Shown one piece after another: positions 1 through 64,000 of a stretch of 64,000 nt of DNA; position 1 is the stretch's first letter; each line of letters opens with the position of its first letter. The position numbers and the translations under genes are program-made. This DNA comes from Auraticoccus monumenti (GTDB taxonomy: Bacteria; Actinomycetota; Actinomycetes; Propionibacteriales; Propionibacteriaceae): assembly GCF_900101785.1 (NCBI RefSeq), contig NZ_LT629688.1, positions 3,782,001-3,846,000 of the forward strand, in the 5' to 3' direction. The notes below the pieces were generated by a model. It was not told the origin of the DNA. It did not search any database and saw only the letters and a program-made list of their open reading frames with translations.

Positions 1-1283
1 ATCTCGATGCCGCGGGCCAGCTCCAGCGGGCCGGAGCCGTCGGGGGCCGGGTCGCCGGCGCGCACCTCGGCCACCTCGATCACGCCGTCGGCGGTGAAGT
101 CGCGGCCCTTGACCAGGTGCAGCACGTGGCGGTCGGCCTCGTCCGCGCCGGTGACCCAGGCCGTCCCGTCGACGACCCGCGGGTCGAGCAGGTAGCGGAT
201 CCCGGTCGGGCCCTCCGAACCGAGCACGCCGGGGCCGATGTAGCCCTTGACCAGCTGGGTGTGGCGGGCGAAGTCGGCCTCGGCGAAGGGGGCGAAGACC
301 GCGCCCTCGCCGAGCTGGGCCTCCAGCCGCTTGGGGTCGACGTCGCGGTCGCCCGGCAGGCCGACGGCCAGCTCCTCGCGCGTGCCGTCGGGGCGGGTGA
401 CCACGAACAGCACGTTCTTGAGCGTGTCGGCGGCCTCCCAGGGCCGGTCCTCGCGCGGGTGGTCGGCGTTCAGGGCCGCCACCAGGGTCTCGATGGTCGG
501 GCTGCCCGGGGTGGCCTCGACGTGCGCGGCCGGCACCCCGGTGGCGTCCACCGGGTCCGGCACCGGCACCGTGACGGCCTCGACGTTGGCCGCGTAGCCG
601 CCCGGGGAGCGGACGAAGGTGTCCTCCCCGATCGGGGAGAGGGCCAGGAACTCCTCGCTCATCGAGCCGCCCATGGCCCCCGACATCGCCTTCACCACGA
701 CGTACTCGAAACCGAGCCGGTCGAAGATCCGCTGGTAGGCCGCGCGCTGGACGGCGTAGGAGCGCGCCAGACCGGCCTCGTCGACGTCGAAGCTGTAGGC
801 GTCCTTCATCACGAACTCGCGCCCACGGAGCAGACCGGCCCGCGGACGCGCCTCGTCGCGGTACTTGGTCTGCACCTGGAACAGGGTCAGCGGGAGGTCC
901 TTGTAGGAGGAGTACAGGTCCTTGACGGTGAGGGCGAAGATCTCCTCGTGGGTGGGCCCGAGCAGGTAGTCGGCGTCCTTGCGGTCGCGGAGGCGGAAGA
1001 TGCCGTCGCCGTACTCGGTCCAGCGCCCGGTCGCCTCGTAGGGCTCGCGCGGCAGCAGCGCCGGGAAGCGCACCTCCTGGGCGCCGGCCGCGGTCATCTC
1101 CTCGCGGATGATCTGCTCGACCTTGGCCATCACCTTCAGGCCCAGCGGGAGCCAGGAGTAGATGCCGGGCGCCACCCGGCGGATGTACCCGGCCCGGACC
1201 AGCCAGCGGTGGCTGGCCACCTCGGCGTCGGACGGGTCATCGCGCAGGGTGCGCACGAACAGCTCGCTCATCCTCGTGATCAC
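1..1283 (-). CDS. proS: Prolyl-tRNA synthetase (partial, C-terminus beyond window)
   Basis: Charges tRNA-Pro with proline in the cytoplasm. The reverse strand reads continuously from GTG at 1283 to the window edge; the product begins [16 protein letters not shown], very like mycobacterial ProS, which favours this GTG over the ATG four codons in (1271). Class II aminoacyl-tRNA synthetase features are visible: the LGPTHEE and [20 protein letters not shown] blocks (motif 2) near residues 100-150, followed by the start of the insertion (editing-type) domain at about residue 220 onward (KNVLFVV...). About 427 residues are present; the anticodon-binding end is missing. A TAGGCT box seven bases upstream and no Shine-Dalgarno suggests a leaderless mRNA. 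Confidence 0.96.
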
Positions 1284-1290
1284 GCCCGGC

Positions 1291-1296
1291 AGCCTA
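1291..1296 (-). promoter_or_regulatory. -10 box TAGGCT, leaderless promoter of proS
   Basis: On the minus strand TAGGCT is followed by seven bases and the GTG start of proS, with no purine-rich ribosome site between. This fits a -10 element whose transcript starts at or within a base of the start codon. No clear -35 is seen. Confidence 0.5.
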
Positions 1297-1375
1297 TCGG
1301 CGCGGAGGCGTCCGCGCTGACGGGTTCTCGGCAGCCCCCTGCACGGCCGTCCGGTGCGTCGGGGAGGCTGGCGGG

Positions 1376-2290
1376 GTGGTCGAACCCCTCGTCGTCCCCG
1401 CCGGGCTCCGGTCGCGTCACGCCCACGCCGAGCCCTGGGCGAGCTGGCTGGACGCCCTGCCCCGCCGCTACCAGGAGCTGGTGGCCGAGTGGGGACTGCG
1501 CCCGGACGGCGAGACCCGGCACGGCTGGGCCTCGGTGGTGGTGCCGGTGCGCGACGCCGACGGGCGGGCCTGCGCGCTCAAGCTCGGCGGGCCGGACCCC
1601 GAGACCGAGCACGAGGCGCTGGCCCTGCAGCACTGGGCCGGGGACGGCACGGTGCTGCTCTACCGCGCGGACCCGCGCCGGCGGGCGATGCTGCTGGAGC
1701 GGCTGGACCCGACCGACCTGCTCGGGCTCGACGACGTCACCGCCTGCGAGGTGGTCGCCGGCTTCTACCCCCGGCTGCACCGGCCGGCTCCCCCGCGGCT
1801 GCGCCCGCTGACCTCGTTCGTGGCCCGGTGGACCGAGGAGCTGGCCGCGCTCCCGCGCGACGCCGCCGTCCCGCACCGGCTGGTCGAGCAGGCGGTGTCG
1901 CTGGGCCGCGACCTCGTCGACGACCCCGCCTCGGTCGGCACCATGGTCCACACCGACCTGCACGACGAGAACGTGCTGGCCGGTGAGCGGGAGCCCTGGC
2001 TGGTGATCGACCCGATCCCCCTCAGCGGCGACCCCTGCTACGAGCTGGCCCCGATGGTGTGGAACCGCTGGCGCCCCGGCGACCCCGACGCGCGGACGTC
2101 CGCCCGGCGCCGCTTCCACACCCTGGTCGACGTCTCCGGGCTGGACGAGGACCGCTGCCGGGACTGGGTGGTGGTGCGGATGCTGCACAACGCGCTGTGG
2201 GCGGTGCAGGACGCGCTGAGGACGGGGCGGGCGCCGGACCACGACGAGCTGACGATGTGCGTCTCGGTGGCCAAGGCCGTCCAGGACTGA
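1376..2290 (+). CDS. Aminoglycoside/hydroxyurea-type phosphotransferase (APH(6)-like kinase)
   Basis: A 304-residue protein kinase-like small-molecule phosphotransferase. The catalytic loop HTDLHDENV lies at residues 192-200 (D194 as base, N199), followed by the metal-binding [17 protein letters not shown] segment (D212). The N-terminal lobe shows a beta-strand lysine (CALKLGG, K69). This arrangement resembles the PF04655 family that contains streptomycin 6-phosphotransferases, but many chromosomal members act on unknown metabolites, so a resistance role is not established. GTG start at 1376 is preceded by GGGAGG at suitable distance. The gene stands alone, divergent from proS and convergent with the GNAT gene downstream. 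Confidence 0.8.
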
Positions 2291-2302
2291 GCCGGCCGGC
2301 GC

Positions 2303-3160
2303 TCAGTACAGGACGGTGGCGAACTCGTTGACCTGGCGGAACCCCACCCGCTCGTAGGTGCGGCGGGCGGCGGTGTTGAAGTCGTTGACGTACAGCGAGA
2401 CGGTCGGGGTCTCTTCGCGGGCCAGCCGGACCGTGCGGGCCATCGCGGGGACGGCCAGACCGCGGCCGCGCAGCGTCGGCTCGACCCAGACCCCCTGCAC
2501 CTGGCTGACCCGGCCCGCCACCGAGCCGAGGTCGGCCTTGAACAGAACCTTGCCGTCCTCCACCACGCCGAACGCGCGCCCGGCCCTGATCAGGCCGAGG
2601 ACGTGCATCCGGTAGCTGAGCGGGTTGCCCGGGGACGGCGGCACGCCGACCTCCTCGGTGTACATCCGCGCCGAGGCCTCGGTGTAGGCGTCCCAGTCGG
2701 ACTCCTCGATGCGGCGCACGCGGGGGTCCTCGGTCACCTCGGGGTCGCTGTCCATCACCAGCACCGGCTGGCTGCGGCGCAGCTCGCGGACGTCGGCCCA
2801 GCTGCTCCCCCAGCGCTGCGCCAGGCCCTGCCACAGCGCCAGCACCACCTCGGCCGGGCCGACCACCGAGGAGCACCGCCGGAACCGGCCCAGGTGCTCC
2901 ACGTAGGCCGCGACCGCCTCCGGACCGGCCCCGACCGGCACCAGGTTGGAACCGACGTGCAGCAGCGAGCGGAGCCGCCCGCCGACCTCCCAGCCCCACA
3001 TCGGGCAGCCGAGGGTGAACTCGGTGACCCCGCCGCCACGCACCCGGGCGGCCACGAACACGTTCGCCACCGGGTCCGCGGAGAGGATCCGGACCACGTC
3101 GGGCAGGTCGGCGTCCTCCAGCACGCGCACACGCCCCGCGACCCGGGTGGTGGCCGTCAC
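2303..3160 (-). CDS. GNAT family N-acetyltransferase with N-terminal DUF4081-like region
   Basis: Predicted acetyl-CoA-dependent acetyltransferase of 285 residues. The N-terminal half (RVRVLEDADLPDVVRILSADPVANVFVAAR) resembles the DUF4081 domain, and the C-terminal half is a GNAT fold with the acetyl-CoA loop VEPTLRGRGLAVPAMAR and a final YERVGF strand. The GTG at 3160 is chosen because GGGAG stands just upstream; the longer open frame to 3226 would overlap ispG. It lies 34 bp after ispG in the same direction, as the orthologous gene does next to gcpE in mycobacteria, so it is probably co-transcribed with the dxr-rseP-ispG block. The substrate is unknown. Confidence 0.85.
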   Translation of the reverse strand: MTATTRVAGRVRVLEDADLPDVVRILSADPVANVFVAARVRGGGVTEFTLGCPMWGWEVGGRLRSLLHVGSNLVPVGAGPEAVAAYVEHLGRFRRCSSVVGPAEVVLALWQGLAQRWGSSWADVRELRRSQPVLVMDSDPEVTEDPRVRRIEESDWDAYTEASARMYTEEVGVPPSPGNPLSYRMHVLGLIRAGRAFGVVEDGKVLFKADLGSVAGRVSQVQGVWVEPTLRGRGLAVPAMARTVRLAREETPTVSLYVNDFNTAARRTYERVGFRQVNEFATVLY

Positions 3161-3194
3161 GACGACCCTCCCCCGCGGCGCAGGACGCCCCCGC

Positions 3195-4349
3195 TCACGA
3201 GACCGCGACCTCGGGGCTGCCGCCACCGGCGGGCATGTCCTCGGCCAGACGCATGGCCTCCTCGATCAGCGTCTCGACGATGTCGGACTCCTTGACCGTC
3301 TTGATCACCTCGCCCTTGACGAAGATCTGGCCCTTGCCGTTGCCCGAGGCGACCCCGAGGTCGGCCTCGCGGGCCTCGCCGGGACCGTTGACGACGCAGC
3401 CCATCACGGCCACCCGCAGCGGCACCTCCAGCCCCTCCAGACCGGCGGTGACCTGCTCGGCCAGGGTGTAGACGTCCACCTGGGCCCGACCGCACGAGGG
3501 GCAGGAGACGATCTCGAGCTTGCGCGGCCGCAGGTTCAGCGACTGCAGGATCTGGATGCCGACCTTGACCTCCTCCACCGGGGGCGCGGAGAGCGAGACC
3601 CGGATGGTGTCCCCGATCCCCTGGCTGAGCAGGGCCCCGAAGGCGGTGGCGGACTTGATCGTCCCCTGGAAGGCGGGTCCGGCCTCGGTGACGCCGAGGT
3701 GGAGGGGCCAGTCCCCGCGCTCGGCCAGCAGCTCGTAGGCCCGCACCATCACCACCGGGTCGTTGTGCTTGACCGAGATCTTGAAGTCGTGGAAGTCGTG
3801 CTCCTCGAACAGCGAGGCCTCCCAGACCGCGGACTCCACCAGCGCCTCGGGGGTGGCCTTGCCGTGCTTCTCCATCACGCGGCGGTCCAGCGACCCGGCG
3901 TTGACCCCTATCCGGATCGACGTCCCGTGGTCCTTGGCCGCGGCGGCGATCTGCTTGACCTGGTCGTCGAACTTGCGGATGTTGCCCGGGTTCACCCGCA
4001 CCGCCGCGCAGCCGGCCTCGATGGCGGCGAAGACGTACTTGGGCTGGAAGTGGATGTCGGCGATCACCGGGATCTGGGACTTGGCGGCGATGATCGGCAG
4101 CGCCTCGGCGTCGTCCTGGGAGGGGCAGGCCACCCGGACGATGTCGCAGCCGGTGGCGGTCAGCTCCGCGATCTGCTGCAGGGTGGCGTTGATGTCGGTG
4201 GTCATGGTGGTGGTCATCGACTGCACCGAGACCGGGGACTCGCTCCCGACGCCCACCGAACCGACCCGGATCTGGCGGGTCAGGCGTCGGGGGGCGAGGA
4301 CCGGCGGCGCCTCCTCCCGGATCTCGGGCAGGGGAAGGTCGATGCTCAT
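3195..4349 (-). CDS. ispG: 4-hydroxy-3-methylbut-2-en-1-yl diphosphate synthase (flavodoxin/ferredoxin)
   Basis: Penultimate MEP-pathway enzyme (GcpE), reducing ME-cPP to HMBPP with a [4Fe-4S] cluster. With the ATG at 4349 the product has 384 residues. The three cluster cysteines are C283 and C286 (SCPSCGR) and C318 ([10 protein letters not shown]), with the cluster-ligating glutamate at 322 or 325 in the adjoining loop; their C-x2-C-x31-C spacing is the family standard. The N-terminal TIM barrel carries VQSMTTT and VRVNPGN. A GTG nine bases earlier (4358) is an alternative start. Dependence on Fe-S supply ties it functionally to the suf operon in this window. It follows rseP and dxr in one transcription unit. 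Confidence 0.97.
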
Positions 4350-4398
4350 GGGCTCCACTCTCGCAGTCGGTGTCGGTGTCGGTCTCGGCAGGTCGGGG

Positions 4399-5703
4399 TC
4401 ACCCGAGGAGCCGGATGGGGTCGATCAGGTCGGCCAGGATGAGGACGACACCGGAGACGGCGATGAAGCCGCCCACCACGTAGGCCACCGGCAGCAGCCG
4501 GGCGGTGTCGACGTGGCCGGGGTCGCGGCGGCCCAGCAGGCGGGCCAGCCCGCGCCGCAGGCCCTCCCACAGCGCCCCGGCGATGTGGCCGCCGTCCAGG
4601 GGCAGCAGCGGCACGAAGTTGAAGATCGCCACGAACAGGTTGACCGAGCCGAGCAGGGTGAACCAGGTGGCCACCTTCTCCCCCGGGGTCAGCACCGGGG
4701 TGGTGGCGATCTCGCCCGCCACCCGGCTGGCGCCCACGATGCTGATCGGCCCGTTCCTGTCGCGGTCGACCCCGGTGACCAGGTTGACCGCGGTGTACCA
4801 GACGTTGACCGGGAACCGGGCCAGGGCGTGCAGGCTCCGCACCGTCATGTCGCCCATGTCGGCGAGCACGGTGACCGGGCCCCCCCGGACCTGCTCGTAG
4901 GTGGGGGAGACACCGAGGAAACCGGCCTCGACCGTCCGGCTGGGGTTCCACTGGTCCGCCACGCCGTTGACCACGGTGGAGGTGCTGGGCAGGGTCTGCT
5001 CGACCCCGTCGCGCTCGACCACCACGATGGCCGACCGGTCGCGGTTGGCCCGGATCAGCCCCGACATCTGGTCCCAGTCCCGCAGCGGCACCCCGTTGAA
5101 GGAGACCAGCCGGTCGCCCTCGCGCAGGCCCATGGCCGCGGCCGGGGTCGGCGGGTCGGCTGCGGTGCAGGCCCGCTGCTGCGCCTCCTGCGCGGTGAGC
5201 ACGCACTCGCTCACCGCCGAGACCACCAGCTGCGGCCGGAGGACCCCGTGCAGCCCGGTGACGGCGAGCAGGATCAGGAAGGCCAGCAGCAGGTTCATCA
5301 CCGGTCCGGCGGCCATCACGACCACCTTCTGCCACACCGGCTTCTGGTAGAACAGCCGGCCGTCGTCGGCGGGGGTGATGTCCTCGTGCTCGGCCTCGCG
5401 GGCGCTGTCGGCCAGGGACTGCACGATGCCGCTGCTGCTGGAGCGCACCGACCCGTCTCGCGCCGGGGGGAACATCCCCACCATCCGCACGAACCCACCC
5501 AGCGGGATCGCCTTCACCCCGTACTCGGTCTCCCCGCGCCGGGTGGACCACAGCGTGCGGCCGAAACCGGTGAAGAACTGGGTGACCTTGACCCCGAACA
5601 GCTTCGCCGGCACCAGGTGGCCGACCTCGTGCAGGCCGATCGAGACCATGATCAGGGCGAAGAAGGCGACGGCGGCGAGCACGTAGACGAGCACGTCCAC
5701 CAC
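4399..5703 (-). CDS. rseP: Site-2 protease, RseP/Rip1-type M50 membrane metalloprotease
   Basis: Intramembrane zinc protease that cleaves anti-sigma factors or other membrane substrates (434 residues). The zinc motif HEVGH is at residues 25-29 in the first membrane helix, a PDZ domain spans about 170-235 ([19 protein letters not shown]), and the distal LDG motif is in [19 protein letters not shown]. Further membrane segments lie near residue 110 and at the C-terminus. The GTG at 5703 sits eight bases after AGGAGG; an alternative GTG at 5712 overlaps the dxr stop as GTGA. Order dxr-rseP-ispG is the conserved actinobacterial arrangement (mycobacterial Rip1). Confidence 0.95.
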
Positions 5704-5708
5704 CTCGC

Positions 5709-6989
5709 TCACCTCCTGCCGCGGTCGTCGGGGACGGGGCGGGAGGGGCGCGCCCCGACCAGCTCCGCGGTCCGGCGGCGGGCCCAGGCGTCGGCGGCGA
5801 GCACCGCCGGCACGCTCATCCCCTCGTCCGTGACCAGCGCCGATCCTACGTCGGGCGGGGAAACCCCCGGGGCGGGTGCGGCGACCGGGGCCAGGTGCTC
5901 CTCGAGCACCGCGGTGACCAGGTCCAGCACGTCGAGGAACCCGATCCGGCCGTCGTGGAAGGCGTCCACGCACTCCTCGTTGGCGGCGTTGAGGACCGCG
6001 GGGGCCGACCCCCCGGCCAGCCCGGCCCGACGGGCCAGCGACACCGCCGGGAAGGCCTCGTCGTCCAGCGGCTCGAAGGTCCAGGTGGAGGCCTGGCTCC
6101 AGTCGACCGGGCGGGCGCTGCCGGGCAGGCGCTCGGGCCAGACCAGACCCAGGGCGATCGGGAGCCGCATGTCGGGCGGGGAGCACTGGGCCAGGGTCGA
6201 CCCGTCGGTGAACTGGACCATCGAGTGCACCACCGACTGCGGGTGCACCACCACGTCGATCCGGTCCAGGCCGATGCCGAACAGCAGGTGGGCCTCCAGC
6301 ACCTCCAGCCCCTTGTTGACCAGGGTGGCGGAGTTGGTGGTGATCACGCGCCCCATGTCCCAGGTGGGGTGCGCCATCGCCTGCGCGGGGGTGACGTCGG
6401 CCAGCTCGGCCCGGGTGCGGCCCCGGAACGGCCCGCCGCTGGCGGTGAGGACCAGCCGGTCCACCTCGGCGGCGGTGCCCCCGCGCAGGCACTGGGCCAG
6501 GGCGGAGTGCTCGGAGTCCACCGGGACGATCTGGCCCTCGGCGGCCGCGCCGGTGACCAGCCGGCCGCCGACCACCAGCGACTCCTTGTTGGCCAGGGCC
6601 AGCCGGGTGCCCGCGGCCAGGGCGGCCAGCGTGGGCCGCAGCCCGGCCGCGCCGGTGATGGCGTTCAGCACCACGTCGCAGTCCAGACCCGCGACCTCGG
6701 TGGCCGCGTCGGGTCCGGCGAGGATCTTGGGCAGCCGCACCCGGCCGGCGTCCCAGCCCCGCTCCTTGGCGGCGGCGTAGAGGGCGAGCTGGAGGTCCTG
6801 CACCACCGTGGGGCGCGACAGCGCGACCACCGCCGGCTCGGTGTCCAGCACCTGTCGGGCCAGCTCGGCCACCGAGGAGCCTCCGGCGGCGAGCGCCACG
6901 ACGCGGAACTCCCCCGGGCGCTCGGCCACCAGCTCCAGAGCCTGACGGCCCACCGATCCGGTACTGCCCAGGACGACCACATCACGCAC
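5709..6989 (-). CDS. dxr: 1-deoxy-D-xylulose 5-phosphate reductoisomerase
   Basis: Second enzyme of the MEP isoprenoid pathway, converting DXP to MEP with NADPH and a divalent metal. The 426-residue product begins with the nucleotide-binding loop [12 protein letters not shown], then carries [11 protein letters not shown], the metal/substrate segment [10 protein letters not shown], and the active-site loop [10 protein letters not shown]. The C-terminal helical domain contains [12 protein letters not shown]. The C-terminal tail after about residue 385 ([14 protein letters not shown]) is longer and more basic than usual. GTG start at 6989 with GTGCGTGATGTG. The stop abuts or overlaps the start of rseP, so the two are translationally coupled. 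Confidence 0.97.
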
Positions 6990-7025
6990 CCCGACAGTGT
7001 GTCAGGTGCGGGGCCGGGCCCGGGC

Positions 7026-8489
7026 CTACTGCAGGGCCGAGGTCAGCCGCATCACGTTGTCGAGGTAGCGGCTGGGCAGGCTGCGGCGGCGCCAGGCATC
7101 CAGGGTGATCTCGGTGCTGAGCCCACGGTAGTGCTCGGACAGGGCGTCCAGGTCGGCGACGAAGCGCTCCCCGAACCCCAGCAGGGTGATCTCGTAGTCG
7201 AGGTGGAAGGAGCGCATGTCCATGTTGGAGGACCCGAAGACGGCGCAGGAGCCGTCCACGGTCATGTACTTGGAGTGCAGCACGTAGGGCCGGGGCAGCG
7301 CCCGGATCCGCACCCCGGCCTCCAGCAGCTCCTCGTAGTAGGACCGCTGGGCGTGGTGGACCATGAACTGGTCGGCCCGCTCGGAGACGAAGAGCTCCAC
7401 CGAGACCCCGCGCAGCGCCGCGGTGGTGATGGCCAGCTCGAGCGCCTCGTCGGGGACGAAGTACGGACTGACCACGACCAGCCGTTCCCGGGCCCCGTGC
7501 ACCAGCGAGGTGAACAGCCGCAGGTTGGGCACGGTGGTGTAGCCGGGCCCGGACGGGACCAGCTGCATGGCCGTGGCCCCCTCCGCCACCTCGGTGGTCG
7601 GCTCGTGCGGGGCGAGCTCCAGCAGCTCGCCGGTCTCGGAGTACCAGTCCAGCGCGAACACGGCGTGCACCTGGTCCACCACCGGACCGCTCAGCTCGAT
7701 GTTGCAGTCGCGCCAGAGCCGGCCGGCCCGGCGGTTGCGGCGCTTGAGGTAGGAGGCGTCGATCATGTTCTGCGACCCCATGAAGGCGCGCCGGTCGTCC
7801 ACCACCACCAGCTTGCGGTGGTTGCGCAGATCCGGTCGGCGCAGCTCGCCCCGCCAGGGGCGCAGCGGCATCATCAGCCGCCACTCCACCCCGATCGCGG
7901 TCAGCCGACGACCGAGCCGGCGCCAGCCGGGGTAGCCGCGGCTGCCCAGGTGGTCCATCAGCAGCCGCACCCGCACCCCGCGCCGGACCGCCCGGGCCAG
8001 GGCGGAGAAGAAGACGTCGGTGGTCTCGTCCCAGGCCACGATGTAGATCTCCACGTGCACCCGCTCCACCGCCTCGTCCACCGCGGCCGCCATCGCCGCG
8101 ATCGAGTCCTCGTAGTGGAAGTGCAGGCCGTGGCTGGTGCCGGAGGTGAGCGGCAGCCCGGTCAGGTTGCGGTTCAGCTCCACCAGCCCGACCAGCGCCT
8201 GTCGCGGGGCCAGACCGGCCGGGAGGGCGGGCAGGGCGGCGGTCGCCGCGCCCAGCTCCCGGTTGGCCCGCTGCTGCAGCCGGTGGCGCCGCCCCCGGAC
8301 GTACGGGCTCCCGATCAGCAGGAACAGCGGCAGCCCGACCACCGGGACCAGCAGGATCAGCAGCAGCCACGCCTGGGAGGAGGACGGGCGACGGTTCTCC
8401 GGCACCAGCCCGACGGCGACGAACTTCACCACGTAGTCCACCACCACCAGCGCGGTGCTCAGCCAGACCGGCAGGGCGCTGAGGTCCAT
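7026..8489 (-). CDS. cls: Cardiolipin synthase (phospholipase D family)
   Basis: Membrane enzyme joining two phosphatidylglycerols into cardiolipin. The 487-residue product has two N-terminal membrane segments (about residues 7-28 and 40-60), then two HKD motifs: H224-x-K226-x4-D231 in NHRKLVVVDD and a second in the C-terminal half (HSKYMTVDG, followed by GSSNMD). This is the two-HKD bacterial ClsA layout. ATG at 8489 is used because the reading frame upstream lacks family similarity and a TACGCT box lies seven bases before this ATG. It is divergent from the LOG gene, with only 40 bp between starts. Confidence 0.93.
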   Translation of the reverse strand: MDLSALPVWLSTALVVVDYVVKFVAVGLVPENRRPSSSQAWLLLILLVPVVGLPLFLLIGSPYVRGRRHRLQQRANRELGAATAALPALPAGLAPRQALVGLVELNRNLTGLPLTSGTSHGLHFHYEDSIAAMAAAVDEAVERVHVEIYIVAWDETTDVFFSALARAVRRGVRVRLLMDHLGSRGYPGWRRLGRRLTAIGVEWRLMMPLRPWRGELRRPDLRNHRKLVVVDDRRAFMGSQNMIDASYLKRRNRRAGRLWRDCNIELSGPVVDQVHAVFALDWYSETGELLELAPHEPTTEVAEGATAMQLVPSGPGYTTVPNLRLFTSLVHGARERLVVVSPYFVPDEALELAITTAALRGVSVELFVSERADQFMVHHAQRSYYEELLEAGVRIRALPRPYVLHSKYMTVDGSCAVFGSSNMDMRSFHLDYEITLLGFGERFVADLDALSEHYRGLSTEITLDAWRRRSLPSRYLDNVMRLTSALQ

Positions 8490-8496
8490 GCCCGGG

Positions 8497-8502
8497 AGCG
8501 TA
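8497..8502 (-). promoter_or_regulatory. -10 box TACGCT, leaderless promoter of cls
   Basis: TACGCT on the minus strand ends seven bases before the cls ATG; no Shine-Dalgarno sequence intervenes, as expected for a leaderless transcript. Confidence 0.45.
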
Positions 8503-8529
8503 GCGGGGCCTCTGCGATGATCGGCCACC

Positions 8530-9639
8530 ATGAGCCGCCGCACCCTGGACGTCCACGACCTGGCCGAGTTCGACCAGCACGCCGCCGCCACCTCGACCCT
8601 GGCCGGCTGGTTCCTGCAGTCGGTGGACCTGACCCGGCGCTCGGAGGTGCTGCGCCGCCTGGACCCGGCCGGTGCGGTGTTCCTCGGCTGCCGGATGGAC
8701 GAGGCCGACGTCGACTCGGTGCGGGCCCGCGGGGCGCTGGTCTTCCCGCGGCTGCCCGGGGTCCCCTTCGACCCCTACCGGGGCGCCCTCTACACCGCCG
8801 CGGAGCTGTACGGGCTCGGGGCGGGGCCCGCGGCCTGGACCGGCAGCCCCGACGCCGGCATCTACACCTGGTGGCGCGGTCACGACCCCGAGGACGACCT
8901 GGGCGCCACCCTGGCCACCTCGCTGCACGACCACGCCGTCTCCGACGCCCTGGACGAGCGGCTGGCCGCCCTGGGGGTGCCGGCGGTCGGGGTGATGGGT
9001 GGGCACGCGGTGGCCCGGGACTCTCCCGCCTACGCCGGGGCGGCGCGGCTGGGACGTGCGCTGGCCACAGCGGGGCGGGTGGTGCTGACCGGCGGCGGTC
9101 CCGGCGCGATGGAGGCGGCCAACCTCGGCGCCCGGATGTCGCCGCACTCGGAGCCGGCGCTGCAGGAGGCGCTGGCGCTGGTGGCCCCGGTCCCCCGGTT
9201 CACGCCCTCGGTGGACCACTGGGCCGCCACCGCGGCGGAGGTGCTGCGGCGCTGGCCGGTCGACGGGCCGGCGCGCAGCATCGGCGTCCCCACCTGGTTC
9301 TACGGCCACGAGCCGCCCAACCTCTTCGCCGACGGCATCGCCAAGTACTTCGCCAACGCGCTGCGGGAGGACGTGCTGCTGCAGCGCTGCCGGGCCGGAC
9401 TGGTCTACCTGCCGGGCGCGGCGGGGACCGTCCAGGAGATCTTCCAGGCCGCCACCGAGAACTACTACGCCGCCGACGACACCCAGGTGGCACCGCTGGT
9501 GCTGGTCGGGCGCGAGCACTGGACCACGACCCTGCCGGCCTGGCCGCTGCTGCAGGCCCTCGGCCGGGGGCGGACGATGGCGGGGCGGCTGCACCTGGTC
9601 GACACCGTCGAGGAGGCGCTGGAGGTCCTGGTCGGCTGA
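8530..9639 (+). CDS. LOG-family Rossmann-fold protein (lysine-decarboxylase-like), long form
   Basis: A 369-residue member of the LOG superfamily, some members of which release cytokinin bases from nucleoside monophosphates. The core runs from about residue 150: VGVMGGHAVARDS, then GGGPGAMEAANLGA, and the PGGxGTxxE-type motif appears as LPGAAGTVQEIFQAA near residue 300 (second glycine replaced by alanine). Typical LOG proteins have about 190 residues; the extra N-terminal 150 residues (RRLDPAGAVFLGC, GALVFPRLPGVPFDPYRGALYTAAEL) look like a second, degenerate Rossmann unit. Actinobacteria have such long forms, and their reaction is unproven. Standalone gene divergent from cls. Confidence 0.75.
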   Translation: MSRRTLDVHDLAEFDQHAAATSTLAGWFLQSVDLTRRSEVLRRLDPAGAVFLGCRMDEADVDSVRARGALVFPRLPGVPFDPYRGALYTAAELYGLGAGPAAWTGSPDAGIYTWWRGHDPEDDLGATLATSLHDHAVSDALDERLAALGVPAVGVMGGHAVARDSPAYAGAARLGRALATAGRVVLTGGGPGAMEAANLGARMSPHSEPALQEALALVAPVPRFTPSVDHWAATAAEVLRRWPVDGPARSIGVPTWFYGHEPPNLFADGIAKYFANALREDVLLQRCRAGLVYLPGAAGTVQEIFQAATENYYAADDTQVAPLVLVGREHWTTTLPAWPLLQALGRGRTMAGRLHLVDTVEEALEVLVG

Positions 9640-9701
9640 GCCGGGCCTGGCTGGCGGGGGTCGGGCCCTCCACCGGGTCGGGCGGAGCGGCCGGGGGCGG
9701 C

Positions 9702-10331
9702 TCAGCCGGCGCGGGCGGCGAGCCAGTCGACCAGCGGGCGCATCAGCTCCCAGTCGTGCCGGACCCGGCCCACCAGGGCGGAGGAGTGGATCACCGGCTC
9801 GAAGCCGTAGCCGCGGGACAGGTGCAGCGAGGTGCGACGCAGCAGCTCGATCCGCGGGTGGTCCCTGCTCCACCCGCGGGGGGCGGTCCGCAGGGTGTCC
9901 CCGCCGACCTCCAGGCCGCGGGAGCGGGCGTCGGCCAGGACCCGTTCCAGCTCGTCGCCGGGGCGTCCGGCCAGGTCGCGGCGGATCCGGGCGAGCACCT
10001 CCGGGGTGGTCCCCCAGCAGCCGCCGGCCACCCGGACCCCGGCTGCGGACAGCTCCACGTACCACCCGGTGCGGTCGGCCACCGACACGGAGGCTCCCTG
10101 GTGGGTCTTGTAGGGCGACTTGTCCTTGGCGAAGCGGACGTCGCGGTGCGGGCGGAACAGCCGCGCCTCCCCGAACTGCTCGGCCAGCCCGGCGGTGAGC
10201 GCCTCCATCGGCTCGCGCACCGAGCGCTGGTAGACCTCGCGGTGGGTCTCGAAGAAGGTGCGGCTGTTGTCGGTCTCGAGGTCGTCGTAGAAGTCCAGCG
10301 CCGCCTCGTCGAAGCCGGTGAAGCCCGCCAC
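9702..10331 (-). CDS. DUF2461 domain protein
   Basis: A 209-residue protein that covers the whole DUF2461 family (TIGR02453). Hallmarks are FTGFDEAALDFYDDLETDNSRTFF at the N-terminus, RFAKDKSPYKTHQGA in the middle and GYFW-like GWYVELSAAGVRVAGG after it. The function of the family is unknown. The GTG start is seven bases after the rlmN stop, so it is probably the last gene of the rpsB-to-rlmN transcription group. Confidence 0.85.
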   Translation of the reverse strand: MAGFTGFDEAALDFYDDLETDNSRTFFETHREVYQRSVREPMEALTAGLAEQFGEARLFRPHRDVRFAKDKSPYKTHQGASVSVADRTGWYVELSAAGVRVAGGCWGTTPEVLARIRRDLAGRPGDELERVLADARSRGLEVGGDTLRTAPRGWSRDHPRIELLRRTSLHLSRGYGFEPVIHSSALVGRVRHDWELMRPLVDWLAARAG

Positions 10332-10337
10332 CGCGCC

Positions 10338-11507
10338 TCAGGCCTCGCTGGCGGCCAGCTGGCCGCAGGCACCGTCGATCTCGCGGCCGCGGGTGTCGCG
10401 GACGGTGACCGGCACGCCGTGGGCGGTGAGGCGGCGGACGAACTCGCGCTCGTCCTCGGGCCGCGAGGCGGTCCACTTCGAGCCGGGCGTCGGGTTCAGC
10501 GGGATCAGGTTGACGTGCACCCAGCCCCAGTCGCCGCGGCGCTTGAGCACCTTCGCCAGCAGGTCCGCGCGCCAGGCCTGGTCGTTGATGTCCTTGATCA
10601 GCGCGTACTCGATGGAGACCCGCCGCTTGGTGGTGCGCGCGTACTCCCAGGCGGCGTCGACCACCTCGTCCACCTTGTGCCGGGTGTTGATCGGCACCAG
10701 GGTGTCGCGGAGCTCGTCGTCGGCGGCGTGCAGGCTGACCGCCAGGGTGATCGGCAGCCCCTCCCCGGTCAGCTGCTCGATCCGTGGCACCAGGCCGACG
10801 GTGGACAGCGTCACCCCGCGGGCACCCACGCCGAGGCCGTCGGGGGCGGGGGCGGTGATGGTGCGGATGGCCTGGATCACCGCGCGGTAGTTCGCCATCG
10901 GCTCGCCCATGCCCATGAAGACGACGTTGTTGATGCGTCCCGGGCCGCCGGTGACCTCGCCGCGGGCCAGGGTCCGGGCACCGGCCACCACCTGCTCGAC
11001 GATCTCGGCGGTGCTCATGTTGCGCTGCAGACCGTTCTGCCCGGTGGCGCAGAACGGGCAGGCCATCCCGCAGCCGGCCTGGGAGGAGATGCAGATGGTG
11101 CTGCGGCTCCCCGGGCGGCGGGCGCCGTAGCGCATCAGCACGCTCTCCACCAGCGCCCCGTCGTGCAGCCGCCAGAGCGACTTCACGGTGGTGCCGTCGT
11201 CGCAGCTGAGGGTGCGGACCGGGTTGAGCAGGGTCGGGAAGAACTGGGCCACGTCGCCGCGGATGTCGGTGGGCAGGTCGGTCCACCCCGAGGGGTCCTC
11301 CTCCAGCCGCTCGTACCAGTGCCGCGAGAGCTGCTGGGCGCGGAAGGCGGGGAGGCCGGCGGCGACGACGCGCTCCCGCCGGCCGGCGGCGTCGAGGTCG
11401 CTCCAGTGCTCCGGCGGCTTGCCGCGCCGGGGCGCGGTCATCACCAGGGGCAGGGCGGGGGCGTCGTCGGGGACGACGGCCTCGAAGTCGAAGGTCTGGT
11501 CGGTCAT
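10338..11507 (-). CDS. rlmN: 23S rRNA (A2503-C2)/tRNA (A37-C2) methyltransferase, radical SAM
   Basis: Methylates C2 of A2503 in 23S rRNA and A37 in some tRNAs, using a radical SAM mechanism. In the 389-residue product the [4Fe-4S] cysteines are C146, C150 and C153 (CGMACPFC, the CX3CX2C form), [10 protein letters not shown] follows, and the C-terminal mechanistic cysteine is C383 in [10 protein letters not shown]. The N-terminal helical domain ([17 protein letters not shown]) binds substrate RNA. ATG with GGAGCACCC upstream. It lies 24 bp after cdsA; the cdsA-rlmN adjacency also occurs in mycobacteria. Confidence 0.97.
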
Positions 11508-11531
11508 GGGTGCTCCAGGGACAGGGGCTGG

Positions 11532-12443
11532 TCAGCCGCCGGGGATCAGCAGGTACATGGCCAGCCACGCCACGGGGGCCGCCACCAGGAGGGAGTCGAG
11601 ACGGTCCATCACGCCGCCGTGGCCGGGAAGGATCGAGCTCATGTCCTTGATCCCGACGTCGCGCTTGATCAGGGACTCGATCAGGTCTCCGCAGACGCCG
11701 ATCCCCACCAGCGTGGCACCCACCACCAAACCGACCCACAGCGGGGCGTCCAGGGTGAGCGTCACCATCAGCACGGCCACCACGCAGCCGAGCACCATCG
11801 AGCCCGCGAACCCCTCCCAGGACTTCTTCGGGCTGATCCGCGGGGCCATCGGGTGCCGGCCGACCAGCACCCCGACGGCGTAGCCGCCGACGTCGCTGGC
11901 CACCACCACCGCGATGAAGGTCAGCACCCGCAGCGAACCGTTCTCACCGGCCAGCATCAGCGACACGAAGGCGCCGAGCAGGGGCACGTAGGCGATGATG
12001 AACAGGCTGGCCGCGACGTCCTTGACGTAGCCCTCCTGGCCCCCGGGCATCCGCCAGATCAGCGCCGCCAGCACCGTCAGCCCCATCGCCCCGAGCAGGA
12101 TCGACGTCGAGCTGGCCGGGGCCACGTCGCGCTGGCCGGCGAAGTAGGAGCCCACCACGATCAGGAAGGTGCCGGCCACGATCGGCACGACGGCGGCGTG
12201 CATCTGCAGCCGGCGCAGCGCCTGGCCGATCTCCACCGCACCCTGGGCCAGCGCCACCGCCACGAAGACGGCGAAGCCGAGCTGGAACTTCCACAGGCTG
12301 AGCAGCAGCAGGGCGCCGAGCCCCACCCCCACACCGATCGCCGCCGGCAGGTTGCGCCCGGCGCGCCCGTGGTCGGGACCGGCGGGCGGGGTGTGCGCCC
12401 GCGGCGGCGACGCCGACCCCGGCGGGATGTCGGGGTCGCTCAC
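11532..12443 (-). CDS. cdsA: Phosphatidate cytidylyltransferase
   Basis: Makes CDP-diacylglycerol from phosphatidate and CTP at the membrane, the precursor for all phospholipids including the cardiolipin made by cls. The 303-residue protein has about eight membrane segments after a proline-rich cytoplasmic N-terminus (residues 1-30). The family signature is present in the C-terminal third: SPKKSWEGFAGSMVLG followed by CGDLIESLIKRDVGIKDMSSILPGHGGVMDRLDS. GTG start directly abuts the frr stop, so translation is coupled. Confidence 0.96.
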   Translation of the reverse strand: MSDPDIPPGSASPPRAHTPPAGPDHGRAGRNLPAAIGVGVGLGALLLLSLWKFQLGFAVFVAVALAQGAVEIGQALRRLQMHAAVVPIVAGTFLIVVGSYFAGQRDVAPASSTSILLGAMGLTVLAALIWRMPGGQEGYVKDVAASLFIIAYVPLLGAFVSLMLAGENGSLRVLTFIAVVVASDVGGYAVGVLVGRHPMAPRISPKKSWEGFAGSMVLGCVVAVLMVTLTLDAPLWVGLVVGATLVGIGVCGDLIESLIKRDVGIKDMSSILPGHGGVMDRLDSLLVAAPVAWLAMYLLIPGG

Positions 12444-13001
12444 TCAGACCTCGAGCAATTCGGTTTCTTTGCCCTTCAGCACCTCGTCGATGGCGTCGGT
12501 GTGCTTCTTGGTGGCCGCGTCGAGCTGCTTCTCCGCGCGGGTCACCTCGTCCTCACCGACCTCCTTGTCCTTGACCATCTTGTCCAGGGCGTCCTTGGCG
12601 GTCCGACGGGCCCCGCGCACCGAGATCCGGGCGTCCTCGGCCTTGGTCCGGGCCAGCTTGATGTACTCCTTGCGCCGGTCCTCGGTGAGCTGGGGCAGCG
12701 TCACGCGGATGGACTTGCCGTCGTTGGACGGGTTGACGCCCAGGTCGGAGTCGCGGATGGCCTTCTCGATGGCGTTCATCGACGAGGCGTCGTAGGGCGT
12801 GATCAGCACCATCCGGGCGTCCGGCACCTGGAAGGTGGCCAGCTGCTGCAGCGGGGTGGAGGCGCCGTAGTACTCGGCGGTGATCTTGTTGAACATGGCC
12901 GGGTGGGCGCGCCCGGTGCGGATCGCGGCGAACTCCTCCTTGGCGTACTCCACGGCCCCGGCCATCTTGAACTCAGCCTCGGTGATGATGTCGGCGATCA
13001 C
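12444..13001 (-). CDS. frr: Ribosome recycling factor
   Basis: With EF-G, splits post-termination ribosomes. The 185-residue product is the standard family length; it shows the N-terminal helix MAGAVEYAKEEFAAIRTGRAHPAMFNKI, the small beta domain (YYGASTPLQQLATFQVPDARMVLITPYD) and the long C-terminal helices with NPSNDGKSIRVTLPQLTEDRRKEYIKLAR. GTG start is preceded by GAGAGGAAC. It follows pyrH by about 75 bp and is directly joined to cdsA, the usual bacterial order. Confidence 0.98.
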   Translation of the reverse strand: MIADIITEAEFKMAGAVEYAKEEFAAIRTGRAHPAMFNKITAEYYGASTPLQQLATFQVPDARMVLITPYDASSMNAIEKAIRDSDLGVNPSNDGKSIRVTLPQLTEDRRKEYIKLARTKAEDARISVRGARRTAKDALDKMVKDKEVGEDEVTRAEKQLDAATKKHTDAIDEVLKGKETELLEV

Positions 13002-13075
13002 GGTGATCGTTCCTCTCTCGTTCTCTTCGTGGTGCGTGCTCGGGGTGGCGCGCCGGGCGCCGCGTGCTGCGTCGC

Positions 13076-13786
13076 TCAGGCGTGGACCGTGGTGCCGATC
13101 TTCTCACCCGCGACGACCCGGGCGATGTTGCCCTCGACGTCGAGGGAGAAGAACACCATCGGCAGCCGGTAGTCACGGGCCATGCTGATCGCGGTGGCGT
13201 CGGCCACCTTGAGGTTCTTGGCCAGGAAGGTGTCGTAGCTGAGGGTGTCGTAGCGGACGGCGTCGGGGTTCTCCCGGGGGTCGGAGTCGTAGACCCCGTC
13301 CACGCCGTTCTTGGCCATCAGCAGCACCTCGGCGCCGATCTCGAGGGCGCGCTGGGCGGCCACGGTGTCGGTGGAGAAGTACGGCATCCCCGAGCCGGCG
13401 CCGAAGATGACCACGCGGCCCTTCTCGAGGTGGCGCTCGGCGCGGCGCGGGATGTAGGGCTCGGCCACCTGGCCCATGGTGATCGCGGTCTGGACACGGG
13501 TGTCGACCCCGCTCTTCTCGCAGAAGTCCTGCAGCGCCAGGCAGTTCATCACCGTGCCCAGCATGCCCATGTAGTCGGCCCGGTCGCGCTCCATGCCTCG
13601 CTGCTGCAGCTCCGCCCCGCGGAAGAAGTTGCCCCCGCCCACCACGATGGCGACCTGCACGCCCTGGCTCACCACCTCGGCGATCTGGGCGGCGATGCTG
13701 GAGATCACGTCGGGGTCGACGCCGATGCGACCGCCTCCGAAGGCCTCACCCGACAGCTTGAGCAGGACGCGCTTGTAGGCAGGCAA
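13076..13786 (-). CDS. pyrH: UMP kinase
   Basis: Phosphorylates UMP to UDP; hexameric amino-acid-kinase-fold enzyme regulated by GTP/UTP in bacteria. The 236-residue product carries [11 protein letters not shown] at the N-terminus, [10 protein letters not shown] for nucleotide binding, and [32 protein letters not shown]. The start is TTG, supported by GAGGAG nine bases upstream and by the conserved [15 protein letters not shown] beginning. A strong hairpin separates it from tsf upstream, so it probably has partly independent expression. Confidence 0.97.
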
Positions 13787-13832
13787 CTCGTGGACTCCTC
13801 GTTCGGTGGTCGGGGTGGGCCCCAGCAGGCAG

Positions 13833-13864
13833 CATGCGCCGCAGGGCGTGCCCTGCGGCGCATG
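13833..13864 (-). terminator. Perfect 15-bp hairpin between tsf and pyrH
   Basis: CATGCGCCGCAGGGC pairs exactly with its complement across a two-base gap, about 60 bp after the tsf stop. There is no T-run, as is common for GC-rich actinobacteria. It may end the rpsB-tsf transcript or attenuate read-through into pyrH. Confidence 0.65.
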
Positions 13865-13924
13865 TCAGCCTAGCGTCGGGTGGTCGCCGACCGGGGTAGG
13901 CGCCCGGGCGGCGGGAGGGGCCGG

Positions 13925-14746
13925 TCAGGAACCGGCGGCCTCGAAGCGGGCGAAGCGGGACACCGAGACCCCGGCGGCCTGGAGGACCTGGCCGACCGAC
14001 TTCTTGTCGTCGGAGACGTAGGGCTGGTCGACCAGCACGACGTCCTTGTAGTAGCCGTTGAGGCGACCCTCGACGATGCGGGCGATGGCCTGCTCGGGCT
14101 TGCCCTCCTCGCGGGCGGTGGCCTCGGCGATGCGGCGCTCGTTGGCCACGGTCTCCGCCGGCACCTCCTCGCGGGTCACGTAGGCCGGGCGCATGGCCGC
14201 GACCTGCATGGCCACGGAGCGGACCAGGGTCTCGTCCTGGCCGTCGTACTCGACCAGCACGCCCACCTGGGGCGGGAGGTCGCTGGCGCGGCGGTGCAGG
14301 TAGACAGTGGTGCTGCCGTCGAAGCGGGCGACGCCCTTGAGCTCGAGCTTCTCACCGATCTTGGCGGCCAGGGACTGGATCCCCTCGGCCACGGTGCCGC
14401 CGCTGGCCAGCGGCATCGCGAGGGCCGACTCCACGTCGTCCGCACCGCCCTGGTCGACCGCGGAGGCGATCGCGTCGGCCAGCGCGACGAACTCGTCGTT
14501 CTTGGCCACGAAGTCGGTCTCGGCGCCGAGCTGGATCAGCGCGCTGCCCTGGCTGGCCACGAGGCCGTTGCTGGCCTCGCGCTCGGAGCCGCGCTTGGCG
14601 GCCTTGGCCTGACCGGAGACCCGCAGGACCTCCACGGCCTTGTCGAAGTCGCCGTCGGCCTCGGTCAGGGCCTTCTTGGCGTCCATCATCCCCGCGCCGG
14701 TGGCGTCGCGGAGCTTCTTCACGTCGGATGCGGCGAACGATGCCAT
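13925..14746 (-). CDS. tsf: Elongation factor Ts
   Basis: Nucleotide exchange factor for EF-Tu. The 273-residue product starts with the UBA-like domain [42 protein letters not shown] and the [10 protein letters not shown] contact motif of the core; the C-terminal part holds the conserved [18 protein letters not shown] preceded by AGAGGACAC. It is the second gene of the rpsB-tsf operon; two strong hairpins sit between the two genes. Confidence 0.98.
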
Positions 14747-14769
14747 CTGTGTCCTCTTCTCGTGGTGCG

Positions 14770-14794
14770 GGGCGGGCGAGGTCCTCGCCCGCCC
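14770..14794 (-). terminator. GC hairpin in the rpsB-tsf spacer (tsf-proximal)
   Basis: GGGCGGGCGAGG pairs with CCTCGCCCGCCC (12 bp, minimal loop). It is the second of two tandem hairpins between rpsB and tsf and may act as an attenuator or processing site. Confidence 0.5.
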
Positions 14795-14813
14795 GGGCAG
14801 GAGCGGTGCGGGT

Positions 14814-14842
14814 GCCGGAGGCGGGACGGACCCGCCTCCGGC
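14814..14842 (-). terminator. GC hairpin directly after rpsB
   Basis: GCCGGAGGCGGG and CCCGCCTCCGGC form a perfect 12-bp stem with loop ACGGA, five bases after the rpsB stop. Likely a partial terminator between rpsB and tsf. Confidence 0.6.
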
Positions 14843-14847
14843 GCGGG

Positions 14848-15819
14848 TCAGCTGGCGGAGGTGTCGCCGGTGGTGGTGCCACCGGCCTGGGCGCCGTCGG
14901 TGGCGGTGCCGGCCTCGACGGCCGGGGCCTCGGCCTCGTCGGCCACGGTGGCCTCCACGTCGACGTCGGTGCTGAGGACGTCAGCGGTCGGCTCGGCGGC
15001 GTCGGCAGCGGGCTGGCTCTCGGCCGCGGGGGCCTCGACGGCCGCGGTGGCCTCGGCGCCGGCGAGCAGGTCGCGCTCCCAGTCCGGCATGGGCTCGGCC
15101 TCGGTCTCCTCACCGGTCTGCTGGGCACCGGAGCGCGACATCAGGCCCTCGGCGACGGCGTCGGCCAGCACACGGGTCAGCAGCGCGACCGAGCGGATGG
15201 CGTCGTCGTTGCCGGGGATGGCGAAGTCGACCATGTCGGGGTCGCAGTTGGTGTCGAGGATGCCGATCACCGGGATCTTCAGCTTGCGGGCCTCGTCGAC
15301 GGCCAGGTGCTCCTTGTTGGTGTCCACGATCCAGACCGCCTGCGGGGTGCGGGCCATGTCGCGGATGCCGCTGAGGGTCTTGGCCAGCTTGTCCTTCTCG
15401 CGGCGCAGGATCAGCAGCTCCTTCTTGGTGAGCCCCGACGCGGCGACGTCGTCGAAGTCCATGTTCTCCAGCTCCTTCAGACGCTGGATCCGCTTGCTCA
15501 CGGTGCCGAAGTTGGTGAGCATGCCACCGAGCCAGCGCTGGTTCACGAAGGGCATGCCCACGCGCGCGGCCTGCTCGGCGATGGCCTCCTGGGCCTGCTT
15601 CTTGGTGCCCACGAACAGGACGACGCCGCCCTTGCCCACGGTCTCCTTGACGAAGGCGTACACGCGGTCGATGTAGGTCAGCGACTGCTGCAGGTCGATG
15701 ATGTAGATGCCGTTGCGCTCGGTGAAGATGAAGCGCTTCATCTTGGGGTTCCAGCGGCGGGTCTGGTGCCCGAAGTGGACACCGCTCTCGAGCAGCTGGC
15801 GGGTGGTGACGACGGCCAT
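14848..15819 (-). CDS. rpsB: 30S ribosomal protein S2 with long acidic C-terminal tail
   Basis: Small-subunit protein S2. The 323-residue product begins [32 protein letters not shown] and contains the signature [25 protein letters not shown] near residue 200. After residue 227 comes about 96 residues of Ala/Glu/Asp/Thr-rich low-complexity sequence, absent from E. coli S2 (241 residues); many actinobacterial S2 proteins have some such tail. ATG at 15819 follows AAGGAAAGGAGA. The long leader (15820-16004) probably holds the promoter and may bind S2 for autoregulation, but no S2-type leader structure could be confirmed by eye. Confidence 0.97.
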
Positions 15820-15973
15820 GGCCGTCTCCTTTCCTTGGTGCGCTCGGCGCACCGTGCGGTTGCCCGGCGTCGAGCTCTTCGACGCCGCCTGACGCAGACC
15901 GGCCTCCTGCCCCGGAGGGACCGTTGAGGAGGACACGGGCCGTCGGTGAGGACGGCGTCTCTGCATGCGAAGT

Positions 15974-15993
15974 CAACCCGGACGGCCGGGTTG
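15974..15993. terminator. Hairpin between the hydrolase gene and rpsB
   Basis: CAACCCGG and CCGGGTTG form a perfect 8-bp stem with a four-base loop, 11 bp after the hydrolase stop codon. It can terminate the upstream minus-strand gene; no T-run follows. Confidence 0.45.
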
Positions 15994-16004
15994 CCGGGGT
16001 GAGT

Positions 16005-16886
16005 CTAGTCAGGTCGGTCGGACAAAGCCACTTCGACGAACCGGCCGCCGTCCCAGGCCGGGGAGGCCGGGTCGATCACCGCGAAGTGGTCCCCCTCGAC
16101 CTCGACCAGCCGGGCGTGGCCACCGGCCGCGGTGGAGGCATCGACGTAGCGACGGCTCTGGTCGATCGGCACCAGCGCGTCCGCCGGGGAGTGCACGCAG
16201 ACCACCGGGACCCCGAGCGGGACGGCCAGGGCGGGGTCGGCCAGGCGGTAGCGGTCGGGGTGCTGCTCGGGGGTGCCGCCCATCAGGTCGAGGGCCGCGG
16301 TGCCGCCCACGCCCTGGTCGGCGGCGGCGGTGAGGTCCAGCACCCCCGCCTGGGAGACGACGGCGGCCAGCTCGACCACCGGGTCGCTGCCGGGGGCACC
16401 TTCGGGCAACCCGCCCCGGCCGGCGGCCCAGACGGCCAGGTGGCCCCCGGCGCTGTGGCCCACCGCGACCACCGCGCTGGTGTCCACGTCGAGGCGGGCC
16501 AGGTGGTCGACGGCCGCGGCGACGTCGGTGAAGGTGGTCGGCCAGCCGCCGCCCCCGCCGACCCGGCGGTACTCGATGTTCCACGCCGTCCAGCCGCGGG
16601 CGGCCAGGTCGGCGGCGAGCGGGCGGCCGTAGCGCAGGTCGTACCGGTCCTGCCAGAAGCCGCCGTGCACCACGACCACGGTGCCCCGGGAGCGACCGTC
16701 GGGCCGGTGCAGCTCACCGAACTGCTGGGGCTCGGGGCCGTAGGCCACCCGGGTCGGTGCCACGCTCGCCTCCTGCTCGGGGTCGGGGGTGCGGTCGGAC
16801 CGGGCGAGCGACGGCGAGCAGGCCACCAGGGCGGACGCGGTCGCGGTCGCCAGCACCGATCGACGGCTCAACGGGGCCGGCACCAT
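16005..16886 (-). CDS. Tat-exported lipoprotein, alpha/beta hydrolase
   Basis: Predicted secreted esterase or amidase of 293 residues. The N-terminus has a twin-arginine motif (SRRSVLAT, R8-R9) and a lipobox ending at C23 (LVAC), so it is probably anchored outside the membrane. The catalytic fold shows an oxyanion HGGFW motif, the nucleophile elbow GHSAGG, an acid in HSPADALVP and the histidine in VEGDHFAVI. HGGxW plus GHSAGG resembles kynurenine-formamidase-like and acetylesterase families; the substrate is unknown. ATG at 16886 is supported by a TAGCGT box seven bases upstream. It lies just upstream of rpsB in the same direction, separated by a hairpin. Confidence 0.8.
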   Translation of the reverse strand: MVPAPLSRRSVLATATASALVACSPSLARSDRTPDPEQEASVAPTRVAYGPEPQQFGELHRPDGRSRGTVVVVHGGFWQDRYDLRYGRPLAADLAARGWTAWNIEYRRVGGGGGWPTTFTDVAAAVDHLARLDVDTSAVVAVGHSAGGHLAVWAAGRGGLPEGAPGSDPVVELAAVVSQAGVLDLTAAADQGVGGTAALDLMGGTPEQHPDRYRLADPALAVPLGVPVVCVHSPADALVPIDQSRRYVDASTAAGGHARLVEVEGDHFAVIDPASPAWDGGRFVEVALSDRPD

Positions 16887-16893
16887 GGCCCCC

Positions 16894-16899
16894 ACGCTA
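16894..16899 (-). promoter_or_regulatory. -10 box TAGCGT, leaderless promoter of the hydrolase gene
   Basis: TAGCGT on the minus strand lies seven bases before the ATG at 16886, with only a G-rich spacer between. Confidence 0.45.
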
Positions 16900-17127
16900 G
16901 CGCCCGCCCCACCCTCGACGCCCAAGGTGAACGATCACTACGGTCATGGGCACCATCACCGAGGCGCGACGACGCGCTCTCGGTCTGAACGGGTTGTGGC
17001 GGGTCGCCGCCCTGGTCCTGGTCGCCGCTGACTGACGTCCTCCACAGCCTCCGACGGCTCCCGAGCACTGTCCACAGGTCGCCGCCGCCCGGCGACCACG
17101 CACCGCTCCGGGTGCCACGGTGGGGAC

Positions 17128-18132
17128 GTGCTGACTCCTGCACCGGTGCCTGGTCGCCGGCTCCCCGGCCTGCTCGTCCTCGTCGTCCTGGCGGCGCTGC
17201 TCACCGCCCCCCGGGCAGCGGCGGAGCCCGGCTGGCCGCAGGAGGCCGGCTGGCCGCTGGCCGGGGTACCCGTGGTGGTGCGGGGCTTCTCCCCACCCGC
17301 CGAGCGGTGGGGGGCCGGTCACCGCGGGGTGGACCTGTCCGCGCCGGTGGGTGCGGAGGTGCTGGCCGCCGCCGACGGCGTGGTGCTCTTCGCCGGGCAG
17401 GTCGCCGGGCGCCCGGTGCTGACCATCGGCCACGGTCCGCTGCGCACCACCTACGAGCCGGTGCGGGCCACCGTGTCCGTCGGCACCCGGGTCCGGGCGG
17501 GCCAGGTGGTGGGCCGGCTGCAGCGCGGGCACTGCGGCACCCCATCGGAGGCCTGCCTGCACTGGGGCCTGCTGCGGGGTGAGGAGTACCTCGACCCGAC
17601 CCTGCTGCCGCACGACGACCGCTCGGCGGCGACGCTGCGGCTGCTGCCGTCGGGCAGCGACGCCCGTGCCAGGGCTGCGGCGCGAACCCGCGCCGCCGCG
17701 GTGGCCGCGGGGACCGCGCCGGCAGGACGACCGGGGGCGCACGGGTTCGTCGCCCCGGTGGCCGGTCCGGTGACCTCGCCCTTCGGGCCGCGGCTGCACC
17801 CGGTGCTGGGCGTGGTCCGGCTCCACGACGGCACCGACTTCGGGGTCCCCTGCGGCACCGGCATGCGCGCCGCCCGGGGCGGCACGGTGGTCGAGCGGGT
17901 CAGCCACCCCGCCTACGGCGAGCGCCTGGTGGTCGACCACGGGAGGGTCGGGGGCCACCGCTTCCGCACCTCCTACAACCACGCCCTCGGCTACTCCGTC
18001 GGCGTGGGCGCGGAGGTGACCCGGGGCCAGGTGGTCGGACGGGTGGGCAGCACCGGCTACTCCACCGGATGCCACCTGCACCTGATGATGTGGGTGGACG
18101 GCGTCCTGGTCGATCCTCAGGAGTGGCTGTGA
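17128..18132 (+). CDS. Secreted protein with two M23 (LytM) domains, first one degenerate
   Basis: Cell-wall protein of 334 residues with a signal peptide (hydrophobic 13-27, AAA-E cut near 32). Domain 1 (about 62-160) keeps the zinc ligands H65/D69 and H145, but the two catalytic histidine positions are altered: YxHL reads YEPV and HxH reads CLH (C143). Domain 2 (about 205-334) has all M23 features: H233/D237, YNHA (H285) and HLH (H316, H318). A 40-residue Ala/Arg linker joins them. An M23 protein of the CLHWG type beside rpsB is a conserved actinobacterial neighbour; the fused intact second domain is the unusual part. GTG start; tail overlaps the NUDIX gene by 16 bp, convergent. Confidence 0.88.
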   Translation: MLTPAPVPGRRLPGLLVLVVLAALLTAPRAAAEPGWPQEAGWPLAGVPVVVRGFSPPAERWGAGHRGVDLSAPVGAEVLAAADGVVLFAGQVAGRPVLTIGHGPLRTTYEPVRATVSVGTRVRAGQVVGRLQRGHCGTPSEACLHWGLLRGEEYLDPTLLPHDDRSAATLRLLPSGSDARARAAARTRAAAVAAGTAPAGRPGAHGFVAPVAGPVTSPFGPRLHPVLGVVRLHDGTDFGVPCGTGMRAARGGTVVERVSHPAYGERLVVDHGRVGGHRFRTSYNHALGYSVGVGAEVTRGQVVGRVGSTGYSTGCHLHLMMWVDGVLVDPQEWL

Positions 18133-18581
18133 GGTCCCGGTCGGGCCAGCCACCGGTCGACGAGCTCCTGCAGGCCCTCGGGGTGGAGCGGCAGGGGTGC
18201 GCCGGCGACGTCGCGCCACTCGACCCAGATGGGCGCTCCTCCGTCGCTGCGCCAGGCACCGGCGTCGGGGACGCCGGCGTCCGGGAGCGTGGCGGCGTAC
18301 ACGAAGACGACCTCGTGGCCCAGCGCGCGGCGGAAGGTGAAGACCGTCTCGAGCACGCCGAGCAGCTCGACGTCCTCCAGCTTCTCCCCCAGCTCCTCCT
18401 CGATCTCCCGGACGGCCCCCTCGCGGCTGTGCTCACCGAGCTCCAGGTGCCCGCCGAGGGGACGGTGGAAGGCACCCTCGGGGGTCGTCTCGTCCTCACC
18501 CCGCCAGACGAGGTGCCGGCGTCGGCCCGGGTCCAGCAGCACCGTGTACACCTTGACCACCGGTCGGGGCTCGCCGGCCAC
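18117..18581 (-). CDS. NUDIX hydrolase
   Basis: Hydrolyses nucleoside-diphosphate-linked compounds. The 154-residue product contains the complete Nudix box, GGHLELGEHSREGAVREIEEELGE at about residues 43-66, with the catalytic REIEEE helix. A VKVYTVLLDPGRRRHLVWR strand precedes it. The substrate cannot be told. Its 3' end overlaps the M23 gene by 16 bp tail to tail. It follows xerC by 27 bp in the same direction and is probably co-transcribed with it. Confidence 0.9.
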   Translation of the reverse strand: MAGEPRPVVKVYTVLLDPGRRRHLVWRGEDETTPEGAFHRPLGGHLELGEHSREGAVREIEEELGEKLEDVELLGVLETVFTFRRALGHEVVFVYAATLPDAGVPDAGAWRSDGGAPIWVEWRDVAGAPLPLHPEGLQELVDRWLARPGPHSHS

Positions 18582-18608
18582 GTCAGGCTCCTGGGCGGTG
18601 CTGCGTCG

Positions 18609-19535
18609 TCATGCGCGGGGGTGGGCCTGCTCGAAGGCGGCGCGCAGGCGGTCGTTGGTGACGTGGGTGTAGATCTGCGTGGTGGCCAGCGAGGCGTGGC
18701 CGAGCAGCTCCTGCACGCTCCTGAGGTCCGCCCCGCCCTCGAGCAGGTGGGTGGCCATGGCGTGGCGCAGACCGTGTGGTCCGAGGTCGGGAGCGCCCGG
18801 GACGACGGCCAGCGCCCGGTGCACGATCCGTCGCACCACCCGCTGGTCGATCCGCGCCCCCCGCTCGCCGACGAACACCGCCGGACCGGCGGAGGGGCCG
18901 GCCAGCTGGTCACGGACCTCCAGCCAGGCCAGCAGGGCCCGCCAGGCCGGGCCTCCGACGGGCACGCTGCGCTGCTTGTCCCCCTTGCCCAGCACGCGCA
19001 GCAGCCGGCGCTCGTGGTCCAGCGACCCCAGGTCGAGCCCGCAGAGCTCGGAGACCCGGATGCCGCAGGCGTAGAGCACCTCCAGCAGGGCGACGTCGCG
19101 GCGGGCGGGAGGGGTGTCCTCGGCGGCCACCGCCTCGATCGCCCGCCGCAGCACCTCCTCGGCCGTGGCCTGCTCCAGGGTGGGCGGCAGCCGGCGCCCC
19201 AGCCGTGGCGAGCGGAGCGTCTGGGCGGGGTCGTGGTCGATCACGCCGCCGCGGTGCAGCCAGGCGAAGAACCCGCGCACGGCGGCGGCGCGGCGCTGCA
19301 GGGTGCTGCGGGCCATCCCCCGGGTCTGCTGGTTGGCCAGCCAGCTGCGCAGGTCGGCCAGCTCCACCTCCTGCAGACGCGAGCGGCCCAGCCGGTGCAG
19401 GTGCTCCAGCAAGCCCTCCAGGTCCCCGGCGTAGGCCCGCAGGCTGTGCGCCGACAGGTGCTCGTCCAGCTCGAGGGAACGCAGCCAGGCCTGTTTCTCC
19501 GCCGCGCCCGGCGTCTGGTCCCGCTCCTGGTCCAC
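18609..19535 (-). CDS. xerC: Tyrosine recombinase XerC
   Basis: Site-specific recombinase resolving chromosome dimers at dif with XerD. The 308-residue product has the SAM-like N-terminal DNA-binding domain (residues 15-105) and a catalytic domain with every key residue: R160, K184, H254, R257, H280 and the nucleophile Y289 (TQIYTHV). Position next to rpsB/M23 is the conserved location of chromosomal xerC in actinobacteria, which argues against a phage integrase. GTG start at 19535 with TACGAT six bases upstream. Confidence 0.95.
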
Positions 19536-19541
19536 GGGGGG

Positions 19542-19547
19542 ATCGTA
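19542..19547 (-). promoter_or_regulatory. -10 box TACGAT, leaderless promoter of xerC
   Basis: TACGAT is followed by six C residues and the GTG start on the minus strand; no ribosome-binding site exists. Confidence 0.5.
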
Positions 19548-19642
19548 GGTCGCCGGCGCCGCCCCGCGTTACCGACGCGCTCACCGGTCCGGCGCTCCTG
19601 CTCAGCGGCGGCGGACCCGATCCGACGTCGCCGGCGGGCGGC

Positions 19643-19648
19643 TAACCT
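19643..19648 (+). promoter_or_regulatory. -10 box TAACCT, leaderless promoter of the lactonase gene
   Basis: TAACCT lies six bases before the ATG at 19655, with CGGGCC between and no Shine-Dalgarno sequence. Confidence 0.5.
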
Positions 19649-19654
19649 CGGGCC

Positions 19655-20746
19655 ATGCCCGACTCCGATGCCTCCGGCCCCGACGCCGCCGAGACCACGC
19701 CCAGCCTGCCGGTCGGCAGCACGCTCTACGTCGGCGGCTACTCCGGCGAGGAGGCCCAGCGCGTCGGCGTCGAGGCCTACCGCCTGGACGCCGCCGAGGG
19801 GACCCAGGTCGCGGTCACCGAGCTGCCCGCGGTTCCGCTGCACTCCCCCAGCTACCTGGTCCGCCACCCGGATCGGCCGCTGCTCTACGCGGTCAGCGAG
19901 AGCGACCCGACCACGGTCAGCGCCCTGGAGATCACCGACGACGGCGAGCTCGAGCTGCTCAACACCGTCGTGGCGGAGGGCTCGGGCGGCTGCCACGTCG
20001 CGCTGGACGAGACCGGCCGCTTCGTGCTCGTGGCCCACTACGGCAGCGGCGGGGTCTCCACCTTCGCGATCGCCGCCGACGGCCGGCTGTCCGAGCAGCT
20101 GGACTCCCACGCCTTCTCCGGCAGCGGGGCCGACCCCGAGCGCCAGGACGCCGCGCACGCCCACCAGGTGGTGGCCCACCACGGGAGGCTGCTGGTCTGC
20201 GACCTGGGCACCGACCAGGTGCACCAGCTCCGTCTCGACCCCGAGGGCCACCTGTCCGTCGCTGCCGACCCGGTGGTGCTGCCGGCCGGGTCCGGTCCCC
20301 GCCACCTGGTGGTCACCGACCACCACCTGGTGGTGGCCTGCGAGCTCTCCGGGCGGCTGTGGCTGGCCCGTCGCGAGGGTGACCAGTGGGTGGAGGCCGA
20401 CCACGTCCCGGCCACCTCCGCCGACACCTCCGAGGCGCCGTGCGCGCCCTCGGCCCTCCGTCTCGACGGCGGTCAGGTCGTGGTCGGCAACCGCGGCCCC
20501 GACACCTTCGCCGTCTTCGACCTCGACACCGAGGAGCACCGGCTGGTCCCGGTGGCCGAGGCGCGCACCGGCGGGGCCGTCCCGCGCGACCTGATCCTCA
20601 GCCCCACGCACCTGTGGGTGGCGAACCAGGACAGCGACACCGTGGTGGCCCACCGTCGCCCCGCGGAGGGGAGCACCGAGTGGGTGCTGGACTTCGAGAT
20701 CCCGACCGCGAAGCCGACCGCGCTGGTGCTGACCGAGGAGGCCTGA
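19655..20746 (+). CDS. Lactonase family protein (beta-propeller, YbhE/Pgl-like)
   Basis: A 363-residue seven-bladed beta-propeller of the PF10282 family, which includes E. coli 6-phosphogluconolactonase (YbhE) and cycloisomerase-type lactonases. Blade-like repeats are visible: LYVGGYSGEEAQRVGVEAYRLD, GSGGCHVALDETGRFVLVAHYGSGGVSTFAI, DAAHAHQVVAHHGRLLVCDLGTDQVHQLRLD and SGPRHLVVTDHHLVVACEL. The HVALD and HQV histidines are typical. A role in the oxidative pentose phosphate pathway is plausible but unproven, since no zwf or gnd is nearby. Monocistronic, then followed by def after 91 bp. Confidence 0.85.
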   Translation: MPDSDASGPDAAETTPSLPVGSTLYVGGYSGEEAQRVGVEAYRLDAAEGTQVAVTELPAVPLHSPSYLVRHPDRPLLYAVSESDPTTVSALEITDDGELELLNTVVAEGSGGCHVALDETGRFVLVAHYGSGGVSTFAIAADGRLSEQLDSHAFSGSGADPERQDAAHAHQVVAHHGRLLVCDLGTDQVHQLRLDPEGHLSVAADPVVLPAGSGPRHLVVTDHHLVVACELSGRLWLARREGDQWVEADHVPATSADTSEAPCAPSALRLDGGQVVVGNRGPDTFAVFDLDTEEHRLVPVAEARTGGAVPRDLILSPTHLWVANQDSDTVVAHRRPAEGSTEWVLDFEIPTAKPTALVLTEEA

Positions 20747-20755
20747 GCCGCCCGG

Positions 20756-20761
20756 TACGAT
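20756..20761 (+). promoter_or_regulatory. Candidate -10 box TACGAT for def
   Basis: TACGAT occurs just after the lactonase stop and about 76 bp before the def ATG, which has its own GAAGGA ribosome site; no convincing -35 was found. Confidence 0.35.
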
Positions 20762-20837
20762 CCGCCTGGTCCGGTGGCCAGGGGTCGCCGGACGGGCGAC
20801 CCCGCACCTGCCGACCTCGACGAAGGACACCTGCACG

Positions 20838-21440
20838 ATGAACGACCTCGACCTGACCACCGGGGGCACGGTGCGCCCGATCACCCGCTGGGGCACGCCG
20901 GTGATGCACGGCCGGACGCGGCCGGTGACCGTCTTCGACGACGAGCTGCACACCCTGCTGCGTGACATGTTCGCCACCATGGCCGCGGCCGAGGGCGTCG
21001 GGCTGGCCGCCACCCAGGTCGGGGTCGACCTGGCCGTCTTCGTCTACGACTGCCTCGACGACGACGAGAAGCGCCACATCGGCGTGGTCTGCAACCCGGT
21101 CGTCACCCTGCCCGAGGGGCGCGATCGCCGGCTGGAGTCCGCCGACGAGGGCTGCCTGTCCTTCCCCGGCGCCTGGGCCCCGCTCTCGCGCCCTGACACC
21201 GCCACCTGCACCGGCCAGGACGCCTCCGGCCGCGACGTCCGGGTGCTCGGCACCGGCATGCTGTCGCGCTGCCTGCAGCACGAGACCGACCACCTCAACG
21301 GCACCGTCTTCGGCGACCGGCTGCCCGGGCGCATCCGCAAGAAGCTGGACGCCCAGCACGAGAAGATGGCCGAGCGCTACCCGCTGGACTGGCCGGTCAG
21401 CCCGCGCCGGCCGCTGCAGGTCACCGCCGCCGCGGAGTGA
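20838..21440 (+). CDS. def: Peptide deformylase
   Basis: Removes the N-formyl group from nascent proteins. The 200-residue product contains the three deformylase motifs: GVGLAATQVG (53-62), EGCLSFPG (104-111, metal ligand C106) and QHETDHLNG (147-155, H148, E149, H152). ATG at 20838 is preceded by GAAGGACAC. It has a short C-terminal basic extension. The gene is convergent with the metallophosphoesterase across a 159-bp spacer rich in CCGGTCGG-like words. Confidence 0.96.
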   Translation: MNDLDLTTGGTVRPITRWGTPVMHGRTRPVTVFDDELHTLLRDMFATMAAAEGVGLAATQVGVDLAVFVYDCLDDDEKRHIGVVCNPVVTLPEGRDRRLESADEGCLSFPGAWAPLSRPDTATCTGQDASGRDVRVLGTGMLSRCLQHETDHLNGTVFGDRLPGRIRKKLDAQHEKMAERYPLDWPVSPRRPLQVTAAAE

Positions 21441-21599
21441 TGGCGCGACTGCGGGGGACCCGGGCCGGGTCGACCGGGTGAGCCGGTCGGCCGGTCGGGC
21501 CAGCAGCCGCACCGGTCGGGTCGTCCGGCCGCACCAGCCGGTCCGCTCGGGCCGGGCCGGGTCCCGTGGTCGTGGTCGTGCTCGGGTCGTGCGGCCGGC

Positions 21600-22529
21600 T
21601 CAGCCGGTCGCGGGCGCGATCGGGTCGTCCGGCCGGGTGATCCCGGCCGCGGCCAGCCGCCGCTCCACCTCCTCGGGCAGCACGCGCTCCCCCACCGCGG
21701 GGTGCGCCGCCACCGGCGCCACCGCGTGCACCACCGTCCCCGGCAGCACGTGCACCAGGGCGAGGGCCTGCTCACCGTCCTGACCCCGGGTCCCGCCACC
21801 CTCGGCCAGCAGGTCCTGCGTGTAGGCCAGCCCGCTGGCCGCGTGCACGGGGATGCCGGCCAGCGTGGTGGAGACGGTGTGGTGGACGTGGCCGCCCAGC
21901 ACCGCCCGGACGTCGGTGCCGGTGAGCACCTCGCCCAGCGCGTCCTGACCCCGCAGCTCCACCGTCAGGGCCAGGTCGAGCAGGGTCGGCGCCGGGGGGT
22001 GGTGCAGCACCAGCACGGTCCCCAGCGGGGCGGGCTCGGCCAGCTCCTCGGCCAGCCAGCGCAGCTGCCCCTCGTCCACCGCACCCCAGTGCGCCCCGGG
22101 GACGCTGGAGTCCAGCACCACCACGCGCAGCCCACCGAGGCGGTGCACGCCGTGCACGGGCGCGTCCGGACCGGCGGCCGCGCCGAGGTCGGTGCCCGGT
22201 GCGGCGTCGGCCAGCAGCACCCGTCGCAGCGCGGCACGGTCGTCGTGGTTGCCGCACGCCACCACCACCTGCGCCCCCATCCGCTCCGCCGCCGGCCACA
22301 CCAGCGCCCGCAGCCGCTCGTAGGCCTCCGGCTCGCCGCGGTCGGCCAGGTCACCGGAGAGCACCAGCGCGTCCGGGGCCACCCCGCTGCGCTCCAGCCG
22401 CTCCAGGGCGAGAGCCAGCGAGCGGGTGGAGTCCACCGCGCCGTACAGCGGTGCCCCGTCCCCGGTCAGGTGCAGGTCGGTCAGGTGCGCCAGCACCACC
22501 GACGGCCGGGGGTGCTCGGTCGTGGTCAT
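21600..22529 (-). CDS. Metallophosphoesterase (calcineurin-like, CpdA/GpdQ class)
   Basis: A cytoplasmic dimetal phosphodiesterase of 309 residues with all calcineurin-like motifs: HLTDLHL, LSGDLADRGEP, CGNHDD, LHHPP and GGHVHH. The pattern matches class III cyclic-nucleotide or glycerophosphodiester phosphodiesterases (CpdA, GpdQ). ATG overlaps the stop of the LacI gene (ATGA), making it the last gene of the ABC importer operon. That context suggests it hydrolyses the imported compound or a product of it, possibly a phosphodiester; the exact substrate is inferred only. Confidence 0.85.
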   Translation of the reverse strand: MTTTEHPRPSVVLAHLTDLHLTGDGAPLYGAVDSTRSLALALERLERSGVAPDALVLSGDLADRGEPEAYERLRALVWPAAERMGAQVVVACGNHDDRAALRRVLLADAAPGTDLGAAAGPDAPVHGVHRLGGLRVVVLDSSVPGAHWGAVDEGQLRWLAEELAEPAPLGTVLVLHHPPAPTLLDLALTVELRGQDALGEVLTGTDVRAVLGGHVHHTVSTTLAGIPVHAASGLAYTQDLLAEGGGTRGQDGEQALALVHVLPGTVVHAVAPVAAHPAVGERVLPEEVERRLAAAGITRPDDPIAPATG

Positions 22530-23527
22530 CAGCGCTCCACCTCGCTCAGGGTCCGTCCGGTCAGCAGCTCACCACGCCAGGCGCGGTGCGCCGGCAGCGC
22601 CTCGGCCTCGCCGTCGAGGACCCCGGCCAGCCGGCTCACCGCGGCCTCGGCGGCGTCCTCCACCGGCACCCGCACCGTGGTCAGGCCGAGCAGGTCCACC
22701 CCGGGCGTCAGGCCGTCCCAGCCGGTGCTGGCTGCACCGGTCCCCCGCGCGGCCAGCGCCCGGAGCACCGCGAGCTGGCGGACGTCGGAGGTGCACAGCA
22801 CGGCGGTGGCGCCCGCCGCCGCCTCGGTCAGGGCCGCGCCGACGCCGTCGCCCGGGTCCGGCCCGGTGGTCAGCCGCTGCACCGCCACCCCGCCCAGGGC
22901 GGCCACCAGCGCCTCACCGCGCCGGTGCTCGCCGTAGGACGTCTCCGCGGAGGCCCCGAGGACCACCACACGCCGGTGGCCCAGCTCGCGCACCCGGGAG
23001 GCCAGCAGGGCGCCGTGCCACTCCTCGTCGTAGGACTCCGCGGCGATCGCCGCGCTCGGCTCCGGACGTCCGACCCGCACGATCGGCACCTCCGCGGCGA
23101 AGGGCTCCAGCTGGGCGGAGTCCACGCCGCCGGTGGCCACCAGCAGCCCCGCCACCCGCATCCCCAGCAGCCGCCGCAGCGCCTGCACCTGGCGCTCACC
23201 GCCCGGGTCGGCGCCGATCGTCACGGTCACCAGCTCCACCCCGGCCCGGGCCGCGGCCAGCTCCAGCGCGGAGAACAGCGCACCGTAGACGGGGTTGGCG
23301 GCGTCGCGCAGCATCAGCCCGATCACCCCGGTGCCCCCGGCGGCGAGCTCGGTGGCCATCAGGTTCGGCACGTAGCCCAGCTCGGCGGCGGCCCGCTCCA
23401 CCCGCTCCCGGGTGGCGGCGGCGATCCGCCCCTGCCCGCGGAGCGCCCGGGTGGCGGTCGCCCGGGAGACACCGACCGCACGGGCCACGTCCTCGATCCG
23501 CACCCCCAGCGGGCGCTGGTCAGCCAC
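22529..23527 (-). CDS. LacI-family transcriptional regulator
   Basis: A 332-residue repressor-type regulator. The N-terminal HTH and hinge read IEDVARAVGVSRATATRALRGQGRIAAATRERVERAAAELGYVPN (residues 11-55), followed by a periplasmic-binding-like effector domain (IGLMLRDAANPVYGALFSALE...). It overlaps the permease gene upstream (8 bp) and the phosphoesterase downstream (ATGA), so it is co-transcribed with the importer and probably controls it. The 20-bp perfect palindrome at 27481-27500 by the operon promoter is the best candidate operator. Confidence 0.92.
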   Translation of the reverse strand: MADQRPLGVRIEDVARAVGVSRATATRALRGQGRIAAATRERVERAAAELGYVPNLMATELAAGGTGVIGLMLRDAANPVYGALFSALELAAARAGVELVTVTIGADPGGERQVQALRRLLGMRVAGLLVATGGVDSAQLEPFAAEVPIVRVGRPEPSAAIAAESYDEEWHGALLASRVRELGHRRVVVLGASAETSYGEHRRGEALVAALGGVAVQRLTTGPDPGDGVGAALTEAAAGATAVLCTSDVRQLAVLRALAARGTGAASTGWDGLTPGVDLLGLTTVRVPVEDAAEAAVSRLAGVLDGEAEALPAHRAWRGELLTGRTLSEVER

Positions 23528-25292
23528 GCCGCCGTGCCCCGGTCGAGCCCCGGCCGTAGACCAGCCACAGCACGAGGCCCTGCACCAGCATCAGCAGCAC
23601 CGTGTAGACGAAGGTGATGCCCATCGACTGCACGTTCGCCTCCCCCTCCGTCGACTGCTTGATGGCGATCCCCAGCGGCTCGAACAGGGGGTGGTACAGG
23701 AACACTGCCGCATCGTAGTCATCGAGCAGGCTGGTGAAGTTGAGCGCGGTGACCGCGGCCATGGTGGGGGCGATCAGCGGCAGCACCACCCGCCGGACCG
23801 TGGTCAGCTGGCCCGCACCGAGGATGCGGGCGGCGTCCTCCAGCTCGTCGGGGACGGCGGCGAAGGCGGCCTTGAGCAGCCGCAGCGTGAACGGGATCTT
23901 CACCACCACGTAGGCCACCCCGAGGAGCACCACCGTGCCGGTCAGCACCTGGCCGACCACCAGCAGCCGCGGCTCGTCGTAGGTCATCACCAGACCCAGG
24001 GCGATCAGGATCGTGGGCAGGATCCAGGGGATGTGCAGCACGTACTCGATCACCGAGCTCAGCCAGCCCCGCCAGCGGCTCAGCGAGCGCGCCACCAGCA
24101 CCAGCCCGAAGACCACCACCAGCGAGGCGAGCCCGGAGTAGACCACCGACACCACGAACGGCCCGAGCGCGTCGGCGCTGGTCAGCACCGTCGTCCAGTG
24201 CTCCAGCGTCAGGTCCTCCGCGCCGATCGAGCCGGACATGATCGCCCGGGCGTCGACGAAGGAGAACACCACCGCGCACAGCACCGGGAAGACGTAGACC
24301 GCCCACAGCGCCCAGGCCAGCACCTGGACGACGACGGCGCCCCAGCGGGTCTGGAAAGCCTGCGGGGCGATCGGCACCGCCACCTTGGCCACCGCGAAGT
24401 AGGTGCCCCCCCGCTCCACCCGGTTCATCACCGCCAGCAGGGCGATGGTGGCCAGCCCGAGCAGCACGGCCAGCAGCGCGGCCACGTCGCGGGAGGAGGT
24501 GGAGCGGGCGAAGGTGAGGATCATCGGCGCCACCGTCTGGAAGTCCTCCCCGCCCAGCACCAGCGGCGCGGTCAGGGCACCCAGACCGGTGAGGAAGGTC
24601 AGCACGGTCACGGCGAAGACCATCGGTCGCAGGGCGGGCAGCACGATCCGGCGCAGGATGGTCGCCGTCGAGGCCCCCATCAGCCGGGCCGCCTCGATGG
24701 ACTGGTGGTCGATCGAGGCCAGCGCCGCGGACAGGAACAGCATGTGGTTGGTGGTGGTGGCGAAGGTCATCACCAGCACCACGGCCACGAACCCGGAGAA
24801 CCAGTCGCGGTCCAGGTCCGGCCACGAGCGGGCCAGCGCGTTGGTCACGAACCCGTAGCGGCCGTAGATGAAGCTGTAGCCGGCGGCGAGCACGATGCCG
24901 CCGTAGATGAAGGTGGTGGCGAACCCCAGCCACAGCACCCTGCGGGCCCGGACCCGGAACCAGCCGGTGACCAGCACGATGAAGATGCCCACCACGTTGA
25001 CCGTGACCGCCAGGGTGGCGGCCAGCAGCACGCTGTTGCGCAGCGACCGCAGCGCCCGCTCGCTGGAGAGCAGCCGGTCGAAGGCGGTCAGGGTGAGCCG
25101 GCCCTCGGGGGCGAAGGTGGTCTGCAGCAGCGACAGGTTGGGCAGCACCAGGAAGGCCGCGGAGAACCACAGCACCACCACCACCACGACCACGCCCAGC
25201 GGCGAGCGCAGCATCTGCCGGGTCGCGCCGGGCCGGCGGACCGGGGCAGGGGCGGCCGGACCGGCCTCGAGCGGCGTGGTCGGGGCGCTCAC
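23520..25292 (-). CDS. ABC importer permease, fused double-domain (AfuB/FbpB type)
   Basis: A 590-residue inner-membrane permease made of two BPD-transport domains in one chain, about 12 membrane helices. Each half carries an EAA-type coupling loop: SIEAARLMGASTATILRRIVLPALRP near residue 200 and ELEDAARILGAGQLTTVRRVVLPLIAP near 490. This fused layout is typical of the iron(III)/thiamine/2-aminoethylphosphonate importer group. The N-terminal 30 residues are Pro/Ala-rich and cytoplasmic. GTG start overlaps the ATPase stop (GTGA). Confidence 0.9.
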   Translation of the reverse strand: MSAPTTPLEAGPAAPAPVRRPGATRQMLRSPLGVVVVVVVLWFSAAFLVLPNLSLLQTTFAPEGRLTLTAFDRLLSSERALRSLRNSVLLAATLAVTVNVVGIFIVLVTGWFRVRARRVLWLGFATTFIYGGIVLAAGYSFIYGRYGFVTNALARSWPDLDRDWFSGFVAVVLVMTFATTTNHMLFLSAALASIDHQSIEAARLMGASTATILRRIVLPALRPMVFAVTVLTFLTGLGALTAPLVLGGEDFQTVAPMILTFARSTSSRDVAALLAVLLGLATIALLAVMNRVERGGTYFAVAKVAVPIAPQAFQTRWGAVVVQVLAWALWAVYVFPVLCAVVFSFVDARAIMSGSIGAEDLTLEHWTTVLTSADALGPFVVSVVYSGLASLVVVFGLVLVARSLSRWRGWLSSVIEYVLHIPWILPTILIALGLVMTYDEPRLLVVGQVLTGTVVLLGVAYVVVKIPFTLRLLKAAFAAVPDELEDAARILGAGQLTTVRRVVLPLIAPTMAAVTALNFTSLLDDYDAAVFLYHPLFEPLGIAIKQSTEGEANVQSMGITFVYTVLLMLVQGLVLWLVYGRGSTGARRRG

Positions 25293-26287
25293 GCCGCGTC
25301 CCCGTACTGGTGCACCGCGGCCACGTCGACCCGGACCCGCACCTCGTCGTCGATCCCGAGCCGGGCGGCGTCGGCGCTGGCCACCTCGGCCAGCATCCGG
25401 GCCCCGGAGACCTCCAGCTCCACCGCGGTGGTGGACCCCCGGTAGGCGTAGGCGCGGACCACGCCGGCGAGCCCGTCACCGGTGGTGAGGCTGACGTGCT
25501 CGGGGCGCACCCAGGAGTCGCGGGCGACGTCCAGCCCGGAGCCGGCCAGCAGGGCGAGCTGCCCGGCGCTGAGGTGGGTGGCCTCCCCGATGAAGTCGCA
25601 GACGAACGCGCTGGCGGGCTGCTCGTAGATCTCCCGCGGCGTCCCCACCTGCTCCAGCCGCCCCTCCGACAGGACGGCGATCCGGTCGCTGAGCGCGAGC
25701 GCCTCCTCCTGGTCGTGGGTGACGTAGACGGTGGTGATGCCCACCTCCCGCTGCAGCCGCTGCAGCTCACCACGCAGCTGCACCCGCAGCTTCGCGTCCA
25801 GGTTGGACAGCGGCTCGTCCAGCAGCAGGATGCGCGGCTGCAGCACCAGCGCACGGGCGATCGCCACCCGCTGCTGCTGGCCGCCGGAGAGCTCGGCCAC
25901 CCCGCGCGAGAGCTGCTCGGGCCGCAGCCCGACCTGCTCGGCGACGCGGTCGACCCGCTCCCGCTGCTCGGCCCGGGCGACGCGCTGGACCGACAGCCCG
26001 AAGGCGATGTTCTCCCGCACCGACATGCTGGGGAACAGCGCGTAGCTCTGGAAGACCATCCCCACCCCGCGCCGCTCGCTCGGCACCCGGGTGACGTCGC
26101 GGCCGTCGACGTGGACGGTGCCCGAGGTGGGCTCGACGAAGCCCGCCAGCGACCGCAGGGCGGTGGTCTTGCCGCACCCGGAGGGGCCGAGCAGGGTGAA
26201 GAACTCCCCCTCGCCGATCTCCAGGTCCAGGCCCTGCAGGGCCACGTGGTCGTCGAAGACGACGCGCAACGAGTCGAGACGGATCAT
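25289..26287 (-). CDS. ABC importer ATP-binding protein (FbpC/PotA type)
   Basis: Energises the fused permease. The 332-residue product has Walker A GPSGCGKTTALRS (about residues 34-46), signature LSGGQQQRVAIARAL, Walker B ILLLDEPLSNLDAKLR and the H-loop VTHDQEEALALSD. A C-terminal TOBE domain (about 245-332, WVRPEHVSLTTGDGLAGVVRAYAYRGSTTAVEL) is present, as in CUT1/Fbp ATPases. It is preceded by a strong intergenic hairpin after the binding-protein gene, so its level is probably lower than that of the binding protein. Confidence 0.93.
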   Translation of the reverse strand: MIRLDSLRVVFDDHVALQGLDLEIGEGEFFTLLGPSGCGKTTALRSLAGFVEPTSGTVHVDGRDVTRVPSERRGVGMVFQSYALFPSMSVRENIAFGLSVQRVARAEQRERVDRVAEQVGLRPEQLSRGVAELSGGQQQRVAIARALVLQPRILLLDEPLSNLDAKLRVQLRGELQRLQREVGITTVYVTHDQEEALALSDRIAVLSEGRLEQVGTPREIYEQPASAFVCDFIGEATHLSAGQLALLAGSGLDVARDSWVRPEHVSLTTGDGLAGVVRAYAYRGSTTAVELEVSGARMLAEVASADAARLGIDDEVRVRVDVAAVHQYGDAA

Positions 26288-26307
26288 GGACGGCTCCTCG
26301 CCGGGAG

Positions 26308-26339
26308 GGCCGGGAGGTCGCCGCAGCGACCTCCCGGCC
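26308..26339 (-). terminator. Perfect 14-bp hairpin between binding-protein and ATPase genes
   Basis: GGCCGGGAGGTCGC pairs with GCGACCTCCCGGCC around loop CGCA, seven bases after the binding-protein stop. Such hairpins commonly stabilise the upstream message or partly terminate, giving excess binding protein over the membrane complex. Confidence 0.65.
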
Positions 26340-26345
26340 GGGTGG

Positions 26346-27416
26346 TCAGGGCAGGTACTCCAGCTCGACGCGCTCGACCCACTCGCCGATGTGCTCGCGC
26401 ACCAGGGCGTAGTCGATGTCGGCGCGCTGCACCGAGCCGACCAGCTCGACGACCTCCGGGTTGGCCTGCTCGGCCGCGACCTCGTTGACCGGCATCGAGT
26501 TGAACTCCGTGGCGAACTCGCCCTGGACCTCGGCGCTGCCGAGCCAGTCGATGAACTCCTTCGCGCGCTGCTCGGAGTCGGTGCCGGCGATGACGCCGAC
26601 CTGCTCGGTCACGAAGGGCACCCCCGCGGAGGCGGGGACGACCGCGGTCTCGGTGCCGTACTGCTCGTCGCGGGCGATCACGCCGCCGCTGGGGGTGACG
26701 CCGTAGGCCACCTCACCGCGCTCGAAGCGGGCGTAGAGGTCGGTGCCCTCCACGGCCGGGCTGCCGTTGGCGTAGTAGGCCTGCACGGCCGCCCATCCCT
26801 CGTCGGAGACCTCGCCGTCGGGGCCGGCGTAGGGGGCCAGCAGCCCGGCCAGCACGAGCTGGGGGGTGGCCTGGCCGAGGGAGGTGTTGACCTCGTACCG
26901 CCCGGCGAAGGCCGGGTCGGTCCACAGCTGGGCCACGTCGGTGGGGGCGTCGGTGGTGGTGGCGGAGTCGTAGACGGTGAGGATCGCCTGGTCCACCAGC
27001 GGCCAGTAGGCGCCGTCGACCGGGTCCCCGGCGTCCTGGGGCACCTCGCCGGCCCAGCTGGGCTCGTGCGCGGTGATGGCCTGCTCGGCCTTCAGCTGCT
27101 CGAAGAACATCGTGTTGAGCCCGTAGACCACGTCGCCGACCGGGTTGTTGACCTCGGCGATGATGCGGTTGGTCAGGTCGGCTCCGCCGAGCCCGACGAT
27201 CTCGATGTCGAAGCCCGCCTCGGCGGCCTTCTCGGTGACCCACTCGCCACGGCCGTCGGAGTTGGAGTTGGTGTAGACCACCAGCGTCTGGTCGCCGCCG
27301 GCCTGCTCGCCACCGCCCCCGCTCTCCGACGCCTGGTTCGAGCACGCCGCCAGGGTGGTCACCGCCACCGCGAGAGCCACCGTCCCGCGCAGAGCCCGTC
27401 GTCCGAAAGCCATCAT
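26346..27416 (-). CDS. AfuA/FbpA-type extracellular solute-binding lipoprotein
   Basis: Captures the substrate for the adjacent importer. The 356-residue product has a lipoprotein signal ending at C25 (TLAAC), a Gly/Ser linker, then an FbpA/AfuA-like fold starting TLVVYTNSNSDGRGEWVTEKAAEAGFDIEIVGLGGADLTNRI. The family includes iron(III), thiamine, phosphonate and sugar-phosphate binders. A paired tyrosine (AYYANG) is seen near residue 215-225, but it cannot be equated with the FbpA iron site by eye. ATG at 27416 follows AGGAGGAGA. First gene of the importer operon. Confidence 0.88.
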   Translation of the reverse strand: MMAFGRRALRGTVALAVAVTTLAACSNQASESGGGGEQAGGDQTLVVYTNSNSDGRGEWVTEKAAEAGFDIEIVGLGGADLTNRIIAEVNNPVGDVVYGLNTMFFEQLKAEQAITAHEPSWAGEVPQDAGDPVDGAYWPLVDQAILTVYDSATTTDAPTDVAQLWTDPAFAGRYEVNTSLGQATPQLVLAGLLAPYAGPDGEVSDEGWAAVQAYYANGSPAVEGTDLYARFERGEVAYGVTPSGGVIARDEQYGTETAVVPASAGVPFVTEQVGVIAGTDSEQRAKEFIDWLGSAEVQGEFATEFNSMPVNEVAAEQANPEVVELVGSVQRADIDYALVREHIGEWVERVELEYLP

Positions 27417-27480
27417 GGCCGTCTCCTCCTGCGACCACCGGCCGCGTCGCTGCTGCCCCGTGAGGGGTGTCGGCGACCAT

Positions 27481-27500
27481 GTGCGGTCGCGCGACCGCAC
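27481..27500. promoter_or_regulatory. Perfect 20-bp palindrome, candidate LacI operator
   Basis: The sequence is its own reverse complement (half-site GTGCGGTCGC), with a central CG as in LacI/GalR operators. It lies just downstream of the TACCCT box and overlaps the predicted transcription start, 65-84 bp before the binding-protein ATG, the classical position for a repressor. Confidence 0.65.
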
Positions 27501-27502
27501 TG

Positions 27503-27508
27503 AGGGTA
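27503..27508 (-). promoter_or_regulatory. -10 box TACCCT of the AfuA-type importer operon
   Basis: TACCCT on the minus strand, preceded by GGGA, places the start near 27496 inside the palindrome. Upstream, GGTGAACGC occurs twice (27519-27527 and 27541-27549, 22 bp apart), perhaps a second regulator site; no consensus -35. Confidence 0.45.
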
Positions 27509-27571
27509 TCCCGCCCTCGGTGAACGCTCGGGGAGGCCCTGGTGAACGCCGGCCAGCGGGGGTGCGGCGGT

Positions 27572-28411
27572 TCAGGAGGCGGTGCCGGCGGGACCCAGCG
27601 CGTAGCAGGCGACGGCCGCCGCCGCGGCGACGTTGAGGGAGTCGATGCCGCGGGCCATCGGGATCCTCGCCACCACCTCCGCCTGCTCGACCCAGCGGGC
27701 GGAGAGCCCCGCGCCCTCGGTCCCCAGCAGCAGCGCCACCCGCGGCCGACGTCCCGAGACCGCCTCCGCCCTCACCCGGGCCACCACCTCCGACAGGTCC
27801 ACCGCGTCCTCGGTGAGGGCCAGCGCGACGGTCAGGAACCCGGCCCGGCCGAGCATGGGCACCGCGTCCTCCCAGTCCTCCAGCCGGGCCCAGGGCAGCG
27901 AGAAGACCGCGCCCATGCTGACCTTGACCGAGCGGCGGTAGAGCGGGTCGGCAGCCCGGGGGGCGAGCAGGCAGCCGTCGAAGCCGAGCCCCGCCGCGCT
28001 GCGCAGGATCGCCCCGACGTTGGTGTGGTCGACCACGTCCTCGCAGACCACCAGCCGGTCCCCCGCCAGCACCTCGGTGACGCCGTGGCGGGTCTCGCGG
28101 TGCAGCGAGGCCAGCGCCCCGCGGTGCACGTGGAACCCGGTCACCCACTCGGCCAGTGTCTCGTCCACCACGTAGACCGGCACCCCGGGGTGCTGCTCGA
28201 GCAGGTCGGCGAGCCCGGCCAGCCAGCGCTCGGCCAGCAGGAACGAGCGCGGCCGGTACCCGGCCTCCAGCGCACGACGGATGACCTTCTCGCCCTCGGC
28301 GATGAACAGGCCCTGCTCGGTCTCCAGGGAGCGGCGCAGCGAGACGTCGCGCAGCCGGACGTAGTCGGCGAGCCGCTCGTCGGTGGCCTCCGCGACCGGG
28401 ATCAGCGCCAC
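27572..28411 (-). CDS. TrmH/SpoU-family RNA 2'-O-methyltransferase
   Basis: SAM-dependent RNA ribose methyltransferase with a trefoil knot (279 residues). The N-terminal RNA-binding part reads YVRLRDVSLRRSLETEQGLFIAEGEKVIRRALEAGYRPRSFLLAE; the knot motifs are VDHTNVGAILRSAAGLGFDG, LLLGTEGAGLS and IPMARGIDSLNVAAAAAVACYAL. The rRNA or tRNA target is not evident. GTG at 28411 is five bases after the stop of the small membrane protein gene and gives the typical N-terminus; the open frame extends further only as a shadow of that gene. Confidence 0.9.
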   Translation of the reverse strand: MALIPVAEATDERLADYVRLRDVSLRRSLETEQGLFIAEGEKVIRRALEAGYRPRSFLLAERWLAGLADLLEQHPGVPVYVVDETLAEWVTGFHVHRGALASLHRETRHGVTEVLAGDRLVVCEDVVDHTNVGAILRSAAGLGFDGCLLAPRAADPLYRRSVKVSMGAVFSLPWARLEDWEDAVPMLGRAGFLTVALALTEDAVDLSEVVARVRAEAVSGRRPRVALLLGTEGAGLSARWVEQAEVVARIPMARGIDSLNVAAAAAVACYALGPAGTAS

Positions 28412-28415
28412 CGGG

Positions 28416-28682
28416 TCACCCGCTGGTGGCCGTGCGTCCCCGCCAGCGAGGCAGGAGGACGACCACCACCACCACCGCCACCGACAGGGCGGCCACCAGC
28501 AGCTGGACCGCGGCGGCGGTCGGCCACAGCGCCGCCACCAGGGCGGCCGGCAGCACCGCGGCGGCCAGCCGGAGCAGCCAGGGCGAGGCGACGACCAGCC
28601 GGGCACCGGCGAGCAGCGCCGCCAGGACCAGCCAGAGCGTCCAGGGGTGGTCGCCCAGCAGGTCGTTCAGGTTGATCGACAT
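28416..28682 (-). CDS. Small membrane protein of unknown function (88 residues)
   Basis: The product begins MSINLNDLLGDHPWTLWLVLAALLAGARLV and is mostly hydrophobic, with about three predicted membrane segments (16-33, 36-55, 58-77) and a basic C-terminus (PRWRGRTATSG). No family was recognised. ATG overlaps the stop of the upstream ABC ATPase by one base and its stop lies just before the methyltransferase start, so it belongs to this three-gene unit. Close packing and a sensible membrane topology are the evidence that it is real. Confidence 0.65.
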   Translation of the reverse strand: MSINLNDLLGDHPWTLWLVLAALLAGARLVVASPWLLRLAAAVLPAALVAALWPTAAAVQLLVAALSVAVVVVVVLLPRWRGRTATSG

Positions 28683-29464
28683 CAGCGGGCCGTCGCCGAC
28701 CAGCGTCCGCCGTCGTGCCGCAGCGTCAGCGGGATGCCGAAGGTGGCGGTCATGTTCTCCTCGGTGAGGGTCTGCTCGAGGGGGCCGGCGGCCACCACCC
28801 GGCCCTCGCGGAGCAGCAGGGCGTGGGTGATCCCCTGCGGGATCTCCTCCACGTGGTGGGTGACCAGCACCGAGGCCGGGGCGTAGGGGTCCTGGGCCAG
28901 CTCGGCCAGGGTCCGCACCAGCGCCTCGCGGCCGGTCAGGTCCAGCCCGGCGGCCGGCTCGTCGAGCAGCAGCAGCTCGGGGTCGGTCATCAGCGCCCGG
29001 GCGATCTGGACCCGCTTGCGCTCACCCTCGCTCAGGGTGCCGAAGGTGCGCGTGGCCAGGTGGTCCACCCGCAGCTGGCCCAGCAGCTCGTCGGCCCGCT
29101 CGTGGTCGAGCGCGTCGTACTCCTCGCGCCAGCGCCCGGTCACGGCGTAGGAAGCCGAGACCACGACGTCGTGCACCTGCTCCCCGCGCGGGATCCGCTC
29201 GGCCAGGGCGGCGGAGGTCACACCGATCCGGGGGCGGAGGTCGAACACGTCGACGGTGCCGAGCACCTCACCGAGCAGCCCGGCCACCCCGGTGGTGGGG
29301 TGGATGTGCGCCGACAGCACCTGCAGCAGCGTCGTCTTGCCGGCCCCGTTGGGCCCGATCACGACCCAGCGGTCGCTCTCGTCGACGGTCCAGGTGATGT
29401 CGTCGATCAACGCCGAACCCCCTCGGACGATGCTCACGCCTGCCAGGTCCACCACTGCCGCCAT
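28682..29464 (-). CDS. ABC transporter ATP-binding protein (ModF/YlmA-like, stand-alone)
   Basis: A 260-residue ABC ATPase with Walker A GPNGAGKTTLLQV, signature LSEGERKRVQIARAL (SEGE in place of SGGQ), Walker B LLLLDEPAAGLD and H-loop VTHHVEE. The LSEGE signature and ALMTDPELLLLDEPAAGLDLTGRE match a stand-alone actinobacterial group; no binding protein and only a small membrane protein is beside it, so transport direction and cargo are unknown. ATG at 29464 has a TAGGTT box seven bases upstream. Confidence 0.85.
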   Translation of the reverse strand: MAAVVDLAGVSIVRGGSALIDDITWTVDESDRWVVIGPNGAGKTTLLQVLSAHIHPTTGVAGLLGEVLGTVDVFDLRPRIGVTSAALAERIPRGEQVHDVVVSASYAVTGRWREEYDALDHERADELLGQLRVDHLATRTFGTLSEGERKRVQIARALMTDPELLLLDEPAAGLDLTGREALVRTLAELAQDPYAPASVLVTHHVEEIPQGITHALLLREGRVVAAGPLEQTLTEENMTATFGIPLTLRHDGGRWSATAR

Positions 29465-29471
29465 GGCTGAG

Positions 29472-29477
29472 AACCTA
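29472..29477 (-). promoter_or_regulatory. -10 box TAGGTT, leaderless promoter of the ABC ATPase gene
   Basis: TAGGTT on the minus strand ends seven bases before the ATG at 29464; no Shine-Dalgarno between. Confidence 0.5.
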
Positions 29478-29502
29478 CCAACTCCGCACCGGTGCCCCTG
29501 AC

Positions 29503-29508
29503 TACAGT
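29503..29508 (+). promoter_or_regulatory. -10 box TACAGT, leaderless promoter of the gene at 29515
   Basis: TACAGT, six bases, then GTG at 29515. It is divergent from the TAGGTT box 26 bp to the left, so the 50-bp gap holds two back-to-back leaderless promoters. Confidence 0.5.
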
Positions 29509-29514
29509 GTCCCG

Positions 29515-30243
29515 GTGCCCGAGCTCGCCGCGATCACCCTGGTGACGCACCTGAACGCGCTCCAGCACACCCCGCTGAGCGCCGACGTGGCCGCCTCGCA
29601 GGTGGCTCACGCCGACGTGGCCCACCACGTGGTGGACCCCGAGGGGCTGCTCGGTCTGGACCCGCTGCGGGCCAACGACCTCACCACCACGCTGCTGGCG
29701 GTCCAGCTGCTGGCCCCAGGGTCGTGGCTGCTGGCGCTGCCCCGTCCCGGGGCGCTCGGCGTGCTCCGCGGTCCGCCGGCCCTGACCACCGCGGCGCTGC
29801 AGGCCGGGGCCGCGGTGGTGCACGCCGACGGCGGGTGGGCCTTCGTGCCGCACCGGGTGGGTCCGGCGGTGCAGTGGCAGGTGCTGCCCGCCGCGCGCCC
29901 CTTCCCCAGCCCCGGCAGCGCCGAGGCCGAGCGGGTCCTCGCGACGGAGGTGATCAGCGCGTCCCGGGAGCTGGCGCGGCTGGACGCGGCCTCCGGTGCC
30001 CGCCCCGAGGTGGAGCTGCCGGCGGGGGTGCTGCCGGCCGCCTACCCCGCCCGCCAGCAGCGCGCCGCCGAGCGGGCGCTGCGGCTGCTCACCGTGGCCG
30101 AGACGGCCCTGGCCGACGACCGGGACGTTCTGTCCTCCTTCGCCGTGACCCAGCGGGCCGAGGTGCTGCGCCGGCTCGAGGCCGCCGCCACCGACGCGCT
30201 CTGCGCCGCCTGCGCCTGGCCGGAGGAGGTCCCGCGGCGCTAG
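29515..30243 (+). CDS. Conserved actinobacterial protein of unknown function
   Basis: A 242-residue soluble protein beginning MPELAAITLVTHLNALQHTPLSADVAASQVAHADVAHHVVDP. The central part contains LLALPRPGALGVLRGP and WAFVPHRVGPAVQWQVLPA; the C-terminal 100 residues are Ala/Arg-rich helices (QRAAERALRLLTVAETALADDR...). No catalytic motif is recognised. It looks like a conserved hypothetical of actinobacteria, from memory, without a known role. GTG start is supported by the TACAGT box six bases upstream. Convergent with gntR, separated by four bases. Confidence 0.7.
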   Translation: MPELAAITLVTHLNALQHTPLSADVAASQVAHADVAHHVVDPEGLLGLDPLRANDLTTTLLAVQLLAPGSWLLALPRPGALGVLRGPPALTTAALQAGAAVVHADGGWAFVPHRVGPAVQWQVLPAARPFPSPGSAEAERVLATEVISASRELARLDAASGARPEVELPAGVLPAAYPARQQRAAERALRLLTVAETALADDRDVLSSFAVTQRAEVLRRLEAAATDALCAACAWPEEVPRR

Positions 30244-30247
30244 CGCG

Positions 30248-30985
30248 TCAGCTCGACCAGAGGGTGGTGTCGAAGAGGTGGCGGGAGGCCCGGTACAGGT
30301 GCGCCCCGTGCTCGATCACCGCGCCGCTGACGTCGTAGGCCGTCCGCTCCGCGGTGAGCAGGGCGGCGCGGGCCGGCTCCTGCAGCATCCGCGCCTCGGC
30401 GGTCGTGGCCAGGCGGGCACCGATCCGCTGGTGGGCCATCCGGGGCTGCACGCCCCGGGCCCGGAGGCAGTCGTAGAGCCCGGACCCGGCCAGCTCCTCC
30501 GCGCTGGGGGCCAGGGCCACCGGCAGCCAGTTGGTCAGCAGCGCCACCGGTTCCCCGTCGGCGGAGCGCAGCCGCTGCACCGTCACCAGCTCCGCGCCCT
30601 CCTCGACCTCCATCAGCGCCGCCAGCTCGGCGGTGGCCCGGACGCGGCGCCAGTCCAGCACCTCCGTGCTCGGCGTCCGCCCGCTGCTGCGCAGGTCCTC
30701 CCAGAGGCTGGTCAGCTCGACCGGGCGGCGGATCCTGGGAGGGGCGACCTGGGTGCCCACGCCACGCCGGCGGATCACCAGCCCCTGCTCGACCAGGGAC
30801 TGCATCGCCTGCCGGGCGGTGGGTCGGGAGATCCCGAGCCGGGCGGCCAGGGAGAGCTCGTTCTCCACCGACGAGCCCGGCGGGAGCCGCCCGTCGGCGA
30901 TGGCGGCCTCGAGCTGGGAGGCGACCTGGTGGTAGAGGGGCACCGGACTGCTCCGGTTGACCTCGATCCGCAGCACTGTGGACAC
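30248..30985 (-). CDS. GntR-family regulator (HutC/UTRA type)
   Basis: A 245-residue one-component regulator. The winged HTH is at about residues 12-75 (PLYHQVASQLEAAIADGRLPPGSSVENELSLAARLGISRPTARQAMQSLVEQGLVIRRRGVGTQV) and a UTRA effector domain fills the rest (ELVTVQRLRSADGEPVALLTNWLP...IGARLATTAEARMLQ). GTG at 30985 follows AGGAGG by four bases. It is the last gene of the carbohydrate importer cluster and presumably senses a sugar or sugar phosphate; its own promoter (TAAGGT, 31008-31013) is present in the 79-bp gap to the lyase-like gene. Confidence 0.9.
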   Translation of the reverse strand: MSTVLRIEVNRSSPVPLYHQVASQLEAAIADGRLPPGSSVENELSLAARLGISRPTARQAMQSLVEQGLVIRRRGVGTQVAPPRIRRPVELTSLWEDLRSSGRTPSTEVLDWRRVRATAELAALMEVEEGAELVTVQRLRSADGEPVALLTNWLPVALAPSAEELAGSGLYDCLRARGVQPRMAHQRIGARLATTAEARMLQEPARAALLTAERTAYDVSGAVIEHGAHLYRASRHLFDTTLWSS

Positions 30986-31007
30986 CTGACCTCCTGTGGT
31001 ACCGGTC

Positions 31008-31013
31008 ACCTTA
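31008..31013 (-). promoter_or_regulatory. Candidate -10 box TAAGGT of gntR
   Basis: TAAGGT on the minus strand would start transcription near 31001, overlapping GGTACC (30998-31003) and a GGTGAC/GGTC-rich stretch that could be an autoregulatory GntR site; tentative. Confidence 0.35.
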
Positions 31014-31064
31014 TCGACCCGGGGGCCTGCGCGCCGGGGTCGTGGTGCGCCCGCACCGCCGCGC

Positions 31065-32753
31065 TCACCGACTCTCCGGCCGGGGGCGCAGGTCCAGGTA
31101 CCAGCGGCCAGGCCCCCGGCCCGCCAGGTGGACCCTCGGTCCGCCGAGGGCGTCGGTCCCACCGAGGAAGGTGTAGGCCTCCCCGGGGTGGTAGCCCACC
31201 GGGCAGCCTGGTCCCGGGGGGCGTCCCGGGCCGAAGTCGATCCGGTCCCCGCCGTGCCGGTAGCTGCCCCAGCCCCCGGTCAGCAGGTGCTCCCCGGGCC
31301 GGTCCAGCGGCTGGACGCCCTCCAGCGTCCCGCCGGGGTCGAAGCAGAGCTCCAGCGACCACGGTGCGGCCGCTCCGGTGCTGGTCCAGGTCAGCCGCAG
31401 CCCGTCGTCGAGGGGGGCGACCTCCATCCGGGTGACCAGCTCCACCTCGTCGCGCTCCCGGGCGGGGAAGTCCATCGCGGCGGCGTAGCGGCCCTCGAAT
31501 CCCAGCGGGTAGACGCCGTCGTGGCGTCGGGCCGCCGGGGGCAGCGGCTGGGAGTAGCCCGCGCGGACGGTCTCCTCCAGCACCAGCGGCCCGTCGGGAC
31601 CGACCGGGGCCAGCGTCCCGCGGAAGGGGCCCAGCCCGAAGAACGTCCGGGACAGCCGCACCGAGCGCAGCACGGCCCGACCGGCGCGCAGCCGCAGCAG
31701 CGTCGGGTTCACCGCCGCGCCCGAGCAGACCCGGCCCAGGGCCGGCACGTCCGAGCCGCCGTAGACCACCGTCCGGACCGAGCCCCGTCGCTGGACCACC
31801 AGACCGGCGGCCGCGAGCACCCGGCGCCCGTCCGGGGCCGGCGCGGGCGGTGCCGCGACGACGTCCTGGTCCAGCCGGGGTTCCAGCAGCGCGGCGGCCA
31901 GCGCCTCCGCCCCGGCGGCCGGGTCCTGCACCCAGCGCTCCGGCGGGGCGGCGGCCGCCGCGCACTCCGCGCAGCCCTCCAGCAGCGCGAACCGCCGCAG
32001 CTGCAGGTGGAAGGCGCCGACGGGGTAGCCGGCGTGCTGGTCCTGGCGGCGGGAGAGCACCGTCTCCACCAGACCGTCGTCGTCGGTCAGGGCGAGCACG
32101 GTGTGCAGGTTGCGGTGCACCACCTCGGCCAGCCCCGGGCGCTCGAGCAGCTCCGAGAGCACCAGCAGGCAGGGGTTGGACACGTGCGCGGCGTAGTTGG
32201 CGCTGCGCTCGGAGTAGATGCCGTCGGCGTCGACGTCGACGCCCTCGGCCAGCCACTCCTCCGCGCGCGCCAGGGCGTCCGGGTGCAGGTGCTGCAGCCG
32301 GACCAGCGCGGCCGCCACCTCCCAGCGGTGGTTCGGGGTGTGCACGCCACCGGCCACCAGCGCCGGCAGGGCGCGGGTGGCGATACCGGTCAGCTGCTCC
32401 TCCAGCCGGACGAGCGCCGGGTCACCACCCGGGTGCGCCCGCAGCAGCGCCAGGGCGCAGCCGAGGTCGTTGAGGCTGAAGCAGGAGTCCGGCGGTGAGG
32501 ACAGGTTCCCGTCGGAGGAGAACAGCCCGCGCTCGTCGGCCAGTCCCGCCAGCTCCTCGGCCCAGCCCAGAGCCAGGTCGAGGGTGGCGGGGTCGCCGTG
32601 CCGGGGTGAGTGCGGGCTGAGGTGGGCCACCAGGGCCGCCCGCACCCCGGCCATCACGGTGCGGTGGTGCGCCAGCGGGGCCGGCTGCGACGTCAGGTCG
32701 TCGAGGAACCGCTCGAGCAGCCCCACGGCGTGCCGGGTGAAGAGGTCGACCAC
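31065..32753 (-). CDS. Possible polysaccharide lyase/glycan-degrading protein
   Basis: A 562-residue protein without signal peptide. The N-terminal 300 residues look like an alpha/alpha toroid (helical repeats; GLFSSDGNLSSPPDSCFSLNDLGCALALL, TPNHRWEVAAALVRL, YSERSANYAAHVSNPCLLVLSEL), and the C-terminal half is beta-rich (LVTRMEVAPLDDGLRLTWTSTG, YHPGEAYTFLGG). That architecture and its place after a sugar ABC importer suggest a heparinase- or lyase-like enzyme acting on imported oligosaccharides, with conserved N-H-R-W and S-x-N-Y-A segments as possible active-site parts. No family is securely recognised. GTG start seven bases after the permease stop. Confidence 0.5.
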   Translation of the reverse strand: MVDLFTRHAVGLLERFLDDLTSQPAPLAHHRTVMAGVRAALVAHLSPHSPRHGDPATLDLALGWAEELAGLADERGLFSSDGNLSSPPDSCFSLNDLGCALALLRAHPGGDPALVRLEEQLTGIATRALPALVAGGVHTPNHRWEVAAALVRLQHLHPDALARAEEWLAEGVDVDADGIYSERSANYAAHVSNPCLLVLSELLERPGLAEVVHRNLHTVLALTDDDGLVETVLSRRQDQHAGYPVGAFHLQLRRFALLEGCAECAAAAAPPERWVQDPAAGAEALAAALLEPRLDQDVVAAPPAPAPDGRRVLAAAGLVVQRRGSVRTVVYGGSDVPALGRVCSGAAVNPTLLRLRAGRAVLRSVRLSRTFFGLGPFRGTLAPVGPDGPLVLEETVRAGYSQPLPPAARRHDGVYPLGFEGRYAAAMDFPARERDEVELVTRMEVAPLDDGLRLTWTSTGAAAPWSLELCFDPGGTLEGVQPLDRPGEHLLTGGWGSYRHGGDRIDFGPGRPPGPGCPVGYHPGEAYTFLGGTDALGGPRVHLAGRGPGRWYLDLRPRPESR

Positions 32754-32760
32754 GCGCCAC

Positions 32761-33660
32761 TCAGTCCTTGAGCCCGGAGTTGAGGTCGGCGCTGAGGACC
32801 TGGCGCTGGAAGACGGCGAACAGGATCACCATCGGCAGCAGCGAGATGATCGAGGCCGACAGCAGCACCGACCAGTCGATGTTGTCCGCCCCGACGATCG
32901 AGCGCAGCGCCAGCTGCAGGGTGTACCGGTTGGGGTCGTTCAGCACGATCAACGGCCAGATGTAGTCGTTCCAGCGCCACTGGAAGCTGAAGATGGCCAG
33001 GGTGATGGCGATCGGCTTCGCCAGCGGCAGCATGATCGAGAAGAAGGTGCGGATCTCCCCCACCCCGTCGATCCGGGCCGCCTCGAGCAGCTCGTCGGGC
33101 ACGGTGCGGAAGTACTGGCGGAACATGAAGACGCCGGTCGCGGTGAGGATCGAGGGGACGATGATCCCGGCCAGGGAGTCGTAGAGACCCAGGTTGCGGA
33201 TGATCGCGAACGTCGAGGGCATGATCACCTCGGTGGGCAGCATGGTGGTGGCCAGGATGCAGACGAAGAACACCCGCAGCCACCACTGCCGGTACTTGGC
33301 CAGCGCGTAGCCGGTCATCGCCGAGACCAGCACGGTCAGCAGCGTGGTGACCACGGCGACGACGCCGGTGTTGGCGAAGTAGCGCCAGAAGTCGAACCGG
33401 TTCCAGGCGGTGAGGTAGCCCGAGATCGTCCAGTCCGCGGGCAGCAGGCTGAGCGGCAGGCTGAAGAGCTCGCTGCCCGGCTTGAACGAGCTGAGCAGGA
33501 ACCACAGCACGGGGATGGCGTAGGCCACGAGCACCGCCAGCAGCACCGCCGTCATCAGCATGCCGTAGCCGCGTCGGCCGGTGCCGCTAGCGCGGCGCCG
33601 GAGCGCGGGGGGCTGGTGGACGGGAGGACGTCCCTGGTCCACGACGGTCCCGGCGCTCAC
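32761..33660 (-). CDS. Carbohydrate ABC importer permease (MalG/CUT1 type)
   Basis: A 299-residue permease with six membrane helices and the EAA coupling loop EAARIDGVGEIRTFFSIMLPLAKPI at about residues 195-220. The N-terminal 30 residues are basic and cytoplasmic. It pairs with the permease encoded just upstream, with which it overlaps by 4 bp (GTGA). Together with the binding protein at 34663 it forms a CUT1 importer; no ATPase is encoded here, so a shared MsiK-like ATPase elsewhere is probably used. Confidence 0.92.
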   Translation of the reverse strand: MSAGTVVDQGRPPVHQPPALRRRASGTGRRGYGMLMTAVLLAVLVAYAIPVLWFLLSSFKPGSELFSLPLSLLPADWTISGYLTAWNRFDFWRYFANTGVVAVVTTLLTVLVSAMTGYALAKYRQWWLRVFFVCILATTMLPTEVIMPSTFAIIRNLGLYDSLAGIIVPSILTATGVFMFRQYFRTVPDELLEAARIDGVGEIRTFFSIMLPLAKPIAITLAIFSFQWRWNDYIWPLIVLNDPNRYTLQLALRSIVGADNIDWSVLLSASIISLLPMVILFAVFQRQVLSADLNSGLKD

Positions 33661-34595
33661 GAGAGGTCCTCCTTGCGGTCGAAGCGCAGCTGGACGACCG
33701 CGACCAGCACCAGGATCGCCATCAGCACCATCGACACCGCGCTGGCGTAGCCGATCTCGGCCCGCTCGAACCCGGTGCGGTAGATGTACTGCACGATCAG
33801 CATGTTCTCCGTGCCCGGGCCGCCGCCGTTGAGCGCCTGCACCATCGCGAACTCCTTCATCGAGCCGAGCGTGCCGAGCAGCACGACCAGGAAGCTGGTG
33901 GGGGCCAGCAGGGGCAGCGTGACGCTGAAGAAGCGCCGCCGTGGGGAGGCGCCGTCGATCTCGGCCGCCTCCAGGTAGGACCGGGGGATGTTGCGGATGG
34001 CCGCCACGAACAGCAGCATGTTGAACGCCGTGCCGCCCCAGGTGCCGGCGAGCAGCACCACCACCAGCGCCCAGTCCGCGTCGGTCTCCCAGCGCACCGA
34101 CCCGATGCCCACCAGCGACAGCAGGTGGTTGACGAAGCCGAAGTTCTCCCCGAAGAGCCAGCGCCAGATGACGCCGGTGACGATGGGCGAGATCAGCCAG
34201 GGTACGAAGAGCACGATCTTCGCCAGCCCCTTGCCCCGGGCGGCCGGTGAGGTGATCAGCACGGCCACGAACAGGGCGGCCACGAAGTGCAGCGGCACCG
34301 CCAGCACCGTGTAGACCGCCGTGCGCCCCAGGGAGGACCAGAACTGCTGGTCACCGAGCAGCTCGCCGTAGTTCTCCAGGCCGACGAAGTCGGCGTCACC
34401 GACCCCGGAGTAGTCGGTCAGGGAGTACCAGATGCCCAGGGCCGCCGGCCCCACGAAGAAGGTGGCGAACAGCACCACCGAGACGCTGATGAACAGCGCC
34501 GGGGCGAGGCGCTGCCCGGACTGCGGCCGGCGGCCGCCCCGTCGCACGGTCGCCGGCGCCGCCTCCAGCGACACACGGTCGGTCACACTGGTCAC
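33657..34595 (-). CDS. Carbohydrate ABC importer permease (MalF/CUT1 type)
   Basis: A 312-residue permease with six membrane segments and the coupling loop EAAEIDGASPRRRFFSVTLPLLAPT near residue 220. The N-terminus (VRRGGRRPQSGQRLAPALFISVSVVLFATFFVGPAALGIWYSLTDY) is typical of MalF/UgpA-like proteins. Second gene of the sugar importer operon, 67 bp after the binding-protein gene. Confidence 0.92.
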   Translation of the reverse strand: MTSVTDRVSLEAAPATVRRGGRRPQSGQRLAPALFISVSVVLFATFFVGPAALGIWYSLTDYSGVGDADFVGLENYGELLGDQQFWSSLGRTAVYTVLAVPLHFVAALFVAVLITSPAARGKGLAKIVLFVPWLISPIVTGVIWRWLFGENFGFVNHLLSLVGIGSVRWETDADWALVVVLLAGTWGGTAFNMLLFVAAIRNIPRSYLEAAEIDGASPRRRFFSVTLPLLAPTSFLVVLLGTLGSMKEFAMVQALNGGGPGTENMLIVQYIYRTGFERAEIGYASAVSMVLMAILVLVAVVQLRFDRKEDLS

Positions 34596-34662
34596 TGCTG
34601 TCTCCTCGGTCGGGCCTGTCGAGCGGTGCCGGGACGCCGGCGGGCGGGTGGCGCAGGCCGGG

Positions 34663-35943
34663 TCAGGCGCTGAAGGCCTCGGTCATCAGCGCGTTGACGT
34701 TGGCGATGCACTCGTCGACGGTCTGCTGGTCGTTGAGGTACTTGACCACCTCGTCGCGCAGCGGGTCGCCCTCGGTGGCCAGGCCCTGCACCTCCCAGGA
34801 CAGCTCCAAGGCCTTGATCTCGGCCACGATGGGCGCGGAGGCCTCGATCTCGGCGTTGTACAGGTCGAAGGCCTCGGAGTTCTCGCCGTAGTCGACGTCG
34901 ACCCCGGAGACGGTCGGCAGGAAGCCGGAGGTGGTGGCCAGCTCCTGGTAGTTCTCCTTGGTGAAGAGCCAGTTGACGAACTCCGTCGCCGCCTCCTCCT
35001 GCTCACCCTCGAAGACCACGATCGAGGCGGCGTTGCCGTACTGCACGGCGCGCACCGGCTGGCTCGGGGCCACCACGCTGACCCACTCGAAGTCGGTGAT
35101 GTTCTCGGAGAAGTCCGCGATCTGCCAGGAGCCGGAGTAGTAGGCGGCGACGTCGCCGCTCTTGAACAGCGCGTTGCCGTCGGCCTGGCTCAGCCACACC
35201 GAGCGGGGCATGAACTCGTCGTCGTTGAGGTCGTAGAAGTACTCCAGCGCCGTCCTGGTCGCCTCGTTGGTGGTGAAGGTGCCGTCCGGGCCGGGCTGGA
35301 ACAGCGTCGAGCCGAACTCGTAGAGGAAGGACTTGAGGCGGTGGGAGGAGGCGTCGATGACCAGCCCGAAGCGGGCACCGGCGTCCTTGACCTCGCGCGC
35401 GGCGGCCACGAACTCGTCCCAGGTCCAGGAACCCTGGGGGCCGGTGGGGTACTCCACCCCGGCCTCGTCCCACAGCGTCTTGTTGAGGTACATCCCGACC
35501 GCGGTGAGGTCGGTGGGCAGGGAGAGGACGGTGCCGTCCTCCTCCACCGCGGAGAGCCTCGGGTCCACACCGTGCGCGGTCTGGATCTCGGCCAGGTCGA
35601 CGACCGCACCGCTCCAGACCGGGTCCACGGCACCGACGCGAGCCAGCGCCGGCAGGGAGTCGGCCTGCGCGGCGTTGCGCAGCCGGGTCTTCAGGTCGTC
35701 GTTGGCGACGTCGATGATCTCGACCGTGACGCCGGTCTCCTGCTGGTAGCGCGCGGCCATGGCGGCGAAGCCACCGCCCTGGTTGGCGTCACCGGAGAGG
35801 AAGAACTGCAGCGGACCGGTCTCGGCCGCACCGCCGGGGGCAGCGCTCTCCCCGCCGGAGCAGGCGCTGGTGGTGACGGCGGCCAGACCGGTGACGCCAC
35901 CGATGATGACGCTCCGACGACTGATGCTGGTGGTGGTGAGCAC
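34663..35943 (-). CDS. Sugar-binding lipoprotein (CUT1 solute-binding protein), Tat-type signal
   Basis: Captures the carbohydrate for the downstream permeases. The 426-residue product has a twin-arginine motif (SISRRSVIIGG, R9-R10) and a lipobox cysteine at C28 (TSAC), then the family-1 solute-binding fold (FFLSGDANQGGGFAAMAARYQQETGVTVEIIDV...). GTG at 35943 with GAGGGATCC upstream is preferred over the longer open frame to 36111, because it gives a proper signal peptide. Promoter and a palindrome lie at 36021-36083. Confidence 0.92.
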   Translation of the reverse strand: MLTTTSISRRSVIIGGVTGLAAVTTSACSGGESAAPGGAAETGPLQFFLSGDANQGGGFAAMAARYQQETGVTVEIIDVANDDLKTRLRNAAQADSLPALARVGAVDPVWSGAVVDLAEIQTAHGVDPRLSAVEEDGTVLSLPTDLTAVGMYLNKTLWDEAGVEYPTGPQGSWTWDEFVAAAREVKDAGARFGLVIDASSHRLKSFLYEFGSTLFQPGPDGTFTTNEATRTALEYFYDLNDDEFMPRSVWLSQADGNALFKSGDVAAYYSGSWQIADFSENITDFEWVSVVAPSQPVRAVQYGNAASIVVFEGEQEEAATEFVNWLFTKENYQELATTSGFLPTVSGVDVDYGENSEAFDLYNAEIEASAPIVAEIKALELSWEVQGLATEGDPLRDEVVKYLNDQQTVDECIANVNALMTEAFSA

Positions 35944-36020
35944 GGATCCCTCGTTCCCGCACCGGGCCCAGACGGGACCGGCGACCTCGTTGTCGGCCAC
36001 CGGCGTGGTGGCTGAGCGGG

Positions 36021-36050
36021 AACGTAGCACCGCAGCTCGCCGCTGGTCCA
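36021..36050 (-). promoter_or_regulatory. Promoter of the sugar importer operon (-35 TGGACC, -10 TACGTT)
   Basis: On the minus strand TGGACC (36045-36050), an 18-bp spacer and TACGTT (36021-36026) match a vegetative-type promoter about 78 bp before the binding-protein start. Confidence 0.5.
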
Positions 36051-36059
36051 CCTTTGTCC

Positions 36060-36083
36060 TGACATCTGGACGTCCGAACGTCA
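36060..36083. promoter_or_regulatory. 24-bp imperfect palindrome upstream of the sugar importer promoter
   Basis: Half-sites TGACATCTGGAC and TGACGTTCGGAC (opposite orientation) match at 9 of 12 positions. Located about 10 bp upstream of the -35 box; candidate site for the GntR regulator or another activator. Confidence 0.45.
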
Positions 36084-36148
36084 GCGCTTGCGGGACGGTG
36101 CCCTCCGGCACGCTCGGGCGAACGGCGGCCGGCCGCGCGCGGAGGGCC

Positions 36149-36748
36149 TCAGGACGGTGCGCGTGGGGACCGTCGGTAGGCCGAGACGGTGGGGTCGCCG
36201 GCCACCCAGAACCGCCAGGGACGCTCCTCCGCGCGGCTCACCCCGACCCGCGGACCAGCCAGCACCGAGGCGTCCGGCAGCGGTTCCCCCGGCTCGAGCC
36301 AGGGCTCCGGCGGTCCCTGCAGGTCGGCGCCCAGGTCCTCCAGCCCGAGCCCGAGGGCCGAGGCGAGGTTCCCGGGGCCGCGGGCCAGCCGGACCGGGTC
36401 GTCGGTGCGGCGGCGCCCGGCGGCCAGCTCGTGACCGCGCACCACCTCACCGGCGCGGAGCAGCACCGCCCGCCCCTCCCCCTCGGGTCCGGTCACCACG
36501 TTGGCGCAGAGGTGGATGCCGTAGGAGCGGTAGACGTAGAGCCGCATCGCCGGGCCGTACATGATGGCCGAGCGCGGGGTGCGGGTGAAGGCGTGCGAGG
36601 CCGGGTCGTCGGGTCCGGCGTAGGCCTCCACCTCGCTCAGCCGCACCGACACCCCGTGGCCGTGCAGCACGGCGCCCAGCAGGGCCCGCGCCTCGGCCAG
36701 GACCGGGTGGTCGGCACCCGGCCCGTCCGGGCCGCTGGTCTCAGGCAC
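36149..36748 (-). CDS. 3-methyladenine DNA glycosylase (AAG/MPG family)
   Basis: Excises alkylated purines in base-excision repair. The 199-residue product covers the whole Pfam PF02245 fold: EVEAYAGPDDPASHAFTRTPRSAIMYGP with the catalytic glutamate, YVYRSYGIHLCANVVTG with the intercalating tyrosine region, and LARGPGNLASALGL. ATG overlaps the 3' end of fabI by 8 bp, so it is co-transcribed with the fatty-acid genes, an arrangement with no obvious functional link. Confidence 0.92.
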   Translation of the reverse strand: MPETSGPDGPGADHPVLAEARALLGAVLHGHGVSVRLSEVEAYAGPDDPASHAFTRTPRSAIMYGPAMRLYVYRSYGIHLCANVVTGPEGEGRAVLLRAGEVVRGHELAAGRRRTDDPVRLARGPGNLASALGLGLEDLGADLQGPPEPWLEPGEPLPDASVLAGPRVGVSRAEERPWRFWVAGDPTVSAYRRSPRAPS

Positions 36749-37511
36749 CCATCGCGTGCACGCCGCCGTCGACGTGGACGATCTCGCCGGTGGTGGCGGG
36801 GAACCAGTCGCTGAGCAGGGCCACGACCGCCCTGGCGGTGGGCTCGAAGTCCTTGGGGTCCCACCCCAGCGGAGCCCGCTCGTCCCAGATGGTGTTGTAG
36901 GCCTCGGTGCCGGGGATGGCCTTCTTGGCCAGCGACTCCAGCGGGCCGGCGGCCACCAGGTTGCTGCGGATGCCCTCCGCGCCGAGGTAGCGGGCGAGGT
37001 AGCGGCTGGTGCTCTCCAGCGCGGCCTTGGCCACGCCCATCCAGTCGTAGCCGGGCCAGGAGATGGTGGCGTCGAAGGTGAGCCCGACGACCGCCGACCC
37101 CGGGCCCATCAGCGGCTTGCACGCCATGGTGAGCGAGGCCAGGGAGTAGGCCGACACCTGGAGGGCGGTGGCCACGTCCGGCCACGGGGTGGTGAGGAAC
37201 TTCCCGCCCAGGGCCGTCTCGGGGTTGCCGAAGGCGATCGAGTGCACGATCCCGTCCAGGGAGTCCACGTGCTGGCGCAGCTGCTCGGGCAGCGCGGCCA
37301 GCTGCTCCTCGTCGGAGACGTTGAGCTCCAGCAGCGCGGGCTCGCTGGGCAGCTTCTTGATCACCCGCCGGGTGATGCCCATCGCCCGCCCGAAGTTGGA
37401 GACGACCACGGTGGCGCCCTGCTCCTGGGCGACCTTGGCGGTGGCGAAGCCGATCGAGGTGTTGAGGGTGACTCCCGCCACCAGGATGTTCTTACCGTCC
37501 AGGATGCCCAT
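36741..37511 (-). CDS. fabI: Enoyl-[ACP] reductase (FabI/InhA type)
   Basis: NADH-dependent last step of fatty-acid elongation. The 256-residue product shows the SDR-like N-terminus GKNILVAGVTLNTSIGFATAKVAQEQGA, IVHSIAFGNPE, and the active-site tyrosine and lysine in PGYDWMGVAKAALES. Sequence details (TFDATISWPGYDWM) are close to mycobacterial InhA. It follows fabG by 74 bp, recalling the mycobacterial mabA-inhA pair; mycolic-acid genes are not seen here, so ordinary type II fatty-acid synthesis is the expected role. Confidence 0.95.
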   Translation of the reverse strand: MGILDGKNILVAGVTLNTSIGFATAKVAQEQGATVVVSNFGRAMGITRRVIKKLPSEPALLELNVSDEEQLAALPEQLRQHVDSLDGIVHSIAFGNPETALGGKFLTTPWPDVATALQVSAYSLASLTMACKPLMGPGSAVVGLTFDATISWPGYDWMGVAKAALESTSRYLARYLGAEGIRSNLVAAGPLESLAKKAIPGTEAYNTIWDERAPLGWDPKDFEPTARAVVALLSDWFPATTGEIVHVDGGVHAMGA

Positions 37512-37585
37512 CAGGTTCCTCTCGTCGTGCTCGTGCTGGTCGTTCGTGCTGCGCTCGCCCGCGGTGGCGGGCCGCCGGTCCGGGC

Positions 37586-38311
37586 TCAGTGCCCCATGCC
37601 GAGGCCGCCGTCGACGGGGATGATCGCCCCGGAGACGTAGCCGGCGGCGTCGCCGGCCAGGAACTCCACCACCGCGGCCACCTCCTGCACGGCACCGAGG
37701 CGGGCGGCCGGGATCCGGGAGCGGTACTCCGCCACCTGGGTCTCGGACAGGCCCGCGGTCATGTCGGTCTCGATGAAGCCCGGCGCCACCACGTTGGCGG
37801 TGATCCCGCGACCACCCAGCTCGCGGGTGATCGAGCGGGCCACGCCGACCAGCCCGGCCTTGCTGGCCGCGTAGTTGACCTGGCCGGCAGAGCCGAGCTG
37901 GCCCACCACCGAGGAGATGAACACCATCCGGCCGAAGCGGGCCCGCATCATCGACCGGGACGCCCGCTTGGCCAGCCGGAAGGAGGCGGTCAGGTTGGTC
38001 TCGACGACGTCGGTGAAGTCGGTCTCGCTCATCCGCAGCAGCAGGGTGTCGCGGGTGATCCCGGCGTTGGCCACCAGCACCTCGACCGGCCCCAGCTCGG
38101 CCTCGACCGTCGCGAAGGCCTGCTCGACCTGCTCGGGGTCGGTCAGCTCGCAGCGCACCGGCAGGGCGCCGTCGGGGACGTCCCCGCTGCGGTAGGTGGC
38201 CGCCACCCGGTGACCCGAGGCCACGAACCGCTCGGTGATGGCCCGGCCGATCCCCCGGCTGCCGCCGGTGACCAGCACCACACGTGATTCCTTCGTCTCC
38301 TGCTCAGGCAC
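37586..38311 (-). CDS. fabG: 3-oxoacyl-[ACP] reductase
   Basis: NADPH-dependent ketoreductase of type II fatty-acid synthesis. The 241-residue SDR has the cofactor loop TGGSRGIGRAI, the NAG motif VANAGITRD, catalytic serine in FISSVVGQ, and YAASKAG, and ends DMTAGLS...PVDGGLGMGH as FabG does. GTG start at 38311. Only 22 bp separate its start from that of the divergent terC; the -10 boxes of both overlap. Confidence 0.95.
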   Translation of the reverse strand: MPEQETKESRVVLVTGGSRGIGRAITERFVASGHRVAATYRSGDVPDGALPVRCELTDPEQVEQAFATVEAELGPVEVLVANAGITRDTLLLRMSETDFTDVVETNLTASFRLAKRASRSMMRARFGRMVFISSVVGQLGSAGQVNYAASKAGLVGVARSITRELGGRGITANVVAPGFIETDMTAGLSETQVAEYRSRIPAARLGAVQEVAAVVEFLAGDAAGYVSGAIIPVDGGLGMGH

Positions 38312-38317
38312 CCCGTC

Positions 38318-38323
38318 ACGCTA
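38318..38323 (-). promoter_or_regulatory. -10 box TAGCGT, leaderless promoter of fabG
   Basis: TAGCGT on the minus strand is six bases before the fabG GTG and overlaps by two bases the opposite-strand TATCGT of terC. Confidence 0.55.
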
Positions 38324-38327
38324 TCGT
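38322..38327 (+). promoter_or_regulatory. -10 box TATCGT, leaderless promoter of terC
   Basis: TATCGT is six bases before the terC GTG at 38334; with the fabG box it forms the 10-bp unit ACGCTATCGT that reads as a -10 in both directions. Confidence 0.55.
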
Positions 38328-38333
38328 CTGCGC

Positions 38334-39167
38334 GTGGAACTCCTCACCAGCCCTGAGATCTGGATCGCCTTCCTGACCCTGCTGGCCCTCGAGCTGGTGC
38401 TCGGCGTGGACAACGTCGTGTTCATCTCGATCCTGGCCAACCGGCTCCCCCCCGAGCAGCGCAAGCGGGCCCGGCTGGTCGGGCTGAGCCTGGCCCTGGT
38501 GATGCGCATCATCCTGCTGTTCTTCGCCTCCTGGATCGTCGGGCTCACCGGCACCCTGTTCGGCGTCGGCCCGTGGGAGGCGCTGCAGATCAGCGGTCGC
38601 GACCTGGTGCTGATCCTCGGTGGGGCCTTCCTGATCTACAAGGCCGTCACCGAGATCCACCACAAGCTGGAGGGCGAGGACGGCCACGACTCCGGCGCCG
38701 GGCGCAAGGCCGCCACCTTCGGCAAGGTGCTGATCCAGATCGTGCTGATCGACATCGTGTTCTCCCTGGACTCCGTGATCACCGCGGTCGGCATGGTCGA
38801 CGAGCTGGCGGTGATGATCGCCGCCGTGGTGATCGCGATCGGCGTGATGATGTTCCTGGCCGAGAAGATCGGCAGCTTCGTCGACCGCCACCCCACGGTC
38901 AAGATGCTGTGCCTGGCGTTCCTGGTGCTGATCGGGGCGACGCTGCTGGCCGAGGGCTTCAACGTGCACGTCAGCAAGGGCGTCATCTACGGCCCGATCG
39001 CCTTCGCCATCGGCGTCGAGGCGCTCAACCTGATCTACCGCGGCCGCGCCGCCCGCCGCTCCGGACGGACCGAGGAGCCGGTGCACCTGCGCTCGAAGTA
39101 CGCCGAGGAGGGCGAGGCGGCCACGCTGACCGCGCCCGGCGCGGCGGTCGACGACACCCGCGACTGA
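38334..39167 (+). CDS. TerC-family integral membrane protein
   Basis: A 277-residue protein with about seven membrane helices. TerC/Alx family signatures are clear: LELVLGVDNVVFISILANRLPPEQRKRAR at the N-terminus and DIVFSLDSVITAVGM in the middle, acidic intramembrane motifs thought to move or coordinate metal ions (Mn2+ export is established for relatives). A cytoplasmic tail of about 45 residues ends the protein. GTG start chosen from the TATCGT box six bases upstream; a longer frame upstream only shadows fabG. Confidence 0.9.
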   Translation: MELLTSPEIWIAFLTLLALELVLGVDNVVFISILANRLPPEQRKRARLVGLSLALVMRIILLFFASWIVGLTGTLFGVGPWEALQISGRDLVLILGGAFLIYKAVTEIHHKLEGEDGHDSGAGRKAATFGKVLIQIVLIDIVFSLDSVITAVGMVDELAVMIAAVVIAIGVMMFLAEKIGSFVDRHPTVKMLCLAFLVLIGATLLAEGFNVHVSKGVIYGPIAFAIGVEALNLIYRGRAARRSGRTEEPVHLRSKYAEEGEAATLTAPGAAVDDTRD

Positions 39168-39191
39168 TCCCCACGCCCCGGGGAGCGACGC

Positions 39192-41138
39192 TCAGACGCT
39201 GACGTCGGCCCGGGCGCCGTCGGCATCGGGCTGCGAGGGCAGCCCGGCCTGCTCGGCGTGCAGCCGGGCGTAGAGGCCGCCCCGGGCCAGCAGCTCCTCG
39301 TGGGTCCCCTGCTCGACCACCCGTCCGCCGGCCAGCCCGTAGATCACGTCCGCGGCCCGGATGGTGGAGAGCCGGTGGGCGATGGCGATGGTGGTGCGGC
39401 CCCGGGCGGCGCGCTCCAGGGCCTCCTGCACCAGGCGCTCGGTGCCGGTGTCCAGGGAGGAGGTGGCCTCGTCCAGGATCAGGATCCGGGGGTCCTTGAG
39501 CAGCACCCGGGCGATGGCCAGCCGCTGCTTCTCCCCACCGGAGAGGCGGTAGCCCCGCTCGCCGGTGATGGTCTCGTAGCCGTCGGCGAAGCTCATGATC
39601 CGGTCGTGGATGTTGGCCGCACGGGCCGCCTGCTCGATCTCCCCGGCGGTGGCCCCCTCCCGGGCGTAGGCGATGTTGTCCCGGATCGTGCCGTGGAACA
39701 GGTACGGCTCCTGGGTGACGATGCCGACCGCGTCGGCCAGCGAGGAGGCGGTCAGGTCGCGGACGTCCACCCCGTCGATCCGCACCGCCCCCTCGGTCAC
39801 CTCGTGGAAGCGGGGGACGAGGTAGGTGGCGGTGGTCTTGCCCGAGCCCGACGGCCCGACCAGCGCCGCCAGCTGCCCGGGCTCCACGGTGAGGTCGACC
39901 TCGCGCAGCGCCCACCCGTCACCGGGGGCGTCCGGGACCGGCATCGCCACCCCGGAGTCGCCGAAGCGGTCGCGCAGCACCGTGCCGCTGAGCGCCCGCG
40001 GCTCGGGGTAGCGGAAGCTGACGGCGTCGAACTCGACCCGCCCGGCCATGGTGGCCACGTCCAGCGCGACCGCGCCGGGGCGCTCCACGACGGCTGGTCG
40101 CAGGTCGAGGTACTCGAAGATCCGGCGGAACAGGGCCAGCGACGTCTGCACGTCCAGGCTGACCCGCATCAGCTGCATCAGCGGCTGCTGCAGCCGGGCC
40201 TGGACGGTGGTGAAGGCGATCAGCGTGCCGGCGGTGAGGGCGTTCCCACCGCCCACCCGGCCGGTGACCATGAACCCGGCGGCGAGGTAGATCAGGGCGG
40301 GGGTGATGGCGAAGAAGGTCTGCACGACCGCCATGAAGGTGCGCCCGGTCATGGCCTGCTGGACCTGGAGCGCGGTCTGCTCCCGGTTCGCCCGCCGGTA
40401 CCGCTCGGTCTCCGCGCCGGCCCGGTTGAACACCTTGGACAGCAGGATGCCGGAGACGCTGAGGGCCTCCTCGGTGATCGCGGTCATCTCCGAGAGCGAC
40501 TCCTGGGTGCGCCGGGCCAGCCGCTGGCGACGCCGGCCGACCCGGACCTGGATCACCACGAACAGCGGCATCAGGACCACGGTGAGGAGGGTCAGCTGCC
40601 AGGAGAGCAGCAGCATCGACACGAACGCGGCCGAGACGGTGACGGTGTTCTGCAGGATCGAGGTGGCCACGTCGGTCAGCACGGTCCGCACCCCGCTGAC
40701 GTCGTTGGCCAGCCGGGACTGGATGGACCCGGTCCGGGTGGCGGTGAAGAAGGCGAGCTCCATCCGCTGCAGGTGCGCGAAGAGGTCGCTGCGCAGGTCC
40801 GCCATGGCCGAGTTGCCGATCACGCTGGTCAGGTAGTTCTGCCCGATGCCGATCAGGGCGGTCACCAGGGGGATGACCACCATGCCCGCGACCAGCCAGC
40901 CCAGCAGGTCCAGCCGCGGGGCGCCCCCGTCCACCGGGAAGAGGGCGCTGTCGAAGACCTCCCGGGTGAGGAAGGGCACCACGGCGGTGAGGGCGGCGGC
41001 CACCACGACGGCCAGCATCACCAGCGCCATCCGGGCCCGGTAGGGCCGGAGCAGGGTCGCGATCCGGCGCAACACCCCCCGGCCGCCGCGCGCGAGCTCG
41101 TCCTCGCCGATGTGGGTGACCGTGAGACCCCGGGGCAA
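39192..41138 (-). CDS. ABC transporter, fused membrane/ATPase (MsbA/LmrA-like exporter)
   Basis: A 648-residue half-transporter that should act as a homodimer or with a partner. Six membrane helices in residues 30-330, then an ATPase domain with Walker A GPSGSGKTTATYLVPRF, Q-loop GIVTQEPYLFHGTI, signature RLSGGEKQRLAIARVLL, Walker B ILILDEATSSLD and H-loop IAHRLSTI. The nucleotide domain contains an unusual insertion of about 35 residues before Walker A (RDRFGDSGVAMPVPDAPGDG). TTG start at 41138 with a GAGGCGAGGCG tract upstream is the likely one; cargo unknown. Confidence 0.88.
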   Translation of the reverse strand: MPRGLTVTHIGEDELARGGRGVLRRIATLLRPYRARMALVMLAVVVAAALTAVVPFLTREVFDSALFPVDGGAPRLDLLGWLVAGMVVIPLVTALIGIGQNYLTSVIGNSAMADLRSDLFAHLQRMELAFFTATRTGSIQSRLANDVSGVRTVLTDVATSILQNTVTVSAAFVSMLLLSWQLTLLTVVLMPLFVVIQVRVGRRRQRLARRTQESLSEMTAITEEALSVSGILLSKVFNRAGAETERYRRANREQTALQVQQAMTGRTFMAVVQTFFAITPALIYLAAGFMVTGRVGGGNALTAGTLIAFTTVQARLQQPLMQLMRVSLDVQTSLALFRRIFEYLDLRPAVVERPGAVALDVATMAGRVEFDAVSFRYPEPRALSGTVLRDRFGDSGVAMPVPDAPGDGWALREVDLTVEPGQLAALVGPSGSGKTTATYLVPRFHEVTEGAVRIDGVDVRDLTASSLADAVGIVTQEPYLFHGTIRDNIAYAREGATAGEIEQAARAANIHDRIMSFADGYETITGERGYRLSGGEKQRLAIARVLLKDPRILILDEATSSLDTGTERLVQEALERAARGRTTIAIAHRLSTIRAADVIYGLAGGRVVEQGTHEELLARGGLYARLHAEQAGLPSQPDADGARADVSV

Positions 41139-41249
41139 CGCCTCGCCTCGCTCCTCCGGCGCCGCCCGCCGGGACGGGCCCCAGCCGGTCCGGCGCCCCG
41201 CGCGACTCTACGTCGGAGGTCCGAGCGGGAACCCGTTGTGGGGCGGACG

Positions 41250-41255
41250 TAGGCT
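41250..41255 (+). promoter_or_regulatory. -10 box TAGGCT, leaderless promoter of the DUF3099 gene
   Basis: TAGGCT, six bases, then GTG at 41262; no ribosome-binding site. Confidence 0.5.
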
Positions 41256-41261
41256 GACGCG

Positions 41262-41651
41262 GTGGCCTCCCGAGACAGCGACGAACGCACCGTCATCACC
41301 GGCGCAGCCCAGGGGCGCTCGGCCGATGCCTCGCGGCGGCAGCGCAACTACCTGATCATGATGGGTATCCGCATGCTGTGCTTCGTCGGGCTGATCTTCG
41401 TGCCCGGCAACCTCAAGTGGGTGCTGCTCGGCGGGGCCGTCGTGCTCCCCTACATCGCCGTGCTGGTGGTCAACCAGGGCGACCAGCGCACGCACACCAC
41501 CCGGACCCCCGCGGTCGCTCCGCAGGAGCCTCCGCTCGTGTCCGACGCCCCGGCCGTCACCGCTGCGCCGGAGGTGATCGAGGGTGAGGTGGTCATCGAC
41601 GACCACCCGCTGCCGGCGCTGGAGGGCCGCCGTCCCGGGAGCGAGCGGTGA
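41262..41651 (+). CDS. DUF3099 membrane protein
   Basis: A 129-residue protein with a charged N-terminus, two adjacent membrane segments (about residues 30-48 and 52-72, MMGIRMLCFVGLIFVPGNLKWVLLGGAVVLPYIAVLVVN) and an acidic, Pro-rich cytoplasmic tail. This is the layout of the DUF3099 family, conserved in actinobacteria and of unknown function. It overlaps the following zinc-ribbon-like gene by four bases (GTGA). Confidence 0.85.
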   Translation: MASRDSDERTVITGAAQGRSADASRRQRNYLIMMGIRMLCFVGLIFVPGNLKWVLLGGAVVLPYIAVLVVNQGDQRTHTTRTPAVAPQEPPLVSDAPAVTAAPEVIEGEVVIDDHPLPALEGRRPGSER

Positions 41652-41845
41652 CCGAGCCGGAGGACACCACCTGCTCGGCCAGGGGCTGCCGGGAGGCGGC
41701 CACGGTCGACCTGCGCTGGAACAACCCCAAGATCCACACCGAGGACCGACGCAAGCACTGGCTGGCCTGCCCGGCGCACGAGTCCTCGCTCTCGGACTTC
41801 CTCGGCGCCCGCGGGTTCCTCCGCGAGACCGTCCCGCTCGGCTGA
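41648..41845 (+). CDS. Small putative zinc-binding protein (65 residues)
   Basis: The product reads MTEPEDTTCSARGCREAATVDLRWNNPKI... with cysteines at C9 and C14 and a later CPAH, giving a C-x4-C...C-x2-H pattern that could bind one zinc. GTG start overlaps the stop of the DUF3099 gene, so the two are translated together; this pairing is common in actinobacteria as far as I recall. No function is known. Confidence 0.75.
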   Translation: MTEPEDTTCSARGCREAATVDLRWNNPKIHTEDRRKHWLACPAHESSLSDFLGARGFLRETVPLG

Positions 41846-41851
41846 GCCGGC

Positions 41852-42868
41852 TCAGCCGCCGATCGCCGACATCGGCCGGTCCGGCTGCAGGAAGCTGGGG
41901 TCGTCGATGCCGTGACCGGGACGCTTGCCCCCCACCACCGTGAGCCACCGCTCGGCGATCTCCTCGTCGGTGGCCCCGCCCCGCAGCAGCGGCCGCAGGT
42001 CGGACTCGGTGCGGGCGAACAGGCAGTTGCGCAGCTGGCCGTCGGCGGTGAGCCTGACCCGGTCGCAGGCGCCGCAGAAGGGCCGGGTGACCGAGGCGAT
42101 GATGCCGACGCGGTGCGCCGTGCCGGCCACCCGGAACAGCTCCGCCGGTGCGCTCCCCCGCTCGGCGCGGTCGTCGACCAGACGCCACCGCCGGCTCAGG
42201 GACTCGTTGATCTCGTCGGCGGTGACCATGTCGTGACGGCTCCACCCGTGCTGGGCGTCCAGCGGCATCTGCTCGATGAAGCGCAGCTGCACCCCGGTGG
42301 CCATCGCCCACTCCAGCAGGTCCGGGGCCTCGTGGTCGTTCACCCCGCGCATCAGCACGGTGTTCACCTTGACCGGCCGGATCCCAGCGCGGACGGCGGC
42401 CTCGACACCGGCCAGCACGTCGGGCAGCCGGCGGCGTCGGGTCAGCTGGGTGAAGGTGTCGGGGTCGAGGGTGTCCAGGGAGATGTTGACCCGGTCCAGG
42501 CCGGCGGCCCGCAGCTCCTCCACCCGGGCGGCGAGCCCGATGCCGTTGGTGGTGAGGGCGATCGAGGGCCGCGGCTCCAGCGCCGCCACCTGGGCGATCA
42601 CCTGGGTCAGGTCGCGACGCAGCAGCGGCTCGCCCCCGGTCAGGCGGACGGAGGTGATCCCCAGCCGGGACACCGCGACCCGCATCAGGCGCTCGAGCTC
42701 GTCGGAGGTGAGCAGCTCGTCGCGTCCCAGCCACTCCAGGCCGTCGGCCGGCATGCAGTAGGTGCAGCGCAGGTTGCAGCGGTCGGTGAGGGACACCCGG
42801 AGGTCCGTCGCGACGCGCCCGTGGCGGTCACGCAGCGGGCGTGGCCAGGTGCTCGGGGTCGCGGACAT
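41852..42868 (-). CDS. moaA: GTP 3',8-cyclase, molybdenum cofactor biosynthesis
   Basis: Radical SAM enzyme for the first step of molybdenum cofactor synthesis. The 338-residue product has the N-terminal cluster C31-x3-C35-x2-C38 (CNLRCTYC), LTGGEPLLRRDL for SAM binding, the C-terminal second cluster in FCGACDRVRLTADGQLRNCLF, and the essential C-terminal GG (MSAIGG). ATG at 42868 with TAGACT six bases upstream. No other moa gene is within view except the divergent DUF6457 gene. Confidence 0.96.
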   Translation of the reverse strand: MSATPSTWPRPLRDRHGRVATDLRVSLTDRCNLRCTYCMPADGLEWLGRDELLTSDELERLMRVAVSRLGITSVRLTGGEPLLRRDLTQVIAQVAALEPRPSIALTTNGIGLAARVEELRAAGLDRVNISLDTLDPDTFTQLTRRRRLPDVLAGVEAAVRAGIRPVKVNTVLMRGVNDHEAPDLLEWAMATGVQLRFIEQMPLDAQHGWSRHDMVTADEINESLSRRWRLVDDRAERGSAPAELFRVAGTAHRVGIIASVTRPFCGACDRVRLTADGQLRNCLFARTESDLRPLLRGGATDEEIAERWLTVVGGKRPGHGIDDPSFLQPDRPMSAIGG

Positions 42869-42874
42869 GCTCCG

Positions 42875-42880
42875 AGTCTA
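42875..42880 (-). promoter_or_regulatory. -10 box TAGACT, leaderless promoter of moaA
   Basis: TAGACT on the minus strand is followed by CGGAGC and the ATG. The GGAG in the spacer is too close to the ATG for an ordinary ribosome site. Confidence 0.5.
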
Positions 42881-42991
42881 GGGACGGCCCGCGAACGCGC
42901 GACGGCCCGGCCCCCTCCGAGCACGGCCGGAGGGCCGTGGCAGGATCGCGGGACGTCAGGAGCACCCCCCGTCGACGACCCGAGGAGCAGC

Positions 42992-43261
42992 GTGAACGAA
43001 GAGACCCGCACCCTCTTTCTGTGGCTGGCCGAGCTGGCCGACGAGCTCGGACTGGACTTCGACCTGGACGAGGACGGCGTGCACGCCGTGCTCGACCTGG
43101 CCCGCGACGCCGCCCACCAGGTGACCCGACCCGCCGCCCCCCTCACCACCTTCATGGTCGGGGTGGCCGTCGGACGCGGCGCCTCGGTGGGGGCCACCGC
43201 GGCCGCGGCCACCCAGCTCGCGCTGACGCGCGGCGAGACCGGACCTGCCGCCGGCGCCTGA
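42992..43261 (+). CDS. DUF6457 protein
   Basis: An 89-residue helical protein beginning MNEETRTLFLWLAELADELGLDFDLDEDGVHAVLDLARDAAHQVTRPAAPLTTFMVGVAVGRG. This is the DUF6457 pattern, usually encoded next to molybdenum cofactor genes in actinobacteria (and sometimes fused to MobA), consistent with divergent moaA here. GTG start is preceded by GAGGAGC at correct spacing. Function unknown; a Moco-related role is inferred from neighbourhood. Confidence 0.85.
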   Translation: MNEETRTLFLWLAELADELGLDFDLDEDGVHAVLDLARDAAHQVTRPAAPLTTFMVGVAVGRGASVGATAAAATQLALTRGETGPAAGA

Positions 43262-43281
43262 GCGCTCCTGGCCGCGGTGGC

Positions 43282-43287
43282 TACGCT
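43282..43287 (+). promoter_or_regulatory. -10 box TACGCT, leaderless promoter of the SURF1 gene
   Basis: TACGCT, six bases, then GTG at 43294. Confidence 0.45.
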
Positions 43288-43293
43288 GGCCCG

Positions 43294-44049
43294 GTGCAGC
43301 GGCTCTGGCTGCGCTGGCTGGTGCTGGCGCTCTTCCTGGTGGTGGTGGCCGTGGCCTTCACCAGCCTCGGGCGCTGGCAGCTGAGCCGGCTGGAGGAGCG
43401 GCGGCTGGGCAACGAGCAGGTGGCCGCCCAGCAGCAGGCCCCTCCCGTGACGGCCGACCAGGCGCTGGCCGACGAGGTCACCGACGCCGAGCAGTGGCAG
43501 CGGGTGGAGGTCAGCGGCGTCTTCGAGGACGAGCAGCTCTCCGTGCCGCACCGCCGCAACGGCGAGGACCCGGGCTACGAGGTGCTGACCCCGCTCCGGC
43601 TGGACGACGGCCGCCACCTGCTGGTGAGCCGGGGCTTCGTCCCCCTCGCGCAGGGTCTGCCGGTCCCCGACACCGTGCCGGCGCCCCCGCCGGGGCCGGT
43701 GGAGGTGGCCGCGTGGCTGCGTCGCAACGAGGTCGGCCGGGACGCCCTGGTCACCCCGGCCGCCGGGTCGGTGCGGCTGGTGAACGTCCCCGCGGTGGCT
43801 GCCACGCTGCCCTACCCCGTCGTGGACACCGGCTGGCTGGCCGCCTACGAGGTGCGACCCGCCCAGGACGGCGGGCTGGAGCCGGTCCTGGTGCCGACCC
43901 CGGAGGAGGGCAACCACTTCTCCTACGCGCTGCAGTGGTTCGCCTTCACCGGGATCGCGGTGGTGGGCGCGGTGGTGCTGGTGCGCGGTGACCTGCGTGA
44001 GCGCCGGGCCGCCCGGGCCGCCGCGGTCGGCGCCGCTCCGGCAGACTGA
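43294..44049 (+). CDS. SURF1-family cytochrome oxidase biogenesis protein
   Basis: A 251-residue membrane protein with helices at both ends (about 7-25 and 210-230) and an extracytoplasmic domain between. Family features are LGRWQLSRLEERR after the first helix, VEVSGVF, GYEVLTPLRLDDGRHLLVSRGFVP, and NHFSYALQWFAF before the last helix. SURF1 proteins aid heme a insertion into aa3-type oxidase, so the organism is expected to respire aerobically. A GTG start is supported by the TACGCT box. Tail is Ala/Arg-rich. Confidence 0.93.
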   Translation: MQRLWLRWLVLALFLVVVAVAFTSLGRWQLSRLEERRLGNEQVAAQQQAPPVTADQALADEVTDAEQWQRVEVSGVFEDEQLSVPHRRNGEDPGYEVLTPLRLDDGRHLLVSRGFVPLAQGLPVPDTVPAPPPGPVEVAAWLRRNEVGRDALVTPAAGSVRLVNVPAVAATLPYPVVDTGWLAAYEVRPAQDGGLEPVLVPTPEEGNHFSYALQWFAFTGIAVVGAVVLVRGDLRERRAARAAAVGAAPAD

Positions 44050-44054
44050 GCCCC

Positions 44055-44816
44055 ATGGACCTGGGACTGACCGGACGCACCTTCGTCGTCACCGCCGCCT
44101 CCGGCGGGCTGGGACGCGCCACCGCGGAGGTCCTGGTGGCCGAGGGGGCCCGGGTGGTGCTGGTGGCCCGCCGCGCCGAGGTGCTGGCCGAGGCCGTCGA
44201 GCAGCTGGGCGGGGAGCGGGCGGTGGCGCTGCCGGCCGACCTGACCGACCCGGGGACCGCCGAGCGGGCCTGCCGGCTGGCGCTGGAGGCCTTCGGCTCC
44301 CTGGACGGGGCGATGGTCAGCGTGGGCGGGCCTCCCAAGGGTTCCGCGCTGGGCACCACCGAGGAGCAGTGGCACGACGCCTTCGACTCGGTCTTCCTCC
44401 CGGCGCTGCGGGTCTCCCGGACCGTCCTGGAGCACGCCACCCGGCCCGACGTCGCGCTGGCCTGGGTGCTCTCCAGCACCAGCAAGCAGCCGCTGCCCCA
44501 GATGGCCATCAGCAACGGCCTGCGGCCCGGCCTCGGTCTGCTGGTCAAGCAGCTGGCCGACGAGGTCGGCCCGCAGGGCGCCCGGGTCGTCGGGCTGATG
44601 CCCGGCACGATCAGCACCGAGCGGATCACCTACCTGCACGCCCAGAGCGAGGACCCGGCCGCGGCCCGCGAGGCGGCGGCACGGAGCGTCCCGCTGCGGC
44701 GTCTCGGCGAGCCGGCGGAGTTCGCCCGGGTGGCCGCCTTCGCGCTCTCCCCGGCAGCCAGCTACCTCACCGGCTGCCTGCTGCCGGTCGACGGCGGCGT
44801 CATGCGCGTCCTCTGA
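44055..44816 (+). CDS. Short-chain dehydrogenase/reductase
   Basis: A 253-residue SDR with cofactor loop TAASGGLGRATAEVL (TGxxxGxG varied to TAxSGGLG), arginine-rich RRAEVL next to it suggesting NADP(H), and a C-terminal SDR end LTGCLLPVDGGVMRVL. The usual NNAG motif is replaced by SVGGPPKG, and the catalytic YxxxK tyrosine is missing: after SSTSKQPLPQMAISNGLRPGL the expected tyrosine is not there. This matches the atypical 'SDR family oxidoreductase' group with the GGPP motif. Substrate unknown. ATG five bases after the SURF1 stop. Confidence 0.8.
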   Translation: MDLGLTGRTFVVTAASGGLGRATAEVLVAEGARVVLVARRAEVLAEAVEQLGGERAVALPADLTDPGTAERACRLALEAFGSLDGAMVSVGGPPKGSALGTTEEQWHDAFDSVFLPALRVSRTVLEHATRPDVALAWVLSSTSKQPLPQMAISNGLRPGLGLLVKQLADEVGPQGARVVGLMPGTISTERITYLHAQSEDPAAAREAAARSVPLRRLGEPAEFARVAAFALSPAASYLTGCLLPVDGGVMRVL

Positions 44817-45680
44817 GTGGGCGCCCTCACCGACCTGGCCGGGCTGCTGCGATGCCCGGTCCCGCACCACGCCGGCGAGGCCGCGCTGGCCCCCGACGGT
44901 GACGGCCGGACCCTGGGCTGCCCGGACGGGCACCGCTTCGACCTGGCCCGCCAGGGCCACGTCAACCTGCTCAGCCGCCCGGCCGGGGCCAACGCGGACA
45001 CCGCGGAGATGGTCGCGGCGCGGGAGCGCTTCCTGGCCGGCGGCCACTACGCACCGCTGACCCGCGCCCTGGGCGACGTGCTGGCCGACCTCCCCGAGGA
45101 CGCGCTGCTGCTGGAGAGCGGGGCCGGGACCGCCCACCACCTCCGGGGCGTGCTGGGCGCGGGCCCGCGTCGTGGCCTGGCCCTGGACGTCTCGGTGGCC
45201 GCCGTCCGCCGTGCCGCGCGGGCCGACCCGAGGATCGGCGCCGTGGTGGCCGACAGCTGGGAGCCGTGGCCGGTCCGCACCGGCTGCCTGGACGCCGTGC
45301 TGGCCGTCTTCGCCCCGCGCAACCCGGCCGAGACCGCCCGGGTGCTGCGGCCCGGTGGTGTGCTGGTGGTGGCGACGCCGGAGCCCGGGCACCTGCGCGA
45401 GCTCCGGGAGTCCTCGTCCCTGCTGGGGATCGAGGAGGGCAAGGTGGAGCGGTTGCGCGAGCAGCTGGGAGCCGGCTTCGACGAGGAGGAGGTGGACGTC
45501 GTGGACCACCTGCTGCACCTCGACCCCACCCAGGCCCGCGACCTGGTGCTGATGGGCCCGAACGGGCACCACCTCTCCCCTGTCGAGCTGGCCGGTCTCT
45601 GGCCCGAGGGCGCGAGCACCCGGGTCAGCGTCCGGGTGGCCCGGTACCGCGTCCGCCCGCCCACCCGCTCCCGCGGCTGA
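44817..45680 (+). CDS. 23S rRNA guanine-N1-methyltransferase (RlmA/TlrB type)
   Basis: SAM-dependent methylation of G745 or G748 in 23S rRNA. The 287-residue product has an N-terminal zinc-finger region (C13, C35, H39, then FDLARQGHVNLLSRP as in E. coli RlmA FDMAKEGYVNLL), and a class I methyltransferase domain (LLLESGAGTAHHL, LALDVSVAAVRRAA, LAVFAPRNPAETARVLRPGGVLVVATP). The second zinc cysteine is replaced, reading CPVPHH. GTG start directly after the SDR stop. TlrB-type members confer tylosin tolerance in producers; nothing here shows such a role. Confidence 0.88.
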   Translation: MGALTDLAGLLRCPVPHHAGEAALAPDGDGRTLGCPDGHRFDLARQGHVNLLSRPAGANADTAEMVAARERFLAGGHYAPLTRALGDVLADLPEDALLLESGAGTAHHLRGVLGAGPRRGLALDVSVAAVRRAARADPRIGAVVADSWEPWPVRTGCLDAVLAVFAPRNPAETARVLRPGGVLVVATPEPGHLRELRESSSLLGIEEGKVERLREQLGAGFDEEEVDVVDHLLHLDPTQARDLVLMGPNGHHLSPVELAGLWPEGASTRVSVRVARYRVRPPTRSRG

Positions 45681-45716
45681 CGGCCGCGCCGGACCCAGGG
45701 GGACCCGAAGACCCCG

Positions 45717-46640
45717 TCAGCCCTTCTTGCCGGCGGTCTTCCCCTTCGCCGCACCCTTGCCGCTCGTGGCCTTGGCGTCCTCGCCCTTGGCACTCTTGGT
45801 CTTGGCGTTCTTGGTCTTGGCGTTCTTGGTCTTGGCGTTCTTGGTCTTCGCGTTCTTGGTCTTCGCGCCCTTGCCAGCACCGCCCTCGGCGTCCTTGATC
45901 GTGTCGACCACGGCGCCCTTGCCGCTCCTGGCGTCCTCGACGTCCTTGATCTTGACGCTCTTGACCTTGGCGTCCTTGATCTTCCCGTCCTTGCCCTTGG
46001 CGCCCTTGACCTTGGCGCCCTTGACCTTGGCGTCCTTGACCTTGGCGTCCTTGCCCTTGGCGTCCTTGCCCTTGACGTCCTTGCCCTTGGCGTCCTTGGT
46101 CCCGGCCTGCTGGGCACCGGCCGCGGCGGGCGTAGCCCCCTGGCCGGTCGTCGAGTCGTGCGGCGCACCGGCGATCCCGGTCACCCCGGTCCCCCGGGCC
46201 GAGGCGAGCACGCGGCGGGCTCCCTCCAGCACCGTCGCACCGGCGACCACCTCGGCCGGAGGCGTCGCCGTGCTGGTGGCCCGGCTCCTGGAGCTGGCCG
46301 CCGCGGTGCCCGTGCGCCGGCGGGTGGTCCCGCCGGCGGAGCCGGCACGAGGACGTGCGCTGGCTCGTCGCGGCACCTCCGCCTCACCCTCGGCGCTCAC
46401 GCCGGACTGCGTGGTGACACGCGTCGGCACCTTCTCCGCCGGCGTGCGCGGCATGGCGCCACCCCGGGACCGCAGCCCCGTGCCGGCCTCCTTCAGCAGC
46501 GTCTGGACGAACCCGTAGGAGCGCCCGCAGGAGTCGGCGAGCGACCGCACGCTCTCCCCCGCGTCGTAGCGTCCACGCAGCTCGACGGCCAGGGTCTGCC
46601 GCTGCTCACCGGTGATACGGGCTCCACGTGCCATGGTCAT
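45717..46640 (-). CDS. HTH DNA-binding protein with histone-H1-like lysine-rich repeat tail
   Basis: A 307-residue protein in three parts. Residues 1-62 are a helix-turn-helix domain (ITGEQRQTLAVELRGRYDAGESVRSLADSCGRSYGFVQTLLKEAG), known from conserved actinobacterial proteins of unknown role. Residues 63-180 are low-complexity Ser/Thr/Ala/Arg. Residues 181-307 are Lys-rich pentapeptides: eleven units of the form xKDAK from 181-235, then TKNAK four times plus two variants at 261-290. Such tails bind DNA nonspecifically in H1-like and HupB-like proteins. ATG at 46640 follows GGAGG; the M at 46634 is an alternative. Located just after the ABC-F gene. Confidence 0.85.
   Translation of the reverse strand: MTMARGARITGEQRQTLAVELRGRYDAGESVRSLADSCGRSYGFVQTLLKEAGTGLRSRGGAMPRTPAEKVPTRVTTQSGVSAEGEAEVPRRASARPRAGSAGGTTRRRTGTAAASSRSRATSTATPPAEVVAGATVLEGARRVLASARGTGVTGIAGAPHDSTTGQGATPAAAGAQQAGTKDAKGKDVKGKDAKGKDAKVKDAKVKGAKVKGAKGKDGKIKDAKVKSVKIKDVEDARSGKGAVVDTIKDAEGGAGKGAKTKNAKTKNAKTKNAKTKNAKTKSAKGEDAKATSGKGAAKGKTAGKKG
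45796..45870 (+). repeat. 15-bp tandem repeat, five copies, inside the lysine-tail coding region
   Basis: Unit TTGGTCTTGGCGTTC repeats exactly three times (45796-45840); the fourth copy has one change and the fifth ends differently. In the gene it encodes the TKNAK pentapeptides. Copy number could vary by slippage without frameshift. More diverged copies of a related unit fill about 45950-46105. Confidence 0.9.
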
Positions 46641-46654
46641 CGTCGCCTCCAGGT

Positions 46655-46668
46655 TGATCTCGTGATCA
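46655..46668. promoter_or_regulatory. Short palindrome upstream of the HTH protein gene
   Basis: TGATCTCGTGATCA has matching TGATC/GATCA arms and lies 15 bp before the ATG, around the ribosome site region; a possible autoregulatory site, unproven. Confidence 0.3.
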
Positions 46669-46712
46669 GCCCATCATCCACGGTCACCGGTCGAGGCGGA
46701 CCGGCGGGTTGA

Positions 46713-48311
<1,599 letters not shown>

Positions 48312-48382
48312 GCAGGATCCAGACTCAACAGGGGACGGGGAACCGGTCCATTCTCGTCCCCCGGGGCACAGGCATCAAATCG

Positions 48383-49327
48383 CTACGGGACGCGGACGAC
48401 CTGGCCGGCGTAGCTGAGGCCGCCGCCGAAGGCGAACAGCAGCACCGGCGACCCGCTGGGCAGCGGCTGGCGCTCGAGCAGCTTGGACAGGGCGAGCGGG
48501 ATGGAGGCCGCCGAGGTGTTGCCGGACTCGGTGACGTCGGTGGCCAGGACCGCCTGCTCGGCGCCCAGCTTACGGGCGAGCGGCTCGATGATCCGGAGGT
48601 TGGCCTGGTGCAGCACGATGGCGGCCAGCTCGGTGGGCTCGATCCCGGCCCGCTCGATCACCGCGCGGGCGATGCGGGGCAGCTCAAAGGTCGTCCAGCG
48701 GAAGACCGCCTGCCCGTTCTGGGCGAACTTGTCGCCCTCGCTGTGCTGGATCCGGACGGCGTCGCCCATCTCGGGGACCGAGCCCCACAGCACCGGGGAG
48801 ACCTGCTGCTCCTCGTCGGCGGTGAGCACGAAGGCCCCGGCGCCGTCGGCAGTCAGCACGGCGGTGGTGCGGTCGGTGAAGTCGGTGACGTCGGTCAGCT
48901 TCTCCGAGCCGATCACCAGGGCGGTGGTGGCGGCCCCGGCGGCGATGGCGTGCTGGGCCATGGCGACCGAGTGCGGGAAGCCGCTGCAGGCGGTGTTGAC
49001 GTCGATGGCGGCCGGCGCGTTGGTCATGCCCAGCGCGAGGGCCACCCGGGAGGCCATGTTGGGTGAGCGGTCCAGGGCGCTGCAGGTGGCGACGACGACC
49101 ATGTCGACGTCCGCGGCCTCCAGACCCGCCTTCGCCAGGGCGTCGCGGGCGGCGAGGGTGGCCATCGAGTCGACGGTCTCCTCCGGTCCGGCCCACCGGC
49201 GCTCCCGGATGCCGACCCGGCGGGTGATCCACTCGTCGCTGGTCTCGACCATCTGCTCCAGCTCGCTGTTGGGCACCACCCGGGCAGGCTGGTGGTGGCC
49301 GACGGCGACGACTCGTGTTCCTCTCAC
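48383..49327 (-). CDS. fabH: Beta-ketoacyl-ACP synthase III
   Basis: Starts fatty-acid chains by condensing acyl-CoA with malonyl-ACP. The 314-residue thiolase-fold protein has the full triad: C114 (NTACSGF), H240 (LHQANLR) and N270 (ESGNTSAASIP), plus the C-terminal LLFAFGGGLSYAGQVV. GTG start has GGGAGG eight bases before it. The gene is apart from fabG/fabI, so it may serve either general or specialised fatty-acid initiation; branched-chain priming is common in actinobacteria but not shown here. Confidence 0.93.
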   Translation of the reverse strand: MRGTRVVAVGHHQPARVVPNSELEQMVETSDEWITRRVGIRERRWAGPEETVDSMATLAARDALAKAGLEAADVDMVVVATCSALDRSPNMASRVALALGMTNAPAAIDVNTACSGFPHSVAMAQHAIAAGAATTALVIGSEKLTDVTDFTDRTTAVLTADGAGAFVLTADEEQQVSPVLWGSVPEMGDAVRIQHSEGDKFAQNGQAVFRWTTFELPRIARAVIERAGIEPTELAAIVLHQANLRIIEPLARKLGAEQAVLATDVTESGNTSAASIPLALSKLLERQPLPSGSPVLLFAFGGGLSYAGQVVRVP

Positions 49328-49389
49328 CCCTGCAGCCTCCCAGATCCGGGCCGGTCCCGGCGCACCGGACCGCAGGGCGGCACGCCCAC

Positions 49390-49424
49390 GTACCGCCCGG
49401 GCCGGCGACCGGCCCGGGCGGTAC
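49390..49424. terminator. Perfect 16-bp hairpin between phoX-like gene and fabH
   Basis: GTACCGCCCGGGCCGG pairs with its exact complement around loop CGA, four bases past the stop of the minus-strand phosphatase gene. Strongest terminator-type structure seen in the window; no T-run follows. Confidence 0.75.
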
Positions 49425-49428
49425 GACG

Positions 49429-50850
49429 TCAGGCGGCCGGGGAGGTGTCGACGCTCTCCCAGGGACCGGTCACGGCGAGCGTGAAGCCGGGGGACTGGAT
49501 GTTGACGAAGAGCGTGCGACCGTCGGCGCTGAACGCCGGGCCGCAGAACTCGGAGTTGTTGAACTCGTTGCGGGCCAGCGGGTAGGGCCGTCCACGGGAG
49601 GTGACGCCGACCAGGTGGGAGACGCCGGAGCCGTCCTCGGCCAGGATCAGCCCGCCGTGGGTGGAGACGGTGATGTTGTCCGGTCCGTCGAAGTTGTCAC
49701 CCTCCTCGTCCGGGGCCGGGTTCACCCCGAACTGCGTCTTGAGCACGATGTCCTGCTTGGCCGGGTCGTAGAACCAGACCTGGCCGTCGTGGGAGTTGGT
49801 GCTGCCGTCGGAGGTCCGGGCGAAGCTGGAGACGAAGAACACGCCGTCGTCGCCCCACCACTGGCCCTCGAGCTTGCGGGACCGGGTGACCTGGCCCTCG
49901 GTGAACTGCTTGCGCACCGACACCGTGGTCGCGTCGCGGTCGGGGACGTCCACCCACTCCACCCGGAACCGGGTGCCGACCCGCAGCGCCTCGGAGAGGT
50001 CGCCGATGAAGGTGCGGCCGCGGAAGCAGCGCATCGCCTGCAGCCGTCCGGCGGTGGCCCCGCCCTCGGACTCGGCCAGCCGGCGCAGCGCACCCTTGCC
50101 GGGGACGAAGCCCTCCGGCGGCAGCCAGCGGAGGTACAGGCCGTTGGGGTTGCCGGCGTCCTCGGTGAGGTAGATGACGCTGGTCTCGGGGTCGACGGCG
50201 ACCGCCTCGTGGGCGAAGCGGCCCAGGAAGGTCAGCGGCACCGCGCTGGCGCCGACGTTGGCCTCGCGGCTGGTGGGGTCGACCTCGAAGACGTAGCCGT
50301 GGTTCTTGGTCCGCCTGCCGGTGCCGGCCCGGCCCTCGGTCTCCTCGCAGGTCAGCCAGGTGCCCCAGGGGGTGATGCCGCCGGCGCAGTTGTTGTCGGT
50401 GCCGGCCAGGCTGGTGTACTCCTCGACCCGGTTGCCCTCGGCGTCCACGACGATCGTCGAGGTGCCGCCGATGGTGCCCGGGTCGTAGGTGATGCCGGCG
50501 ACGGCCGGCACCGGGAAGGGCTCGTTGCCGCTGTTCTCGTGGTTGGTGACCAGCACCGAGCCACCGCCCGCGGCGGCGAAGACGCCCATGCCGTCGGGGT
50601 CGCTGGGGTGCATCCCGTCCGCGGTCGGGGTCTGGCCGGAGCGGGCGATCAGCGTGTAGGAGAAGCCGGCCGGCAGGGCGAGGACGCCCTCGGGGTCGGG
50701 CAGCAGCGGGCCGTAGCCGGTCGCCGTGCTCGGGGTGGACGTCGACGGCCGGGCGAAGGCCTCGAGGCTGCCGGAGCCGGCGAAGACGAAGCCGAGACCG
50801 GTGGCGGCGGTGCCGCCGATGAAGCCGCGGCGAGAGAGGGGCGAGGACAT
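49429..50850 (-). CDS. Tat-secreted PhoX-like phosphatase (DUF839)
   Basis: A 473-residue secreted protein with a twin-arginine signal (SPLSRRGFIGGTAATGLGF, R7-R8) and a beta-propeller of the DUF839/PhoX family: VTNHENSG, NNCAGGITPWGTWLTCEETEG with the metal-binding cysteine/glutamate region, GRFAHEAVAVDPETSVIYLTEDAG, and NFDGPDNITVSTHGGLILAEDG. PhoX enzymes are Ca/Fe-dependent alkaline phosphatases that release phosphate outside the cell. ATG at 50850 follows CAGGGAGC; the upstream frame to 50916 lacks a signal and was rejected. No Pho box was recognised. Confidence 0.9.
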   Translation of the reverse strand: MSSPLSRRGFIGGTAATGLGFVFAGSGSLEAFARPSTSTPSTATGYGPLLPDPEGVLALPAGFSYTLIARSGQTPTADGMHPSDPDGMGVFAAAGGGSVLVTNHENSGNEPFPVPAVAGITYDPGTIGGTSTIVVDAEGNRVEEYTSLAGTDNNCAGGITPWGTWLTCEETEGRAGTGRRTKNHGYVFEVDPTSREANVGASAVPLTFLGRFAHEAVAVDPETSVIYLTEDAGNPNGLYLRWLPPEGFVPGKGALRRLAESEGGATAGRLQAMRCFRGRTFIGDLSEALRVGTRFRVEWVDVPDRDATTVSVRKQFTEGQVTRSRKLEGQWWGDDGVFFVSSFARTSDGSTNSHDGQVWFYDPAKQDIVLKTQFGVNPAPDEEGDNFDGPDNITVSTHGGLILAEDGSGVSHLVGVTSRGRPYPLARNEFNNSEFCGPAFSADGRTLFVNIQSPGFTLAVTGPWESVDTSPAA

Positions 50851-51012
50851 GGAGCTCCCTGGGGATCGGGGGTTGGTCCTCCCACCCTGCGTGCCCGGGG
50901 TGTCGTCACCGGGCACACGACACCGGGGGCAGGTGAAACCCAGGTGTCCACCCGGTGACGACCTCGGCCCGGTGACCCTCCGGTGTGCCAGCGCCGTCCC
51001 CGCCGCCGCGGG

Positions 51013-51080
51013 TCAGACGTCGTAGCCGATGGCGCGCAGCTGGCGCGGCCGTCCTCGGTGATCTTCTCCATGCTCCACGG
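51013..51080 (-). pseudogene. Relic of a sufT-like 3' end (one-base deletion)
   Basis: Sixty-eight bases match the last 69 bases of sufT (54942-55010) with four substitutions and one missing base; 37 bases (51044-51080) are identical. Adding back one base gives WSMEKITEDGRDQLRAIGYDV followed by a stop, against GYNV in the intact gene. The match stops abruptly at 51080. It has no start and is nonfunctional. Confidence 0.85.
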
Positions 51081-51099
51081 AGACCGCCGCGGAGGTCGG

Positions 51100-51294
51100 T
51101 CAGGCGGCGCGCTGACCGACCAGATCGCGCTCCGGGACGCGCGGGGCCCCGTGGGACCGGCTGGTCGTGACGACGTCACGCGGAGCGGTGGCCACCGCGC
51201 CACGGCGGTCGTCGATGGCGACGGCAGCCCAGGCGGCGAGCCCGACGAGGGCGAACAGACCGAGGACGAGGAGGACGGACAGGACGAGGGACAT
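51100..51294 (-). CDS. Small single-span membrane protein (64 residues)
   Basis: Begins MSLVLSVLLVLGLFALVGLAAWAAVAIDDRRGAVATAPRD, one N-terminal membrane helix and a hydrophilic tail of 36 residues. ATG is preceded by GGGAGCACG. No family recognised. It lies in the segment between the sufT relic and the LysR gene and points away from LysR. Its reality rests on the ribosome site and the sensible topology. Confidence 0.5.
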   Translation of the reverse strand: MSLVLSVLLVLGLFALVGLAAWAAVAIDDRRGAVATAPRDVVTTSRSHGAPRVPERDLVGQRAA

Positions 51295-51434
51295 GGGCGT
51301 GCTCCCGTGATGAGGTGGGTGGTCCCGTCGACGCTGAGGTCCCGTGTACGTGGCTACCGCGAACCACCACCGGAGGAACCCGGTAGGGGTGCTGCGACCT
51401 GTTCACCAGTGTGCGCGCCGGAGAGTCATGCGTC

Positions 51435-51440
51435 TAATGT
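51435..51440 (+). promoter_or_regulatory. Candidate -10 box TAATGT of the LysR gene
   Basis: TAATGT precedes three in-frame ATGs (51450, 51459, 51477). CCATG and CATGG arms nine bases apart (51458-51476) just before 51477 could be part of a LysR autoregulatory site. Confidence 0.35.
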
Positions 51441-51476
51441 GGGCGGGTCATGGAATCCATGCCATATCGTCATGGG

Positions 51477-52388
51477 ATGGACACGGACGCTCTTCGGTGG
51501 TTCCAGCAGGTGGCTGACGGCGTCACGGTGACCGAGGTGAGCGAGCTGGAAGGGGTCAGCCAACCGGGGGTCTCCCGGGCCCTGCGTCGGCTGGAGACGC
51601 AGGTGGGGACCCCGCTGCTCCACCGCTCGGGCCGCACGCTGCGCATGACCCGGGCCGGGTCGGCGTTCAAGCGGCACGTCGACGCGGTGCTGCACCAGCT
51701 CGACGACGGGCTCGCGGCGGTGAACCAGGTCGTCGAACCCGACACCGGCACCGTGGCCCTGGCGTTCCAGGTCTCCCTGGGCGCCTGGCTGGTGCCGGAC
51801 CTCCTCGGCAGCTTCCGCTCGGAGCGGCCGCAGGTGCAGTTCACCCTCAACCAGGTCCGTGACGAGGACGTCGCGACGGTGCTGGCAGCGGGCCGTGCGG
51901 ACCTGGTGCTCTGCACCGTCCGTTCCCAGGACCGCGACGTCCACCACCGGCGCCTCCTCGACGAACCGCTGCGGCTGGCGGTCCCGGCCGGTCACGCCCT
52001 CGCGGGGCGCTCCCAGGTCAGGCTGACCGACGCCGCGGCGGAGTCCTTCCTCGCGCTGCCGCGCAGCGCCTCGCTGCGTCTGATCTGCGACGAGCTGTGC
52101 CGCTCGGCCGGCTTCGTCCCCACCATCGCCCTCGAGTGCGACGACCTGCACACGCTGCGGGGTCTCGTCGCCGCGGGTCTCGGTGTCGCCCTGCTCCCCG
52201 CCTCGGGCCGTCCACCCGCCGGCGCACCCGTCGAGCGCCTCCGCTACCTCGACCTCGTCGACGTGCGCGCCTTCCAGGAGATCGGGCTGCTGTGGCCGGC
52301 GGAGCGGCAGCTGCTGCCCGCGGCCGAGCTGTTCCGCCAGCACGTGCTGGACCGCGGGCGGGCTGGTCGCCTCGTGCCCACCTCCTGA
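51477..52388 (+). CDS. LysR-family transcriptional regulator
   Basis: A 303-residue regulator with N-terminal winged HTH (ALRWFQQVADGVTVTEVSELEGVSQPGVSRALRRLETQVGTPLLHRSGRTLRMTRAG) and a two-lobed effector domain. The MDTDALRWF start is favoured because it is typical of the family; ATGs at 51450 and 51459 are alternatives. It precedes the FucP-type transporter in the same direction by about 170 bp, which contains the inverted repeat GGTCCACGGACC. It is expected to control the transporter/binding-protein pair in response to their substrate. Confidence 0.9.
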   Translation: MDTDALRWFQQVADGVTVTEVSELEGVSQPGVSRALRRLETQVGTPLLHRSGRTLRMTRAGSAFKRHVDAVLHQLDDGLAAVNQVVEPDTGTVALAFQVSLGAWLVPDLLGSFRSERPQVQFTLNQVRDEDVATVLAAGRADLVLCTVRSQDRDVHHRRLLDEPLRLAVPAGHALAGRSQVRLTDAAAESFLALPRSASLRLICDELCRSAGFVPTIALECDDLHTLRGLVAAGLGVALLPASGRPPAGAPVERLRYLDLVDVRAFQEIGLLWPAERQLLPAAELFRQHVLDRGRAGRLVPTS

Positions 52389-52559
52389 GCCGATCGGCTC
52401 CGTCCGTCCTTCGTCGACGTGGTCCACGGACCGCGCCGGGTCACCGTGGGACACCCCGGAGGACGCCTCTGCGCTAGGCGGGCGCCGGTGACGGGTGCTT
52501 GGATGGGCACCAGCGTCACGCACGCAGCAGACGACCGACACGAAGAGGTGGTGGTCCAG

Positions 52560-53888
52560 ATGTCGTCGACGTCCGAGGCGGCCGAGGTGCACGAGCCCTT
52601 GGCCAGACCCCGGCTGGTGGAGCGCCACCTGCTGGTGCCCTTCATCCTGCTCGTCTGCTGCTTCGCCGCGTGGGGAGCGGCAGCCAACCTGACCGACATC
52701 CTGGTCGGGGTCTTCCGCAGCATCTTCGACATGTCGAACTTCCAGTCCTCGCTGGTCCAGTTCGCCTACTACGGGGCGTACTTCCTGCTGGCCATCCCGG
52801 CCGCGTTCATCAACCGGCGCTACGGCTACAAGGCGGGGGTGCTGGTCGGGCTCGGCCTGGCGGCCGTCGGCGGCCTGCTGTTCATCCCCGCCAGCCAGTT
52901 CCTGCAGTACGGGTTCTTCCTGCTGGCTCTGTTCGTGCTCGCCGCCGGGCTGTCGATCCTCGAGACGTCGGCCAACCCCTTCGTGCTGGCCATGGGGTCG
53001 GAGGAGTCCTCGACCCGCCGCCTCAACCTGGCCCAGGCGTTCAACCCGGTCGGCGCCAACGTCGGGGTGCTGCTCGGGGCGGTGCTGATCCTGCCCCAGC
53101 TGACCTCCGAGGCCGCCAAGACCATCATGACGCCCGAGCAGCTGGTGCAGAGCCAGGAGGCCGACCTCGGGCTGGTGCTGCGGCCCTACCTGGGCATCGC
53201 CGCGGTGCTCGTGCTGATCTGGTTGCTGATCGCGTTCCGCAAGATGAGCGTCCCGGCCGAGCAGGGCGACGTCCCGGTGGTCAGCGGCAACGCTCTCGGC
53301 CGGCTGTGGGCCAACCGGCACTACCGCTACGGGGTGGCGGCCCAGTTCTTCAACGTGGCCGCCCAGACCTGCATCTGGACCTTCACCATCCTCTACGCCC
53401 AGGACGTGGTCGGCGTCTCCGCCGAGAGCTCCGGCTGGTTCCTGCAGGCCAGCCTCATCATCTTCCTGCTGGCCCGCTTCGCCATGGTCTACCTGCTCGG
53501 CATCGTGCAACCGGCCCGGCTGCTGCTGATCATGGCCGTCGTCGGCGTGGTGCTCTGCCTGGTCGCGATGTTCTCTCTCAACATGGTGGGCCTGCTGGCC
53601 GTCGTCGGCCTGTCGGCGTCGCTGTCGCTGATGTTCCCCACCATCTACGGGGTGGCGCTGCAGGGCCTCGGTGCCGACGCCAAGTTCGGCGCCGCCGGAC
53701 TGGTGATGGCCATCCTGGGAGGCGCGCTGGCCCCGATGGTCCACGGAGCCGTGATGGACCAGGCCGGCGCGGCCAAGGGCTACGTGGTGCCGGCGGTCTG
53801 CCTGGCCCTGGTGGCGGCGTACGCGCTGTTCGACCTGCGCAGCCACCGACCAGGCGTCGGGGAGCCGGACCGGGAGACGGTGCGGTGA
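52560..53888 (+). CDS. MFS sugar transporter (FucP family)
   Basis: A 442-residue, 12-helix major facilitator of the fucose/glucose:proton symporter (FHS) family. Family features include FAAWGAAANLTDILVGVFRSIFDMSNFQSSLVQFAYYGAYFLLAIPAAFINRRYGYKAG, and SILETSANPFVLAMGSEESSTRRLNLAQAFNPVGANVGVLLGA, which carry the residues conserved in FucP. ATG at 52560 is preceded by GAAGAGGTGG; an in-frame ATG at 52503 is possible. Its stop overlaps the start of the binding-protein gene (GTGA), so both are made together. Confidence 0.92.
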   Translation: MSSTSEAAEVHEPLARPRLVERHLLVPFILLVCCFAAWGAAANLTDILVGVFRSIFDMSNFQSSLVQFAYYGAYFLLAIPAAFINRRYGYKAGVLVGLGLAAVGGLLFIPASQFLQYGFFLLALFVLAAGLSILETSANPFVLAMGSEESSTRRLNLAQAFNPVGANVGVLLGAVLILPQLTSEAAKTIMTPEQLVQSQEADLGLVLRPYLGIAAVLVLIWLLIAFRKMSVPAEQGDVPVVSGNALGRLWANRHYRYGVAAQFFNVAAQTCIWTFTILYAQDVVGVSAESSGWFLQASLIIFLLARFAMVYLLGIVQPARLLLIMAVVGVVLCLVAMFSLNMVGLLAVVGLSASLSLMFPTIYGVALQGLGADAKFGAAGLVMAILGGALAPMVHGAVMDQAGAAKGYVVPAVCLALVAAYALFDLRSHRPGVGEPDRETVR

Positions 53889-54928
53889 GCGGGGAGGTGG
53901 GGGGCATCGGATCGGCGGTTCGACCCCGCAGGACGACCGGCACCCGGCGGGTCGGTGCGCTGGTGGTGGCGATGGCCCTGGGCCTGGTCCTGGCGGGCTG
54001 CGGCGAGGACCGCGAGGAGGTCACCGTCGGGCTGATCACCAAGCAGGAGACCAACCCCTTCTGGGTGACCCTGCGCGAGGTCGCCGAGGACACCGCCGAG
54101 GAGGAGGACGTCAGGCTGCTGACCGCGACCGGCCGCAGCGACGTCGACGACGAGAGCCAGGTCCGGGCCATCCAGGAGATGGTCGAGCAGGGGGCGACGG
54201 GCATCCTGATCGCCCCCGCCGACTCCGAGGCGGTGGTGCCCGCCATCGAGAGCGCGCGGCGGGCCGGTGTGGCGGTGGTCGCCCTCGACACCCCCACCGA
54301 GCCCGGGTCCGCCGTCGACGCGCTCTTCGCCACCGACAACGAGCGCGCCGGGGAGCTGGTCGGGCAGTACGCCCGGGCCCGGATGGCCCAGCAGGGGCTG
54401 ACCCCGAGGATCGCGATGCTCGACCTCGCCCCGGGCATCACCTCCGGCGAGCTGCGCCGGCAGGGCTTCCTCGCCGGCTTCGGTCTGGCCGAGGGCGCCG
54501 CCGAGGTCGTGGGGTCGGCCGACACCGAGGGTGACCGCGAGAAGGGCCGGGCCGTCATGGCCCAGCTGCTCGCCGAGACCCCCGACATCAACGTGGTCTA
54601 CACCGTCAACGAGCCGGCGGCCTTCGGGGCGGTCGCCGCGCTGCGGGAGGCCGGCGTGGACATGGCGGACGTCGTCGTCGTCTCGGTCGACGGCGGTTGC
54701 GAGGCGATCAAGGACGGCGTCCGGCCCGGTGACATCGACGCCACGGCCCAGCAGTACCCGGAGAACATGGCTCGGGAGGGTGTGCGCGCCCTCGCCGCAG
54801 CCGCCCGCGGCGGGGAGGTCCCCAGCGGCTACCTCGACACGGGGGTGGAGCTGATCACCGGCACCCCCGTCGACGGCGTCGCATCACGCGACGTCGCCTT
54901 CGGCGTGCGGAACTGCTGGGGCGGCTGA
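53885..54928 (+). CDS. Sugar-binding lipoprotein, RbsB-like (type 1 periplasmic-binding fold)
   Basis: A 347-residue lipoprotein with signal to C39 (LVLAGC) and the ribose-binding-like domain: VTVGLITKQETNPFWVTLREVAEDTA, QVRAIQEMVEQGATGILIAPADSEAVVPAIESARRAGVAVVALDTP, and NVVYTVNEPAAFGAVAALREAG. Such proteins normally feed CUT2 ABC importers, but no RbsA or RbsC gene follows. Instead it is translationally coupled to an MFS symporter gene, and its stop lies 13 bp before the convergent sufT. It may sense or deliver a sugar for FucP, or be a fragment of a longer operon. Confidence 0.88.
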   Translation: MSGEVGGIGSAVRPRRTTGTRRVGALVVAMALGLVLAGCGEDREEVTVGLITKQETNPFWVTLREVAEDTAEEEDVRLLTATGRSDVDDESQVRAIQEMVEQGATGILIAPADSEAVVPAIESARRAGVAVVALDTPTEPGSAVDALFATDNERAGELVGQYARARMAQQGLTPRIAMLDLAPGITSGELRRQGFLAGFGLAEGAAEVVGSADTEGDREKGRAVMAQLLAETPDINVVYTVNEPAAFGAVAALREAGVDMADVVVVSVDGGCEAIKDGVRPGDIDATAQQYPENMAREGVRALAAAARGGEVPSGYLDTGVELITGTPVDGVASRDVAFGVRNCWGG

Positions 54929-54941
54929 GACCGGCTACCGG

Positions 54942-55340
54942 TCAGACGTTGTAACCGATGGCCCGAAGCTGGTCGCGGCCGTCCTCGGTGATCTTCTCCA
55001 TGCTCCACGGCGGCATCCACACCCAGTTGATGGCGGCGCGGCTGACCAGGCCCTCGAGGGCGGTGTAGGTCTGGTCCTCGATGACGTCGGTCAGCGGGCA
55101 GGCCGCGCTGGTCAGCGTCATGTCGATGGAGCAGGAGCCGTCGTCGTCGAGGTGGATGCCGTAGACCAGGCCGAGGTCGACGACGTTGATCCCCAGCTCG
55201 GGGTCGACGACGTCCTTCATGGCCTCGGTGAGGTCCTCCAGGCTGGGACGGGTGTCCGGCGTGGTGGAGGGCACCTCCGGCAGCTCGTCGCGGACGAGGT
55301 CGGAGGGGCGGGTGGTCGGGTCCTGCGTGGTCTCGCTCAT
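54942..55340 (-). CDS. sufT: SufT/DUF59 (MIP18-type) iron-sulfur assembly factor
   Basis: A 132-residue Fe-S maturation factor. The DUF59 core begins at about residue 36 (LEDLTEAMKDVVDPELGINVVDLGLVYGIHLDDDGSCSIDMTLTSAACPLTDVIEDQ) with the conserved DPE and the cysteine in AACPL, and ends VWMPPWSMEKITEDGRDQLRAIGYNV. The N-terminal 35 residues are Thr/Pro-rich. ATG at 55340 follows AAGGAGTGAC. Last gene of the suf operon, as in mycobacteria. Its 3' end is duplicated as a relic at 51013-51080. Confidence 0.95.
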   Translation of the reverse strand: MSETTQDPTTRPSDLVRDELPEVPSTTPDTRPSLEDLTEAMKDVVDPELGINVVDLGLVYGIHLDDDGSCSIDMTLTSAACPLTDVIEDQTYTALEGLVSRAAINWVWMPPWSMEKITEDGRDQLRAIGYNV

Positions 55341-55355
55341 GTCACTCCTTGGTGG

Positions 55356-55374
55356 CCCCTCGACGGGCTCGGGG
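55356..55374. repeat. Short inverted repeat CCCCTCGACGGGCTCGGGG in the sufU-sufT spacer
   Basis: Resembles the small CCTTCGACAAGCTCAGG-type dispersed element often found between actinobacterial genes (it translates as PEPVEGP). A related copy is at about 9658-9690. Possibly a mobile-type mini-repeat; function unknown. Confidence 0.5.
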
Positions 55375-55419
55375 CGGTGGTGTCGGGTGGGCGTCGGCTC
55401 GGTCGGCCGGGCCCGACGG

Positions 55420-55887
55420 TCAGGTGGTGGCCGGCTGCTCGCCCGCACCGGCGCGGTAGACGGCGTCCTTGAACGCCGACCAGCCGAGCAGCGCGCACTT
55501 GACCCGGGCCGGGAAGCGGGCGACGCCGGCGAAGGCGATGCCGTCCTCCAGCGTCTCCTCGTCCGGCACGACCTGCCCCTTGCCCTGCATCAGGGCCAGG
55601 AACTCCTCGTGCAGGGCGAGCCCGGTGGCGACGTCCTTGCCGATGACCAGGTCGCTCATCACCGAGGTCGAGGCCTGGGAGATGGAGCAGCCGACGCCGT
55701 CGTAGGAGACGTCGGTGACCGTGTCGCCGTCCAGGTGCACCCGCAGCGTGACCTCGTCACCGCAGCTGGGGTTGACGTGGTGCACCTCGGCCCCGAAGGG
55801 CTCCCGCAGGCCGCTGTGGTGCTTGGCCCGGTAGTGGTCGAGGATGATCTCCTGGTACATCTCCTCGACGCCACCGCTGCTGCTCAT
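55420..55887 (-). CDS. sufU: SufU zinc-dependent sulfurtransferase
   Basis: Takes persulfide sulfur from SufS for cluster building. The 155-residue IscU-like protein has the three zinc-binding cysteines in NPSCGDEV, GVGCSISQAS and VKCALLGW, as in SufU. The Gram-positive SufU insertion (EEFLALMQGKGQV) is present between the second and third. ATG overlaps the sufS stop (ATGA). Order sufB-D-C-S-U-T fits the actinobacterial operon. Confidence 0.96.
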   Translation of the reverse strand: MSSSGGVEEMYQEIILDHYRAKHHSGLREPFGAEVHHVNPSCGDEVTLRVHLDGDTVTDVSYDGVGCSISQASTSVMSDLVIGKDVATGLALHEEFLALMQGKGQVVPDEETLEDGIAFAGVARFPARVKCALLGWSAFKDAVYRAGAGEQPATT

Positions 55888-57158
55888 GGGGTCCCTCCGA
55901 AGAACGTGATGGTCCGGGCCACGCCCTCCACCAGGGCGTCGACCTCGGCCTCGGTCGTGTACAGGTAGAACGAGGCGCGGGTGCTGGACTGCACCCCGAG
56001 CCGCTCGTGCAGGGGCCGGGCGCAGTGGTGCCCGCCGCGGACGGCGATCCCCTGGCTGTCCAGCAGCTGCGACATGTCGTGCGGGTGGACGTCGGGCACG
56101 GTGAAGCTGATCGCCCCGCCGCGGTCGACGGCCTCGGTCGGGCCGAGGACCCGCAGGCCGCGGATGGTCTGCAGACCCTCCAGCGCGTAGGCGGTGATGG
56201 CCTGCTCGTGGGCAGCCACCTTCTCCATGCCCAGCCCGGTCAGCCAGTCCACCGCCGCACCCAGCCCGGCGCCCTGGGCGATCGGCGGGGTGCCGGCCTC
56301 GAAGCGGGCCGGGGGCGGGGCGAAGGTCGAACCGGTCATCCGGACGATCTCGATCATCTCCCCGCCACCCAGGAAGGGCGGCAGCGAGGCGAGCAGGTCG
56401 TAGCGACCCCAGAGCACGCCGATGCCGGTCGGGCCGACCATCTTGTGACCGGTGAAGGCCAGCAGGTCCGCACCGAGGTCGGCCACCCGGGTGGGCAGCT
56501 GGGGCACGCCCTGGCAGCCGTCGACCACCATCACCGCACCGACGGCGTGCGCCATCGCGGCCACCTCGGCCACCGGGTGCACGGTGCCCAGCACGTTGGA
56601 GACCCAGGCGATGGAGACGATCTTGGTGCGCTCGTTGACCAGCCCGTCGCGGACGGCGGCCTCGAGGTCCAGCCGTCCCTCCTCGGTGATGTCGAACCAG
56701 CGCAGGGTGGCGCCGGTCCGCTCGCAGAGGAACTGCCAGGGGACGATGTTGGAGTGGTGCTCGGCCACCGAGACCACCACCTCGTCGCCCTCCCCCAGCC
56801 CGGCGCCCAGCGTGTGGGCGGCCAGGTTCAGGGCCTCGGAGGCGTTCTTGGTGAAGACGACCTCCTCCGGACGGGTCGCGCCGACGAAGTCGGCCACCTT
56901 CGACCGTCCGCCCTCGTAGGCCTCGGTGGCCTCCGCACCCAGGAGGTGCATGGCACGGGCCACGTTCGCGTTGTGCCGGGCGTAGTGCTCGGTGATCGCG
57001 TCGATGACCTGCTGGGGCTTCTGGGAGGTGTTGGCGGAGTCGAGGTAGCGCAGCGGGTGCTCCCCCACCGTGCGGGCGAGAATCGGGAACTGCGCCCGCA
57101 CCGCCTCCACGTCGAAGGCCAGGTCAGCCGGCGTCCGGCTCTGCTGCGTCGTGGTCAT
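55884..57158 (-). CDS. sufS: Cysteine desulfurase SufS
   Basis: PLP enzyme that pulls sulfur from cysteine to form SufS persulfide. The 424-residue product has RYLDSANTSQKPQ at the N-terminus, the PLP lysine in FTGHKMVGPTGIGVLWG, and the catalytic cysteine in RGGHHCARPLHERLG. Group II (SufS/CsdA) features throughout. ATG preceded by GAGGAGGACGAG. Transfers sulfur to SufU, encoded directly after it with an ATGA overlap. Confidence 0.97.
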   Translation of the reverse strand: MTTTQQSRTPADLAFDVEAVRAQFPILARTVGEHPLRYLDSANTSQKPQQVIDAITEHYARHNANVARAMHLLGAEATEAYEGGRSKVADFVGATRPEEVVFTKNASEALNLAAHTLGAGLGEGDEVVVSVAEHHSNIVPWQFLCERTGATLRWFDITEEGRLDLEAAVRDGLVNERTKIVSIAWVSNVLGTVHPVAEVAAMAHAVGAVMVVDGCQGVPQLPTRVADLGADLLAFTGHKMVGPTGIGVLWGRYDLLASLPPFLGGGEMIEIVRMTGSTFAPPPARFEAGTPPIAQGAGLGAAVDWLTGLGMEKVAAHEQAITAYALEGLQTIRGLRVLGPTEAVDRGGAISFTVPDVHPHDMSQLLDSQGIAVRGGHHCARPLHERLGVQSSTRASFYLYTTEAEVDALVEGVARTITFFGGTP

Positions 57159-57216
57159 CTCGTCCTCCTCTCGTCCGCCCGTGCGTCGTGCTGTGCTGTG
57201 CGCGTGCTCGTCCGGC

Positions 57217-57981
57217 TCAGGCGTCGGCGCCCTTGAGGGCGTACCGGTCGTAGCCCTCGGCCTCGAGCCGCTCGGCCAGCTCGGGACCGCCCTGCTCGGC
57301 GATGCGTCCCCGGACGAAGACGTGCACGAAGTCGGGGGTGATGTAGCGCAGGATGCGGGTGTAGTGCGTGATCAGCAGCAGCCCGCGGTCACCCTGGCCG
57401 GTGAAGCGGTTGACGCCGTCGGAGACGACGCGCAGGGCGTCGATGTCCAGCCCGGAGTCGGTCTCGTCCAGCACCGCGAAGGCCGGGTTGAGCAGCTCCA
57501 GCTGGGCGATCTCGTGACGCTTCTTCTCACCACCGGAGAAGCCCTCGTTGACCGAGCGCTGGGAGAAGGTGTTGTCCAGCTGCACCCGCTCCAGCGCGGC
57601 GTTGACGTCGCGGACCCAGGTGCGGATCTTGGGGGCCTCGCCGTCGACGGCGGTCTTGGCCGTGCGGAGGAAGTTGGCCACCGAGACGCCGGGGACCTCG
57701 ACCGGGTACTGCATGGCCAGGAACAGCCCGGCACGGGCGCGCTCGTCGACGCTCATCGACAGCAGGTCCTGCCCGTCGAGGGTGACCGAGCCGCCGGTGA
57801 CCTCGTACTTGGGGTGGCCGGCGATGGAGTAGGCCAGGGTCGACTTGCCCGAGCCGTTGGGGCCCATGATCGCGTGGGTCTCGCCGCTGCGGATGGTCAG
57901 GTCGACGCCGTTGAGGATCGGCTTGGGGCCGGACTCGGTCGCGACCGAGACGTTCAGGTCCTTGATCTCCAGAGTTGCCAT
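57217..57981 (-). CDS. sufC: SufC, ATPase of the SufBCD scaffold
   Basis: A 254-residue ABC-type ATPase that drives cluster assembly on SufB-SufD. Motifs are Walker A GPNGSGKSTLAYSIAG, the Q-loop LAMQYPVEVPGVSVANFLR, signature FSGGEKKRHEIAQL, and Walker B AVLDETDSGLDIDALR. ATG preceded by CAGGAGCACC. Lies between sufD and sufS in the operon. Confidence 0.98.
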   Translation of the reverse strand: MATLEIKDLNVSVATESGPKPILNGVDLTIRSGETHAIMGPNGSGKSTLAYSIAGHPKYEVTGGSVTLDGQDLLSMSVDERARAGLFLAMQYPVEVPGVSVANFLRTAKTAVDGEAPKIRTWVRDVNAALERVQLDNTFSQRSVNEGFSGGEKKRHEIAQLELLNPAFAVLDETDSGLDIDALRVVSDGVNRFTGQGDRGLLLITHYTRILRYITPDFVHVFVRGRIAEQGGPELAERLEAEGYDRYALKGADA

Positions 57982-58025
57982 GCGTGGTGCTCCTGTGTGT
58001 GGGTTCGGGTGTCTGGGGGCCGCGC

Positions 58026-59312
58026 TCAGGCGGTGGCGGCCGGGGTGCCGACGGTGACGGCCAGCTCGCGCTCGACCGCGGCGAGCAGCAGCTGCTCGAC
58101 CTCGGGGACGCCGATCCGGCGGATGATGTCGGCGAAGAAGCCGTGCACCACCAGACGGCGGGCCTCGGTCTCGTCGATGCCGCGGCTGCGCAGGTAGAAC
58201 AGCTGCTCGTCGTCGAAGCGACCGGTGGTCGAGGCGTGACCGGCGCCGGCGATCTCGCCGGTCTCGATCTCCAGGTTCGGCACCGAGTCGGCGCGGCAGC
58301 CGTCGGTGAGCACCAGGTTGCGGTTGGACTCGTAGGTGTCGATGCCCTCGGCGGCCTTGCGGATCAGCACGTCGCCGATCCAGACCGAGTGCGCCCCGGC
58401 GCCCTGCAGGGCCCCGCGGTAGTCGACGTTGGACTCCGAGCGCGGCGCGTTGTGGTCCACGAAGAGCCGGTGCTCGATGTGCTGGCCGCTGTCGACGAAG
58501 TACAGGCCGAGCAGCTCCGCGCGCCCGCCGACCGAGGCGTAGCTGACGTTGGACTGCAGCCGCACCAGGTCACCGCCGAAGGAGACCGCGATGTGCTGGT
58601 AGGAGGCGTCGCGACCCACCCGGGCCTCGTGCTGCCCGGTGTGCACCGCGTCGTCGTCCCAGTCCTGCACGCTGATCACCGTCAGGCTGGCGCCGTCACC
58701 GACCAGCACCTCGAGGTTGCCGTTGTGCTGGGCCGAGCCCTCGTGGTGCAGCACCACGGTGGCCTTGGAGTGCGGCTGGGCCTCGACCACGTAGTGGGCG
58801 TTGGCCCGGCGCCCGGCCCCGCGGCCGGTGACGCCGATCCGGATCGGCTGGTCCAGCTCGGTCTCGGCGGGCACCACCAGGTGCAGCGCCTCGGCGGCCT
58901 GCGCGGAGGCGATGGCCGCCGGACGGTCGGCCGGGACCAGCACCGTGCCCCGGGGCGCCTGCCCCGGGACCAGGACGCCCTGCCGCACACCCTCGGGCAG
59001 CGACACCGCGTACTCGGCCGCGGGGTCGCCCTCGCGGTCGTCGGTCGGCAGCGGCTCGAACATCGGACGGATCCGCTTGATCGGCGTGAACCGCCAGACC
59101 TCCTCGCGGCCGGTCGGGACCGGGTGGTCCTCGACCTCGAAGGAGCCGCCCGGGTGCAGGTGGCTGGCCACCCGGTCGGAGGTCTCGACCGCGCCGACGA
59201 CCGCCACGGGGGCGTCCTCGCCACCGGGGCGGTCGGGGCCCCCGTCGGAGAGGGTCGTGTTCGGGTTGGTGCCGTCGGGGCGACGGTCGGTGCTCATGTC
59301 GGTACTGGTCAC
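58026..59312 (-). CDS. sufD: SufD, scaffold subunit
   Basis: A 428-residue beta-helix scaffold protein that pairs with SufB. Family features: EEVWRFTPIKRI near the N-terminus, the repeated beta-helix (GASLTVISVQDWDDDAVHTGQHEARVGRDASYQHIAVSFGGDLVRLQSNVSY), SESNVDYRGALQGAGAHSVWIGDVLIRKAAEGIDTYESNRNLVLTDGCRADSVPNLEIETGEIAGAGHASTTGRFDDEQLFYLRSRGI. GTG at 59312 follows AAGGACGAGT; a downstream ATG (59297) is possible. Confidence 0.96.
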   Translation of the reverse strand: MTSTDMSTDRRPDGTNPNTTLSDGGPDRPGGEDAPVAVVGAVETSDRVASHLHPGGSFEVEDHPVPTGREEVWRFTPIKRIRPMFEPLPTDDREGDPAAEYAVSLPEGVRQGVLVPGQAPRGTVLVPADRPAAIASAQAAEALHLVVPAETELDQPIRIGVTGRGAGRRANAHYVVEAQPHSKATVVLHHEGSAQHNGNLEVLVGDGASLTVISVQDWDDDAVHTGQHEARVGRDASYQHIAVSFGGDLVRLQSNVSYASVGGRAELLGLYFVDSGQHIEHRLFVDHNAPRSESNVDYRGALQGAGAHSVWIGDVLIRKAAEGIDTYESNRNLVLTDGCRADSVPNLEIETGEIAGAGHASTTGRFDDEQLFYLRSRGIDETEARRLVVHGFFADIIRRIGVPEVEQLLLAAVERELAVTVGTPAATA

Positions 59313-59392
59313 ACTCGTCCTTGTCAGCAGGGGTCGCAGGGTGCTCGGGCGGGGCCGGCGCGGGTGGGCGCCGACCCCGGGGGCGGGTCGGG

Positions 59393-60847
59393 TCAGCCGA
59401 CCGCGCCCTCCATCTGCAGCTCGATCAGCCGGTTGAGCTCCAGCGCGTACTCCATCGGGAGCTCCTTGGCGATCGGCTCGACGAAGCCGCGCACGATCAT
59501 CGCCATCGCCTCGTCCTCACCCATCCCCCGGCTCATCAGGTAGAACAGCTGCTCGTCGCTCACCTTGGACACCGTCGCCTCGTGGGCCATCGACACGTCG
59601 TCCTCGCGGACGTCGACGTAGGGGTAGGTGTCGGAGCGGGAGATCTGGTCGACCAGCAGGGCGTCGCACTTGACCACCGAGGCCGAGTGCGAGGCACCCT
59701 CCTGCACCTGCACCAGACCGCGGTACGAGGCGCGGCCGCCGCCACGGGCCACCGACTTCGAGATGATCGAGGAGCTGGTGTACGGGGCGCAGTGCACCAT
59801 CTTGGAGCCCGCGTCCTGGTGCTGCCCCTCGCCGGCGAAGGCGACCGACAGGGTCTCGCCCTTGGCGTGGGGGCCCATCAGGTAGACGGCCGGGTACTTC
59901 ATGGTCACCTTGGAGCCGATGTTGCCGTCGACCCACTCCATGGTGGCGCCCTCGTCGCAGGTGGCGCGCTTGGTGACCAGGTTGTACACGTTGTTCGACC
60001 AGTTCTGGATGGTCGTGTAGCGGCAGCGCCCGCCCTTCTTCACCACGATCTCGACCACGGCCGAGTGCAGGGAGTCGGAGCTGTAGATCGGGGCGGTGCA
60101 GCCCTCGACGTAGTGCACGTAGGCACCCTCGTCGACGATGATCAGCGTCCGCTCGAACTGGCCCATGTTCTCGGTGTTGATCCGGAAGTAGGCCTGCAGC
60201 GGGATCTCGACGTGCACGCCCTTCGGCACGTAGATGAACGAGCCACCGGACCAGACCGCGGTGTTCAGCGCGGAGAACTTGTTGTCACCGACGGGGATGA
60301 CGGTGCCGAAGTACTCCTGGAAGAGCTCCGGGTGCTCCTTCAGCGCGGTGTCGGTGTCCAGGAACAGCACGCCCTGGCGCTCGAGCTCCTCGTTGATCTG
60401 GTGGTAGACCACCTCGGACTCGTACTGGGCGGCCACGCCGGAGACCAGCCGGGCCTTCTCCGCCTCCGGGATGCCCAGCTTGTCGTAGGTGTTCTTGATG
60501 TCGGCGGGCAGGTCGTCCCAGGAGGTGGCCTGCTTCTCGGTGGAGCGCACGAAGTACTTGATGTTGTCGAAGTCGATCCCGCTGAGGTCGGCGCCCCAGG
60601 TCGGCATCGGCTTGCGCTCGAAGAGCTTGAGGCCCTTCATGCGCAGGTCGAGCATCCACTGCGGCTCGCTCTTCAGGTCCGAGATGTTCTGGACCACGGC
60701 GGGGTTGAGCCCGCGCCTCGCGGTCGCACCGACGGTGTCGGAGTCGTGCCAACCCCACTGGTAGCGGGAGAGGGCGTCGATGTGCTCCTCCTGCGTCGGG
60801 CCGGGCTGGGCGGTGACGGCCTGGTTCTGCGGCTCGGTCTGGGTCAT
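59393..60847 (-). CDS. sufB: SufB, scaffold subunit
   Basis: The main scaffold of the SufBCD complex, 484 residues. SufB marks are [98 protein letters not shown] with the conserved cysteine used for cluster assembly, and [22 protein letters not shown] at the C-terminus. No intein interrupts it, unlike mycobacterial SufB. ATG overlaps the sufR stop (ATGA), so the regulator and operon are translated together. Confidence 0.97.
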
Positions 60848-61602
60848 CCTCGGGCCTCTCTGTTCGGGTCGGCTGGAGCGTGGGAGTCGGGTGCGGGACG
60901 GGGGGTGAGGTCGGGCACGTGCGTGGTGCACACGCCGTCGCCGTGGGCGATGGTGGCCAGTCGCTGGACGTGGACGCCCAGCACGCGGGCGAAGGCCTCG
61001 GTCTCGGCCTCGCAGAGCTCGGGGAAGCGCTCGGCGACGTGGGCCACCGGGCAGTGGTGCTGGCACAGCTGCTCACCGGCGACGGCCCGACGTGTCGAGG
61101 CCACGTAGCCCTCGGTGGTGAGCGCCTCGGCCAGGGCCGCGGTGGGGCTGTCGGCCGCGGTCTCGGCCAGGGCCGTGCGGTAGCGCTGCTCCGCCCCGGC
61201 GAGCCGGCGCTCGGCGAATCCCCGCACAGCAGCAGAACCCCCGGTCTCGGAGAGGTATTCCAGCGCCTCGATGGCCAGGTCGTCGTAGGCGTGGTGAAAG
61301 TCCATCCGGCCGGCGTCGGTGATGGCGAAGACCCGGGCCGGACGCCCGCGCCCGCGGGCCCCGTAGACCCGCTGCTCGCGGGACTCGACGATCCCGCGCT
61401 CGGTCAGCATGTCCAGGTGGCGGCGGATCGCGGCCGGGGTGAGCCCGAGGCGCTCGGCCAGCGCAGCCGCCGTCGACGGGCCCTGCTCCAGGATGGAGCT
61501 GGCGACCCGCTGTCGGGTGGAGGCGTCCGGGTCCGCGGGACCGGAGGTCCCTCCGGGGCGGTTCCCTGACGCACTGCGTGCAGCGCTCTGGGAGGTTTTC
61601 AC
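60844..61602 (-). CDS. sufR: SufR, Fe-S sensing repressor of the suf operon
   Basis: A 252-residue winged-helix regulator ([66 protein letters not shown], residues 34-100) with four C-terminal cysteines at C180, C184, C197 and C225 (LCQHHC, ELCEAE, GVCTTH). The spacing (3, 12 and 27 residues between) matches the [4Fe-4S] cysteines of mycobacterial SufR as I recall them. It represses suf genes when clusters are plentiful. GTG start; the inverted repeat at 61617-61642 is a candidate operator. Confidence 0.94.
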
Positions 61603-61616
61603 AACTCCAGCATGCT

Positions 61617-61642
61617 CTTATTGCGACGCCCACTCAAATAAG
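61617..61642. promoter_or_regulatory. Candidate SufR operator over the suf promoter
   Basis: CTTATT and AATAAG arms are separated by 14 bp. On the minus strand TTGAGT (61630-61635), a 17-bp spacer and CATGCT (61607-61612... six bases before the sufR GTG) could form the promoter, with the arms flanking the -35. A second nested set of inverted repeats, CCTCA/TGAGG and GTGAGG/CCTCAC, lies at 61648-61669. Confidence 0.45.
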
Positions 61643-61732
61643 GCCGTCCTCAGTGAGGGAGGCCTCACCACGAGGTACCGCGCTGTGCCGGCGCTGCTGC
61701 CCACCGACGTCCCCTGCTGGTACGCATGGGGC

Positions 61733-62644
61733 GTGCCCAGCTGCTTCCTCGTCGCCGCGACCAGCCTGGACGGCTACCTGCTCCCGTCCACCGATCCTGG
61801 CACGACCGCCCTCGTGCTGGCTCCCGGGGCCGGTGTGGTGCTCCTCGGTGCGCGCGCCTGGGGTGCCGTGCTGCGTCGCGACCGCATCACCGACGCCGAC
61901 GCCTGGGAGCGGGCGCGGGGCCGGGTCCCGCACGTGGTGGTCGGCGAGCACCCGGTCTGGCTGCCCCCGGGCGCCCCGGTGCGCCGGGTCACCGGTCCTC
62001 CCGAGGAGTGGTGGGAGCAGGTCGTCGGCCTGGCCGGGGACGGGGAGGTGCGGGTGCTGGCCGGGGATGCGGCGACCACGGCCCTGGTGCTCGCCGGACA
62101 CGTGCGGCGCACGCGGGTCCGGGTGGAGCCGGTGCTGCTCGGCTCGGGCGCGCCGCTGCTGCCCTCGCCGGACCGGCTGGCGCTGGAGCTGGACCGGGTG
62201 CGGAGCGAGGACGGGGCGGTGGTGCTGGAGCACCGCGTCACCTCGACCGGACGGGTGCCGGCGCACCTCCCGGGGTCGGTCGCCGACTTCGTGCTGGCCC
62301 GGCTCGCCGAGGACGAGGAGGTGGCCCGGGCGGCCACCGGACCGCGCTGGGTGCCCGCCGTCGACCGCGCGGCCGGCGCCGGCTGGACCGACGTCACGGG
62401 GTGGTTGGCCACCCTCCCCAACGACGGCTACAGCGACCGTCCGGGAGCCACCGTGGCCACCCTCGGCGAAGCGGCCGACCAGCGGCACGTGGTGCGCTGG
62501 GACCCGGCACGGGTGCTGGCCGAGTGCGCCGCCCGTCGCCGCCTGGTCACCGCCTGCGCCGACCTGCCCGAGGTGCTCGCCGAGCTCGCGCTGGTGTGGG
62601 TCGACCACCCCGACCACGACCCCGGGTGGCGACCGGCCGGGTGA
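61733..62644 (+). CDS. RibD C-terminal/dihydrofolate-reductase-like domain fused to DUF6221
   Basis: A 303-residue fusion. Residues 1-170 resemble the RibD C-terminal (reductase) fold: FLVAATSLDGYLLPST at the N-terminus, GEVRVLAGDAATTALVLAGHVRRTRVRVEPVLLGSGAPLLP as in the GGxxL...P-LLG-G-PLF pattern. Residues 185-303 resemble DUF6221: SVADFVLARLAEDEEVARAATG... HVVRWDPARVLAECAARRRLVTACADLPEVLAELALVWVDHPDHDPGWRP. The reductase half is diverged and may have lost activity. GTG at 61733 gives the expected N-terminus; TACGCA lies six bases before it. Neither domain's role is known here. Confidence 0.65.
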   Translation: MPSCFLVAATSLDGYLLPSTDPGTTALVLAPGAGVVLLGARAWGAVLRRDRITDADAWERARGRVPHVVVGEHPVWLPPGAPVRRVTGPPEEWWEQVVGLAGDGEVRVLAGDAATTALVLAGHVRRTRVRVEPVLLGSGAPLLPSPDRLALELDRVRSEDGAVVLEHRVTSTGRVPAHLPGSVADFVLARLAEDEEVARAATGPRWVPAVDRAAGAGWTDVTGWLATLPNDGYSDRPGATVATLGEAADQRHVVRWDPARVLAECAARRRLVTACADLPEVLAELALVWVDHPDHDPGWRPAG

Positions 62645-62679
62645 GCGTCGTCGACGCCGGTCCGCAGGGGCCGATCGCG

Positions 62680-62685
62680 TACACT
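62680..62685 (+). promoter_or_regulatory. -10 box TACACT, leaderless promoter of the ABC exporter genes
   Basis: TACACT, six bases, then GTG at 62692; no ribosome-binding site. Confidence 0.5.
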
Positions 62686-62691
62686 CCCGCA

Positions 62692-63417
62692 GTGCCCTCC
62701 TCCGCCTCGAGCCCGCTGCTGCAGGCGGTCGACCTGCGGCTGGTGCTCGGCGGACGCACCGTCCTGGACGCCCTCTCGCTCACCGCCCAGACCGGTCGCA
62801 TCACGGCGCTGCTGGGGCCGAACGGGGCGGGCAAGACCACCTTCATCCGCTGCTGCACCGGCATCCTCGACCCCGACGAGGGCGACGTCCGCATCGCCGG
62901 CGGCAGCGTGCGCGCGGCGGTCGCGGCGGGCCGGGTCGGGGTGATGCCGCAGGAGAGCGGGGCCTGGTCCGGGATCCGGCCGCTGGAGATGCTGCACCAC
63001 CTCGCCGGGCTGCACGCCTCGCCGCTGCCGGTGGACGCCCTGGCCGAGCGGCTGGGGCTGCACGACTTCGCCCGGACCCCCTACCGGCGTCTCAGCGGTG
63101 GCCAGAAGCAGGCGGTCAACCTCGCCGGGGCCCTGGTCGGGCGACCCGAGCTGGTCTTCCTCGACGAGCCGACGTCCGGCATGGACCCGCACACCCGCCG
63201 CGCCGTCTGGGGGCTGCTGCGCGAGCTGCGGGACAGCGGTGTCACCGTGCTCCTCACCACCCACGCCATGGGTGAGGCCGAGCAGCTGGCCGACCAGGTC
63301 CACATCGTCGACGCCGGACGGATCAGCATCTCCGGCACGGTGGCCGAGCTGGCCTCCGAGGGGGCCGACCTGGAAGAGGTCTTCCTGCGCCACACCACCG
63401 CGAGGATCCGCCCGTGA
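62692..63417 (+). CDS. ABC-2 type exporter ATPase
   Basis: A 241-residue ATP-binding subunit of a drug/ABC-2 exporter. Walker A GPNGAGKTTFIRCCTG, signature RLSGGQKQAVNLAGAL, Walker B LVFLDEPTSGMDPHTRRAVW, H-loop TTHAMGEAEQLAD, and the end LASEGADLEEVFLRHT typical of this group. Order sufR, ABC ATPase, ABC permease matches mycobacteria, where these genes precede the heme a synthase gene ctaA; ctaA may lie just beyond the window. It overlaps the permease gene by GTGA. Confidence 0.92.
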   Translation: MPSSASSPLLQAVDLRLVLGGRTVLDALSLTAQTGRITALLGPNGAGKTTFIRCCTGILDPDEGDVRIAGGSVRAAVAAGRVGVMPQESGAWSGIRPLEMLHHLAGLHASPLPVDALAERLGLHDFARTPYRRLSGGQKQAVNLAGALVGRPELVFLDEPTSGMDPHTRRAVWGLLRELRDSGVTVLLTTHAMGEAEQLADQVHIVDAGRISISGTVAELASEGADLEEVFLRHTTARIRP

Positions 63418-64000
63418 CCGCCGCCGCACTCGACCTCTCCCCCGCCCCCGGCGCCGCGCCCTGGCCACGACGGGTGCTGCGTCACGCCCGCACCGAGTTC
63501 GGCCTGCTGGTCCGCAACGGCGAGCAGCTGCTGCTGGCCCTGGTGATCCCCGTCGGGGTGCTGGTCGCCGGCCGGCTGCTGCCCGCGGGGATCTCCGACC
63601 GCCTGGGCGGGCTGGACGGGCTGGCCCCGTCGGTGCTCGCGCTGGCCGTCTGGTCCACGTCGTTCACCTCGACCGCGATCGCCACCGCCTTCGAGCGTCG
63701 CTACGGCGTGCTCGAGCGGCTGGCCACGACCCCGCTGGGACGTCCGGGGCTGGTGGCCGGCAAGGCGCTGGCCCTGGTGCTGGTGCTGCTCGGGCAGCTG
63801 CTGGTGCTCTCGGTGGTCGCCGTCGCGCTGGGCTGGCGGCCCGCCGGTGAGGTCGTCCCCTGGCTGGTCGCCGTGGTCGCCGTGGTGCTCGCGGTGGTCT
63901 GCTTCGCCTCCTGGGCGCTGGTGCTCGCCGGACGGCTGCGGGCCGAGGCCACCCTGGCGCTGGCCAACCTGGTCTACCTGGCGCTGGCTGCCGGGGGCGG
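63414..64000 (+). CDS. ABC-2 type exporter permease (partial, runs past the window)
   Basis: The open frame begins GTG at 63414, overlapping the ATPase stop. At least 195 residues are seen: a basic N-terminus (WPRRVLRHARTEFGLLVRNGEQLLLALVIPVGVLVAG) and membrane segments near residues 38-52, 67-88, 106-130 and 140-160, with the ABC-2 intervening stretch ATAFERRYGVLERLATTPLGRPGLVAGKAL. It works with the ATPase encoded before it. The C-terminus is outside the window. Confidence 0.9.
   Translation, partial: MTAAALDLSPAPGAAPWPRRVLRHARTEFGLLVRNGEQLLLALVIPVGVLVAGRLLPAGISDRLGGLDGLAPSVLALAVWSTSFTSTAIATAFERRYGVLERLATTPLGRPGLVAGKALALVLVLLGQLLVLSVVAVALGWRPAGEVVPWLVAVVAVVLAVVCFASWALVLAGRLRAEATLALANLVYLALAAGG

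Follow-up and report, generated by a model that had tools for sequence, protein, structure and literature searches.

Gene organisation at the locus

The window analysed here comprises 64,000 nucleotides of the Auraticoccus monumenti genome (contig NZ_LT629688.1, positions 3,782,001 to 3,846,000), and coordinates below are window positions. Its reverse strand carries a gbn-like gene at 45717..46640 (-), which encodes 307 amino acids plus stop in three parts, i.e. a helix-turn-helix (HTH) domain, a linker and a lysine tail. A preliminary description of this DNA had reported the open reading frame as an HTH protein with a lysine pentapeptide tail; the coordinates are correct, the HTH matches Pfam family PF19575 and the five-residue period is confirmed. 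A ribosome-binding site GGAGG (46646..46650, -) precedes the ATG at 46640. The possibility of a chance or frame artefact was ruled out, as the ORF contains a Pfam match, follows a Shine-Dalgarno site and has orthologues of like layout.

Directly upstream and on the same strand lies the gene of an ABC-F ATPase (46713..48311, -), confirming the neighbour named earlier; it is an orthologue of the gbn neighbour in Streptomyces- and Mycobacterium-type genomes. Three GATC sites, at 46656, 46664 and 46711 (46656..46714, no strand assigned), are located in the ABC-F/gbn gap and are possible own-promoter sites. Adjacency of gbn and the ABC-F gene is common to relatives at the family, order and class levels. 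The pair of ABC-F and HTH_58 genes occurs in Propionibacteriaceae, Kribbella-like (f78), Streptomyces-like (f4) and Mycobacterium-like (f5) genomes and others (genus labels inferred), with an ABC-F identity of 62-83%. On the other side, convergent with the gbn-like gene, the window carries an RlmA-like 23S rRNA methyltransferase gene (44817-45680, +). Its product matches models of 23S G748 methyltransferases below their cut-offs, and the gene is kept at the same place in most of the family.

The HTH domain and its family

Residues 4-62 (46455..46631, -) match the HTH_58 profile PF19575 with an E-value of 1.3e-26 and a score of 92.7 bits (gathering cut-off 23.8), which places the domain in HTH_58. 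Judged by sequence, the HTH is a member of the Gbn family. The domain is conserved in Actinobacteria, as the preliminary description held, but it is not an uncharacterised one. A Streptomyces-type orthologue (L010) has 73 amino acids, a computed mass of 7.67 kDa and a computed pI of 10.53; these values match the published Gbn (SCO1839) of Streptomyces coelicolor (73 aa, 7.6 kDa, pI 10.53; Du et al. 2022, PMC9239103) and support the Gbn identity of the family. The very short flanks of Gbn are not found in the window protein, where 246 of the 307 residues lie beyond the HTH. This linker and tail make it a variant of Gbn, since shortness describes Gbn and does not define the domain family.

In the AlphaFold2 model the first 55 residues form three helices (11-26, 31-38 and 42-52), with a pLDDT of about 87-90 over residues 11-50. 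The third helix contains the putative recognition helix, residues 42-51 (YGFVQTLLKE; 46488..46517, -), within a conserved motif. An alignment of 84 orthologue domains displays the pattern GRSYG..(V/I)..LL.E.G..(L)R.RGG, and the HTH residues are kept in the window copy. The best structural neighbours of the HTH model are DNA-bound HTHs (DeoR, KorB/ParB; Z 6.1-6.5). Foldseek retrieved generic DNA-binding HTHs only (E 0.17 or worse), and a sequence search of the PDB with the window protein found no relative. The CRISPR-repeat-binding HTH protein Cbp1 (NF040595) has a weak profile likeness of 19.5 bits against a curated cut-off of 140 and is a different protein.

Two relatives are characterised. 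In ChIP-seq Gbn occupies >2,800 regions with the motif GATCWT, and its DNA binding is also shown by EMSA; expression of bound genes is lowered, DNA is slightly stiffened and not compacted in tethered particle motion, and the phenotype concerns development and antibiotic production (PMC9239103). SCO1839 is also abundant in an independent nucleoid proteome (PMC3784963). The window protein shares with Gbn the PF19575-type HTH, the ABC-F neighbour (in Streptomyces-type genomes) and a GATC cluster upstream of its own gene, but adds a linker and a lysine tail to what in Streptomyces is a 73-residue protein that does not compact DNA. In EMSA, Rv1473A of Mycobacterium tuberculosis showed non-specific DNA binding (PMC9953421). 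It is a likely orthologue of the window gene according to gene order, being the locus-tag neighbour of the ABC-F gene Rv1473/OcrA; unlike the window protein, the orthologues read in Mycobacterium-type genomes have no tail. The earlier idea of a nucleoid protein made of an HTH and a tail thus gains from the established place of this HTH family (Gbn/SCO1839, PMC9239103) among nucleoid proteins.

Linker and lysine tail of the window protein

Between HTH and tail extends a linker of 118 residues (62-179; 46104..46457, -), rich in Ala, Thr, Gly and Arg and absent from the preliminary description. It is predicted to be disordered, with a pLDDT mostly <50. The tail proper (residues 180-307; 45720..46103, -) comprises 128 residues without predicted structure, among them 41 Lys (32%), 1 Arg, 12 Asp and 3 Glu, with a net charge of +27. 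All residues past 60 are unstructured in the AlphaFold2 model at low confidence, from an alignment only one or two sequences deep, which weakly supports disorder of linker and tail. Long, lysine-rich, C-terminal and disordered in the model, the tail is of the kind found in H1, HupB and TopA, in keeping with the likeness to H1 and HupB drawn before. In its anatomy the protein thus couples an HTH that reads sequence with a basic tail.

Identity at a lag of five residues is 0.50 in the tail. Shuffling the tail residues 2000 times gave 0.17 (sd 0.03, max 0.28), and composition thus falls far short of explaining the pentapeptide period. All Lys codons are AAG (43/43), and the tail has a GC3 of 0.97. 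Tandem Repeats Finder detects arrays of 15-bp period at 45944-46098 and 45756-45867 with 84-87% matches. Together with the codon table these delimit two tail arrays separated by a break, the first of xKDAK type (GKDAK, VKDAK, VKGAK, IKDAK; 45939..46103, -) and the second of TKNAK units (45789..45863, -). The TKNAK copies hardly differ at the DNA level, suggesting a recent 15-bp expansion. The window unit is thus xKDAK/TKNAK and not the PAKK/KAAK motif; PAKK units occur in orthologues, e.g. L113 and L117. No HU domain (PF00216) was matched in the window protein, which is therefore not a HupB, though its tail may work like that of HupB.

Other lysine tails in the genome were sought by similarity to two tail types. 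The idea that a mobile or duplicated module gave rise to the tail was rejected: no further copy of the KDAK tail was found in the genome, the sole additional match being an ORF with KPAPA repeats (E 0.9). L144 (G000:C1:1967153-1967335), a 549-residue ORF with a long KPAPA repeat run, is unrelated to the lysine tail and possibly an envelope protein.

Lysine tails among orthologues

An HTH_58 domain is present in 240 of 395 genomes drawn from the class. Outside the family, all orthologues read (39/39) end at most 14 residues after the domain. In Propionibacteriaceae, 42 of 50 complete orthologues possess a tail of at least 50 aa (the median over the 50 is 114 aa), and a net charge of at least +7 is found in 41 of the 42 long tails. 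Tail-less family members are G406, G575-G580, G586 and G612. Repeat units differ between genera and include AAKK/PAKK/TAKK (acid-free), KDSKG/SKDGP, KKAGKD, KPAK, KDAK (window) and KADRKARK. Tails of Cutibacterium-like members are K/R-rich, possibly coiled, and look helical rather than disordered. The KDAK/TKNAK unit was seen only in the window species among the orthologues read. According to these sequences the lysine tail is a trait of Propionibacteriaceae and not one of the HTH family as a whole.

When mapped onto a tree of the neighbouring ABC-F proteins, the tail states require 13 changes, and presence versus absence six; G585 is counted as short-tailed in this tree, although the contig breaks off within its gene. 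Most simply, the tail would have arisen once on the family stem, from the basic ATRGKK terminus found in orthologues outside the family, with later changes of repeat unit and occasional losses. The gbn profile is matched in 63 of 198 family genomes (f1), and many genomes without a match belong to genus code g240. In the one relative of the same genus (L123, G516:C5:174000-190000) the gbn-like gene is lost, and the ABC-F gene (90% identical) there directly faces the rlmA-like gene in convergent orientation. This loss, together with the many family genomes that miss the gene, indicates a dispensable function.

The preliminary description had asked how far the tail spreads, and had allowed that it might be a recent repeat expansion of this one protein, missing from all close relatives and without DNA binding. 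The particular repeat is indeed local, but lysine-rich tails turn up repeatedly within the family, and experiments have demonstrated DNA binding for relatives that lack a tail (PMC9239103, PMC9953421). A rival view takes the tail for a functionless array on a dispensable gene, produced neutrally when 15-bp units slipped in a GC-rich genome. The near identity of the TKNAK copies, the variation of the unit by genus, the gene loss in the same genus and the tail-less family members all agree with it. Slippage alone, however, would be expected to yield acidic or neutral tails equally, whereas basic charge is kept in all but one of the long tails despite their unrelated sequences, and tails are found in most of the family while the outgroups are uniformly tail-less. 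We consider neutral slippage unlikely.

Lysine tails of HU and topoisomerase I

The only HU gene of the genome (L145, G000:C1:818524-818790) encodes 91 aa without a lysine tail, and its topoisomerase I (L175) keeps a PAKK tail. Other family members possess a second, tailed HU. By the profiles used, HU is matched in 92 of 198 family genomes, and many of the genomes without a match to HU or to gbn fall in genus code g240. The C-terminal domain of HupB is indispensable for nucleoid association (PMC5676037), and the lysine repeats of TopA stabilise the enzyme on DNA (PMC7398561). Like HupB and HupS, the window protein carries a long, lysine-rich, H1-like tail C-terminal to its DNA-binding domain; HupB and HupS, however, combine an HU domain with a PAKK/KAAK repeat, and the window protein an HTH with KDAK. 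Actinobacterial topoisomerase I likewise carries H1-like lysine repeats at its C-terminus, which keep it bound to DNA, but it is an enzyme and its repeat is of PAKK type, not KDAK.

Strict complementarity, with a Gbn tail only where the HU tail is missing, is ruled out by the many family members that have both. Acid-free AAKK/PAKK Gbn tails occur only where HU is also tailed (12/17 versus 0/24 tree genomes, Fisher p 8e-7). On the tree this association reduces to 3-5 independent pairs, for which a sign test is not significant, and no coupling of Gbn and HU tails is therefore claimed.

The ABC-F neighbour and GATC sites

Lysine tails are as able to bind RNA as DNA. This counts for a role in which the protein works with the ABC-F factor at the ribosome or on rRNA; the tail would bind RNA, and the pair would deal with translation stress or with drugs directed at the ribosome. 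Several actinomycete families keep ABC-F and gbn as a pair, and an RlmA-like 23S rRNA methyltransferase gene adjoins the pair in convergent orientation. Rv1473/OcrA, the inferred mycobacterial ABC-F orthologue, protects ribosomes (PMC9159947; PMC13041422). Yet both characterised relatives, Gbn and Rv1473A, bind DNA, the Gbn phenotype lies in development and antibiotic production, the HTH resembles readers of double-stranded DNA, and in the same-genus relative the ABC-F gene persists without gbn. A ribosomal role is thus quite improbable; the link to translation stress proposed in the preliminary description is suggested by the conserved ABC-F neighbour alone.

Across 95 loci, which are related to one another, the ABC-F/gbn gaps (22.9 kb) contain 362 GATC, where the local background would predict 173 and dinucleotide shuffles give 208 (sd 11). 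The gap in the window has 3 GATC in 75 bp (expected 0.55 from locus background, 1.33 from shuffles). The excess is in line with the 8 GATC of the published gbn promoter (PMC9239103). Several family members (L070, L074, L141) and several Cutibacterium-like loci possess no GATC in this gap. Another palindrome, CATG, reaches about 2.6 times local background in the gaps of the 95 loci, part of which start codons may explain. Given the relatedness of the loci, the enrichment of CATG and the GATC-free loci, repression of the gbn-like gene by its own product through these sites is suggestive only. That the protein is no more than an ordinary repressor acting locally on the ABC-F/gbn operon, its tail serving only to raise affinity for its own promoter, would suit the GATC clusters and the published EMSA on the gbn promoter (PMC9239103), but is the least probable reading given Gbn at >2,800 regions in Streptomyces (PMC9239103) and SCO1839 abundant in nucleoids (PMC3784963).

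Proposed function of the tailed Gbn

The window protein is probably the Propionibacteriaceae form of Gbn, in which the HTH would read GATC, linker and tail would add a non-specific grip and the gene would repress itself. The three-helix HTH of 60 residues would read short GATC-centred sites chromosome-wide, as its Streptomyces orthologue has been shown to do. The HupB and TopA tails offer an analogy, on which the disordered linker and lysine tail may add a sequence-independent electrostatic grip on DNA; on the same analogy, this grip would lengthen residence and let the protein bridge or compact DNA around GATC sites, unlike tail-less Gbn. Selection would keep the charge and disorder of the tail and not its sequence, the repeat unit having been replaced repeatedly, and the KDAK/TKNAK version would be a recent 15-bp expansion. 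Against this reading stand 15 acidic residues in the window tail, the helical look of the Cutibacterium-like tails, the tail-less family members and the loss of the gene. The literature searched yielded no experiment and no paper on a tailed Gbn, which is apparently new to the literature.

A further step, which we regard as tentative and rather doubtful, is that the Gbn of Propionibacteriaceae turned from a non-compacting GATC reader into a sequence-anchored, H1-like compactor, supplying HupB/HupS-type activity where HU is tail-less. If true, the tailed Gbn would fill, in genomes whose only HU never had a lysine tail or has lost it, the H1-like role that HupB and HupS have elsewhere. Propionibacteriaceae form a natural set of tail variants on one conserved head (tail-less, PAKK, KD and coiled). 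The family would allow a direct test of what an H1-like tail does to a sequence-specific nucleoid protein, and of whether charge and disorder or sequence are selected.
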